Part shown: positions 1-64,000 of the stretch, in pieces
Layout: each line of letters starts with the position of its first letter
Numbering within the stretch: the first letter of the stretch is position 1
NCBI GenBank assembly: GCA_014871385.1
Contig: CM026422.1
Span: 9,137,374-9,201,373 of the forward strand
Direction of reading: 5' to 3'
DNA: 64,000 nt
Source of the DNA: Ceratodon purpureus
Taxonomy: Eukaryota > Streptophyta > Bryopsida > Pseudoditrichales > Ditrichaceae
The notes under the pieces: model-generated
The model's input: the letters and a program-made list of their open reading frames with translations, nothing else
What the model was told of the DNA's origin: nothing
The model's database searches: none
Made by a program: the position numbers and the translations under genes

Positions 1-2869
1 ACTCTCTGCTTTCACAGCTAATAGAGCAAATCTCAACAGATACTGGAAGGCAAACTCTCCAAAATCCTTCTGGTTATTAATTGGACACGTAACATCGATT
101 ACTCAAACTGTTCACAACTTGACTGCTACAACTTGGTTTCGAGTTTCAAAGTAAGATTACAATAACAAACCTGTGGATTTTGCTGAATAGCAGCCTTGAA
201 ATCAGCCACTGCTCCTTCCCAGTCCTCTACAAGTAACTTTGCCTCCGCCCTCTGCATGAAGACGACCAGATTGTCAGGATCTTTGATAATGCAAGCGTAC
301 CCGAATATGTCTACAAGAACTTTGAGTTCCCTGAACAGGATCCTGACGTGTGCAGGAAAATTCTACTTGCAGCCACACAACCTAAACTGTCTTCACCCTA
401 CAATTGTGACTCCTTCATGATATTTAACATGCCATGTAACTCCAGGGTACAGTCAATTAACCAATGATGTATTTAACATCAGCACTTCAAATGAGATTCC
501 TGTCATAGTAGTGTTAAGTACCTGCTCTAAGGCATCGAGAGAAGCACCATCCATTTCCAAAACTAGAGAACAACGCATCACAGCATCCTTCCCACGTCCA
601 AGTTGCACCAGTGCCTTGCAAAGACCCATATTAAGCTTGATGTTGTGAAGCTCATGATCTGGGACGATCTCCAGAGCTGCTAGGTAGGCTTCAACTGCAG
701 TGCGGAACTTACTCTTTTCCAATGCTTCATCAGCCTGCAGATTACACAACCAGTTCATCAATTACTAGCTTTCCGTCGCAATCTATGAATTAGAGTCTGA
801 AAAGGGAATTTGCAAACGTAGTAGCAGAGCTCATTGGATGACATGAAGCAGTTTCTGAGCACAAACCAAGATTGTCGATCAGCCTAATCAACCAAATTTG
901 ATATCGCAATTTAAAGGAAGCGTCACTTACAGCCTTGGTCTTTCTAAGCAGCATTTTCAACTTGAAATACTGCTTTTTGAGTTCTCCATGTTCAGGGTCC
1001 AATCGAAGACCTGACTGATAATGCCTGAACAAGGACACAAGAATAGCAGGGTAAGTGATAGAACAGGGCTATAAAAATCAAAAAACATCCTCGAGTCAGC
1101 TGAGTTGTCACTGATACACAAGGATAAGAAAGCGTGAAGAAAAATAACAATACCTGAGAGCGACATCATGGTCGGCAAGATAGAAATATGCGTTCCCACG
1201 AACAAGTAAAGCGTCCAGGTCACTATCATCCAATTTAAGCACACGCCCTGCCTCAGCTACTGCATCACTGTAATCTTTCTTCTTTAAAGCCAATTTGGCT
1301 TTCAACAGACGTGCCTGCGGAGAGCCAAGTCCGAAAATTGGGAATCGATCAGACAGATCACTACGAGTAATTTTCCAGGGCTAAGTTCATAGTCAGTAAA
1401 GCAGTTTCAAAACTTCGCTGTTCAAAATTAGTCTTAGTAGATAAACAAGTTGCCGTACTCCGAAACTTAAGCGCTATTCAACTGGATGCCAACGTTCTAG
1501 ACACCACCTTCGCTGCACAATATAATATAGAGCCAGGAACAGAGATGAGATATACCTGAGCACACTCTGAAGATACGTCCAAAACTTTCTCCAAGGCCTC
1601 TGCAGCCTGATCGAATTCCTCCGCATCAAATCGTGCAATCGCCTGTTCTAGTAAAGCTCCTGCATGAGCCGACTGCTCAAGCTCTTTTCGCCCATTTGTG
1701 TGCCCAGGCTTGAGCTCTAAAACCTTCTGAAAATCTTGGTTTGCTTCCTTAAATCTGCAGTCATCACCACTTGTCAGATTTCAAAGCATGGTTTTCAAGA
1801 TATCGCAGCCGCTTTGGAACAGAAAAAATCAAATCCATGAAACAATCACAATGGTCAAATGCAGCAACAGTTCATACCGGCACATTTGACGCAAGAGCCG
1901 CCCTCTGTTCAAGTAACCTTGAAAGAATGATGGATCCACAGACAGCGCCCGATCCAGGTCGGCCAAAGCCTCCCGGTATTTTCGCTGCTGTAGGTAGACA
2001 GCTGACCTTTTAGTAAACCCTAATGGTGCTGATGAATCCAACTCTGTAAGGCCATAATAAAACCATCCAGAGCATCAGATTCACCACGTGAGTTCCAAAA
2101 TTCGATTGCATACAGGTTAGGCAGGGAAAAGAAGGCTTTTATTCGCCAATCTCACAAACCCTAGTTTAACGTATGTAAAGCCTTTCAGTAGCTCAGAGTT
2201 TCTGCTCACCAATGAATTTGCTGTATTGTTTTAGCGCAATGGTATAATCTCCTTTAGATAATGAAGCATCTCCAGCCTGCAAATAAGATGCTGCCAAACC
2301 GAAACAACTCAAAATCATGCTCCAAACTGGCAGAGCAGGAATTAAACCTCCGCCAAGCCAAATTCCGAAAATTGTGTGCTTAATATCTTTCAAGAATCCA
2401 AGAATTCTTCCAGACAGACTTGACCTAATTGAGCTAACCTCACTGCAGGAAAAAGATCAGTTTCAAAAAAAAAAAAATAATAATCAGCCACTACGACAGA
2501 CTGATCCACCAAGAAAACAAAAGAATTAACACCGTTCCAACGCAGGATACAACCATTAAAATTCCAGAAGAAAAAATGCACCTAGCAATGCTGCATCCTG
2601 AAACGAAAACATATCTTCAAACCAACTATCATCCACACAGCTCCACATCATGATACAAAATATACCTCCATACAGACCAATCAACATTGCGAAAACGCAG
2701 GACACAAAACACAATGAGAAAATAAAACATAATTACCAGCATCAGATGCGAGGACATGGAAAACCTGGGCCAGAATCAAGCCCGATATCAAAATGCCGCG
2801 GCACGAACCCCTCCATTGCCTCGACGCGCAAGCCGAATCACTAAACCACGTCCTCGGAACCTCCCGCAT
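1..2869 (-). CDS. P58IPK/DNAJC3-type ER co-chaperone, TPR part (3' end outside window)
   Basis: Likely ER-lumenal Hsp40 co-chaperone that presents unfolded proteins to BiP. Nine coding exons can be joined in phase: 2737-2869, 2420-2442 (tentative 23-nt microexon), 2210-2276, 1878-2043, 1556-1754, 1154-1314, 931-1024, 522-734 and 171-251, giving 379 residues so far. The first exon has a hydrophobic stretch (LISGLILAQVFHVLAS) that suits a signal peptide. The rest is a run of tetratricopeptide repeats, for example around ALADLDRALSVDP and AVEAYLAALEIVPDH. Exon 171-251 encodes AEAKLLVEDWEGAVADFKAA, a block typical of plant P58IPK just before the J domain, which should lie left of position 1. The ATG at 2869 was preferred; an in-frame ATG at 2908 is possible. 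The family is confident; the first two exons are less so. Confidence 0.85.
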
Positions 2870-5688
2870 CGAACAATCCCGGACTCCCTCCCCCCTCATC
2901 TTCCCCACTAAACCCTACTCCACTCCTCCCCTCTCCCCTCCCCCTCCACCAAACAAACTCCCCTCGCCCTCACCCCCTACCTCCCACTCACCTTCCTCTC
3001 AACTGATCACACTCTCATCACTCCACTCCACTCCACTCCCCCATCCAAGCTTCCACACCCGAAACCGCACCGAAACACCAAAGACCTAAATTGCGCCAAT
3101 CACGTAAATCACGTCCAAATCGAGCTCGGCGAAGCTCATTCGAATCCCTGCAACCAGCTGAACGCGGAGCTCCCACAAGCAAGCGGACAGAACCACGGAC
3201 GCCCCTGCGCTTGAATGCCACAGTCTCCACACAACCCAGCGATGGCGATCGAGATCAGTAACACCTCGCAACACAACAAAACACTCATCTGCTTCCCGAA
3301 CATCACTTCCTCGTACACCCAAAACCATCACCAACCCCAAATCCAACAATATCTACGAATAGCTTACGTCCGAGGGAGCTGGATCTAGAGATTTCGTAGA
3401 TGGTGACGGGTTTTGAGAATGGGTCCCTCGCGCAGGGAGATGTCGGGGGCGATGGTGACGACTGATGGGGCGCGTGGTGACGGGGACGAAGAGATGGTTG
3501 GCCAATGGGAGGGCCGGGGAGCTGATGTGGCAGGGCGTGATTGGGCGGGGGCTGGCGATGCGCTTCATTAGAGGTGCGAAGAGTGTCACGCTTGGCTTCG
3601 AGTGTGTTTCTGTTCTTGGTATTGTGAGGATTTGCGTCTTGCTTTTGCTTGTTCCAGGACTGTGTGAGTGTGAGCACTTGATTAGTTTACTTTTTCTAAC
3701 AGCTGAGTTTCTTAATTTTTAATTCTTTTGGCTGCCCGGGGATTTCTCTACAGCAATCAGTGCATAGACTACGTAAAAGAAGAAGAGGGGCCGCGGTGAA
3801 TATAGTGTTTGTTCATTCTATTCATTAATTGATGGCCACTGGACAAAAGATAGTAAATCTAAAGCTATTTCCTAAAAGATGTACCGTAGTTGAAGACTCA
3901 ATTGAAGGGAGAAATGTTGCAGGCAAATGATTGTAATTCTTACTTGATGAGATACATTGGGCCGAATGGATACTTCCGAAGCCATAGGAACAAAGTTGGT
4001 GTACAAAGAGGTGTTGATGGAAGAGAAGATCCATATGAATCTACCTTGCTTAAAAGTGGTTGTTCTTCTTTACTTAGATTGCCCAGAAGGCCTAACAGAC
4101 TATCTTAGAGTAGAGAAGTTAGACTTGGAGCATATTTGGATCTCACAGCACCTTACAATATACTAACGAATCTGAAACCTTGTTCTTTTTCCTTCTTTGG
4201 TCATTTGTATTCACATACATGATACAACCACTACTACTTACAATTCATCATTCAATCAAAGCTAATTGTTCAATTGCAGCTCATTGTTCCTACTCCTTCT
4301 TGGGGTTCTCCTAGCAGACAATCTCACTTATGGGAATTTTTGTGTAAGCCGCACTGTACCAATTGACTTGGTTTTGCATTTTTGAATTGCAAAGGTTATT
4401 TTTTGTATTAATCTATTTACGGCGCTTTAGCGATAGTGTTTGATTGACCTTGCCATGCTTGTTTGAATTGCAATATAGTTTTTTCTTTTTTTCGAGGTTT
4501 CTGTTCAATATTGAAGCTATGTTCAATTAGGCCAAATAGAATTTATCTTTTTAATCCGTATGAGCCTCACCCGGTCCAATTCTGCTCTGCTACCAACTTT
4601 AAGGATGATCAAGCCTTATCTGCTATGATAACCTCTTCCTAGAGCATCTCGGCTATATGAAGTCTTAGTGGCTTTAAACCTTGCTTATCTACCACCATTC
4701 CCATTTTTTAAAGAAAAAATCACGTAATTCACTCAATAATCAATTTCTTTGAATGAAAATTAGTTTGCCAAAATGGTTTATGAATTATCTATGTTTACTT
4801 AAATTCTCAAAAAAAATCAATACTTCCTGCAATTATATGATGCATACAAACTTGTCCAAAATCACTCTTGTCTATTTGGAGATAAAATACTTCAAACATG
4901 AGGTGACATGTTTGCTTGTCTTTTAGATTTTTTCTTTTTTTCACTTAAAGGATGGACATCAATCTTTTCTTTGACCGTTTGGATTGGGACTTTATAACAT
5001 AATGGAATTTCTAGAAAAGAAATATAAATTAGCATGCTTTTGTATTTAACTTAATAAAAAAAAATCAACATGTTACACTTATCTTTTGTGTGTGATTTTT
5101 TTTGTTCAATTAGCTAAGTTAGTCTTATTTTCCATGCACCAAAACCCCCAAAATTCATAATGAAAATTACCAAAAAAAAAAAAGTTATAGTGTTTTGACC
5201 TAGTTAAAAATTGTGTCAAAAAAGTTTGTTTTCAAAATTCAATTGCTATAATCTTCTAATCTCTTCGATTGATTATGATGAATGTTTTTGAGCTATCTAC
5301 TACAATAATCTAATTAAAGATCTTACGGTTAGGATTAGAAAATAATGAGTTTTTAGTCATTCATGCTTTTTACATTGGAAATGACAATTTTGAAGCGTTT
5401 TTTAATGAAACATAGTCAAAGAACCTTAGGGGTTAATCAAAGTTGCTTGATGCTCAGACAATGCGGATTTACAACCCTTATTTCAGTTTAGTCAAATTTC
5501 CTATGACCAAGATAACTTGTTTCTCTACATTGTTGTTGCTTAGATAATCAAAGAAGTATTTAGTAACCTTTGATCTATTGTTGGAACAAATCATGTAGCT
5601 ATTTTTACTCATATTATTTGTACTAACTTTTAGAAGATTGAACATTTATTGTATAAGTTTATTCTTCCTAGGAATTGATACAATTCTT
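2870..5688. other. Spacer upstream of the P58IPK-like gene
   Basis: From 2880 to about 3060 the plus strand is strongly C/T-rich with few purines, which on the transcribed (minus) strand is a purine-rich leader and probably the 5' UTR or promoter of the P58IPK-like gene. Beyond about 3750 the sequence becomes AT-rich with homopolymer runs. Short open frames at 3465-3722 and 3890-4166 match no family I recognise. No gene is called. Confidence 0.5.
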
Positions 5689-5946
5689 AGTCTTTACACT
5701 AAAGTTGTATGTGTGTGAGTGAAGAAAAGTTTAGTCTTTACACTAAAGTTGTATGTGTGTGAGTGAAGAAAAGTTTAGTCTTTACACTAAAGTTGTATGT
5801 GTGTGAGTGAAGAAAAGTTTAGTCTTTACACTAAAGTTGTATGTGTGTGAGTGAAGAAAAGTTTAGTCTTTACACTAAAGTTGTATGTGTGTGAGTGAAG
5901 AAAAGTTTAGTCTTTACACTAAAGTTGTATGTGTGTGAGTGAAGAA
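5689..5946. repeat. 44-bp tandem repeat, six copies
   Basis: The phrase AAAGTTGTATGTGTGTGAGT recurs at 5701, 5745, 5789, 5833, 5877 and 5921, an exact 44-bp period. Copies are almost identical; the last one diverges at its end (GAAGAATAG). Near identity implies recent amplification. No coding potential is seen in it. Confidence 0.95.
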
Positions 5947-7690
5947 TAGTTGTTGTTGGCTGAATGGAAAGTTTAACAACATCAAGTGCACACAACATAC
6001 TATCAAGTGCAATATTGATGCACTTTTATTATTATGTCAAATAACTATAACACCATGGTCTATTATGAAATCAATGCTTCTTGGATAAAATTGCATTTTT
6101 TAGGAAAACAATGAAGACACAATACAAGTTTATTAATCAACTTTTTCATGAGCTGCTTTCAATAATTGGCAGTCTCGTAGCTGGCGATGCATTCAGATAA
6201 GTGATTCTATACAAGTTACAACTTTGAGGTGCATGTGCAAATATATGAGGCGTCTACATAACTTGTTGGTCCTTTTCGAATTCCATCCTTATCATCAAAA
6301 TTAGAGAACATCACAAAGGAACGGTCGTCCTGTTGCGGTGCACACTAGTCATCAAGCGATACAACAAAGTCAAAGAAGAAAATTCATGCCCTAAATGAGT
6401 CATGCTTACAGCTCTTGACCATAATCTAGGAAAAATGAGACGACAAGAAAAAAAATGTAGTTTGGAGTTGCAGGAGGTTGGAATAGAGAAATGAGCACCA
6501 TTAGAAGATAGCGGTAATAAGGTATGATCATATTCATTATATTGGGACTTTTTGTTGATTTTGAGATAAAATGCTTATTATCAAAAATTTCATTTGAAAA
6601 ATAAATAAATGAAACCAAAAATATATAATACTCAAATAGTGATCCTATAATAAAAACTTAAAAGTTTGTGTTGTTATCTATCAATTGAAAATTACAAGTA
6701 AAGTGATTTATCCTCGAATCAAGGAAAAAAATAAGATTGCAAAAGGTCTTAATATAACAACTATGATGTTAAGTGGACATGGTAGAATTGATTGAATCAG
6801 GGGCGTCCACATTAGCGCATGTGGATTGCCATGAACAAGAGAACATGGCAATCTAAATGAAGGATTGGAGCATTATGGAGGTGGGTTGGAGGAAATGGAG
6901 CCTTAATATGGAAGTGAGAAGCAAAGGCATGGAGATTTTTTAACACAGACTCGAAGTGAAGACGTAGATATATCCCCAAAGAAGAGAGCAGCAAGAAAGA
7001 ATTTATATTACACAACAACAATTGAATAACAAAGGAGAAGACACTCATGAAGAAGACGATGGAGAAAATAGTGGTGAGAATATTGGAAGCATTTGTCATG
7101 ATTTTTGAACTGAAACATGTAGTCAAAATAGTTTTGCATATTATCTTATTCCAACGCATTTTGTTAAACTAGGTAGTTGGAGAGCTTATCATAGATATCT
7201 CCGATCATTTTTATTATTGTGGAGATTTTTTGGCCATACAACTACATGTACTTTATTGTTATTGAGACAAATAGATACTCAACCAAGGACTTGGCTATGG
7301 TAGAACCAGAGGTGGACCAAGTTGAAAGGATTTGACAATTTCAAATTAAATTGAAATGTTAGAATCTAGTTATATATGGTCATGAAAAAGCAACCTGACC
7401 TGAGGACCTATTGGACAAGAAAAAGAAGCATACTTTGTCTTATTATTTCTAGCCTCGTGAATTACTGACAATATGAAGCTATTAGGCATAGCCGACATAT
7501 AACCATGAAGCTATTAGGCATAACCTACATATAACCAACTGAGCAATGTACAACAAGATTGAGGGAGGCGTATTGAAATTTCATAAAATTTGACTAATTA
7601 GATGATTAGTGAATAAGGTAAAGAATAATTGTAAACTAGTGTGGTCACTTGGAAAATATATTTTACTAGAAAAAAGGATGATTAGGTATA
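5947..7690. other. AT-rich spacer with one 32-bp direct duplication
   Basis: No gene recognised. A 32-bp unit (beginning ATGAAGCTATTAGGCATA) occurs twice in tandem at about 7473-7504 and 7505-7536 with two differences. Short open frames on the minus strand at 6406-6618 and 6812-7159 are T-rich, hydrophobic and resemble no family. Confidence 0.5.
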
Positions 7691-8155
7691 AAAGGACGTA
7701 TACCACCGTACACCAGATCATGCCAAATTAGCCGAAAAAGTGGAAATTCAAAGTATACTTCTTTGCAAATGCAGCCTCTAAATTTGTATGGAATTTTAAA
7801 CATGCATTTTTTAAAATCCAACAACAAGGATGTGGTTGCGCAAATGGCTTGTCATAAACTAGCACTTACCCATAATGTGGTATTTAGATTGTTGGAAGGA
7901 TTAGAAAACAAATGCAATATTTTAGTGATACATAACTTTTTCTCTAATGTTGAACACTTTGTAAATTTGAAGACTATGAATATTTTTTCAATATGTACAA
8001 TATGATCCAATTGCATACGTTTATCATTGAATTTAAAAGATACAAAAAGATTTAATAAGGTTCCACATGGAACTTGTGATTGGCACATACACAAAAGTAG
8101 AGATATTTCTTGTGTACTTTAGAAGGACAAAAACTAGTAATATCCATTTCCACTT
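7690..8155 (+). pseudogene. Degraded piggyBac-type transposase (DDE_Tnp_1_7) fragment
   Basis: Two reading frames together look like the catalytic core of a piggyBac transposase. The stretch near 7710-7830 reads KKWKFKVYFFANAASKFVWN, like the K-x-x-K-W-x-F-K...G-Y-V-W/Y-N segment. After a frameshift, 7829-8110 reads RLLEGLENK then VIHNFFSNVEHFVNLK (family pattern: MDNFFTS..LF..L). It then passes an in-frame TGA where family members have Arg, and continues as NLKDTKRFNKVPHGTCDW. Further stops follow (TAG at about 8119). Stops and a frameshift make it a dead copy. Its termini were not found. Confidence 0.6.
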
Positions 8156-8159
8156 ACAA

Positions 8160-11100
8160 CTCTTATTTTGGCACCATTTTATTTATATAAAACAATATGT
8201 CCCATAAAAGTGCTATTAGAGAATTGATACCAACATCCCTGATACATTTAGAATATGCATCAATTTAAATGAAAAGAGTGGTTGTAGCGGATCAATTAAA
8301 AGCTTCAAATAGCTCATAAGTGCAAAGCTAGAAATGGTGGCACCGCATTTTTTTATTCCTTTTTGACCTGACAATTACAAACATTTATATTTTTTAACAT
8401 ATCTCATTTAAAGTAAAAGAAGGGTAGATTTGCTATAAAACAAATCTTACTACACATCTACAATTCAAAATCCAATCATGTAAAGAATAAACACAAAATT
8501 GACTTTATTATGATGAACAACTTTAAATTAAGAACTTAGGTCGTCGTGGAGTTTACTTTCCTAAGTATTTTCAAAAAAGTTGACAATATGTTGCATGTAT
8601 TGGACACATGCAATACCATGGAAAATTCATTGTAAATGTTCAGAATATAGTGACAAGGCCATGTGTCTAAAGGAAGGTTGTTTTGAAGCTTGGTCTAAAG
8701 ACGTGTGAAATAATAGATCATCTTTTATAGTAGTTATTGTCTTTAAATAACTCTGCTATGTTTAATTATTAAAAGTTTCTCCAAATCATCTTTTAGTATT
8801 TGTATTTAAATATTTTGAATTTTTCCATTTATTTTGCTACTACTCTATTTTTTTACATTAGTGTAATTTATATTTATTGATTATTTATTTATTTATTTAT
8901 TGGCAATCACATTGTTTTTATGTCATTGAATAATTTTTTTCAATTTTTAATTATTTATGAGTATATTCATTTTAATTTTAATTTTATTCAGTGCATGTTT
9001 TTAATTTTTTTTCAAATATCATCTTCTTTTGATACTACAACGAAGGAGGAGCAAATGTACCAATGGCCTTCACATGCACTATCAACATAGTTTTTTCAAT
9101 ATCATCAACTCCATTTTTCTAGTGGCTTGAAGTCTTAAAGAGGTCACATCTTTAAATCCATTCCAAATAAAATAGTCATTTAAATATTTTTAAGAATTAG
9201 AATGTAGATATTTAAATATGGTAAATTGTTTTCTGAATTTTATTAGCTCTCAATAAAAAGTTGATTATAACTATGCATAAAAGTCTTCCCAAAGTAATAT
9301 GCATAACACTTTTCAAATGAGAGATCTTTAATCTATTTAGAATTCATTTTCAATCAATTATTTATATTTTGAATTTTAAAGGAAGAAAAGAACCATGTTT
9401 AACTACATCATGTTTACTAAAAAGGTTGATATTTTTACTACCCAACTTTTGTTCTTTAATTAATTTGATTCTTCTTTGACAAAAGAAGCAAAACATACCC
9501 AATCATTAGCTACTACAATTTTATAGAATTTCATATTTTTAAAATTTTTCAAGTAAATGTTTTGCAACTTAAAAAATACAAAAAAAAATAAAAATTATCA
9601 TATGAATTTTAATTATGATGTGAGTTTTTTATTATGATAAGAGTTTTTTTGATCCAAGTTGTAATTTTTATAAAATAATTCAAAATTTTAAAATATATTT
9701 ATTCTTCTTAAATATTTAATATTACAAAGATTTTCAATTATTTTGTAACAAGTTTTATCAAGCTTTCCTACTAAACTACAAAGCTTATACAAAGTCCTTT
9801 TGTTAAGCAACATACCATGGCTGTTAAATATTAAGCACTTCAATATAATTGACCTTCCATTTATAAAACTTACTACATTATTCTATAGAGAAGAGGTCGT
9901 TCATCTTGCAAACTTGGAAACGGTGGTGGTCGTGATGAGGACCGCCGTTGTTGAACTTCGTGTCGCACAATCCACCGACTCTGCATGGCACACAAAAGTA
10001 CCGCATGCAGTCACTTGGGAGGCGCGCATTGGTTGCAATTTGAAGGCACTTCATGGTATCTTGCCAGTACGCAGGCCCTTTACGTAACTCGAGCTTCATT
10101 TGTGAGCGCCATAGGTAATAATGTAACCGCGACCTCCGCCTCGGAAGCCCCCGACCTTGCGAACCCCTTCGGCCTCTCGAGAACTCAGTCTGAGCAACAA
10201 ATCATAAACCTAGATAAACATATAAATCATAAACCTAGATAGAAATGTTTGTTTGGGTTTTTTAATTTAAAGCATTTTGATGTTTGATGAATGATACTTT
10301 AAACACAATTTTAATTTTTTTAATTCTTAAGTATTGTGTGTAATTTCATGTATATTCATGTGTTGCGCTATTTTTTTAAAAATTATTTATTTGTGTATAA
10401 ATGTAGACCTCGTAAAGAGGTGTTGCAATCAAAATTGAATTATAGAAGAGTGATTCTTTGAGAGAAGTTATTTGTTTGCTGAAAAATGAGCACATTTAAA
10501 AAAATATTACATTAAAGTGGTATGAAGATCAAAGCGCCAAACATTTTTTGATTTGGAATTAATCTTAATTAAAGATTTTTTTCTTCAATGTGTTCATTGG
10601 TTAATGTAAAATGCAGCGCCAAAGCTGTACATTTTAAAGAATTTTGCCAATAAGTCAAAGACTTACTATGTCACGTATTTAAATTATTAAGGGTATCAAG
10701 AGCTTGCAAGGAATCTAGAAAAGGTGATAGTGGTCATTTTGTTTAGAAGTTGAAAGCAAAAATTTAATTTTGTAAACTAGGGAACAACATCATTTAAACT
10801 CACATACAAACACAAGAATGTTTTAAAAAATTTAAAAATTCTACTTTCTAAATTTTCAATAAAATTATAATTATCGATAAAAATGATTATGTAATTGTGT
10901 GATGATATCCATATGAACTTCTGAAGATTTTATGGTATTGCATCAAATTTTCTATAACATCATTTTTATTTCTTAATGATATTTAAATTTGTTTTGGAAC
11001 TTATATGTTGTTATTTTAGATTTCAAAAAATTTAGATCTCAATATGTTTATAAATTTAAAAAATTTGATAGATTTTTTTTTTTTTTTGTCAATATGAAAT

Positions 11101-11463
11101 ATTATAGAATTTCATTTGGAACACATGACGTTGAAGGAATTAAACTGAAAATGAGTGAATTTTAAGTATTGCGCTAAGACATTTCAAACTCTAAATTTAA
11201 GCAAAAATTGACCATAATGTCACTCTGTTTAGATATTAGAGGTATTGAGCTCTAAGTCAATTTATACTAATAGTTAGAGCAAATGCTATATACCATTAGG
11301 AGTAGAACAAAAAATCCAAAAAAAATAAATATACATGATACTTTCAATTTGGTGTAGTTTTACAATAGTTATTTTAAATTGAAATTTGGCTTCTTGCACC
11401 ATAATCTTATAGAAATTTTTGTTAATAATTTGGAAAGATATTCAAAATGTTGCAAATATATTG

Positions 11464-11514
<51 letters not shown>

Positions 11515-12240
11515 AATCTAGATTCATATATAATGCTGCACACTAATCAATAAGATATTAAATCATTGGAAATTATTAATTGTAAGTTAGTCTATTTGTA
11601 TTGCATTGGTTTTATCCTATTCAAGACACTAGATGGTCCATGTTGGTTTTTAAAAAGTGTTTGTATTATCAATAGAATTTTATCAATTTGAGATTTTTAT
11701 TTTATTCTAATTGAAGAATGTTACGTATAAAAATTTATTAATTAGATGTCTGATAAAAAATACTATAATGACCTAAGTAGATATATATACTGACTCAATG
11801 AATAAATCATAAATAATATATTATATTTTGTAACATGTGAGTGTAAAAACACAATGATCGAAGTCACTATAATTCATCCAATAATTGATTTACTACATTT
11901 TGAAAATGCTTCTAAAAGGAATTTGGTATTAGTCAAATTACAATATGTATTTTTAAATCAAAAAAATGTAGCGATAATTAAATTTGGACTATATTTAAAG
12001 ATTGTATCAAATTCTATAAAAAATTGAAGTCAATGGTATGAATTGTTCCAAGTGGAGAATAATACTTTAATAATGGACTTCATTATATAAGGTTAGTTTC
12101 ATTGTAATTATTCTATAGTGTACATCAAATATTCATAATATCACCATCTTGAACGAGTTTAAATTGTGGGTTGATATTTGGTTGTGGCATTCAAAAATCA
12201 ATATCTCCTTGTGAGCACTCGACACAAGTATGAACTTTCC
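8160..12240. other. AT-rich gene desert
   Basis: Very AT-rich sequence with no recognised gene. It contains an ATTT-type run near 8877-8902, poly(T) near 11067-11084 and a TA microsatellite at about 11467-11510. One GC-richer island at about 9890-10200 has open frames on both strands (see findings) but no firm identity. A short direct repeat (AAATCATAAACCTAGATA) occurs at about 10199 and 10225. Confidence 0.6.
11467..11511. repeat. (TA)n microsatellite
   Basis: An uninterrupted run of about 22 TA dinucleotides is visible directly in the sequence. Confidence 0.95.
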
Positions 12241-15001
12241 ACAAATTAGATGGATATCCACGTATATTACACTACAACAGGATTTGTCTCACTAGAGCAT
12301 TCTGTGCTGGAATTTGTCAAGGATACAAACCAAGCTCCGGTCAATGTGCTCAACGGCACGGGTCCGACTAGTGTAGCACAAGAATGCATTCTCTTGTTTC
12401 AAAATATAAAAGTAAAAATCCTTCACAGTGTGAACAACAATTAGTGCACACTTCACTATGACTCTCGACACTACTCCTTCCATCTTTCCATGCATGCAGA
12501 ACTAAATATCACCTCAAACAAAGCACTTAACAAGACGCATGCCTCCAGCATTCAATACCGGTAACACACTACAGGCACCGCCCAAAAATAGAATAACAAG
12601 CACAGCAATAAAACAAGCACAGCAATAAAACAACCACAGCATGAACAGGGCCCCCTCCATGGCCCGCACCACTGTAGCAACCCCAGCGGGCACTGGGCAC
12701 TGGAAACGAATCCAGATCTAACAGTACCGTATCGGCCCGCTTTTGCCAATTTAACGCCGCACCACCACTGTAAGATACTGCCCCCCTGCATATATCTCTG
12801 TGCATACGCACTGATGCGAACAATGAACAATGAGCCACTGTTGCAGATGCCCCATCGCCCCCTGTATTGTCCCGATTCTTGCCAATTAAACTCCGCAAGT
12901 TACTGTTCCCGCATTACGCACAGCAGATGCGCACAAATGGAATTCAATTGGAGAGTCTCACTGTATTCTACCGGATCCAGGCCCGCTTTATGCCAATAAA
13001 ATCCACTGAACGTTATGTTACTGTTGCCGCTGGCATCGCTGTACAGACCACTGTTGCGGCTGGTGTTGCTGTACAGACCACTGTTGCAGATGCCGCACAC
13101 GCCCTGCACTGCACTGGGCACGAGCACCGGGCTGGGACGGCCGGGAAACACGACGACGGCGACGCAGTGAGGTATTGATAGAAAACACGGCGCGGTCGTG
13201 ACGGGCTCGTGACGACGTCAGGGACGAGCGCGAGGGTGGGAGGTCCGCGATCGACCGAGATGCGGGCAACACGATTTGGTCGAGGGCCGCGGCTATAAAC
13301 AAATAGGCGGAGCGAGCGGAATGCGCGATTACACGATCCGGGGGAGATTCGCGATCGGGGACGATGGTGGAGGACGTACTTGCAGTTTTTAAGTTATGTT
13401 AAGTGAGACGTCGACGACAGTGGCGCTTGCTGTGCCGGGGGTTCGATTATAGATGCAGGCTGTCGCGGCCATGATGAAGGTGGTGACAGTTTGACGAAGC
13501 ATGCCGGTGACGTTCTCGGGAGCTTCGGAAATTAATAAAATAATGAGGTCTCGAGAGGAGGGGATGGCGTCGAGGTGGAGCGCCGGCCGGGCGGGCGGTC
13601 CATGCCGACCGGGCGCCGAAGCCATGGCCGTGGTTATGAACGCCAGCGTGCTGGTGGTTGGTCGCACAATCTCAGCTGCGGAGCCGGCCATGCATTTTGT
13701 CGATTGTCCAGTGTCCGATCCCAGCGCGGACGGACGTCATACTTTGACAGTGCGTTTGTCCGATTCGGTCGTTCCATTTTCTAAACCAGTGATGGCTTAG
13801 GTCGGTTTTGGATCTCGTTAGGTGGAGGTAGAGAGGTTCTGCGAGGGCGCAGTTAGGAGCGTGTGAGTGAACTGTATGATCGATCACAGTGAGGAGTGTT
13901 TGGTGTCGGAGGTTAGGCTTGGTGATACATGCGACGGCGTGTGGAGACGGGGAAGTGTGAGAAGGAGAGGGAATAGAGGTGCGAACGTGTGCGCCGGGGA
14001 GGAATTTGGAAGTAGTTTAGATTTGAGGTTGACGCAATGCGGTTGTGGTTAGTCGTAATTTGAGAGCAGGCTGTGGCGGATTCCGGCAGGTGCTGGGTTA
14101 ATGGATAGGTGGTGGTGAGCTTGTGAGGAAGTGTGGCGCCATCGGAGGGTTTGGATTGTGGAAGCGTGAGGGCGATATGATGAGAATCTTGATGCACCGA
14201 GTTTTGGCCTTGATCTCTTTGAAACGACGTTACCACAGCGCTTTAGGTCGGAATAGTGGCTGTTTGCGGTGAAGCTGAGTGCGCGTTGAGGGAATGGATG
14301 AGTTGCTGCCGCGGCATCGACGGTGCGTAACTCTTGATTCTCGTTCAGGTTCGCCATGTGCTGCTGGTGATTGCTTCTTTCTTGTCTATGAGTGTAATTG
14401 TTTCATGTACTGCACTTCCCTCTGCTAGATAATTTCCTTTGCACACTGTGTCACTGCTTTAATTTTTAGCTGTCAAAGAATCGCTCCTTTTATATCCTTG
14501 GTGAGCGTTTAAGTGCAGTGCTGAACCCTCTAGATTGAGTTAGGTTATTGAGAGGTGTCACATATTTTGTCTCTCTTTGGCAATACTTATTAAGCCGTGA
14601 AGAGAAGTCGAGTGCTTAAGAGCTGCCTAGGGTTAGTTTATGAGAGGTCGACCTGTATGCATCCGGTGGCAATCAAGGGGGCACAATCTGTAGAACACGA
14701 TACTGAACCCTGAGGGAACCCAGAAGAAGATTTTCAACTCGGCCTCTTTAGAATGTTGAAAGCTAGGTTCGACTAATTGTTAGCGGGTGCAGCAGCTGGA
14801 ATCATATGGTGAACTAATCCTGACATACCTGTGCAATGAACTATGGACATGTATGTATGCTGTCTTTACTATGGCAGTGAAGGTGCCGCACTGCACTTGG
14901 ACGTTGACGTCGATGCGAACGGGGCGGTGTTATTAAGAAGCTGGTGTACAATTTGCTGAACTAGAATATTGGGAAATTCTTTGTTCAGGCGAAGTTTCAC
15001 G
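12241..15001. other. GC-rich upstream region and probable 5' leader of the GRAS gene
   Basis: Composition changes sharply from AT-rich to GC-rich near 12,540. Degenerate repeats occur between 12,730 and 13,100. A 30-bp unit around GCTGTACAGACCACTGTTGC is present twice at about 13,020-13,085, and a diverged motif of the type CCCGCTTT-TGCCAAT recurs near 12,737, 12,871 and 12,980. Several 60-110 codon open frames on both strands overlap one another and match nothing. They look like by-products of GC richness. The last kilobase probably holds the promoter and long leader of the GRAS gene; a possible 3' splice acceptor (TTTGTTCAG) lies just before its ATG. Confidence 0.4.
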
Positions 15002-17312
15002 ATGAGAGCCGTCATGGATGAGGCATCCGAAAACTTTATGGAAGTAGACGACCTGTTTAATGGAATTCCGCAAACGATCAATAGCTCCGGTGGAGGCTCA
15101 ATTTTGCGGAATGATCAAATGCATGAATGGCGAAATGGCGATCTCACACAATGGTTCGATGGTGCCATTGATGTGATCGGATCCCACGAAGCGGTTGGTA
15201 CTCGCCTCAACGATGGTCCCCTTCAAACTTACAACCCTTGGTCGGTGATTGAAGAACCCATCGTCCTCACTCGAGGTAACCCTTACCATATAGACTACAA
15301 CGACTCTTACGGTGCTGATAAGCTACCTCTCAATGCTGCCGAGATGTTGCAAATTCCTGTCACAAGTGGACAAGATGCTGCTTACGTTGACAGTTGGTCG
15401 TCGACGGACTCAGGCTCACCGATGTTACCGAGCAATCTAGCAGTTGAGTTCCTCCAAGATGACATGATCAATGGCGGCGCTGACCCCATGGAGCTCGCAA
15501 TAAAGGGTCTATCTGGCAGTGTAAGGTCTACGAGCTTGCAAGTAGACGGCATGGAATTTGACGATGAGGGACAGAAGGGCGTTGCAACTCATGCGGCTTA
15601 TAAGATGTTGGGATCAAGTACCTATCCACAGAGTATGGTGGAATTTTCAATGCACTACGCCGGGATGCTACAACCGCCATTCCGACTGGGGGCAGGGCAT
15701 CCACAGAATATGGTGGAAATTCCAATGCAGTCCGGCGGAATGGTGCCACCGCCATTCCGACTGGGGGCTGGGCGGGTTGCAAGGAAGAAAATGACGCACG
15801 CGTGGTGGCAGCGTGGAAAATCGACTTTCGTAATTCCAGACAATATCAAGATGCGAGAAGACAGAGACATAATGATGACTATAGAGCCGGGCCCGCGTGA
15901 TACTCTCCAGCCGATGCAACGGGTAGTGCCACCCGGAGGCTCACGCTGGGCCGAGCAGTTGCTCAATTTGTGCGCCGGCGCCATAGCCGACCGCAATGTT
16001 GCCCGAACTCAGCATCTCATGTGGGTGTTGAACGAGTTGGCATCATTCACGGGTGACGGCAACGAGCGCCTGGCGGCCTACGGCCTGAAGGCGCTTTTCT
16101 GCAGGATTACTCAGGGCACCTCAGAGGCGACATACCTCAGACCGTTTCATCATCAAGAGAAGCAGTTGGGCCCGAAGGCAGTGCACAAGGCGCTCGTGAC
16201 ATTCCATGAGTTCAACCCCTGGCACCAAATTTCATACACGGTGACAAACGAAGCGCTCATGGACGTGTTTGCAGGGAAGAACCACCTACATATTGTGGAT
16301 ATTGGCGTCATGAAAGGCTTGCAATGGCCTACCCTCATCGACGCACTTGCTAATCGCCCTGGTGGACCTCCGACGAAGCTGAGGATTACGACTCTTAGGC
16401 ATCACAATAAGTGGGCACCGTTTACGCACAACGACCAAGTGGACGCAGAATCGGCAGACTTCATGCGCCGCCTAGTTACGTTTGCTAAAGTGCTTGGTTT
16501 CAACTGCGAGCTCAACTTGTACGCCGGTCCTATGGAGTGTTTTAGAGAAAAAGACCTTAAGCTTGAAGAGGGAGAAGTAAACGCTGAACTCAATTCACTT
16601 AAATCTGTCAATCAATTCTCTTTGGCAGTGTCGCGTGCAATGTGGTGTAGAATTTTGAATTCGAATTTGATGATTCTGTTCATGTGCTTGCAAGCAGACT
16701 TTGGCGGTTTGCTGTCAGTTTCGATTACACAGACTTACAAACCTGGTGTCACCTCAAGCTCGTCACAGCTCGTCGGATCCGCAACGTACACCTCGAGACG
16801 ATTTTTTGGATTTTGTTCACTCATTGAAGCCGAGTTTGTTCATAGTGAGCGAGAACGATGTGGACATGCTCTCGGAACACTTTCCCACCCGGTTCAAGGA
16901 AATCATTCGCTTCTGGTGGTATTTCTTCGAATCCACAGATCTGTCCTTCAAGGGGAGGGAGCCAGACGCGCGTGGGATCGTAGAGTATGAGGGATCAATG
17001 ATCATGCAAAACGCGATCGCATGCGAGGGGCGTGAAAGGATGGAGCGGAACGATCGCCAGGAGAATTGGATGAAGCTCATCCGGCGAGCGGGGTTCGTGC
17101 CTGTGCCTATCAGTGAGGACATCAAGAAGGTGGTGAAAAATCAACTGCAGAGAAACGATGTTACCGAAAATTGGAGTGTCTCGTACTCTATCCTGGGTAA
17201 CACGAATTGCGTCAACTTAATGTGGAAGGAGAACACCACCCTCTTCACCTCTCTTTGGAAGACGCCCACATGCTCTCGGAAATCATGTAAATGCAGCATG
17301 CTTCATGACTAG
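15002..17312 (+). CDS. GRAS family transcriptional regulator, SHORT-ROOT-like
   Basis: Two exons, 15002-16576 and 16698-17312, joined in phase 0 (donor GAA/GTAAAC, acceptor AAGCAG/ACT), encode 729 residues. The N-terminal ~310 residues are acidic and low-complexity. The GRAS domain runs from about residue 311 to the end. It contains the first leucine-rich block (WAEQLLNLCAGAIADRNVAR), MWVLNELAS typical of SHR relatives, and a VHIID-type motif reading LHIVDIG near residue 430. The PFYRE-like section follows (SLKPSLFIVSENDVDM, GIVEYEGSMIMQNAIACEG) and a C-terminal SAW block with conserved Trp residues (ENWSV, NLMWKE, TSLW). Removing the intron restores EEGE-TLAVCCQFRLHRL, which fits the family. 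GRAS proteins act in the nucleus, SHR relatives with SCARECROW partners. The ATG at 15002 is the first in frame; 15014 is an alternative. Subfamily assignment is moderate. Confidence 0.9.
15637..15776 (+). repeat. Internal 75-bp duplication within the GRAS N-terminal region
   Basis: Two adjacent 25-residue units share the pattern Q-x-MVE-x-x-M-x-x-x-GM-x-x-PPFRLGAG. The DNA is also alike (both contain CCGCCATTCCGACTGGGGGC), so this is a recent in-frame tandem duplication in the variable N-terminal region. Confidence 0.85.
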
Positions 17313-19090
17313 TTAGATGAACATATGCGACATTGTGTGTATATACATTCAATTACTATGATTCTACATTAAAGAAGCTGGAAGAACTTCATGTAATTAT
17401 GATTATGATCTACTTCTGTATGCAAGCGAAGACGTGTTCTGCTCTAGCTTGTTGTGTCATGTTCGGTAGCCACACTGTTGCAACAGCTCTATGGTACGTC
17501 TAATTGCTTGAGGAAACGTCCACCAAGAAACAGAGTTTGGTGATTTTGTCAGAGTTTGTGTTACCGGGAGACGTAATTATGTTAATAATATATCGTGCAA
17601 AGATAAGTTCTTTGAGTTCTTTTTGTCTCCACCACTTTTTGAAAAGCTCACGTTTACCATATTGAGTGGTAACTTGTAGAGGGGTCGATCAATCTGCAAG
17701 TCAGAATCTAGAGATGTTAGAGCGCAAAAGTTCAATATTGCATATGCTGTAGTTGTGTTAAGTAAGTTCCAATTACTGCTTCAAAAACAGACTTGATGAT
17801 GGTGCAGTTTTTAGTCCAATGGTTTACACTCTGGCCATTTACACCAGAAACGCTGCATTAGGGAGGTACACCATTACATGAAAGATATGTCCGGTTTATT
17901 CCTGGACTGGTGTAAAGCGGTGGTAACCTTGAATTCCCACGGAGTTCCCATCCCTGTAGTTTCAAAGAGTACGAGATACAGAGCTATGTAAGCATGCAAT
18001 AGGTTCTTCAAATACTGTTCTTGGAATAATGTTTTTCGGAGCCACCAGCAACCAGAGACTGTCCAGACCGTGTCGCAAGACTCTGTCAAGAACCCCCGAC
18101 TTCCAGAATCTTTGGAGGGGTATTGATTTTGCAATCTTGGTGGGCCGGAAATAAACTTAGAATCTCAGATTACCGCCAATCGGCGTCCCCAGATTGAGAT
18201 ACTAATATTATACCTGTCAACAAACTAATATTATACCTGTCAACAAACATCCATGACTTTTGTAACGTCTCCAGCGCAGTGCATGGATTGTTTGGAACGG
18301 CGTGAATTCATCGTGATTGGGTGAAGGATGATCATCTGATTGTTTGGGTTACAACTTGTAAGAAATTATCCTTTATATTTCAAAAAGCAAAAAGCAAAAA
18401 GAAGTAGATGAAACAAAGTGCTCCTTTTACCTTCCGGTCGAGCTGGGCAGGTTGCCAGTGGGTTGTGTGTTGATCCTCTTTGTGCCTGTTTGTTGTTCTA
18501 CCCAAACAAGAAATATTAAAAAAAGAATGAAAAGAAAAGAAAAGTAATGAAATCCCATGTGATTCACCATACCGGTATCATAAACAAACATGAAAATATC
18601 TCACTTCCTTGATTCACTGGGGATTTGAGGAATGATGCACAATATGAGCGTGAGTGAGATCGCTTGTACATGATTTCAAGCGTTTAGTTTGTAGTTGAAA
18701 ATTGGAGTAAAGTTTGACGTGACTCAGTTTGTGATTCTGTTCAGCACGCAAGTCACAAGGGAAGTACATGCATCCACAGCGTCAGGTATATTTCGGGAAA
18801 GCCGCATCTACATAGACAGGATTAGAAAATCACTGTGGGGACTGATGATGTCAGCTGGTGACGCTGTTCATTTACTATTCCCCAGTTTCATGCCGTCAAA
18901 AATGATCGTGCAGGAGGCAATCTACAGTAAAGACAGAATTTCGAATCGTCAGGAATTCAGAATTCCGTTAGTTACAATACTTAAAATGGATGGCATCGTC
19001 CAGCGCTGCATTTGGTTGACTATACAGTACCCTTTAGAATATCTGTTTTAATGTTGTTTTTGCATTTCTCCTATTTAGTTAAGTTCGTAG
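17313..19090. other. Spacer downstream of the GRAS gene
   Basis: No recognised gene. A 23-bp direct repeat (ACTAATATTATACCTGTCAA as core) occurs in tandem at 18201-18246. An open frame at 18695-19051 (plus, about 118 codons) lacks an early ATG and matches no family known to me. Confidence 0.5.
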
Positions 19091-19564
19091 TAGACCACTA
19101 TGCTGAATGATGAATCAAAACACTCGAGTAGAGTTTTAAATCGACTTGTTTTATTTTGGAAATAGGCACAAATGTTTTGAATATTCACTAAGGACAATTG
19201 AATTTCACAGGTGAACAATTCCACGTGACCAATCTGTCGGAATTGTACAATTCCTTATAGTGCTGATTCTGCTGAATGAAAGGATAACGTGACTTGAGAA
19301 TTGTTGCACACGCACAACATGATCCAACAATCACTAACGTAATTACGTCGTTCGGAGGCCAATGCTGGAATTTTATCGAGACACAATTTCACTGACATGT
19401 GCACGAATCACGATATTTTACATTGATATCGCAACTATGCCTCAACAGCAACTAAAACTAAATAGAAGTTTATATACCGGGATAGTCTCTCCTAGCATGT
19501 ACTGAGTGTCGAACAAAGGACACGTTCTAACGAAGTACACCATGCTGCACTTCTACATGTGTAG

Positions 19565-20440
19565 AGCATGGGCCTTACATGGCAATTAGTTGCTTGATAT
19601 TGAAAGGGCTAATGTCGGAAGGGCCTCCGGAAAAAATCGATCAGCCAAGTAACTGTTGGTGCGGTCTGTGGGGTGGAAGGGGTCCCAGAACAAGTGTGTG
19701 GAACGGTTTGTGCAAAGATTGGACGCCGGTAAGCACCCCAGTTGTCCATTATAAGGGCCACAGCTTCCACAGCACCCAGTGGTCGTGAACTCGAACCCTG
19801 CGATGATTAACCAAAACTAAATGCGAGTCTCAGTTAGCATCATCACCGAAATCTCATAATTTGTTAAAACTTCATGTGTTTGTGGGAATTCCAACAAGCA
19901 TGCCATGCCAATTGTGGACCGAGGAGGGGGCAATGAAAGTTATGTGAAAGTTACCGTATTGAGCTGGGTTGGACATAAATTGTGATGTAGCATTGTAAGT
20001 GTCACCAATGCAAAACTTGGCACCAGGATATCTGGGACGAATGCAACCAAGAGGCCCCAAAGCAAACGTGACAATCTTTCGAGCTCCTAGGTTGTACAAC
20101 GTCTGGCCGGACATCCCCACACAAGCCGGTCACCATATATTTGAGTACAATTTTAGAAAATTTACAACTGTATTTAGGTTGAATGAATTATGCACATAGT
20201 ACATGACCTATCATAAGTTGCTTCCGGAAAGGTGAGATGAGCAAGTCCTGAAACTGAGAAGTCGTGTATTGCCGTGATGTTGCCGAGTTGGACAGAAGAT
20301 AATTGTTGGTGTAGTCATTGCTCCCAAACACTACAACATACAATGCATCACTCAGTAGCTCCGATGCTCTTGATTTTCCCATCAAGTTGAAAATAATTCA
20401 GCTGCGTGTTGAATGATAACCGCTGAATCTGTGGATAAGG
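19565..20440 (-). pseudogene. Decayed GDSL lipase/esterase copy
   Basis: This is a relic of the intact GDSL gene at 30.6-32.4 kb; similarity extends into flanking DNA (about 19,090-20,480 versus 30,305-31,710). Recognisable parts on the minus strand are GSNDYTNNYLLSNSATSRQ, the segment starting TLYNLGARKIVTFALGPLGC, and [20 protein letters not shown]. Defects seen by comparison: exons 1-2 with the GDS nucleophile block are absent; about 22 bp is lost in exon 3 and another small deletion removes its splice acceptor; the donor after exon 3 changed from GTATGT to ATAGGT; roughly 100 bp is missing in exon 4; and one base is lost before the C-terminus (GGAAAAAATCG versus GGAAAAGAATCG), shifting the frame. 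It cannot make a normal enzyme. Confidence 0.9.
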
Positions 20441-20480
20441 CACTTCCTAACACTTGAATGTATGGCAGTATGTTAAAATG

Positions 20481-21103
20481 ATCTTGAATAATAGATCAGG
20501 GAATCAGAACGAGCAGCATTTGTTTCTGGAGAATATAATGGGAGACCAATGGTCTGGGTCGACGAAGCAGAGATACAGAATGTGGAAGAGTGATCTCTGT
20601 AGGGTTGATCAATCATTGTTAGGTGAAGATCTACAATCAGTATAAGTCTAATTCAATGGAATTGCCAATAGATACGTGCCAATGCATAATACCCGGAGAT
20701 ATCTTAAAACAATCTGAAGTTTTATTGGAGGAATTTGCAAAAGCCCATGTTGTGAAGGTGAGTTTTAGACTTTTTATTATTTGAATTTTGACAGATTTTC
20801 TTTTCTGTTATTATCTAATTTATTGATGTTTTTGTAGATCAAATATTTAGAGGCATCTTGAGTTTATGTAACTCCTAAGCCAATTTCAAAGGATCTTAAG
20901 AAGACCATTTGGAATTCTTGTTGCAAAACTCTGATTTTAAATGAAAAGTTTGAATTTTTTTAAAATTTTGACTGATGAAGTGAAGTTGATGTGTTCAAAT
21001 GCACATCAACCTATGTTTACTGATATCTTATGGATATTACAATGCTTAATTAATAAGGGTATTGGTGCGAGAGGTGGTTTTATGTTTGAAATTTCCAATG
21101 ATT
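20481..21103. other. Short spacer
   Basis: AT-rich sequence between the GDSL relic and a TIR element. A 60-codon-scale open frame at 20941-21100 is interrupted by the element end. No identifiable gene. Confidence 0.5.
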
Positions 21104-21838
21104 GGGGGAACACAATAAAGTGTACCACAAAAGTGCTTAGCTCATTGCCAATTTCAGCCATTGTTGTAAACACTAAGAAAAGTGACATATAATTTGATGA
21201 TATGTTGGAAGGGGCTTCGGGTATAAAAAATAGACTCGGTCATCTTGAGTCTACAAAATTTTGGAACCAATGTGTGCCTTTTACGAAGCCTTACGAGTCA
21301 CGGCAAGTGATCCAAAGTGAATGCTATCATTTGAAGAAGTGGACAAAAAAGAGTGCACAAATGTTAGAAATCACTTTTGACTGCGCTGTACCCTTCGATT
21401 GTGAATTGCGGTTTCAAAAATGGGCCTAAGCAATTCCTTTGGAAGTTTGTACAGCCGAAAAGTTTCGTTGGGACGTTTTTGGGGAGCTGTTTTCGACGAA
21501 ACTTTTTGTGAGGTTTTTTTCACCGAACATTGTTTTTTAAATTGGAAAAAACATCCTCTAAAGACAATAGAGGGCCCCAAATGAAGAAATTAAGACTTTG
21601 GAAAAGTTCATTTTCATGATTTAGAACTAGCGGTCAAATTAAGTTTCAATTGAAGATGTTCTTTTTATAGAGATGCATGTAAGATACCTTGTGACACCTT
21701 AAAAAGTGACTCAAATGCTCAAAAACTACACCAAAATGCTCAAAATCAGCTTTGAGCAATAAAAAACAGCACACTTCATATTCACTTCCTAGTGATCACA
21801 TGTTGCACTTTGTGGTACACTTTATTGTGCTCTCCCCC
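21104..21838. mobile_element. 735-bp TIR element, copy 1
   Basis: The segment begins GGGGGAACACAATAAAGTG and ends with the near-complement CACTTTATTGTGCTCTCCCCC. The inverted termini extend over about 33 bp with few mismatches. A second copy of nearly equal length and high similarity lies at about 61,964-62,702 in the same orientation. It has no convincing transposase frame, so it is a non-autonomous element. Flanks share GATT on both sides, a possible short target duplication. Confidence 0.75.
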
Positions 21839-23314
21839 GATTGTAATTTTTTAAGTTTAATGGTGGTGTTACTCAAGTATAGTGGTTTCTTTGTTTTGAA
21901 AAAGACAATTTTGATGTTAAATAAGACAAGTTGTACAAGATGGATTTCACAGTTTTCTTTGTTACAATTGTAAGTGATTCTTAATATCCATTTTAAAATG
22001 GCGACTTGTATATTTTCATGTAATCTCTTAAGTTTTAATGGAGCATGTTTACCTTTAATGGAGTCATAGAATTAAGAACGTCTCTTTATATTTTAGCAAT
22101 GACTCTTGCATCCAGAGATGAGGCCGTTCTACAAAACCAACAATAATGCAAACGGAATCAACATGAGAAAGAATTTATTGATTTTCTAAAATTAAAAAGA
22201 CCAATATGGCATGTAGAAGTTAGAAGACTTCAAGTGTTGTATTCCTTGTAGTTCTATAAAACATACAATTCAAAGTATATTCATACAACTAAGTTGTCCA
22301 CATACAAGTCACTCTTAGGATAGTGGATTTAGTCAATTTTGTGGTTTATGGTTTTGTTTGAGCTTATTAAGATCGTTGGATTCCATTTAGAGGAGACCTT
22401 AGTGGAGGTGTTTTAGAATTACACGGATGAAATGGATTATATCATGAGTTGATTCCACATAAATTATGAAAGCTAATAGACTATGTGAAACCCTCACGTC
22501 CATGTCGCATCTAAATGTTTAGAGCTAAAAAAGTAGTTTCTTGTTTTATTTGTGTTTGGATTTTTTGGTTGAAATGATGTATTGATAAAATTGTCTATTG
22601 TGCAAGAATACTACTGGTTTCTATTGGATGATTATGCGCTACAAACCAGAATAGAGAACAATTAAAAATAATAATAGAAAAAAGAACATGATAGACTTAA
22701 GTAAATGATTTATGTAAAAATTGAATAGTAATAAATTTTGAAGTTTATAAATTTTGGAATCTTTTTTAAAAGCCTCTCGCTTATTCTAGATGGTGCCTAG
22801 GTTTTTTTTGCAGGTACATTTCTTATGTGGAAATAATTTTGTGGAAAATCTAGACAGGTCATTTTGAAACTTCTTTAAGCAATAAAAAGGTCCATTGATC
22901 CCTTATAAAATAATCTTTATCGGGATGTTATATGGATCTATGAAATTCAAATTGACCTAAGAAACCTTTTACAACAAAGTATCCATTTAACAACTCCTAG
23001 GAATACAATGAAAACGTTAATATAGAAAATAACTAGTAACTACTAGTAGTGGTTGGTTTCCATTTAATCCTAAGTTACCTCCATGACTCAAGAATTCAAC
23101 ACATTACTTAGGTATATAAAGCAGAGATAATTAGATAAAACCCTAATTTTATCTAAAATTAGGTTTTCAGCTGAAACCCTAATTTTATGACCCCACTCCA
23201 TCTCTCGCTCACTGCTTTCTGAGCCCCTCTCTTATCAAACTAAAAGCTGAACAACATTGACCTTATCAGTATGAAGTATCAGACTCCACGGAGATAGGGC
23301 CTGATACTTCCGGT
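21839..23314. other. AT-rich spacer
   Basis: No gene recognised between the TIR element and the 3' end of the TIR-NB-LRR gene. The part nearest 23,314 presumably holds that gene's 3' UTR and polyadenylation region. Confidence 0.5.
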
Positions 23315-26300
23315 TCAGAACCATTTCCACCTTCCACCTCTAGAATCCTCGACGTTCAGCGCGTCGCGCTCACTTCTAAACCAATCTATTATGACATAGC
23401 CTGGCCAATCATCAAATTCTTCGTCCGGAGATAAATCATCCTCCGTGACTGAGCGCAGATGTTTCAGCATCCTCGCAATCAGAAAGGCCTTCGGCTTTTC
23501 GAGCTGATCCCAACAGTCAAGGTTCTCAACCGCATCGATCGCAGGAGCCATGTTAACATATCCATCAACACGAAGATAAAGGAAATGCAATGACTCTAGT
23601 GACTCGACAATCGGTATACTCGCCAATTGGTGTAATGGAACCAGCCCCTCTAGCACCAAGTCTCTCATGTGAGGGCACTCGAATTCCTCCAAATTCGTCA
23701 ATTTCGGACAGTTCAACATTTTAAGCCAGTGCAAGGAAGTACATGACCGGAGGTCGGGACCATGCGTTAGAGAGTCCAGATCATATAGAAGCACACTTTG
23801 CAGTGACTCGTAGATGCCCACGTTCTGGTCTGTGCCTGAACTTCCAGTTAAGGTAACAGTCACCAATTTCTTGAGCCTGACGAGCTCCAAATGCCGGAGA
23901 CTATCGAGGCCGTGAAGATCCAGCTCTGTCAAGTTGGAGCAGGAATGGAGTTGCAGCACCTCAAGGTTGTGCAGCTCTTGCATCATCTTGCTTGCAACCA
24001 GCCGTGCACTAGTACGGGACAGGTCAAACACTCGCAGCCTTACTAGGTCTGATTTCGGAGAATGGCATTTTTGGGCGGCTCGTGATGATTGAAATACACC
24101 CCATGAGTTCTTCAACCCTTTCATTCCATGTTCTGTTGCATACCACTCTGCGAATTCCTTGTACAGAGAAGGAACTGGGACTGAGAATAAACCATACCAA
24201 TCATGATCTGTATTGTCATACATGATCATACCAGACCTTGTCAGATCCTGCAACTGCATCACAGAGAAACGTTCTTCAATAAGATGTGCACTGCACTAAA
24301 ACAAGACAAGCTGCAGAACAGAGATACAGAGAGGCAGCTAGCACCATTTCCTTCACAACTCATGAAGTATTGGGGCGAAAGGACTCTGGGGATCGTACTT
24401 ACTTTTCTTTTCAGAACTGGTACCGAGACGTCATGTAATTTAGATAGCCATTCGAAAAACCTGAAAAGATGGCTAGTATTATGATAATCGATAGAGTAGT
24501 TTAAATTAACCCATTCCTTCATGTAAAGCGCAATATCCAGAAACAAAAGCTGCTCGCTTGGATGTAAGCTACTGAATTGTAGCTCAATAATGCTTCTGAT
24601 ACTCCGAGATTTCCAGACATCCTTTAGCAGGTCCTCGTGCTTCTCAAGATGGTCCTTCCAGCGCAACATTTGAGTATTGCTGATGTATCTGCGAAAGAAA
24701 TCTCCTAACGCCGAGAGTGCTAGCGGGTGATAGCTCCTCCAACCTGACTCACACATATGTCTGTCGGATAAAAACTGCTTCTCGTGCACATCCGGTTCAC
24801 ACGATACTTCATAGCCCTCCGACTCAAACAAGCACTGCTGAATACAAAGCCCAACAACTCTTCGCTCTTCGTCTGTAAGCCCAAAAATGGATTTCATAGG
24901 AGCGGCACTCCTCAGAAATATTTCTCCTGCCTCCTTCACCGTCAATCTTGGCATGGGCATGCAGAATTCTACGCCTGGTAACAGGTCCTGAATATTAGCT
25001 TTGCTCCTTGATGTGAGCAATATTCTGCTCTGGGGATGGAATCCAATCATCAAGTACTCCTGAGCTTCTCTCCACGAACTCTCATCACTGGTCACATTGT
25101 CAATGGCTAGAAACACGGGTTCCCGCTGCACGCAATCTCGCAAGAGCTTCAACCCCTGACATGTTGATTGCAAACCACTAAGACAGGTGAGCAAGCTAAG
25201 AGCTAACATCTGAGCCATATTCTTCATATTCCAATTATGGAAAAAGGCTTGCACGATACTGCAAGGGAGTAAATTTTGAGGTAATTGTCAATGGAGGTTG
25301 ATTATTAACACTGGTATCAAGAAATGAGCATAAACTCAAATCACTTGCACGTGCAACAAAAAACCATTATGTAAAATGATCTGAAGATGCTCAGTTGACA
25401 CGAAAAATTGCAATACCTGACGGTCATCTGTAATTCTATCCAAGACATCCCTTTCAATACCACACAGGTTCTTCAGCATCAACCTTTGCCGCCTCATCCT
25501 GGACCTCTCACTCAACAGTTCCACATGACAAACCCTGGACGAAAACTCTGCAGAGAAGTAATCGCACAAGGCTTTAGACAATGTTGATTTTCCACGTCCA
25601 GTCGTTCCATACAACCCTAACACTGGTGCCCCCACCGTCGCGTTTTTCACAAAGCGACTTGTTGCTATCTGCAACCGACAACCAATTGTCATCCAAAGTC
25701 AGTAGAAGTGCTGCTAAGCTATCTGAAACATTCGACTACATAATCCCTGCTAATACTAGGAAAGAACACTTGAACGCAGAATGAAACAGGCACAGTAATG
25801 TGTTCGTCGAGTACAATGCAAGGCATGTTCTATCTCGCCAAATCTTCCATATTTTCATAATATCTGCCTAACTTTCAGCAACCTAGAAGGTTTATTTCGT
25901 CAACATATTCCATGGTCCAAGCGGAAGTTCTAGACCTGCTAATGCCTAGGAAACAGAGTTGGATCGAAGCAGAATGAACATTCTTCACGTACCTCACACA
26001 TCCGGTCATAACCCACCATATCCCTTGAACTGCCGTATAGCAGGTCTGGAGGCGATAGTTGGAAAATGGTTCGCACAACCTCCTTTCTGTAACCCACCTC
26101 AGACATTGCATTCCTGTCGAGTGTGAGGCCATTCACCTTCCGTAATGCTCTCACAGCGGCACTCCATTTTGCTACGTCAATTCTTTTCTCTTTATCCTTG
26201 CTAGCTAGTTGTACCCATGTTGGCATCCAACATTCCTCAATAGCCCTATCGTTGAGATCGTCAGCTGATAACTTGTAGAAAAGTGGGAGCATATTTAACC

Positions 26301-27901
26301 GTTGGTTCCCGGCTTGTTGAGCGGCGTGAAACTCTGCAAGCTCTATCATGGGCCACTTGGAACACAAGAACTCCGCCGACAACACTATTACGGCAACATG
26401 ACACAGTTGGGCTGCCTCTTTTATGAAAGGCACGAAATCCTTGCCCTTTGGCAGACTGTGGTGTCTCTGGTCAAAGAATGGGAAGATACAACCTTGTGCT
26501 TCCAGATCCGCGCACAACTGTTCCACAAAATCTTTCTGTGTTCCGGAGTGACACAGAAATACTTTGTGCTTCGCTCCATCAAGCTTGAATGAGCTGCAAA
26601 TGAGTGTCTGTGCTTGAGAAAGGCCATGATAACCTCATGCTAAACACATCAATATTAATATTGACGAAGGACAGACTTGTGTCAGTGAATTGAGTTGCTA
26701 GTGTACAATTTATGACCTAGCCTTTGTCCACATCTTCCTTGTGAACTGAGAGATGATATTGTACTTGGTAATAGTGCATCTAGCATTCTATCAAGACACT
26801 GTTTCAGAAACTGTGATGGTCTGGTATACCTGGCGTGCTTCATATTATGTCCGCCTGGAGAATGTTCAAGTAAATTACCACATGTTGATTCTGTGGGGTG
26901 ACATGAAGAGAAAAGGCATTCGGTTTCTTGCTCATGTATTGAACACTGTAACAGCACAGTGACTCACAACTCCATTAGCAAAGAAGAAAGATGCATGCGT
27001 CTTTCTCCCTCACAGTTCAAACTTTATACATAACCTAGCCACATGTATAATAATATCTGAACCAAAAACACTGAAATTTTCAAAACATGTCCTTTGGACG
27101 TAACACAATATTCAAAAGAAAGCCCCTGCTAGTTCCAGACTGACGGAGGATTAATAGGTTCATCTTTAGTTCTTCGGATGGACAGTACGAATTCTAAAGA
27201 CCATATGTGCTAAACACAGTGAGGGTACAAAAAGGACGCCCAATGTGATGTGTAAAAAACAGAACGGAGGCGCACCTCGCCCGAATACTGCAATTGATGA
27301 ACATCACAGAGCTTGGTAGGACTGGAAACACCGTTGTTGTCAACACTCTTGATTCGCTTCCCACCCCTGCCAAGTTCTGTTTCTCCAACAACATATGCGA
27401 CATGAGTTAAAAGGACATCAAGAAACTAACACACACATCAATGATGGGCCTATGAGAAAGCTTCTTGAAAGATTCATCATTTAGCCCAAAGCCCCAAAGT
27501 CAACCTTTCAATAGACAATTAACTGCGGAATGTAGGCATCTAGAGCATGCTCGGAAAAATCGCCATCCATTCGGATTGTAAACAAGGACAATGTCCTCCA
27601 AATTGTTAAGAGGAATTTAATACTTACCAGTCAGAGAACGTCTTCGCTCGCTTTCCTGCCCTACTGCATTGCCACTTTCGATAGCAGCTGACGGACTGTT
27701 CGACTCTGTATTCGCCTGTGCCAAGATACCGAGATTGGTATGTTACAACTGTACAAATTAGTCATAAGTCTTTCAGACGGACGCATTAAAATCCACTTAG
27801 ACTGCGGTTTCAATAATCCATGTGCTCGTAGTTTCAACACATCTTGCCTGCTTATCGTGTCGTGTCGAGCCAGCTGCAGGGATACTCGAAGCTCCTCCCA
27901 T
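23315..27901 (-). CDS. TIR-NB-LRR intracellular immune receptor (TNL)
   Basis: Proposed exons: 27848-27901, 27628-27715, 27276-27376, 25993-26607, 25417-25668, about 24403-25221 and 23315-24295, giving about 970 residues. An N-terminal extension of about 80 Ser/Arg-rich residues precedes the TIR domain (KHKVFLCHSGTQKDFVEQL). The TIR domain includes SAEFLCSKWPMIELAEF, with the Glu that is catalytic in TIR NADases. The NB part shows a P-loop GTTGRGKST (about residue 307), a kinase-2-like VFLAIDNV, RNBS-B SRILLTSRSK and a GLPL variant HPLALSALG. After a winged-helix-like ERFSVMQLQDLTRSGMIM come leucine-rich repeats (LEVLQLHSCSNLTELDL), ending at WKWF. TNLs sense pathogen effectors; TIR NADase activity triggers defence. 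The boundary between P-loop exon and next exon is uncertain because the best acceptor is out of phase. The first intron seems to be GC-AG. The start ATG is provisional. Confidence 0.85.
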
Positions 27902-30300
27902 CCCTGGTGATCCGAAATCTCGTTCCAAATCTGTTTCCTCCGGTGACAGTTCTGATTGAGTGCTCAAACTAAAGGATCAATGGGATTTCCTGATCTAATC
28001 TTGATCAACAGGAACAGTGCTCCAATGGCATAGGCGACGATGCCTGATCACAGTCCTCCCCTGCTCGGCCAGATTATGCTGGAGTCGGTATACTTGGCAA
28101 CTTTTGGGTCCACTGTTTTTATATGAGTGCTCTGAAATTTCAAAAGAGGAAATTATGATACTTCGACCTAGCCCGTCATTTTTCCATCCCCATGCAAAAG
28201 CAACAAATTAGTGAATTTTCAAATTCTTTGTTCAAACACTCGACTTCTGAAATCTATAAAACTAGGGTCAACATAATGACACATCCAGTGCACCAACAGG
28301 TAAAGCAAAACGAAGCGGTACCAGGCCAACCTAACTGTATGGGTGTCAGAGTGTGTTCTATGTTACCCACAGTATAGGAAAACTTCCTACAGTGTACTGT
28401 AACTCTAGTTGTAGAGGAGAGTTACAAGGGGTTGATATATCAACTCTTATGATTGGACGCAATCTTCTCACGACTCCCTATGTGACGCAATTGCAAATGC
28501 CAACCTTGCAACCATAGCGCGTGAAACTCACAACACACACTTAGCAATTGTATCACTACCCCAAGGATTCAAACTCAAACAAATAGCTTCACAACTACAT
28601 CCATTTTGGGAAAGCTTACTACGTAGGAGTAAAAGTCTAACACACAACAAAAGGAACTTTGGACGAATTATTGTTTTGTAACTATGTGGTAATGTTTTAT
28701 TATCTATTCATGATTAACAAACTTGGTATAATAAAATTTAAAAAATTAGGTTCAAATATTTTTGTAATTTTACCACAATTTACTACTTGAAGGTGAGTTT
28801 CTCCAAACCTCGAAGTGTAAATAACAACATGAAATTATCACTGCTAGCAAACCCATGGCTTCTCACAAACTAAAAATGTGAAAAAGGTAGCTTTTTCTTG
28901 TCTATTGTGGCAATCCTCACTCACCATCTTCTGCTATGGTCTAAATAGAAATGAAAAACAAACACTTTGCTTGTAGTGGATGGAGAACGTCCATTTTATT
29001 CCCTACACCAAAAGTGAGGGGATGAACAAACTAGCTCAGGCTAGTACACCGACTGGTTCAGAACAGGGGCAAATACTGCTCCGAACACCAGCTTCCAAGT
29101 AAACTCAAGAAAACGATTCTTCTAAATTCATTGAGAGTAGACATCACGTCACAGATTGATTTAATTTTCCCCGATTACTTCTCGGAGATGCAAAGGGAAA
29201 ACCACTCACGATTACCCCCGAATTGCAAGACTGAAAATTAGAAAGAACGAAGCGCACACCAGCTGCGAATTTGATGCCACTGAAGACACGATCAACCTGG
29301 GTAGCACTTGTTTACAACTCCTTGTAAAAAATTAATGAAGCAGTCTTGATACAGAAGCACGAGAAAGGAAATCTAGATCGTAGCTCGTATCATCGTCGAT
29401 CAACAAAAATCCATCAAGGCATCCTTTCCGGAATTACCTTACCAAGAGGTGCATCACATCTCAACCGGGTGACTACGAACTTCGTTGCGGTTCAATCTAG
29501 TCCGAGGCACAAGGAAAAAAATTTAGTAGAGATCGTGAAGTTATCTGTAGGAGGAGTTTCACAGAGTCGACAACGACGAACTATGACAAAAATGAGTTAC
29601 GTGAAGGTTCCAGTTGTCGGAGCTCACTGTGAGTCGATGAAACAGTGATAAATATCGACGGATGCTGCCAATGATACAGTAAAAGAAAACATTTGTCAAA
29701 AAAATTGACAAGATTATTCCTGTGTGATCCAGTACGAGACAGGGGAAGTACTGTACACTTGCACAGAATTACTGCCATTGTTGCTGCTCATCGAAGTTGC
29801 AATATGTCACGGCATGAGTAAATCACTTTAAATATTGCAGTCACGAAAATCACTACCATTTTCAATGAAACGATACTTCCACTGATGGATATTCGAGAAG
29901 TGGTCGTAAACCCAAATGGGGAGCTGCATTCTTGTTCAGCTACCTTGGAACATTGGTTGAACCTCTGGACCTCAATCCACCGTCTTCCTGCAATTCCGTA
30001 GTGTGGTGTACCCTGATCGTGGTCCTCCTCAGCACGAGAATTGCACTGAAACTTCTGATTACAGTACTCGAATTCCTTGCAGCCTGTTGGCTCTTGGGCT
30101 TCCATGGCCCTGCAGTCAGGCCCTGCAGAAATGGGCCGACTACCTGACATGATATCCTTCGGTGTAAAGGAGATTAGTACACTGAGTTAGGGCTTTTGAT
30201 CACCTACAGTCGACATTTATGAATGTTCCCAATCCCTTATAGCCCCTACTGGCAAACAATTCACCTCTAAGTGAATGAAGAATTGAGTGGGACATGGATT
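27902..30300. other. Spacer between the TNL gene and the GDSL cluster
   Basis: No firmly supported gene. A minus-strand open frame at 29788-30150 begins with a good ATG and encodes about 120 residues ending in a hydrophobic segment (ISGSIVSLKMVVIFVTAIFKV); it matches no family I know and could be spurious. A second hydrophobic stretch (IVAYAIGALFLLIKI) is readable on the minus strand near 28,045-28,000, possibly an upstream exon of the TNL or chance. Confidence 0.35.
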
Positions 30301-30645
30301 CAAAACACCACAATGCCGAATGACGAATCAAAACGCGCAAGTTCGGTTTTGAATCGACTTGTATTCCTTTGAAAATCGGCACAAATGTTCTGAATATTCA
30401 CTAAGAAGATTGAATTCGTTCGAAGCCCAATCTTGGAATTATTTCGGAACATAATTTCACTGACATGTGCAAAAATCACGAGATTTTACATTGATATTGC
30501 AACTATGCCTCAACAGCAACTAAAACTAAACAGAAGTTTAATATATAATGGGATTGTCTCCCCTAGCATGTACTGAGTGTCGAACTAAGGACACGTTGTA
30601 ACGAAGTACACCATGCTGCACTTCTACATGTGTAGAGCATGGGCC

Positions 30646-32364
30646 TTACATGGCAATTAGTTGCTTGATATTGAAAGGGCTAATGTCAGAAGGGCCTCCG
30701 GAAAAGAATCGATCTGCCAAGTAACTGTTGGTGCGGTCTGTAGGGTGGAAGGGGTCCCAGAACAAGTGTGTGGAACGGTTTGTGCAAAGATTGGACGCCG
30801 GTAAGCACCCCAGTTGTCCATTATAAGGGCCACTTCCACAGCACCCAGTGGTCGTGAACTCGAATCCTGCGATGATTGACCAAAACTAAATGTGAGTCTT
30901 AGTTATCAGTAACACTCAATCTCATTGTTAAAGTTTCATATGTTAACGGGACTTCCAACAAACATGCCTTGTCAATGGTGCACCGAGGAGGGGGCAGCGA
31001 GATGATGAAAGATATGTGATGCAAGTACCGTATTGAGCTGGGTTGGACATGAATTGTGATATAGCATTGTAAGCGTCACCAATGCAAAACTTGGCATCAG
31101 GATGTCTTGCATTCAAATCAGTTAACATGGGCCTCAGCGCCGCATTGAAGCCACGGCACATGCTGTTCACCGTGTCTAAACACGTGCCGTTTGTATTGCC
31201 GGTGACGACCTGAGACGGAATGCAACCGAGAGGCCCCAGAGCAAACGTGACAATCTTTCGTGCTCCTAGGTTGTACAACGTCTGGCCGGACATCCCCACA
31301 CAAGCCGGTCACCATATATTTGAGTACAATTTTAGAAAAATTACAACTATATTTGGGATTTGGATGGTTGAATGAATTATTTACATAGTACATGACATAC
31401 CATAAGTTGCTTTCGGAAGGTAGAGATGAGCAAGTCCTGAAACTGTGAAGTCGTGTATTGCCGTGATGTTGCTGAGTTGGACAGAAGATAGTTGTTGATG
31501 TAGTCATTGCTCCCGAACACTACAATATACAATGCGTCACTCAGGATCTCCGATGCTCTTGGTTGACCAATCAAGTTATTGATCTCTACCACATTCTTCT
31601 GAAAATAAGTCAGCTGCGTGTTGAATGACAACCGCTGAATCTGCAAAATCACGCGAATGATTCTGTGGATAAGGCACTTCCTTAATACATGAATGTGTGG
31701 CTGTATATCAGACAGATTTTGAAAAATAGATCGGGGATTTAGAAAGAGCAGCAAAAAAATTTCATCTGCAATTGTAAGTTAACTCACGTAATTACTTCCG
31801 GTGGAGTCAAGGATACCCCCTGCCCCTGAGGCATAGCTCACACCATTGAGAAGCACTGAACCTCGTGTCGTAGGATTGAGGTATGGCTGTGGTATTGGAG
31901 CTCCCAACTTTTCAACTGCATTCATCGAAAGGCTCAATACATATTAAATATAAAAACAGCTTCAGACGTACATGCGAAAGAATACGACGCCATTATCGTT
32001 CATGAAAAAAACTTACTGATAGAGACAATAAGAACAATTCTTAGTCATGAGAGAAGGCATCAGGCTTGCACATACACACAAAGTCAGGTGCAGTGCGACC
32101 GTTGCTGAACCGGCCAGTTGCAATGCCGCTGCCATAGTCAATGCCATTGGGGTAGAGGTTGGCCTTGGCCAGAGACAAGGGCAGATAGTTGTTGTTTCCA
32201 ATGTCCACAAGAGAGTCACCAAAAATGAAACTGGCAGGTGTAGCATCGGAGAATGTGCAGAGCAGCAGCAACATGTATGTAATGAACAAAGGGAGGATGC
32301 CATCCTGCACATCAAGAGGTTCCATGTCTTTTTTGCACCCAAATCCTGCCAGTTTCATGGTCAA
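30646..32364 (-). CDS. GDSL-type lipase/esterase, secreted (tandem copy 1)
   Basis: Five exons (32076-32364, 31788-31915, 31401-31640, 31029-31281, 30646-30866) join in phase to 376 residues. The N-terminus has a signal-peptide-like segment (LPLFITYMLLLLCTFSDA). Block I FIFGDSLVD carries the nucleophile Ser51. Block III reads [20 protein letters not shown], and the C-terminal Asp/His pair is in DPFHPTD (D341, H344). Length and exon structure match plant GDSL esterases, which are usually extracellular acyl-hydrolases; the substrate cannot be told. A later ATG at 32325 would also give a signal peptide. The next gene upstream is a paralogue with identical intron phases, and a decayed copy sits at 19.6-20.4 kb. 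Donor of exon 1 (GTATGT) was chosen because it restores phase with exon 2. Confidence 0.92.
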
Positions 32365-33574
32365 TAATTCATTACTACTGATTCAGTACCCGCTTCATAA
32401 CTAAGTGATCTGCAAACCATTGGCAATCCTGTGACTACTCATTTGCCACAAGAAGCAGTGAACTTGCTCACACTGATGAATTCGAACTCCACGCTATCCT
32501 CAAATCATGAATTAAACCAGCAAAAGCATACAGCTAGCACATTGATCATGCCTGGATGGATGGCTGACCTGCAGCTGCAGCTCTTGGGGATCAAATCATC
32601 AAAGTGGGACTGTTTTCATATAGAAGCTGCTGAAGAGCTATGGCTCTAACGTGGTGACGAATCCAAGCAGGGGAGCTACTTTTGTATAATGACTTGAATT
32701 CATGGTTGCCGTATTTATTGGTGAACTTGAACAGCACTCTTTCGTCCAAGTATGATTTTCATTGGATAAATATTTTCAGGGCTTTGCTTGCCGTAGTTAG
32801 GCCAAGGTTCGGCAAGTGGTTTGTGTTTGACTCTGTTCCTCTGTCCTTCACATGCACCAAAAGACTATGATGAATTCAGTCTCTATCTGGCTGTCCATTC
32901 CTTGTCACAGTGGGAACCCGGTTGAAGCTTGTAAGTTTAAGTACATTCAAGAGTGAGCTATTTCATGTGAGGGCTCGTGGTATGATGCTGAAGGCTGCTA
33001 TTAGTACTGCTCAAGTGCAGTTTAATCTAGAGTCACTGACAGTCTCCGTGCAGGCCCATGAAACCAGAGTGGAGACTGTAGTCTGGCATACATGCACCTG
33101 AAGAGCTCAAGGACATGCCATGTCCTTGATAATGGACGACATTCTCAGAATCATTCACTGACACTCACAAGTTTTTGCCAACCTCAATCCAGCGATTGAT
33201 TTTCTGTGAGAAACTTCAAACAATTCTCAGCTTGGAGCTAAGTTATCAACGCAAATAACCCTGTATAATTACACGATCAACATCAGAATAATATTCCAAA
33301 TCATAATGATCCTGCGGTATTACCCAGTTCTGTCCAACAACTCAACCGAGAGTCAAATGTTTTTTGTAATATCACTAACTATCACGTCTTTCTAAACAAC
33401 TAAGCTGCGAAGAAACCATTCGGATATTTTGCTAAATGATAAACTTTTATATAAAAAAATGGGCGACATTCCTACAAATCGGATTGTCTGCAAAAAAATC
33501 CAGGATAAACAGTGTTTTCAAGATTCCAAGCAGAAACATAATATTTCTCTTGTAATCCTGGATCAAATCTCTAA
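32365..33574. other. Spacer between tandem GDSL genes
   Basis: About 1.2 kb that should hold the promoter of GDSL copy 1 and the 3' UTR of copy 2. No further gene recognised; open frames here are short and family-less. Confidence 0.5.
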
Positions 33575-35453
33575 CTAAGGCATAGAAGCGAGCGTCCGGA
33601 CATTCACAGGTTCAATGGCTTCAGGGCCACCGGAGAAGAAACTGTTGGCAAGTAGCCCATTTCCTTTGTCAGTGGGGTGGAAAGGATCCCAGAACAAGTA
33701 AGCTGCTCGGTCTGGGCACGGCTTCACAGTCGGAAGACAAGGTATGGCACCGTTGTAAGGGCCTAACCCACAGCACCCCTTATTCACCACCGTAAATCCT
33801 GTACAAGCACAATTCCACGTACGAAAATAAGTCACTCCACCAATTCTGAATCATCATTCTGAATTATGTTTTAATCGATCCAACTGAAGGCTTGAAGATA
33901 GAGGAAGACAGGGGGGTGATGAATTAATATGGTACCGTATTCTGCTGGCCGGTGGACATAGCCATCCACGAGATCATATGCATTTCCATAGACATAGATG
34001 GAGCCTGGAAGGCTGTTAGTGAGATCTTTTAGCAACGATTTTGTTGCTTGGTTGAACCCTCTGACGTAGCTGTTGATGAACTCAATGCAGGAGCCATCCG
34101 GACTCTTCTGGTTGTAGAGCTGGGAGGGAATGCACCCGAGTGGACCCACACCGAAGATGAATATCTTGCGAGCTCCAAGAGAGTAGAGCCTCTGCAATCA
34201 ATTTTGGAAAGACATTTTGCTTCAATAAAACCAAAAAAGAGGAAGGAAAAACATTGCAGAGGGACTGCAGTATGTCAGCAGTGTTCAACAGTACTTGACA
34301 TGGGAACCAATAATGAACCAATTAATCTAGTGAGTTATAAGCTTCTAGTTGCTAGATCTGTGTGGGTCACTGTGGAGTCAAGTAAGTACTCACCCTTAGT
34401 TGTTGATTGAAAGTTGAAATCAAGACACCTTCATATTGTTTGGGAGTAAACTGTTTTGAAGTGGCAGAGTTTGCCAGCAGGTAGTTGTTGATGTAGTCGT
34501 TGCTACCGATTGTGACGTACCAGAACGCCTTGGCAAAGATTTCTGCTGTTTTCCCTTCTCCAACCAGACCAACGAAATCCTGTCTTGTTTTTGTGAGGTA
34601 CTCCAGTTGTTTGTTCAGTCCTATCCTTCCAATCTGCCATAGTAACAACACCCTCAGAAACATTATGATCAGCCTTTTCACCATATTATGGAGATCTTTA
34701 GCATGATCAGCATTTCCAGCCATAATATTCGTGATTTAGAATTGCATCTACATGATCTGAAGAGGCTGAAAGGTCACTTATTTCGTTTTGAACGACTTAC
34801 ATAATTATAGCCAGTTGAGTCTAAGATGCCCCCAGCAGCTGAAGCATAGTTTAATCCTTTAAGAATGATAGGTCCTTTTGCATTTGGACTCAAGTATGCA
34901 GGTGGGAATGGTAAACCCATCATCTGAACTGCATTTTGCATCAAGACATCGAACAAAAACTCAGATCAGCAACCATTCAGCTCAAAATATTCTCCTCAAG
35001 AACCACTGTTAACACTACTAATTATCAACTCCAGAACCGCACACAAGAGCTTCTCAAAACACTGGATTAAATATTTATGTTTTATATATGCAGACAGACC
35101 ACAGACAAGCCTCAGACAAGCCTCAGACAAGCCTCAAATTTAGCAAGTAAACTTTGAAGCCATTGCAAGTTAGAGAGGATGAAAGATCAGCGGTGTTCTA
35201 ACGTACCAAGAAAATCAGAAGTGGTGCGGCCATTGCAGAACCTGCCAGTGGCTCCCTGAGGAAAGTCCAAGCCATTGGGAGCAAAGTTGGACTTGGCCAG
35301 AGTGATGATGTAATTGTTGTTGCCAACATCCACAAGCGAGTCACCCAGAATGAACATTGCCGGCATCAGGGGCTCCCCACACCGGATTGGCAAGATCCTG
35401 CTCAAGATGACCAACAATACACCCAAGCATGGTAACACTGTTACTCCAGCCAT
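33575..35453 (-). CDS. GDSL-type lipase/esterase, secreted (tandem copy 2)
   Basis: Five exons (35207-35453, 34801-34928, 34394-34633, 33936-34191, 33575-33798) give 364 residues. The ATG at 35453 opens a signal peptide ([19 protein letters not shown]); an in-frame codon farther upstream would add a less typical leader. Block [16 protein letters not shown] carries Ser39, block III is [20 protein letters not shown], and the Asp/His pair lies in DPFHPTD (D328, H331). The Cys pattern near the C-terminus ([10 protein letters not shown]) matches plant GDSL esterases. Exon 2 and exon 3 are exactly the same length (128 and 240 nt) as in copy 1, and all intron phases agree, so the two arose by tandem duplication. 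Proteins have diverged clearly, so the duplication is old. Confidence 0.93.
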
Positions 35454-38254
35454 TGCACTTGCCCAACCAGCTCCAGCTGCACATAAACAGAGCCACAACA
35501 GATGATTCAGTGTATGTAATGCCTCATGCATACTCATGTGAGAGTACTTGAGAATTTATTGAAACCAGACATCAGATATCCGATCAAGGAGCTGCTCTAA
35601 TCCATGTTGCTGGGATGTCAAGAATGCTTTACACCAACAAATATGCAGCTGCTAAAGAAGCTAGTTCTGCATGCAAGAACATTATGGTGAGAAATGCAGT
35701 GCACCTGCAATGCACTTGGGGGAGCTAAGGTTTCAGCTCCTCTTCAGTACTTCAGCAGGAGTGGGGGATACACTGAGATATGAGGCCGGATCCATTGAGT
35801 TTATAGTCGGACACTGAGTTCACATTTTGGCAGTGAAGTCTTCAATTCCCGACCGTGAAGGCTCACCTAGTGCACTAACTAAACCAAGTGGGCCTCCATG
35901 TGCACTCTGTCTGGGTGTAGCTGGCATAGCCTCCTGGCAATTTGATTTGGCCATAAATTGACTTCAGTAAGTTACAGAGTGTAGGACATTAAGTCCACAG
36001 ATTGAAGGGAAAAGGAACCGGTAGAATGTAGTGGAATTTCCATAGTGAACAGCATGATTGTGAACCCAATAGCCTACTTGTCTTAAATTGGTGTTTTGTC
36101 TCCAGCTTGGTGCAAGAAAATATGTGTTGAGCATATTGTGATACGTTATTGTGGAGAAGCTGTACATAAAATTTGCAAATAGAGCATTTTCAATCATTGA
36201 GCTTGATTAATTCGAGGTACTCAGATGTAAACTTCACTTCTGCTGGGCGACTTAATCGGCTTTCCGTAAGTACCTACTTTGGATTAGGAATGATAGTGGA
36301 CTGAATGTCACAATTCCAGCACAAGTCTTTCACTCTGCACTGAAGTCAAGTCACTGGTAGAAAACATGGACTTGTACACTGACCAAGTGCATTCAATTGT
36401 GGCCAACTACACTCAAATGTGACCAAATTCACTCAAATTCACTCAGAATTCCACTTTAGGTTGAGTGTGCAAGTCCTTCTTTCCTCACTACTGAGTGAAT
36501 TGGACTAAACGAGAGGTTAGTACCTGAAGATTTTATACATGCATTGATTCCAAAATTTGGAGCTTTCGTTGAAAGTGATTATCGACATCTGCCTCTTGCA
36601 TATGAAGCACAAGATAGAGATTTCATTTTTTGGAAATGACACAACTGACAATTTATGTAATTGAAAACCGAGTACAATGAGTCTCCAAACATTACTGCAG
36701 TGACCTAGATTGGGATTTGACAGGTCCGACTCTTTTAAGCTGCTAACCTGGACGACACCTAATTGACGTAAGGCACTTTGATGATACAAGAGTGATAGGT
36801 TTAAAGGAGGCAGTAAATCTCCCACCGAACGACTGTCCTGCCCTCAAATGACTCTCACTAGCTCGATAATGCTATTTGCCAGTTTTTGATAATTGTCCAT
36901 TTGATGATCTCTTGGGTTGCACATGAGTGCGAGCCAGCGCAATACCTCATAAAGAAACTCAAATTCAAACAGTCCATGTAACATCATACACATCCATGTG
37001 CATACGTCATAACTATAGTGTTCTTTTCTATTTGCAATATAATCGATTTGGAGTTTTTGCACTACTTGCTGATCCACATCTTGCACGACGTATTTCCTAA
37101 GCCTTGACATATATGATGACCTGGCATGAGTGTTTTATTCTCCTCTCACAAACCCCAAATGATTTCTCTTCCCATTGATCAAATGGGCTATCTAGAAAGT
37201 TAGTCGAGAATTCCGATACAGAGTTCAAACATTGAATATCCGTTTCAACCGACCTTGTCCAGCGGCAGCTCGAGTGTCGAATTCTTCTCCGAACTACCCT
37301 ACTTATGACTACAGCTGCCGAGATAACATAGCCTTGTATTCGGACTCGACCCATCTGTTGTGCTTTTGGAAAATAACTGAAATCCTTTAAATTAAAATAT
37401 TATATTTCCTGCCCTCTCTAAAGCATTATCGTTATCCAATCAGTCATAATGTTGTCCATAGGAACGAGCCAGGTGTTGAAGATCGGCTGAAGAAACAAAA
37501 TCTCATTCTGTTGACATAACTCAATCCTAGATGTAATCCGAGTTGTGCATCTTGTGTGCAGAGGAGGACCAACCCCGGTGCCTCTGAGGTGGGGGTGGTG
37601 GGCATGCAAAAGAAGATGACCACCTTTTTCCAGAGAAGAGCCACTTGGAATGTGTGCTTGCATGGCTAATGCTTCCACGGCCACGTCTTCCTTCCCAACT
37701 GGACACACCTTTCAATATAATGCTCAAGCTCACTCACTCTCCCAACAACAATTCTCAGTCTACCATCACCAGTTCAAATTCAGTACCCATCTCAGCTACA
37801 TCGAGGGACAAGTTTGCTCATCTCGAACATTGTGATTCAATTCAGGTGTGTGCTTGCCTGACGGCTCGAGATCAATTGGGTCTACTCTACAATGTTTCCT
37901 CTCTACGTTGATGACATGCTCTTGTTGATAGTGTAATATGTTAGGGTATATTTACCTTGATCTGCTGCTTAATCTGCAATGTGGGCCTCTGATTAAGACA
38001 TTTATGTCGGCCGTTAGTTGATGCAAGCTTCTGCACTTGTTTTGATTGTGATGAACTTGACGTCGAAGTTAAAGCATTCCGAATGTTCCTAGATTTTGAT
38101 ATGAGTGTGATTTGTGTTCCGAGACCCTTAAAATTGGTGCTTATAGAGACGTGGGAGTGGTGGAGAAACCTAGCACTGGAAACATGTTGATATGTGTTGG
38201 GCTTAGTATTTCCTGTTCTTATTTGGTGCAGGTCGGTAACTAAAGCTTTAGCAA
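35454..38254. other. Spacer between the GDSL cluster and the LEA-like gene
   Basis: No supported gene. Two overlapping minus-strand frames at 36844-37110 and 37097-37354 have ATGs and ordinary composition but no recognised family and no clean splice joining them. An 11-bp direct repeat (ACAAGCCTCAG) occurs three times just inside the neighbouring intron at about 35,103-35,135. The last bases before 38,255 include GGTGCAG/GTCGG, a possible acceptor of a 5' UTR intron for the LEA-like gene. Confidence 0.4.
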
Positions 38255-39191
38255 ATGGCAGCCATGGCCACAATGAACGCTGCATCCACACTGCAGTCTG
38301 CTAACTTGACAACCACCGCAACATCTGTGGCGGCGAGCAGCCTGAGCTCAAGCAGCGTCCGCTTCGGACCTCTTCGACTGACTAGCAACGCCATCGCCAC
38401 CACCAAACCAACCCGAAGCGTCGTCCAGGTCCGCGCTGCGGGAAACCCCGAACGAATCGACAACTTCTTTGACGGGGCGAAATCCGACGCCAGCAAGAAC
38501 CTTAACAACTTCGGCGACGCGGTCGCGCAGAAGGCAGGCGAGGTGCAGGACACCGTCAAGGACGTGGGGCGCGACATGGGCGCCAAGGCGCAGGAGGCTG
38601 TGGACGCTGCAAGCGGTAAGGTGGACGAAGCGGGCGACAAGGCTAGGGAAGTGGGTGACGAAGTGAAGAGCTCCACCAAAGACACCCTCGACTCCGCTAC
38701 AGACAACCGCAGTGGCCAATCCGTCGTGGTACATAAACCTTGATCTCCTCGTTATCCCCATCTCCTCTGTGAAATAGCTCAGATTGCACTTGATTCCGTT
38801 TCCAATTACATGAAAAATTGGTTTACTGACTACATAACTGGCGAGGACGATGAGTGTGGTAAAGCTTGAGCCGGTTTTGGTCATGCAACTTATCTTTTTT
38901 TCAGTGTTTTTTGAGCTTGCACATTAAGAGTTGCATGAGGAAGGCTAGAGTTGTGAATTTCAACCATGAGTTCGCATATTGATACACATGTTCCATATTG
39001 CACAGAGCAGGTTTTGAGCAGGTTTTGAACTGATCTAATTATGTTGTTGCGTTTTGCAGGATAAGGCTGCGAATGCCGCATCGAACGTGGGGGACAATGT
39101 GAAGCAGAACATCGACCAGGGGGCCGGCGCTGCGAAGAATGCTGCGGATGATGCGAGTAAGGATGCCAAGAGGACTGCTGATCGTTTGTAG
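38255..39191 (+). CDS. Plastid-targeted LEA-like (amphipathic helix) protein
   Basis: Two exons, 38255-38728 and 39060-39191, join in phase 0 (CAATCCGTCGTG/GTACAT; TTTGCAG/GATAAG) to 201 residues. The first ~60 residues are rich in Ala, Ser and Thr, lack acidic residues and end in VVQVRAAG, as expected for a chloroplast transit peptide. The remainder is Lys/Asp/Glu/Ala-rich with 11-residue-like helical repeats (AVAQKAGEVQDTVKDVGRDM, AQEAVDAASGKVDEAGDKAR) and continues into exon 2 (DKAANAASNVGDNVKQNIDQ). This is the make-up of group-3 LEA or COR15-like proteins, which are disordered in water and protect membranes or enzymes during drying or freezing. There is no catalytic motif. A polyadenylation-like AATAAA lies near 39,326. 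Function is inferred from composition only. Confidence 0.85.
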
Positions 39192-41425
39192 AGATTAACT
39201 AGAGTTAATTCAGTGGGTCCGGAGTTTGTGTACATGGAGTAGGTTGCAATTGTACAAATTCAATCTAGACGTGACTTTTGTATAATGAGAATCCTGAAGG
39301 GCTGCAGCAACAGCTCCTTCTTTTGAATAAATTTTGACTCTTCGATTAGTCCTCTTTTCTGTGTTGATTGTTTGCAGATTGAACTTATATTATCACATAT
39401 GAAAGCATCCAACTTGACTCATAATCGAATATATCAACTAAGGTAGTAATACCATAAACCGATAGAATAAGGAGTTTTGAGTAATTTGAACTATCATTTT
39501 CTCAGGGAATTATTGCATTATTGCAAGTACATAGACAAATTGAAAATAGAATGATAGAAGTTGTTTTCATAATTTTGTGATGAAAATACAATTTCCTGTA
39601 AATATTGTAGTTGAAAAGTTTGACCACCCCATTTCTTGTGTTGTAAACTTCATAAAGTCTGCTACTGGCATAGGCTCTATTCCAAAAGTAGTTCTACCCA
39701 AAACCGATATAAGATCTCAAGGCTTGCCAGGTAAATCGACGGTTCTCAACAAATCTCAACGCTTATCTAACTGTACCAAAAATCAAGGATCATGATTCAT
39801 GTTGGTATGGTTTTAGCACAAGTCTACGACACAGGTTATGGGGGTCTTGGTTTATGGTATTACTACCTTAGCTCCAAAAGGGTTATTACCACGAGGAAGA
39901 AGGTTACAGTACATAATGAGGACCATGACGAGAGAACAATTTCATCATATTGCATTGTTCATGTCTTGCTAGAGTTAATCCCTGCTAGCCGAAAGGCGGG
40001 TTCTCTCTTTCACTGCATTTGATATTATATGTTTAGCCCGATATTATGAGTATGATATGAGGTGCGAGGAGAGGGATTATCGCTGATAATAGGTTGTAGA
40101 AGTGCCGCACAGCAGAGTGATTATGAAATGCTCCCTGCTACAAGTCGTATTCCCCTTCCTTGTGCTCAATATGTAGTACAGAGTGTCTTCAATAAAATTC
40201 CACATTGATTGTATCTGTTGAGTTATCATAAAATATATCATAATATATTGTGAAGTTGCTGTCCTTAAATATATTGAAGTAACTACTGCATTTGGTGAAG
40301 GATTAAATGTCTTTGAAAATAGCTGAAATCATTTTCTTTTGGAAGGGGAAATTGTAATATTTTTTGCAATTGGTAATAACTATATTTTCTTACACTGTTA
40401 CAAAATAGTTTTTAAGTTCTACATAAACAAGTGACTATTAGATTTATCATTAAAAATCACCTTGAGTATTAAAAAGATATTAATAGTTTTATTTTATTGT
40501 ATTATTGTATTTTATTACATATACTTGGCCTAAATCTGGTAGTTTCCAAATTTAAGGAAAATTGTGGCAACAATGGAACAGATTCACCTAATAACTTAGA
40601 TGAGGAAAGAACTCATGTACCTTCGAAATTATTGGTTCCAAATACTAACTTCAAAATTTCAAGATTTACCTTTAAAACTAGTATATCTATTATCTTTATT
40701 TTCTTTCATAAATTTCATTTCTCAATTTAAAATAATGTCTCAGGACCCATTCTTGATATCCATATGCTCCTCTATATCCAACAAAAATTATTCAAGACCA
40801 ATAAAAATTATTCAAGACCAATAGCATGTCCTTTTAATTAAAATCTACATGGTTCTTATGCCCATCATGTTTACAGATGAGACTTAAAAAAACGGGATTT
40901 CATTTATTACTTGTATAAAGGTCTAGAAAGGTTGATGCCTTTTCGTCACTCAGGAGTATTAAACAAATTAACACCACCTAATGAGACATAAAACTCCATA
41001 CTCCTTGCCTTGAGTAATCATATTTTTTAACAAATTTCAACTCCAAAATTGAGTTTGGCTACAAAATCGCCTAGATTATTCAGTTGAAGGACACATCTGC
41101 TGCATGTAATCATACAGTGGAGAAGATGAGATATAGGCTCAAAAACTGAACAGTACACATTGATTTAACATAAGAGGGTCGTTAAGCTGTTTGCCCACAA
41201 CCAAATGGTTTTCCAAGGAAAATTCAAAACTGAGACCAAGAACCAAGAAAAACAACTGCCGCCAATGGCAAGAACTAAGCAAGAATTAGGTAAGAAATAT
41301 CTCATACGATCATACGATCTCAGCCTGCTCAGCGATCATGGCTGCCATTGAGTAAATTAAGGCCGAGCTAATTTGAATACTGAATTATTGTACATGAATT
41401 TGAACAAAATTGCGACAAATTTTTG
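39192..41425. other. AT-rich spacer
   Basis: No supported gene. Between 39,577 and 40,022 two successive plus-strand frames (72 and 76 codons) are open, the second containing QVYDTGYGGLGLWYY; this is faintly like a dUTPase/dCTP-deaminase motif but too little to call. A 20-bp tandem repeat around AAAAATTATTCAAGACCAAT occurs twice at about 40,784-40,823. Confidence 0.4.
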
Positions 41426-44400
41426 TCAAATGCACAGAGCTCCCATATTAGGTGCAGGAGGGGCCTCTTCGTCGTTTGAATGGTGAAGAATTTTGTTCTT
41501 CTGTCTTCTAATTTTGTTTGAAAAGGTCTCTTCAGCCCTTCACAAAAGCAAACCATCCAGAATCATGTCAGTGCCGAAAGTTACAGTAAATTATCCTTGT
41601 TCACTACAGTATTTGCAAATACACATACTTCCACAGATAACAATGAAAAAAGATGTGACGAAGTTGTAAAAGCAAACCTGGACATATAAGCTAGAGTCAT
41701 CCGGGTTCTGGAGGTGCCACAACAAGACTTGTATTTTCTCTTTGAACCACAAGGGCATGGATTGTTCTTGCCAACGCTCTGCCATGACAGAACCCCAATC
41801 AGCTTCAGCTTAATTCTTCATCACAGTCAGTAGCATTGCACAAAACGAAGAATGAAGAAGCAAGTTCCGGGGAACTAAGAATGACACCTTGAAAGATGCA
41901 GCCGAGTCATTGGGGGTACCAACCCCTAATCCATTATCACTAGCTGTGTGAGAAGACATGAGCGACCTTGCTGACTCAGTTTCATCAGACACGGATGTTC
42001 TGTACGAACTGCCTTGATCACCTGTTCAAGTCGTCCACGGAATTTAGACACCATGCTGCATGAATTATTCAACTCAAACAAGAAATTCTGTTGATGTAAC
42101 TATCACCAAAAGAAGCATGTGAAGAACTTATGACAAATAAGATATGTCATTAAAGTAAGAGAGGCACGCACCACTGGCTGTTGAAGATTCAGGATCACTT
42201 TCGTATGAGCCAGTAGAGCTGGCATCACCACTGGATTCTGCAATCAAATATTCTATAGCAACATCTGAATCCCCACGCACATCACGCAAAACCTGCACGA
42301 GCATTATTGTCGTAAGAGGATGAATTTGGATCAAAGTAGCTGTAAACATGGGAACAGTCTGGCCACGAATGCACATGCAAGATAATGCACTAGAAGATAT
42401 TCGTACTACAAGTTTATCACTATGATATATTCTCATTCCTGTATCTACAAGTGAAATATTTGTTGACGCAGATTATTTGAACTTACCTCTCGAGCTCGAG
42501 TCTCACTTGTGCAACCACTGCATTCCATGACTCGTCTGATTGTTGATTCCTCAAATTGCATGCTTTTCTGTCTTTCGATGCCTTTCATCGGCGGTGGCTG
42601 GGTGGCAGGAGTGGCATCGCCCTTCAAACACAAAACCACTAACCGTGAGCACATTCAGAATGAAGATAATGTGCACCTGGAATGGCACATATAAACAGGA
42701 AATTATCTGCTGCAACATATGCAAGGTCTACAAATTAGTGACAAGCTTGATTTAAGTAAACAAATGACAAAACAATACGACTTATTATAAACTCCAAACG
42801 ATTTCTCCAGCTTTAGTGAGAAGATGACTTAGGAGACTCCATGATCTTCTATAGTATAGAATCTATCATCATTCGCTCATCGTCTTACCTCGATAATGAA
42901 AGGTAGAGCTGGACCAAGTCCAGGATCATCTTGTCTCCGCACACTATTGTAGTGTTCGCCATCATGATATGATCTGCCGCAGGTCACCTCAACGTTATGG
43001 AACTTAGAGCAAACTTGTAGCCTCCAAACTCATTGCACAGCAGTAACACCTTTCCGCGAAGAGTAATCCTCAAAATCTAAAATAGGCGTAGTCTACTCCA
43101 AAATGGTAGACTAACCAACATGCTAGTGTACACTACCGAATGTTTCAGTAAAAAATCTACAGGAATTCGAAAACAAAGAAAAATCAGTATATGTAGCATA
43201 GAAACCTACAGGTGAACGGTCTTCGTATCTGCAGTATTGAAATTTCGAATATGCCACCTTGGTGTCATCAGCTGCAAGCATATTAACCAACGATGACACT
43301 TTACACCTTGAACCCCACCACTTCTCAGTAAAAATCTAGGTCCACCTTTCTAAAGAGGTCAATAACTTCGAAACATGCGAGTCGAAAGATTCAAGAAGGT
43401 AAAAAACTACATCCAGCGAACTACAAGTGGTTCAATCAAGAGAAATAGAGAGGATAGGCGATCCGCAGGTTTACTTACTCATATTCAAAAGGAAATTCTC
43501 GCTAAGTGTTTTACATACCTGATGAATGCAAATGTTTGTCCGAGTGACAAGTGACGTAGCTTGTAACTCCATGTGGCCTGCCCAAGTACATCCCTCACGC
43601 ATGGTCTTGCAATAGTCATCAAAGGGAACTTCATCCTCCACAAATGGCTCGAAATCTTCTCGATGCTCCTATACTCAGAAAAAAGAAATATAATAATCAG
43701 ATTTATACACATCAGAGAGCTGTCTAAATAGGCAATTGCATACGTTGAAAGTCACCATTACTTGATCACGTATAGCACTCACCTGTAGGTAATCCACGAC
43801 CATTTGCCGGTACTTAGTATGCTGCTCCTCATTCCCCTCTAACTGATCAGCAACAGCTCTGACAAACACATACTCGGTTCATTAATCCCGTGGACCTCCT
43901 CACCAATTCTAATCAACGGCAATACCCAGTAACACCTACTCCATAAACTCTTCAAGCCATATACCAAGTATCAACTTGTGTCAAGTTACAAAGAGCATAA
44001 CTCGTCCTAGTAACTAAACATATAAATGTACCTGAAAAAGCAGTTACCGTCAGCTGTGACGGGAACAACTTTGAGACCCAACAGGCCTAGTTGTTGATTC
44101 AGATTTGCAATCTCCTTAGACTTATCCTGCACACCAGAGAACAACATTAACGTGTAATAAATTTAGAAGCTTGGTACAACTCAGGTGCCTCCCATGTTCA
44201 GCAAATCTAAGTATTAAATAGCTCAAATTTTAAAATAATCAAACTCCCTGTTGTTTCAAAGTAGGGTTTCTATAACGAGCATCTATTGAACCATGAACCC
44301 TAATTCACTAAGGCCTGTAATCTGATAGTGATGAGCTGAATTAAAGACAATTAAACAGACGATAAAATTCCAAACATTAGGTCCAGCTAGAAAGGTTACA

Positions 44401-44677
44401 TGTTCCACCAAATATCTTACCACTACAGCTGATCGTGTGGAATGGGGACAAAACTATCAGATGTATTCGTAGAAATCTATTATTTTACGGACAGACATCT
44501 CTCAAGTTTAATCAACTGAATGCAAACGTAAAGAGAAACTTGACACTACTACCCATGACTCCACAAACTTGTGCAATAAGTGTAATCAACAAGAAATTCA
44601 ACAGAGCGAGAACCCGCAAATTGAAATACCTTGTGTCGGTGAACTTTCATCCTCAAGCCTGTCCGTTTCTGGCCCAT
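41426..44677 (-). CDS. OTU-domain deubiquitinase with SEC-C motif (OTU7/OTUD3-like)
   Basis: Eleven exons in phase (44630-44677, 44032-44126, 43783-43858, 43519-43668, 43210-43271, 42889-42973, 42487-42621, 42172-42292, 41888-42021, 41678-41778, 41426-41537) give 372 residues. The OTU cysteine-protease domain covers about residues 30-156: PVTADGNCFFRAVADQLEGN carries D42 and C45, and SYHDGEHYNSVR carries the catalytic His (H151). A UBA-like helical segment follows (IRRVMECSGCTSETRAREVL...VAIEYLIAE), then a Ser/acidic linker, then a SEC-C zinc motif (PCPCGSKRKYKSCCG, about 309-323), and a conserved end (PNMGALCI). This order equals that of Arabidopsis OTU7 and distinguishes it from other OTU clades. 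It should cleave ubiquitin from substrates in cytosol or nucleus. The start is the ATG at 44677; exon 1 encodes only 16 basic residues. Confidence 0.93.
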
Positions 44678-46112
44678 CGCAGATCGGAATCAATCTTCTA
44701 ACCGCAAAGGGGGCGACCACTCTCGCTGACCACTCTTGAACAAAAATCTGCTGTAATCAAAGACCCAAACTACATGCGATTCCAGAAAACCTCGAACTCC
44801 ACCTGATCTCCTTCTGTAACATGTACTCCCCCTCTCTCCCCCTCACACCACCATGAATACCTTCTCCTCCATCAGTCTCCCAACCCGCCTCCACAAACCA
44901 TACCCCTCTCCCACCACCGCCTCCACCGCCCTTCGCCCAACCCAAATCAGCACACGCTTGACGTAAATTATCCGAACCAAATCTCACTCAGTCCGACGAA
45001 GCAACCTCCTCATGACATAGAATGAATCAATCAGTTGAACCCAAATGGTGGTGATACTCTCCAGGTATGACAGTTGCTATCCTGGCAGTGAATTGAGCAA
45101 TTTTCAGACAGTGCAGTGCAAATTAGTGTGTACTTTCCACTAAGATAGTACTGCTGGCGCTTCCTTCAATTCCTGCGGAGCCTCCACCAAGGCAGCGCAA
45201 GTTCATTATCAGCTGCGCAAGATACACATCTCAGCGTGCTCTTGGGAACTGTATCGATCAGTCGCACGGGGACCGGTGGCCGCTTCTCTGAGACGTCGAC
45301 AGGTGGATGATTCGAAGTGGTGAACATATGATCTCGTTTCTGAATCGTTTGTTCTGCCACGATGGCAAGGTGGAGTGCCACGTCAGGATCCCTTGTTGAG
45401 CTTGTTCTGGTAATGGGCACACGAGTCTCACCTGTTTTAACGCATGCGTATCCAATGCGGTAGGAGGTAGGGGTTTAATCATTTGATACTCCGGCCTTAT
45501 TGGGGAAAAAGCTTGTCCTCTGTCTGGTCATTTCGCAAGAGTATAATGTAGTTAATCAACAAGGTCGGTTCAACGATGAGTTCTCTAAACTTGGAGCTAC
45601 TAGAAATCGTCATATAGGTATTCTTGGAGTTCCATTTATCAAGAGAGATATCAGGTGTCATACATGAACATTTGCGTTCTGTAGCTAAACGGAGGAGATT
45701 TGACTGATAATAGAGGGCGTTTTCTCATTGCACATGCGTTGAAAAACCCCCAGAATTAAGTCCGAGAGGAAGTGCCGATTTACTTCTGCGAATGTTGATA
45801 TTGATGTAAGTGTGAATGTGCATTCACCATATAATCAAATCTCAAAGCTTGTTTTCCAACTAGAGTGAACATTTTAAAACCAAATAAATGCTGAGTGCTC
45901 TCAAGCAAACTGGAGCTGTTCTCACTTGAGGATGGACTAGGACAGTTCCATTGTGAGTCAAAATTGCGCAACTTCTACGTCTAACACTAGCGTATGTACA
46001 TACATTGAGATCAGAACCGGAGGTACCAGTTGTGATACAACTTTGAAGATCAAGCCGGCTGGACAAGTGGGAATCACTTGCTACTTGAGTCTTGTATGCC
46101 AGCACTCATGAG
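44678..46112. other. Spacer between OTU and HMGB genes
   Basis: The part next to 44,678 is the likely 5' UTR/promoter of the OTU gene, with C/T-rich plus strand around 44,820-44,940. Minus-strand open frames at 45166-45482 are short and unrecognised. The part next to 46,112 should be the 3' UTR of the HMGB gene. Confidence 0.45.
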
Positions 46113-47937
46113 TCACTCGTCTTCGACATCGGCTTCCTGTCAAAAGCAACACAATAAGTTCAGAAGGCATGTGACAAATTCCAGCATCTAGAGACTGAAA
46201 AATATCCAGGACCAGAATTCAGAAAGAATGTAAATCTAATCCAGGGGACACACCTCATCATCATCTTCAGCAGCGTCTTCGGACACCTCTCCATCATCCT
46301 GTCAGGAAGCCGAAACTATGTTATTTTACTCATTCGAAGGTACGCAAAGTTCCGTCAAATATTCATACTAATTGATTAAAGCACAAACGAGCGGTCACGC
46401 ATGACTGACCTTTGAGTCCTTATTCTTGTAGTCTATCATGGCTTGATCGTAAGTAGCCTTCCTGGATTCAGCTTCTTTGTTGTACACAGCCTTCTCCTGC
46501 AATTCCAAGAAATTTAAGTCGTTAGCCAGACACAAGAATCTCGTGATTCCAAATGGATTAAGGTTCACAAAAATTTGACTCGTGATTCAAGACAGTTATA
46601 AGGATAGAAAATAACCTCTTCTGACATCTGCTTCCACTTTTCACCGCCCGCCTTGCCGACCTGCGTAAGCAATCATAAATGCAGTTAGTGGCGAGACACT
46701 CCTTGAACTGAATATACACTTGCATAAAGATAAAACTGGTAACTGCTATCGAAGGTAGAGAATGCCACTTACAACTGCCACTCCTTTTGCGTTAGGATTA
46801 GCATCCTTGTACTCCTTCCGGAAAGTTTCCCTTCAAATACCAAACGACAGAAATACATTTCAGGTGATAGTGCAGTTGGAATATATAATATAATTAAATT
46901 TGCCAGGGCAAAATGCAGTATCTAGCCAAGCAAAAACACGATGCGACGGCTCGCAAAGCAAGGCGTTCCCGAAACACTCAGGCGATAAACCACTCACATG
47001 AAGACGAAGAAGCCGGACGCTGGTCGCTTTGGTGCGTTAGGATCCTTCCCCTTGGCCTTCTTCGTCTTCTTAACGGCTGCCTTGGGGTCTGTTTTGCGCT
47101 TCGTTCCCTTTCTGCACATAATAAGTCAAGATGTCGAAATAAGGCTTCTGAGATGCGGAGAAGTTACGAAACTAGCATACGGTCCAGAGCACAAAATAGG
47201 AACTACACTACATTTGAAGAAGCTAGTCTGAATAAGAAAGCCCCTCGGGAGTTAGACTTCAATAAGCAAGGATATACTTCCAGGAAGCATGTCGTCAGAG
47301 GACAAATGTCAGGACGCACACAGCCTACACATACTTCCTGTCTTTAAGACAAGGCAAAAGAACAGGTTCAGGGGGGAATTTAGGGCAAAAGGACATACGT
47401 TGAATCATCGCCCTTTTTCACGGCGTGCTTCGCCATCTTGGCGGAGTCGTCGTTCTTCTTCACGGCTTGCTTCGTCATCTTGGCTGTTGTACAAACAAGT
47501 GGAAGTTAGGTTTCACATGCTTGTTCAACATAGGACTGCAAAACAGCCAAGTCCAGCTAAAGCTAAACGGTAAGGCTGTTGACGATTGAGATACTCGCAA
47601 GACAAAAAGATGTCAGAATTAAGCTCACGTACATATCAAGGCTTTTGTCTTCCGCTCTTGTTCGCAGTCGTGACTCTCAACTCTTGCAACTGCAATGTCC
47701 GTGTCGCACTTGCCACTGCAACAACAATGAAAGTGTATTAGTGTATGCCAAACACTCATAGACTTATTTACTCATGAACAGTTGCCTCTCTGGCTTCCGC
47801 ACACAGAAGAGATAATGGAATTACCAGCGTGTAAATCCGCTTCCGCTAGCACTGCGCTTCAAGTCGCTAGGATCCACAGACACCCGTTTCAGGGCGTTCT
47901 GTGGATTCGCCTGCGTTATTGCCGCAGCCTTTGCCAT
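46113..47937 (-). CDS. HMGB-type chromatin protein with N-terminal Cys/His motif (HMGB13/14-like)
   Basis: Nine exons in phase (47825-47937, 47633-47715, 47399-47483, 46998-47111, 46773-46830, 46616-46660, 46410-46496, 46254-46298, 46113-46136) encode 217 residues. Residues 1-92 include a small motif FTRCGKCD...VESHDC with C38, C41, H53 and C55, a possible zinc knuckle of the kind found in Arabidopsis HMGB13/14-like proteins. A Lys-rich stretch (KRKTDPKAAVKKTKKAKGK) precedes one HMG box, about residues 117-195 (DPNAPKRPASGFFVFMETFR, GGEKWKQMSEEEKAVYNKEA). The tail is acidic (EDAAEDDDEEADVEDE). HMGB proteins bend DNA and sit on chromatin in the nucleus. Exon 3 holds a small internal duplication (KQAVKKNDDSAK / KHAVKKGDDSTK). 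An ATG in exon 3 could start a shorter form with only the HMG part; phase continuity across the first introns supports the long form. Confidence 0.9.
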
Positions 47938-49355
47938 TTTCACAACTCGAATTACCAGAGAAGCCTCCTTTAACGTCTCGAGCACTAAAAACGAAAAAAA
48001 AATACCGCGACTACAACCATAAGACACACCTCAAGGCTAAAATAACCTAGCCGAACATACACTCTCCACAAGCAACCTATTAAAACCAAACCAAAATAAC
48101 ACCTACCAAACAAAACCCCGCTACATTGTCAACCGGTCACGATATTGTCCCATCCCCTCCCACTCAACGGCACCGCATCGATAGAACTAGAATGCCACTG
48201 CAAAGCGCACAACCAGCTCCAAATTCGATCACAACATTCCCAAGACTGGACGAAACAAAACGACAGAAATGTGAGCGTCTACAGCAGAAGAGGACTCACC
48301 AAAGAATGCGAAGATCGGCACGGCGCAGGAGAGTGAGAGCGGCAAGGAAAACCAGCAGGAGGAGAGACAAGTGAGTGAACTGAGCAAGCTCTGGGGACCA
48401 AAACAAGGGCTCACTGGAGGAAGCGCGCGAACTTTAGAAACCCTCTCTGCTTCAAATTCATCCAAGCGCGGGCGCGGGAACCCCCTCTGGCACAATTGGG
48501 CTGGGCGCGAAGGGCTTCCTGCCCAAAGCCGTCCTTCCCAGACATGTGCACCAGACATAGACTTTGCAAGTAAGATCTACGCCCGTGGTAGATGACATGA
48601 GTGTTGGAGTCCGGAGACGGATCCCTTGATTTTCGACGAGTGATAGCCATATATGGATGATACCCTCGTCCTAGGAAGGAAAGAGGATAGTGGATGGATG
48701 TCGTTGCCTTAGGTTTTCAGTCGTGATATGTGATGGCCTTTAGCGGAGTGGGCGGGGTCCAGTCGCCGAGGAGATGACATATGGATGATACCCTCGTTCT
48801 GTGTTGGAGCATTCTCAGTCATGTTGCTCTACCGAAAAACGTCAATTTCTACCTTCGATGTACATTCATGGTCTGAGTCTAGAGGACCTTTAGATGTTGT
48901 TGGTTTTGGATGGGGTGATGGTTTTGGGTGGCGTGATGGTTTTGGGTGGAGAGCGCTGAGTAATGGTGGGCGTGAGAGGATGGACGTTGTATGTCTGGGT
49001 CGTGATGAATGATGGCCGAGGAGGTGGATGTCGCGTCTGGTTACGAGGCTGCCATCCATGATGATATTTTCGACAGGTGGGGTACGGGGCGTGTTACGTG
49101 TTGGGCGAGTGCGGATGAATGCTGTGGCGACTGGAGTCTTGAATGACTGCAGTGGGAGTGGGAGTGGACAGGCTGCAGAGGGGGGAACTTGGAAGTTAAA
49201 ACAGGCGATGATTATCGTTCTTAGGAGGGTACCTGTCCGTCACCTCGCCTTTTCCGTGTTCTGGTTTCTGTGTGGTGTGTTGTGTTGTGGAGTGGTGGAA
49301 GGCTTTGGGTGAAGCACCACAACCAACCATTGCAGAACTGACCATTGTTCCAGGT
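47938..49355. other. Spacer upstream of the HMGB gene
   Basis: Promoter and leader of the HMGB gene, then unassigned sequence. An 18-bp unit (about GGTGATGGTTTTGGGTGG) is repeated three times at 48,899-48,950. A 22-bp sequence starting ATATGGATGATACCCTCGT occurs twice, near 48,651 and 48,780. No gene recognised. Confidence 0.45.
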
Positions 49356-49359
49356 TTAA

Positions 49360-50287
49360 CCCTTTAGTGCCCAGCTCGTTCTGGGAGATAACTGCTTTTT
49401 TGCGACCCCAGCGTCATCATCCTTCAATTGCAAGCGGAGTTTGAGGACTTTTCTGAATCGGAATGTTGGAATTGGTGGCTAACCCTATTAGCTTTTCAAT
49501 GCATGCCTTAGTTCAGATTCAGAGTGGGGCTATTCGGAGTGGTTGACATGTATTTGAGCATGTTTAGTGTACTCAAAATCAGAATACAATTAGAGTGCTC
49601 CCGGGTCATGCAGCGAAATTGAGGTGGAAAAAAATCGTAAAATCCAGAGGCTCTTGGATGGGACTCTCAACAGGTATAGAGATCTTCCAAAAAAAGAATC
49701 ACATGAAAAATATTTTTTTCGTAATTGTTATAGAATTGTTCACGGCCAAGAGAGTCACAGGGATACAACCAAAACAGTTTACATGGGATTCCAATGACTT
49801 CCAAGAGTTGATCACAAGATCGCAACAGTCATTGTGAAGTGGAGCACATGTAAATGAAAAAGAACCACCAACTTCGAACTAATACACTACAGATTTCACC
49901 GAAATGGACACAATACAGTCTATGTTCTATACACTAGGATCTACTGGTATATTTCCTTCCAACCTGATGCACAGCGAACCAACTCCCGACACATTGCATT
50001 TCTTTCCTGGAGTTTGGAAACCGAAGGGGCTTCTTAGCGCAAGGTGTACGTAGGTGGTTCTTCTTTCCCCTTCCACTCGACTTCTCTTTCATACGGTGAC
50101 ATAGTATAATCAAGTATTTGAGGGGTCTGTGATGGTCCGATTCAGACTTTTTTTTTTGTAACGTATAGATCAGGTTCATGCCCCAATCCGTCCCGCTCTA
50201 CACTTTTGCAATCAAGAAACAACTTGGCTGGAATTTCAATTTTCAATGCCCCAGCGACCAGGAAATGGTCTGCTGGGCACTAAAGGG
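49360..50287. mobile_element. piggyBac-like TTAA element, 928 bp, probably non-autonomous
   Basis: The left end reads TTAA then CCCTTTAGTGCCCAGC; the right end reads GCTGGGCACTAAAGGG then TTAA. These are perfect 16-bp terminal inverted repeats starting with CCC and flanked by TTAA target duplications, the hallmark of the piggyBac superfamily. Subterminal small palindromes follow (CCAGCTCGTTCTGG on the left, GACCATTTCCTGGTC on the complement of the right end). At 928 bp it is too short for a full transposase (usually over 500 codons). A basic minus-strand frame at 49934-50179 (81 codons) may be a transposase remnant but could not be aligned. The unrelated-position fragment at 7.7-8.2 kb shows that piggyBac transposases have existed in this genome. 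Confidence 0.88.
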
Positions 50288-50291
50288 TTAA

Positions 50292-50328
50292 GTTTTTTTT
50301 TTTTTTTTTTTTTTTTTGGGGGGGGGGT
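50292..50328. repeat. Poly(T)-poly(G) tract
   Basis: About 25 T followed by about 10 G immediately right of the piggyBac-like element's TTAA. Its exact length is likely unstable. Confidence 0.9.
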
Positions 50329-50345
50329 TTGAGACTTAGTTGTTA

Positions 50346-50644
50346 GGTGAAACTACCTATAAGCAGGCATTTAAGGATTATGTAAGGAATTTATATTCTT
50401 GGAATGATGAATGAGTGGGTTAATATTTTTCAGGGATAAAGAATAGGAAAAGACAAACTTTCTCTTTTTTTTGGTATTTTAAAGCACACACATAATTAAG
50501 TACAAATTTTAGAAGTGGAAACCTATAAGCGGGCATCCTAATTATGTACGCATGAGGTACATGCAAGGGAGGTTAAATTTTTATAAAAGCAAGAATCTTG
50601 GGTGCACGCTCTTGGGGTGGTGCCCGCTCATAGATAGTTTCACC
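50346..50644. mobile_element. 299-bp MITE-like element
   Basis: The terminal 24 bases at 50346-50369 (starting GGTGAAACTACCTAT) are the inverted complement of 50621-50644 (ending GATAGTTTCACC) with three mismatches. An internal partial copy of the terminus lies near 50,518. There is no coding frame and no clear target duplication. Confidence 0.65.
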
Positions 50645-50659
50645 ATAATAAGGCGTGTG

Positions 50660-53030
50660 GGACCTCAAGGTTCACCTACAAATACAAAACTTGGAGAAAG
50701 TTGAAACTAAAGTATAGGGTCCAAGTTAGGAGTATGAGCATATACAAGTAGAAAAAGAAGTGCATCAAGCCAACAACTTACGGCTTTGCATCCCCGGTGT
50801 TTCATGGTTCCAAAATTTTGTGATAATATTGCAATATAAATATAGGTTTCATCATCGATGTATGTTGTGATACCTCACTAATATAATTTGTTTAGTTGTG
50901 AATTTACAATAGTATGCATTTTAACAATTTTGTTGCACTTAAATAATTTTGTTAATAAACTTTTGAAATTATATATTATAGTAGTGTGTTGATGACTCAA
51001 ACTGATGCATGACTAGGCTACATGTTGAATGGAGACTTTCTCCGTATCTTTGAATAGATTTGGTATTTTCAATCACACTATTCTACAACCTTGCACAAGA
51101 GAATTGCATTGGGGTCTCTCAAAATGATGATGATTTTATATGTCTCAACAATTTTTTGCTTCTAAACAGGAAGATCTCTTCACACTCCGATATTGATATT
51201 CCAAAATCACATATTCGCACAAGATAAAACAGCCTATGGTAGTCATAATGATTGATGTGCCTTGTTCTTATTGTTGAATTCTTTTCTAAAATTCCACTTA
51301 AAGACAAATGTGAAAAATGGATAGTGGAAATGAAATTTTATTTCTTAAACAAAGTATGAATTTGGTATGAATTTTGAAGTGTGTGTGGTCCAATTGACCT
51401 TTACACTATCCTCAAATCAAGAAAAAATGTATCTATAAAGGCCATTTAATTCACCTTTAATGGTCACTACATGTGACACATCCCAATTGTTTGAACCATA
51501 TTGAAAAAATTGTTTTCATTGAATATGAATAATCACCTCTGTAATTTTCACTGCAATGGAATGGTACACAACAATCTTTACTTTTCCTAATCAATGCACG
51601 CACATGCACATGGAAACATTGCCTTTACAAACACGGTGACAACAAGAGCACCGTCAACATCAAAATGCTGATAATGCACATTTATTAGACTCTTTAATCA
51701 TCTAGAATTTGCGGTGTTTTCTAAAGGTTTGAAGACAAAGTTGATTGCTTACGCTTCCATCACAAATTTATTCTAATCCCTATGAATTTTTGAAGTAGAT
51801 GCCAAAAGAATCTAATCTATAAAGTTTTTCCTTATTTTCCATCTTGTCTAGGATAGTAAAGTTGTAAAATTGTACGTGAATTGCCATGCATTTGTAACTA
51901 AATGATTACCAGAAGCCATATTTGAGTCATGCAAACAACAAAGCAATTGTCTTTGCCTTTCTACACATTTATCTTTTTGTAAAACTAGAGATTTTCACAC
52001 ATTCAAAACTTTCACAACTATGTTTACTCTTTATTATTAAGTTTCTTACCCTTCACTGGATTAAAATCATCAACATTAAGTTTTATATGTGGCATAACAT
52101 ATTTACTTTTTGTTACTCTAGATAAGAAAACATATTTTAATCCCGGTATAAATGCCTTGCAAATCTTGATAATCACTTTTGCAGCAATAGTGGCTCTTTG
52201 AGCTTTATGTCCAGTCATGGCATATGCCAAAGCCAACAAAAATGTAGACTTGAAATATTTTCCTGTATAGGTGTAGTTAAACTTTGTCTTTCTTTTCTTT
52301 AACTTTGTTTTGTAGTTGGATTCTAACATACTTATTGTAATTCCTTCAATGTTTGTATCTTCCTTAAGATGAATAGCTTCTACTTTACTCATTGCACCAT
52401 TTTGGACTCTTTTTTGAATGTTGATATTGTCCAAAACCATAACAAACCCACTTACATCAATTTTTTTCAATTGGTTGAATTTAGGGTCATCTATCCAGTT
52501 AGTGAGTTCTTTAATATGGAATGCATTAGACTCAATGGGCACTAAAATTACTTCACTAGAATTTGTGTTCTCAAGTCACTATCTCTGGTGGAATTGATTT
52601 TCATGGAAAACTTATAAATTTGGGAGTCTCCATGAGTTTTACTGGGCTTCATTTCACTGACTTCACATGATGCGTTTCGCTTGAATTTCAAATGATTAGT
52701 TTCTATTCAATGTTGTTAGATTTGCATATGCTAGTTGTGTGGCTATGTATTAAGAAACCGTGTCTCTTTGGTCGTTGGTTTGCACTCTCTCTCTAGAATC
52801 TCCTTAAGCTGCTTCAAAGAGACAATTAGGGTGTGCCATCTTATGATACTCTCACCAATAATTAAAATGACTTTTTTACTTTTGACAATCTGGTTGTAGA
52901 TTCGGGATAAGGATTTAATCAGCATGTGTGAGTGGTTTTTACAAAAATGTATGAGCTCCTACTTTATACCCTATACTTTTAGTTTCAACTTTCTCCAAGT
53001 TTTGTATTTGTAGATGAACCTTGGTGGTCC
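50660..53030. mobile_element. 2.4-kb interval bounded by ~80-bp inverted repeats, with a helicase remnant
   Basis: Positions 50660-50740 and 52951-53030 are inverted copies over about 80 bp at roughly 85-90 percent identity by eye; the shared core reads CTACAAATACAAAACTTGGA on the left arm. The interval contains a PIF1-type helicase fragment on the minus strand (next entry). It looks like a transposable element with long terminal or subterminal inverted repeats, but no target duplication is evident at the arms. Alternatively the arms could be two independent insertions of one repeat in opposite orientation. Confidence 0.6.
52024..52542 (-). pseudogene. PIF1/Helitron-type helicase C-terminal fragment
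   Basis: This 172-codon frame matches the second RecA-like domain of PIF1-family helicases. It has VMVLDNINIQKRVQNGAM (family pattern: vml..Nl....GlvNGa.G), motif V LALAYAMTGHKAQRATI, where the family has Gln-Gly-Ala-Thr and here Gly is Arg, and motif VI YVFLSRVT. The N-terminal Walker A/B half is not found upstream in frame, so it is truncated. Plant genomes carry such helicases mainly in Helitrons and related elements. The Gly-to-Arg change in motif V suggests an inactive copy. Confidence 0.7.
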
Positions 53031-54240
53031 AATAAAAACACTGCACTTTCTACGGTGTCTGTGTACACACTGGTGAAAATAAAAAACATCTGGATGAGCT
53101 GCACCTATAATGCATCGCAGACCTACCTACAATCAAAATATCTAAATTTGTAAATCTTCATTCTAAGTTTGAATACAATATCGTTAAAGTAGCCGGAAAC
53201 CTCCATAGCAATCCTCCAGTAGTGTATACATATGAGCCCCAAAAATGTCTAACTTAACGTGTCTGAGCCATTGCCCAAGCTATCTTTGTTGTCTTCAATG
53301 GATAGAAACTCTTTGCTCCCAGACATCTCTTAATCAACCGTTCCTTTCGTTCTTGAGGCATCTTCGCTGCGCTTTTTCAAATGCAGCATGTTCTTCGATG
53401 TAGTTGGGTGAAGAAGCTGCTCACTTTATATCAATCTAGTCTTGCGCACAAACTGCAGGTCAGTGACATTTGGAGTACAATTGAATTCAGCCTCCTACAT
53501 CAAGATCCACACTTAAATAAATTAATGTCAAAATCAACATAGACTTATAAAATACAGGGCTAGCGCACTCACACAACCTGTCACATCTACACATGTGCAA
53601 GTATAAAAATATAAGCGCATACGAGGACAAGTGATGGTCGTAATCATTGAAGCCACTCAAAGACAAAGGCATTGACATAGTTCTATGACCAACTACAGTA
53701 ACGATTTGAAGGACGTATTCACTATATACCGGAGTATAGACCAAAGAATAGCACATATTCTTCTTATTTTTGAGTATATACAATAACATGCTCTGAAATC
53801 TACTAAAAAACATTCCAACACTACATCCCCCATTTATACTTCATTTCAACAACAATATTACTTCACCTTAGGACCAATTTTTTTACAATAGCATAACAGC
53901 AAACGAATAATTAGATCAGCCAAAGTGAGCATAACAGTAATTACGGAAAAAATTACAAATCCAAACAATAGTATTACACAGCTTCTCAAAACAAAAACAA
54001 AGGTCTCTTTGAACCTTCCTAGTTTCCTACTAAAGTTGAAGTTAGACAACAACATTCCAAAACATAGACAGGATAATGCACACCTAAAATAATTAACAAT
54101 AGCAAAACTTAGGAAAAAAAAGAGCACATTTCAAACCTCAAATAGCCTACCGAGTGACCATGCAGCCATACTCTGATGGAGAATGAAAACACAGTAAAAT
54201 AAGTAATAAGTAAAACCAGCCAATATGTACAGTTCATAGC
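53031..54240. other. Spacer
   Basis: No recognised gene. A T-rich minus-strand frame at 53858-54127 is hydrophobic only because of its base composition. Confidence 0.5.
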
Positions 54241-54430
54241 CTCTAGCCTCCAAGTGGCAGCCCAAGCCTCCAGCCTCCAAGTGGCAGCCCAAGCCTCCAG
54301 CCTCCAAGTGGCAGCCCTAGCCTCCAGCCTCCAAGTGGCAGCCCTAGCCTCCAGCCTCCAAGTGGCAGCCCTAGCCTCCAGCCTCCAAGTGGTACTACCA
54401 AGCCTCCAGCCTCTAAATCGCAGCCTCCAA
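54241..54430. repeat. 27-bp tandem repeat, six copies
   Basis: CAAGTGG recurs at 54251, 54278, 54305, 54332, 54359 and 54386, a 27-bp period with unit CTCCAGCCTCCAAGTGGCAG plus seven bases. Since 27 is a multiple of three, one plus-strand frame stays open as a 9-residue repeat (ASSLQVAAL), but it has no flanking coding context. Confidence 0.95.
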
Positions 54431-56247
54431 GTCCCCGCTAATTAAAATGACTTTTTAAATTAAAATTAACTTTTGTTTACTGTATGTGTAAATATGGTAG
54501 GCTTAAAAACAAAAATTTATAGAACCAAAGGTTTCAGCTCCGAAGACTGTCACCTACGGTCGAGTTTGAACATGTGATCTCCGCGTCCGAAATCAAGCGC
54601 CCTGGTCAATTGCTGACATGTGAAACAACAGAGTGTTGCATCATCTCTTTATTTACATTGGGATCTCTGGAAATGCCAACGTTCCCAATGTTGGGAGAGT
54701 AGGCGTACCCCAGAGGTCCCATAAAAATTAAACTATCTAAAATTAATGTAGGGGTCTCCTTTGACTTATTTGGGGTTCCATCAAAAATACAAGAATTAGT
54801 AAGAAAAGGGTTGCACGCTCTTTAAAGAACAATCAGTGAGGGGAGGAGAAAAGAGAAGGCCCGCCTCATCATTAAGACAAGGATAAGGTTGGAGATGTTA
54901 CCGAGGTATCATGAGAGGGAGCTTACTCTATCCATATGAGGTTGTTTAACTTAATATGTTTTTTTTACCATTTAAATTATTTATACAATATAGAGTAAGA
55001 AACTTTGTAAAGTTACACATGCTAAGAAAATATGGACAGTTTTGTAGTGAATATGGACAATTATAATGAAGTGAAAAGAAAAGAAATGAATGTATATAAA
55101 AAGAGAAAGTGATGACACAAGGTTGCCAAAATAAGAGTTTTTTTTAGCAAAGAGATGAATACATAGGCCATTGCTACTTGTCATTGTTGCCTAGAGGATT
55201 AATATATAGTTAATGATGATGTGGTGGATAAAGGGCTTTTTGAAAGGACAAAATATACTGCACAGTGCCTACAAATAGGAAGTAATTTGAATCCCTCGTC
55301 ATTGTTCTTTTCGAAATCTTAACGTGTTTTAAAAAGAAGAAATTCATGGTTGGTTGATAATAAGAAAGATTCTAAAGGAAAAAAATGACATATATGAAAA
55401 AATAAACAATCTTAATTACAAACTGGTATTCCAAATATAACAAAGTATTATATTTTTTACACTTGGAATTAATTTTTTTTATTAGTACTATTTTTCTTTC
55501 AACTCTTTGATTTTTCTATTTCAATGTTGAGGATTTGTGTACGGTATGGTATAGATAAATTAATAAAGACATTCTTCAATAGTTGCAAAGTATATTAATT
55601 CATAAACATGATTTTAGGAACTTTGAGTGTTTAAATATAAATCATTTCATCATCAATAGTCACCTGCATATCATATAATATATCATTCATACCCATATTC
55701 CCTTTACTTATATCAAAACACCAATGCTAATTGATACATCCCATTTCAATGTGATGTTGTTGTTTGGTATTACACAATCAAATTTCCACAGTTTGCCACA
55801 CTCACAAATGTGTGGACTAAGTTGGTCATGACTGTTCCAAATCTCCTTGAAACTCCTGCACAATCAGATACTAATTGAAGGTTTTCCTCAACAGTGTTAC
55901 AATCATTGAGTCTACCATCCCAAAAGAAGAACTTGAAGGGTGGCTGCAAAATTATCTAAACAGAAAACAAAAAAAATAATATGAATCCAGATATGATTTA
56001 GTACATAAATCATAGAATACAAATGAATTGTACCACCATAGTGCACACTTGCATCTGCAACGTTGCAAAGAATAATTGCAATTGTGGTCGATCATGAAAA
56101 GCAAATCCTAAAGACTAGCTACTCTTGCAGAGAGAAGTAGAGCTTGAAAAACGTCACCATTAAGTTGCAGGCTGAGGGATCACATACACGATTACCGCTG
56201 GATAGTGGCTACTTCGGAGAATGCATCCATGTCTCAAGAGGTCATTC
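54431..56247. other. AT-rich spacer
   Basis: No gene recognised. The last part should include the 3' UTR of the GST gene. Confidence 0.5.
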
Positions 56248-57947
56248 TTACAAGGCACCCAGATGGCCCTGTGCACGGATCTCCTCAACGTGCTTGGCAT
56301 ACGGCACGATGACCTCCTCATGCACGTCCTTGAAATAGGGGCTTGCAGCCTCTTCCACATCCGCCAGCCACTTGTTAATCCTTTCACGGCATCCCAGCAG
56401 GCTCTCCTGACCCTCTTTGCCAAGCAACTGGAACCATCCGCAATTTGTCACTATTCCAGAGCTTCAATTGGCATATATGTGTGGTCACAACACAGTAGAG
56501 CAACTTCAAATTTAATTTGAAGGAAATGAGCACTACGCCATACCTGTAAATGTGCGAGCTCGCACGCAAGACTCAGATCAGCTATGGACAGCTCGTTTGC
56601 ATTTTGCAGGAACTTGCCGTGTTGGAGCATGAACTCCAGCTGGTCGAACACTCGAGGTAGCATCTTGACAGATTCTGCGCTTAGAGCGTCGTGATCTGTA
56701 TCTGGAAAGAAACCGGCGTGTCCAGGCAGCTTCCACAAGACGCGGCTTATAACCAACTGAGCTGCATGATGAATTATATAACCAAGGGAAGATTTATGTG
56801 CTTGTCATGAGCACACTGTCGAAGAATTAACTGAATCAAAGTAATGGATTGGAAACCAAGTAGAGTTAGAAAGGAAGAACACAGGGAAAGCCATCTTTGT
56901 TTTAGATTTCACAAAAAGTCACCTGCGTATCTGCGCAGATTCAGATGGTGCCAATCGAGGGCAGCATCAACAAGGGCACGTTGCTTGGGATCCTTCGGGT
57001 ACCTCAAAGATGAAACGAGACTATCTGGGTCAAAAAGCCATTGTAGCAAACAGATTTGGTCCTATTCCATAAAATTTCATGGTGTAAACAAGCAAATGTT
57101 TATTGCAAAAATTCCAAATCTTAGCGATGGTCACCGGCAGTATGCTCACCAGTGGTCTGCCACATTGCGTGTCGTTGCCAAATATCGTAGAATGGCATGG
57201 CTGCACGATAAAAGCACCAATCGAGATGATTAAGTGTAATTCTGGAAGTAGGAGATTAATGCTAGTTTATAAAAGCCTGAATCAATCAAGGCCTTGCAGT
57301 AGTGAGGATGTACCTTTCGTAGAGCTTGAATCCGTTGTCGTCAATACATGGTATTAGACCCATGGGGTTGATTTTTTCTGCACCACATGGTGGCAACCAG
57401 TCAAAACGCCAACCGGTGAAAACGTCAATACTCGAGCAAATAACATGCCTTTGAGCTCAGAGATCGTCCATCACGAAGTTATGAAATGTAATTTCTAAGA
57501 GATCGCCCCACACAAACTAAACTTCGATTAATGAATAGAATTAAGCAGCTAAAGAAGCTAACTCTTGTACTCCGCGGTCCTGGACTCCAATTGCAGAATA
57601 TCCACTTTGATCTCCTCAGCTTCAATGTGGTTTGCCCTGCAGGAGAAACTCTAATCATTTTCTTGGATATTTGAAACAGAGAAATTGACGAACTCTAGGA
57701 CATCAGATTTGTTGTTGCAAAGTGACTCAACCTGCAGTTAATTTTGAACAAATATATTCGACCTTGTTTGAATCCAATCAGCTGCAGCTAATCTCTAGAT
57801 GGCCATGGCTGAACAGCTAGAATGAAAACACCGAAAAGAGTGGAACATCAAAATCACTTACCTGCAGAAGATGGTGATTGCTCGAGCCGGCTGCGACCCC
57901 TGATGCACATACAGCTTCAACCCACTGCTATCTTCATGGTTCGCCAT
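56248..57947 (-). CDS. Glutathione S-transferase, theta class
   Basis: Seven exons in phase (57862-57947, 57563-57636, 57314-57377, 57150-57200, 56923-57002, 56544-56761, 56248-56427) give 250 residues. The N-terminal thioredoxin-like domain has LYVHQGSQPARAITIFCR, where S18 is the expected theta-class catalytic serine. It continues as EYKKINPMGLIPCIDDNGFK and YESHAILRYLATTRNVADHW (glutathione-binding Glu-Ser-His). The C-terminal helical domain includes LVDAALDWHHLNLRRYA and NANELSIADLSLACELAHLQ with the conserved N-capping Ser-x-x-Asp. Overall layout equals plant GSTT proteins, which detoxify electrophiles and reduce organic hydroperoxides. The ATG at 57947 is the only good start. The two-ORF unit at 58.6 kb is divergently oriented about 650 bp away. 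Confidence 0.95.
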
Positions 57948-58593
57948 GATGAGAGTACCCACAAACTGTTAGTACGATGATGAACAAGCTGAAGACTCAC
58001 AAGCTGTTGTTTCTTAATGCCAGCTAAAGTGGGGGCTTTAGCTCACGCTCTTATAGTGGAAGTTCAGAGTGCAGACAAGAAGTTGCTCAGGGTTACTCCA
58101 TTCGGAGGTCAGAAGAAGCTTGACTACAGCAAGCTTGACTACTCCTGTGATATTTGGAAGAGATCATAGAGAGAGGTGGAGAGCCCTCACAGGAATAGGG
58201 ATACAAATGACACATGCCCAGTGCCAAATATCGTAGAATGGCATGCATTATATACCCGTACACGGTTTATGATCAGCAGCTCCACTGCATTTTCTGGAGC
58301 AAAAGTTGAATCAGATGTAAATGCAGTTTTTCACACGATTCTCTGAGGGCGCCCATGTGCGACTGAATGGGCCATGGCTCATGAGCAGTTCTTTAAAGTA
58401 CTGATTCGATTGAAATATTGGTCTGAAAAGAGAAAAGTTAAGGGACTTGTTTTGACTGTATAGCTCCAAGAAGACGAACTCTCTGCGTAACAATGTTGTA
58501 CTTGAACTGATTCCTACAAGTGTGCCGAGACTTAGACTCATCAAAGACCGACGGATCATGCAGAATTTGTTGCATCCAGAATGGTATCCTTGT
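57948..58593. promoter_or_regulatory. Intergenic region between divergent GST and the PIG-Y/SCD2 unit
   Basis: This 650-bp stretch must contain the GST promoter and may serve the plus-strand unit as well. It holds a 24-bp copy of part of GST exon 4 (58,223-58,246, starting TGCCAAATATCGTAGAATGG). No specific promoter element was assigned. Confidence 0.4.
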
Positions 58594-58638
58594 GGTGCGC
58601 CACTGCCAGGCGCTGCTTCCCCTCCCCGACTCCAGGCT

Positions 58639-58938
58639 ATGGATGGCCGGCCTGCGCCTGCGCTCTTCCGATTGCCGTCGCTAGCACGCAAGTCCTGTGC
58701 TCCCCCACAGCTCCTCCTCCGCTGGGGCCTGCTCCTCGTCTGCATCGGCGTTGTGGGTTTTGGCGTTGTCTTGTACGCCTCGCTGCTTTCGAAGCTACTG
58801 CCGCCCTCCGGCGCTCCCTTTCTCGACGCTGTGCGTCGCGACTGGTACTACAGTTTGGTTGTTCCGCTTACGGGGCCTGTAATTGTCGCGGCTGTGTATT
58901 TCCATTGGTTGAGTATGAAGCTCTTCAAGCATGCCTGA
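58639..58938 (+). CDS. PIG-Y-like subunit of GPI-GlcNAc transferase
   Basis: A 99-residue intronless ORF with two predicted transmembrane segments: LLVCIGVVGFGVVLYASLL, then YYSLVVPLTGPVIVAAVYFH. It ends WLSMKLFKHA, very like the PIG-Y C-terminus, where the signature is YYSLLLP(I/L)T.PV...W..(M)KLF+H. PIG-Y is a small ER membrane subunit of the enzyme that adds GlcNAc to phosphatidylinositol, the first step of GPI-anchor synthesis, and contacts PIG-A. The ATG at 58639 (context GGCTATGG) was chosen because it lies within the proposed retroposed segment; an in-frame ATG at 58558 would add 27 residues but lies left of the 14-bp repeat. The stop is 266 bp before the SCD2 ATG on the same strand, so the two may share one transcript. 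Confidence 0.8.
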   Translation: MDGRPAPALFRLPSLARKSCAPPQLLLRWGLLLVCIGVVGFGVVLYASLLSKLLPPSGAPFLDAVRRDWYYSLVVPLTGPVIVAAVYFHWLSMKLFKHA

Positions 58939-59204
58939 CGTGATTTCATAGGAGTAACTAATAATACAGCAGATTATGCCTACCCATTCGTTAGAAGAGC
59001 TTTGAAAAGTAAATTTCCTGTTGCATCCGACGTCCTGATGCGATGATTTGTGCGAGGCCATCTCAACCTTAGGCGTTTTAGGGGTTTAGTCCTTGCGCTT
59101 CTTCGGAAATCAGCGAATTCTCTGTTTTACAGGAAGTTCGTTTACTTCGGAGGGTAGTGGGACGCTTCAGCGACAGGAAGTTAAAGGTGAACCGGTATTC
59201 ACCG

Positions 59205-60869
59205 ATGGCTGAGAGGGAGAGAAATGGAAGCCCTTTGCTTGGCCGGCAAAGGAGCGTTCATGGAGGTCTGGGAGGCATTCCTCCTGCACGGTCTGGCTCT
59301 GGTTCTAGTTCCAGTTCAATCAATTCTTTAAAGAAAAGTCAGAACTATGCCGCCAAGGTAGCGGCAGCTCGTCTTGCACAAGTTATGCAGGCTAACCGCG
59401 ACTCCATAGACGACGATGACGAGGATGATATGCCTCGTTACAGTCCCTATATACCCAGTGCAAGGGACTTTACTAGAGACCAGTCTCCTGGATTCAGGGG
59501 GCACTACGACTCAAGTCCTGCAACCCTCGGAAGCACGTTACGGCCGTCAGCAAACCCTCGAGGATCGTTGCGGCCGACAGCTTTGGCTGCATCACAACCC
59601 ACTGCCCAGCGTCCGAGACCAGTTTTACCCATGGGGCCTGCCACATTGCGATCAGTGTCTCCGACACCTGAGCCCCTTGCTGATCGTGTTCGCAGGTTTT
59701 CCTCTGATTTGCCAGTCTCGGGGGGTGGCCACGATTCTTCTGGACCGAATTCAAGAAGAGAAACTGCTGCTTTGCGTGATGAAATTGATATGCTCCAAGA
59801 AGATAACGAAACGCTTCTTGATAAGCTGCCAATTGTGGAGGAAAAGCTTGCTGAGAGGGATCTGAGATCACGCGAACTGGAGAAGCAGGTTACTGCACTT
59901 GGCGAAGGCATCTCACTGGACTCCCGAATCCTGAACAGGAAGGAACAATTCTTGAAGCAACGAGAAGCAGCTTTGAAAGCAGCAAAGGAGCAGAGCAAAG
60001 ACGTTAAGGACGATGAAATTGCAGCGTTGCGTGTGGAGGCTGAGGTTGCAAGGGAGGAGGCAGTTGCAGCTTCTGAGGCCGCTCGCGAGGTGGAGATTGA
60101 AGTGAAGGCATTGACACAAGAAGAAATGGAAGAGGTGGTTCTGAAGCGGTGTTGGCTTGCACGGTACTGGGGACTGGCTGCAAAACATGGGATTCATCCC
60201 GAGATAGCAACTGCAAAGTCAGACTTTTGGTCATCACTTGCACCATTACCTTTAGAGGTGGTTCTGTCTGCAGGGCAACGAGCGAAGGAGGAACCTAGCT
60301 CTCAAAATCGAAGTAGCACGACATCGAATCAAACAAAGGGGAAGACCCGTGATGTGAATGACATAACCGGGGAGGGCAAATATATTGAGAGCATGCTAGC
60401 GGTGGAGAAAGGATTGAGAGAGTTGGCTGCTCTCAAGGTGGAAGACGCTGTTATGCTGGTATTAGCTCGACATCGACAGACATTAGATGTGCGCAAGTCA
60501 ACAGATGGTCCCAAAGGTCCAGATGCTTTTGAGTTGAGTCCGATTGAGGTGGAGGATGTGCAGTTCAAGCAGGCGTGGTTGGTGTACTTCTGGCGCCGTG
60601 CGAAGACGAATGGGGTGGAGGCTGATTATGCCGATGAGTGCATACAACTCTGGATCAGTCGGACTATGCTCCAACCCACAATGCGTGACTTGGTGGATGT
60701 GGAGCGCGGTTTGATGGAATTAAGGAAGCTCGGGATCGAGGAGCAGCTTTGGAATGTCTCGCGCAGAGAGATTGCTAACGAAGCAGCCAATCAGAAGGTT
60801 GATGTGCTTGAAGTATTGCAGGCACCGAGCACTCTCCAGAGGGTCACAAGTGCACCTACTCTGCAGTAG
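59205..60869 (+). CDS. SCD2 homologue (stomatal cytokinesis defective 2-like), coiled-coil trafficking protein
   Basis: A single uninterrupted ORF of 554 residues. The N-terminal third is Ser/Pro/Arg-rich (GSPLLGRQRSV) with the conserved AAKVAAARLAQVMQ helix and an acidic patch. A coiled coil follows from about residue 188 (ALRDEIDMLQEDNETLLDKL, ELEKQVTALGEG) to about 305. The C-terminal half has the plant-specific conserved blocks QEEMEEVVLKRCWLARYWGL, PLPLEVVLSAGQRA, ESMLAVEKGLRELAALKVED, FKQAWLVYFWRRAKTNGVE and DVERGLMELRKLGIEEQLW, diagnostic for SCD2. Arabidopsis SCD2 acts with SCD1 in post-Golgi and clathrin-linked membrane traffic needed for cytokinesis. The start ATG 59205 matches the family N-terminus; the frame is open upstream to 59157 without ATG. 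Absence of introns is unusual for this family in flowering plants. Confidence 0.93.
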   Translation: MAERERNGSPLLGRQRSVHGGLGGIPPARSGSGSSSSSINSLKKSQNYAAKVAAARLAQVMQANRDSIDDDDEDDMPRYSPYIPSARDFTRDQSPGFRGHYDSSPATLGSTLRPSANPRGSLRPTALAASQPTAQRPRPVLPMGPATLRSVSPTPEPLADRVRRFSSDLPVSGGGHDSSGPNSRRETAALRDEIDMLQEDNETLLDKLPIVEEKLAERDLRSRELEKQVTALGEGISLDSRILNRKEQFLKQREAALKAAKEQSKDVKDDEIAALRVEAEVAREEAVAASEAAREVEIEVKALTQEEMEEVVLKRCWLARYWGLAAKHGIHPEIATAKSDFWSSLAPLPLEVVLSAGQRAKEEPSSQNRSSTTSNQTKGKTRDVNDITGEGKYIESMLAVEKGLRELAALKVEDAVMLVLARHRQTLDVRKSTDGPKGPDAFELSPIEVEDVQFKQAWLVYFWRRAKTNGVEADYADECIQLWISRTMLQPTMRDLVDVERGLMELRKLGIEEQLWNVSRREIANEAANQKVDVLEVLQAPSTLQRVTSAPTLQ

Positions 60870-61200
60870 AGTGGTGGGCACGTGTGATCGCCCAAGTTTT
60901 CTAGTATATTAGGTAACATTTCTACAGGAGCCCACAGGTAGTGGACTATGAGCCTTGATATAATTGCCCGGCTTTCCTTGTTTAGCCCTTTGTGAGGAGA
61001 AATAGTTTAGAAATAGCCCTTTCTAACAGTCGTCATGAGAGCCCACGCTGATAGGGTCACCTTCACCATCGTTGTATGATGACGATTCATGACTGGGTTG
61101 ATATTCACATCCTCCACTCGTTTAATTACATCGTGCACTTTAAATGGACAAAAAAAAAAAAAAAGAAAAAAGAAAAAAAAGAATAAAATGGTATCCTTGT

Positions 61201-61963
61201 CAAGGAGAATGAGATTGGTTGTTGGCAACAAGTTGTATCGTTGCTGCTATTGAAATATTCATTTTATTGGTAGTTTTTATACCTTCAAGTCTGTTCTGGG
61301 TTAGCCAGTATTTAAGAATGTGTGAATGCAGGCAAATGATACCATGAATTAGAGATGTGTGGACTTGTAATTGGTACTCAGAACCCAGAATCTGTACACT
61401 GCATCCAGGTTTTTGGTAATGTAAATTTTTGAAAAATACAAATGTGATGGATGTCCTCTTTCCGTTTTAACACTGTATTCGGTAAATTAGGAATATTCCG
61501 GTATTTTAGGATTTAAGTTGTACATAGTTCTGCCTATCGGATGCTAAGTTAATATAGTAATATGAAGGATTGCATTGGCATTTTGATCATATAATAAAAT
61601 GGAACATACATCGAATGTCTAAAGTACGTAAACCCCTAAAGGTTCAAGCTGTTTTTGGACCTCCAAAACCCAGAATCGTGATTTTTGATAACCTTGTAGA
61701 AGTTGGAGTATGATTCTAATTTTTTTTACTTTTCTGGTACATCCAACCGTAATATCTTGAACCTAACTACCTGAAATCATAGAAAGTCAAATTCCAACGT
61801 TTGGATCTTTACCATTTGTGAAATTATAGCTTTCAAAGTTTAATGTTTTTTTTTTTTTGACTTTGCGCAAAAAAAAAAATAGACTTAAATGGTGCCAAGA
61901 GAGACTTGATGATTGTTACCCCAAACATTTTGCTCATTTTTTTTTTGAGATCAAGAACACATA
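61201..61963. other. AT-rich spacer
   Basis: No gene seen between the proposed retroposed unit and the second TIR element copy. Confidence 0.5.
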
Positions 61964-62702
61964 GGGGGGGAAGCACAATAAAGTGAACCAAAAAAGTGCT
62001 TATCTTTTCACCAATTTCAGCCCCTTCCGTAAACACTAGAGAAAGTGGGATCTATGTTATGTCGATGCAATATTAAGTTTGGGATAAGGAAAGTAGACTT
62101 GATCTTCTTCAACTTCTCAAAGTTGCGGGAGAAGACATTGAGTTTACAATGGAAAACGGAGACGTCGAACTCGGGCAAAGTGAATGGTCTCATTTGGAAA
62201 AGTGAACAAAACGGTTTAGGGTTTTGTCCGAAATCACTTTTAATTTTGCGGGGCCCTCCGTATGTTTAAGAGGTATTCTAAAATAGTCAATTCATATACT
62301 CATTGATTGATTTAGGGTTCCAAAAGTATCGCAAGGATGCTTTTTAAGAGGGTCTTTTCCGTGATACTTTTTGTCACTTTTTTTTCACCGAACATTGTTT
62401 TTTAAATTGAAAAAAACATCATCTAAAGACAATAGAGGGCCCCAAATGAAGAAATCAAGACTTTCGAAAAGTTCATTTTCATGATTTAGAAGTAGTGGTC
62501 AAATTTAGTTTCAATTCAGGATGTTCCTTTTATGAAGGTGTGTGTAAGATACCTTGTGACACCTTAGAAAGTGACTAAAATGCTCAAAAACTACACCAAA
62601 ATCCTCAAAATCAGCTTTGAGCCTTCAAAAACAGCACACTTCATATTCACTTGTTAGTGGTCACATTTTGCACTTTGTGGTCCACTTTATTGTGCTCTCC
62701 CC
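61964..62702. mobile_element. 735-bp TIR element, copy 2
   Basis: Same family as the element at 21,104-21,838. The left end is GGGGGAAGCACAATAAAGTG (preceded by extra G) and the right end CACTTTATTGTGCTCTCCCC. Most of the right half (from about 62,390) is collinear and highly similar to 21,516-21,838, sharing for example CACCGAACATTGTTTTTTAA. The middle is more diverged. Same orientation as copy 1. Confidence 0.75.
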
Positions 62703-64000
62703 TATAGGAAATTTAAAAATACCAAAAACTGTAAAGACCGTTTTTGTAATTTCTGGAGGTTACCCTCGTAAAATTGGTAAACTGCTTAACATAGGCCACT
62801 TTGGATTACGAGTAATGAATTGGTTATGAACACGTTTCCAAAAAATAAATTTTAAAAAAACTTTATTTTAAACTGCCCGTTTTGGACTTAAAAGTTAAAC
62901 CTAAAATTTCTAGATGAAGTTTCATAAAGTGAAATTTCGCTTTGCAAATTTTACCACATACACCTGTAAAATTCTCCGGCAAAAATATTAGTTCTAACCC
63001 CTTCATGTAGGCTGCCGGAAATAGTCAAGAGCCATTTTGAATTTCCAGCACCTTTAGGGATTAATATTGCAACTCAGGGTGATCTCATGGTCACTATAAC
63101 TCTTGCCCACTCACCTTTTGAATTGTACGCTTTTATGAATTGTATATTCTATTCAACTATTCCTGAATGGCATACAACAAATACGTCATTGAATATTGGA
63201 AAATGTGAACTCAAAATACAGCAGAGTTCACTTTCGTCAAATTCTGAGGGAGTTTCACATGTTCTTGATGGATGTAGTATATTACTCGGAATTGGACTGC
63301 ATAAACTATTTTTTTCTATTTTATGATCGGTATAGAAATTTGGATAATGTCTAGGAATATCCTTATTTCATTTGCTTTCCTCTCTCAACAAAGGAAAAAC
63401 ATAATTATAGTTTTTTTGGATAAGTGCCTTCTAATTGGGACTGTCTTATGTTTACGTAGAATGCATTATATTTTAAAAAATGATATACTATTTGATGAGG
63501 ACATAATATCATGTTCAAGGACACCAAAAACCTTGCACTGTCATTCATGTGAGCTAAAGTAATTCCCAATCCATCAAAAAGTTAAACAACACTCTTTTGT
63601 CAATGTTGTTACAGTAATTGTATGCAACGATGTGCCACACTTCTCTGATGTTTATGTCTTCATGTTTATGAGGGAATGACTATAACCTAGATATATGATG
63701 AATCCTTACCCAATGATAATGATTGATGCTCTTTTCATTGGAATTTATGCCGTGCATGTGCAAGTTCGTACATTGCTCTACAACATCCTCCTATGTTGTA
63801 GAGTCCCAGAGTCTTTTACATATAAGATTGGTATAATTATGAGTTACCCTTGCAATTCCATGGTAACATAAATTACATTGAAATCCGAGTTCACATGTCA
63901 AGCGTCGGGTGGTCTACATATAATCTATTACTCAAAGTTAGGTTTCATAGTCATATATGATTCACTGATATTGTGGTCTCTTCGTTTCATACTGATTGCT
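62703..64000. other. AT-rich spacer to the right window edge
   Basis: No recognised gene. Plus-strand frames of about 79 codons at 63087-63326 and 63323-63562 overlap by a few bases but lack family similarity. Confidence 0.45.

What the first reader, a model, noticed from the sequence alone, without database searches (positions are those of the whole stretch)
58580..61200. Retroposed dicistronic-looking unit: PIG-Y then SCD2, both intronless, with A-tail and 14-bp target duplications
Seen: AATGGTATCCTTGT at 58580-58593 and at 61187-61200, the latter directly after an A-rich tail; two intact ORFs of unrelated families between them, with no introns, 266 bp apart on one strand. Known: LINE-type retroposition leaves intronless copies, 3' A-tails and 7-20 bp direct repeats; human PIG-Y is itself made from a bicistronic mRNA (PIGY/PYURF). 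Inference: one mRNA carrying both ORFs was copied here, so the source gene made a dicistronic transcript linking GPI-anchor synthesis to post-Golgi traffic. Both frames are intact, which argues for retained function or a recent event.
Basis: partly seen in the sequence, partly recalled or inferred. Interest (0 to 1): 0.88.

Follow-up and report, generated by a model that had tools for sequence, protein, structure and literature searches.

The report
Moss retrocopy carrying two genes' RNA
In a moss genome, one RNA carrying two unrelated genes end to end seems to have been copied back into the DNA, with clean footprints at both ends; it looks like a recent and probably decaying copy of a read-through RNA, not proof of a working two-gene message.

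Summary
A 14-bp repeat (58580-58593, 61187-61200) brackets an intron-free unit that starts 45 nt before an intact PIG-Y ORF, runs through an intact SCD2 ORF and ends in a 37-nt A-rich tail touching the second repeat. The window's SCD2 protein lies on a 26.63-Mb contig whose length equals that of a named Ceratodon purpureus (moss) protein. The PIG-Y copy differs by one residue from C. purpureus chromosome-11 PIG-Y. Relatives appear to have introns.

Best reading: a LINE-type retrocopy of one RNA that ran through adjacent PIG-Y and SCD2-A genes, inserted upstream of a divergent GST gene. A regulated dicistronic gene linking GPI synthesis to traffic is not supported: the listed copies of the two genes lie on different contigs in 11 of 12 other plants, the PIG-Y start context is favourable, and the copied SCD2 lacks a 9-residue hinge at which none of 118 other listed relatives has a gap. 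Open frames fit recency without selection. The parental locus was not seen (genome search did not complete), so an mRNA-mRNA chimera and a true moss dicistron stay open.

The parts
58580..58593 (+). 5' copy of the 14-bp target-site duplication
58594..61186 (+). retrocopy proper (2593 bp, A tail included)
   Evidence: bounded by the two repeats
58594..58638 (+). 45-nt leader before the PIG-Y ATG; contains no ATG (presumed near-complete 5' end of the source RNA)
58639..58938 (+). PIG-Y ORF, 99 aa, one residue (V for I) different from C. purpureus chromosome-11 PIG-Y
58939..59204 (+). 266-nt stretch between the ORFs; longest A run 4; three ATGs with ORFs of 2 to 9 codons start in it
59205..60869 (+). 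SCD2-A ORF, 554 aa, open but with changes derived on the window branch
59829..59831 (+). codon of R209P in a predicted helix (R in 117 of 118 other listed relatives)
60111..60116 (+). junction where nine residues are missing (position ambiguous by one Leu); none of 118 other listed relatives has a gap there
60378..60383 (+). Asn (112 of 118) replaced by Lys-Tyr (one residue gained)
60870..61149 (+). 3' UTR of the copied RNA (280 nt)
61150..61186 (+). A-rich tail, 33 of 37 A
   Evidence: Tandem Repeats Finder reports 61150-61188
61187..61200 (+). 3' copy of the target-site duplication, directly after the tail
57862..57947 (-). first coding exon of a divergent glutathione S-transferase gene; its ATG lies about 650 bp from the insertion point
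   Evidence: exon end read by eye from a GT donor

Best explanation
A processed retrocopy of one spliced, polyadenylated RNA that began just upstream of PIG-Y and ran through a neighbouring downstream SCD2-A gene to its poly(A) site. LINE-type target-primed reverse transcription inserted it into C. purpureus chromosome 2, upstream of a divergent GST gene. Shown: the repeats, the tail, the uninterrupted frames, the near-identity to a chromosome-11 PIG-Y, and the damage in the SCD2 copy. Inferred: introns in the parents (from proteins of relatives); that PIG-Y and SCD2-A are or were adjacent in the parent; that the source was an ordinary read-through transcript and not a dedicated dicistron; that the SCD2 copy makes no working protein, while the PIG-Y copy might if a promoter, for instance the nearby GST region, drives it.
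For: Exact 14-bp repeats, the second abutting the A tail. One tail and one repeat pair for two ORFs, with no A run longer than 4 between them. Four moss-like PIG-Y proteins from unnamed contigs stop matching at the same DW(Y) position, two of them continuing with a valine (GTN) as a splice donor would give, while the window reads through. Two proteins of one Sphagnum fallax SCD2 gene differ as spliced isoforms do (P0010, P0022). The window SCD2 is sister to P0002 in moss clade A (98/94, branches 0.022 and 0.013) and PIG-Y differs at 1 of 99 residues, so the event is recent. Damage: 9-residue loss at the end of the long helix and hinge (P0002 model: helix 238-310, then 314-336), R209P, N392K plus a Tyr. 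Read-through RNAs occur at 271 Arabidopsis loci (passages).
Against: The parental locus was not seen: adjacency of PIG-Y and SCD2-A is unproven. No PIG-Y protein among those listed (59; 120 of 342) has the contig length of the nearest SCD2 transcript contigs (2337, 2614, 2336). One PIG-Y protein from an unnamed JGI contig (P0128) reads through the presumed intron site, so either that record is RNA-derived or not all relatives have the intron. Conservation of the SCD2 sites changed on the window branch (mean 0.69, 9 scorable of 12) does not differ from random columns (0.74) nor from the P0002 branch (0.71, n=5), so relaxed selection is not proven by that test. The target site is not the L1-type TT/AAAA site that I recall. 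No LINE reverse transcriptase turned up in 15 of the 16 ORFs of at least 130 codons outside the unit that were scanned, so the mechanism is inferred from footprints.
Confidence: 0.7

Rival explanations
1. Chimeric retrocopy: during one insertion the reverse transcriptase copied SCD2-A mRNA from its tail and then switched template to a separate PIG-Y mRNA. No joint RNA ever existed.
For: The listed copies of the two genes are on different contigs in 11 of 12 other plants; no contig length of the nearest SCD2 transcripts recurs among the listed PIG-Y proteins.
Against: A jump onto the 3' end of a second polyadenylated RNA should leave A's at the junction; the longest A run in the 266 nt between the ORFs is 4. 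An internal jump or an unpolyadenylated template is needed.
Confidence: 0.14
2. A genuine moss dicistronic gene: PIG-Y and SCD2-A are normally made from one mRNA, as with CDC26-TTM3 in plants, and the retrocopy is a fossil of it.
For: Two whole ORFs in one RNA; a short upstream ORF with a short 45-nt leader, a feature named for algal bicistrons; plant and algal precedents (PMC11892635 and PMC9768141, passages).
Against: The PIG-Y ATG has G at -3 and G at +4, while the SCD2 ATG has C at -3 (G at +4), the reverse of the weak-then-strong pattern of the algal cases; seven ATGs precede the SCD2 ATG against 7.9 in shuffles, so there is no depletion. No linkage of the listed copies in 11 of 12 plants. 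The parental mRNA was not examined.
Confidence: 0.1
3. Orphan retrogene: the window copy has replaced its SCD2-A parent and is the working SCD2-A of C. purpureus.
For: Besides the window's own P0001, the only C. purpureus-named SCD2 among the 120 rows listed is the clade-B paralogue P0008; P0002's species is unknown; the frame is open.
Against: The copy lacks a hinge peptide at which none of 118 other listed relatives has a gap, and has R209P; 90% clustering may hide an annotated parent inside P0002's 8-member cluster.
Confidence: 0.05
4. Not retroposition: a segmental DNA duplication or a gene-capturing DNA transposon, the repeat being chance.
For: None found.
Against: Chance of the repeat about 6e-6; A tail abutting the repeat; frames without introns.
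Confidence: 0.01

Closest known systems
PIPSL (hominoid co-retroposed PIP5K1A-PSMD4; PMC2773790, passages seen)
   Same: Two genes copied to another chromosome from one read-through RNA
   Different: PIPSL is one chimeric gene; here two unfused ORFs remain, in a plant, and the parents' adjacency is not shown
Ordinary LINE-mediated processed retrocopy (features recalled)
   Same: No introns, A tail, 14-bp target-site duplication, distant from the PIG-Y parent
   Different: Carries two unrelated complete ORFs
Plant polycistronic read-through transcripts, 271 Arabidopsis loci (PMC9768141, passages seen)
   Same: One RNA over two neighbouring genes; likely the kind of source RNA
   Different: Seen there as RNA, here as a genomic fossil; the parent RNA was not observed
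CDC26-TTM3 bicistron (mentioned in passages; original paper not seen)
   Same: An upstream ORF plus an unrelated downstream ORF in one plant mRNA
   Different: Said to be conserved in plants and green algae; PIG-Y/SCD2 linkage is not seen in 11 of 12 plants
Human PYURF-PIGY bicistron (PMC13303939, passages seen)
   Same: PIG-Y made from a two-ORF mRNA
   Different: PIG-Y is the downstream ORF there (recalled) and its partner is not SCD2, so I read the likeness as coincidence

Membership tests
Processed (LINE-type) retrocopy | Target-site duplication of 7-20 bp | tested here: met
   14 of 14 bp, only two occurrences in 64 kb
Processed (LINE-type) retrocopy | 3' A tail next to the repeat | tested here: met
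   61150-61186, 33 of 37 A
Processed (LINE-type) retrocopy | Introns of the parent absent | tested here: inconclusive
   Introns inferred from broken PIG-Y proteins (4, with 1 reading through) and Sphagnum SCD2 isoforms; parental DNA not seen
Processed (LINE-type) retrocopy | Parent gene elsewhere in the genome | tested here: inconclusive
   PIG-Y: C. purpureus M758_11G161300, 1 of 99 residues different. SCD2-A: nearest is the unnamed P0002; the genome search did not complete
Processed (LINE-type) retrocopy | LINE endonuclease site at the target | tested here: inconclusive
   Site CCAG|AATGG is not the TT/AAAA consensus that I recall; the moss LINE preference is not known to me
Co-retroposed read-through RNA (PIPSL type) | Parents adjacent and co-oriented | not tested
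   The genome search unanswered in 14 tries
Co-retroposed read-through RNA (PIPSL type) | Both genes inside one insertion with one tail | tested here: met
Translated dicistronic gene (algal type) | Short leader before ORF 1 | tested here: met
   45 nt; feature from PMC11892635 passages
Translated dicistronic gene (algal type) | Weak start context of ORF 1 and few upstream ATGs | tested here: not met
   ORF 1 G-3/G+4, ORF 2 C-3/G+4; 7 ATGs against 7.9 shuffled; features from PMC11892635 passages
Translated dicistronic gene (CDC26-TTM3 type) | Arrangement conserved across species | tested here: not met
   Listed copies on different contigs in 11 of 12 species; unlisted SCD2 copies, and mosses other than Sphagnum jensenii, could not be compared
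PIG-Y (PF15159) | Pfam gathering score | tested here: met
   59.6 bits against cut-off 25
SCD2 | Full-length similarity to annotated SCD2 | tested here: met
   81% over 97% to the Physcomitrium patens SCD2; hinge peptide missing

The most novel reading that the evidence does not exclude
Mosses (or the Ceratodon lineage) make PIG-Y and SCD2-A from one dedicated dicistronic nuclear mRNA, another plant case beside CDC26-TTM3. Its retrocopy on chromosome 2 is a natural capture of that message, and the PIG-Y ORF in it is still in use.
Probability: 0.1. Interest if true: 0.65.

Novelty: new member of a known kind. Interest (0 to 1): 0.38.

Why it matters
Retrocopies of two-gene RNAs seem to be rarely reported. 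My searches for them (capped listings) led me to one paper that I opened, on PIPSL, whose passages also name one mouse locus; three further papers listed hold the word co-retroposed once each and were not opened. Such copies freeze a read-through RNA in DNA, so they can record transcripts that decay too fast to be seen. This one has unusually clean borders, and it is in a plant. If the parent proved to be a dedicated dicistron, it would add to the few nuclear dicistrons that I know of in land plants.

Tried and rejected
Shared contig lengths: I compared by eye the contig lengths of the SCD2 hits (120 of 1671 listed) with those of the PIG-Y hits (all 59, 120 of 342) to find a transcript carrying both. 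None of the listed moss-like transcript contigs matched. The only shared length that I found is a Telopea speciosissima chromosome (65,806,066 bp), which shows linkage at chromosome level at most. Trema orientale and Papaver nudicaule also have both genes listed, on different contigs, but these are short scaffolds; I left both out of the 12.

Bacterial and viral collections: the search for related loci with the SCD2 ORF found no relative, as expected for a plant gene.

Exon skipping as the cause of the missing nine residues: attractive (27 nt, in frame) but unproven. Among the 120 listed SCD2 proteins only the window copy has a gap there, and a short-homology deletion at Leu codons would explain it equally well.

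Selection test: 5 of the 12 changes on the window branch fall on columns at least 90% conserved (37% of columns are), with mean conservation 0.69 (9 scorable) against 0.74 for random columns, so they look random. But the P0002 branch gives 0.71 (n=5), and five control branches of other SCD2 genes give 0.56 to 0.67 (n 12 to 41); a sixth had no changes. The contrast is slight. If the SCD2 changes are all neutral, 17 point mutations are implied; the chance of no stop in either ORF is then 0.45, and of no frameshift 0.13 to 0.26 at assumed indel rates. PIG-Y would be expected to have 2.1 residue changes, and the chance of at most one is 0.37. Open frames are thus weak evidence for function, for PIG-Y too. 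One search failed by a script error after one line of output; one search repeats it.

Literature: (pig-y, bicistronic, plant) returned 0 papers; searches are the other nine searches. Of four papers I saw passages only; all others as search listings.
Full report
What is there. The repeat AATGGTATCCTTGT lies at 58580-58593 and 61187-61200 and occurs nowhere else in the window. Between the copies are, in order, a 45-nt leader without ATG, a 99-codon ORF, 266 nt, a 554-codon ORF, 280 nt and a 37-nt A-rich tail that touches the second repeat. The sequence after the tail matches the kilobase upstream of the first ORF over 14 nt; among 57,000 control start points the longest match was 13, and 5.7e-6 exact matches are expected. 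The first ORF is PIG-Y (PF15159, 59.6 bits against a cut-off of 25). The second is SCD2: many of its homologues are named so in plants, including one of Physcomitrium patens at 81% identity. The window protein sits on a 26,629,683-bp contig, the same length as that of C. purpureus KC19_2G031200, so I take the window to be C. purpureus chromosome 2; that is an inference from contig length and locus tag.

Spliced RNA. The PIG-Y copy differs from C. purpureus M758_11G161300, on a 16.66-Mb contig, at one of 99 residues. Four moss-like PIG-Y proteins from unnamed contigs stop matching at the same place: P0126 and P0129 end at DW, P0125 and P0179 read DWY and then an unrelated stretch that begins with valine, as a GT splice donor would give. 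The window reads straight through. Against this, P0128, also from an unnamed JGI contig, reads through too; it may come from RNA, which I cannot tell. Two proteins of one Sphagnum fallax SCD2 gene (P0010, P0022) differ by one Gln and by their ends, as alternative splicing does. So introns in the relatives are likely, and their absence here is what a spliced RNA copy predicts. I did not see parental DNA.

One RNA or two. There is one repeat pair and one tail, and no A run longer than four in the 266 nt between the ORFs. A jump from SCD2 mRNA to the polyadenylated end of a PIG-Y mRNA should have left A's there. One RNA is therefore the simpler reading, as in PIPSL, where two adjacent genes were copied from a read-through transcript (PMC2773790, passages). 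The adjacency of the parents is the missing proof: the genome search did not answer in any of 14 calls.

Read-through or dedicated dicistron. Arabidopsis long-read work found 271 loci with read-through RNAs, 165 of them seen only in an NMD mutant, whose second ORFs are rarely translated (PMC9768141, passages). Algal bicistrons have short leaders, weak ORF-1 contexts and fewer ATGs before ORF 2 (PMC11892635, passages). Here the leader is short, but the PIG-Y ATG has G at -3 and +4, the SCD2 ATG has C at -3, and 7 ATGs precede the SCD2 ATG against 7.9 in shuffles. In the hit lists I found by eye 12 other species with both genes on contigs above 9 Mb. In 11 the listed copies lie on different contigs (Ceratopteris richardii, Cryptomeria japonica, Stephania cephalantha, S. 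japonica, Zizania palustris, Acacia crassicarpa, Senna tora, Camellia fascicularis, Liquidambar formosana, Spirodela intermedia, Sphagnum jensenii); in one, Telopea speciosissima, the contig length is shared. Only listed copies could be compared: SCD2 is often multi-copy, and a third Sphagnum jensenii copy may exist. This speaks against an ancient functional pairing but leaves a moss-specific one open.

Age and state. In a tree of 28 SCD2 proteins the window copy is sister to P0002, an unnamed transcript protein, within moss clade A (support 98/94, branches 0.022 and 0.013); the named C. purpureus gene P0008 is in the other moss clade. Among the 120 listed proteins the window copy alone lacks nine residues (LRTMTHRMI or RTMTHRMIL); none of the 118 others besides P0002 has a gap there, nor has P0002. 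It carries P where 117 of 118 have R, K-Y where 112 of 118 have N, V for A at residue 52 (113 of 116 A) and V for A at residue 419 (108 of 118 A). In the P0002 model (mean pLDDT 62.7, pTM 0.44, but 81 to 87 in the blocks around both sites) the lost peptide spans the end of the long helix 238-310 and the turn before helix 314-336, and the proline falls in helix 181-232. Of the changes between the window and P0002, 12 could be placed on the window branch, 5 on P0002's, and 2 were ambiguous. The sites hit on the window branch are about as conserved as random columns, but so are those of the short P0002 branch, and control branches of other SCD2 genes are only somewhat lower (0.56 to 0.67 against 0.69), so this test does not decide. 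If the SCD2 changes were neutral, about 1% divergence is implied, and the chance of no stop in either ORF is 0.45. The open frames need no selection to explain them.

Setting. About 650 bp upstream, on the other strand, starts a glutathione S-transferase gene (GST_N E 8.1e-11 for joined first exons). The copy thus landed near a promoter that could drive it; whether it is transcribed is unknown.

Verdict. A real, well-bounded retrocopy, probably of a single two-gene RNA: uncommon and worth recording. The dicistronic-gene claim and the link between GPI synthesis and traffic go beyond the evidence.

Noticed in passing
57176-57199 and 58222-58245: A 24-bp exact duplicate of a GST exon piece (encoding HAILRYLA) lies in the GST gene's own upstream region, about 1 kb away: perhaps a fragment of a duplicated exon.
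   Followed up: partly
23318-26634 (minus strand): A TIR domain (25942-26634, E 2.1e-15) and leucine-rich-repeat matches below the curated cut-offs (23318-24295) flank a 342-aa frame without a Pfam match: a TIR-LRR-like gene with an unrecognised middle part.
   Followed up: no
14960-17309 (plus strand): A GRAS-domain gene read in two overlapping frames (profile 2-202, then 200-374), suggesting an intron or a frameshift in mid-domain.
   Followed up: no
5687-5951 and 54238-54425: Minisatellites: six 44-bp units at 99% matches, and about seven 27-bp units at 91%.
   Followed up: no
P0001-P0019 (proteins): Mosses seem to carry two old SCD2 clades: A with P0001-P0005 and P0018 (97/96), B with P0007, P0008, P0012, P0013 and P0019 (100/100); the tree is rooted at its midpoint.
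   Followed up: partly
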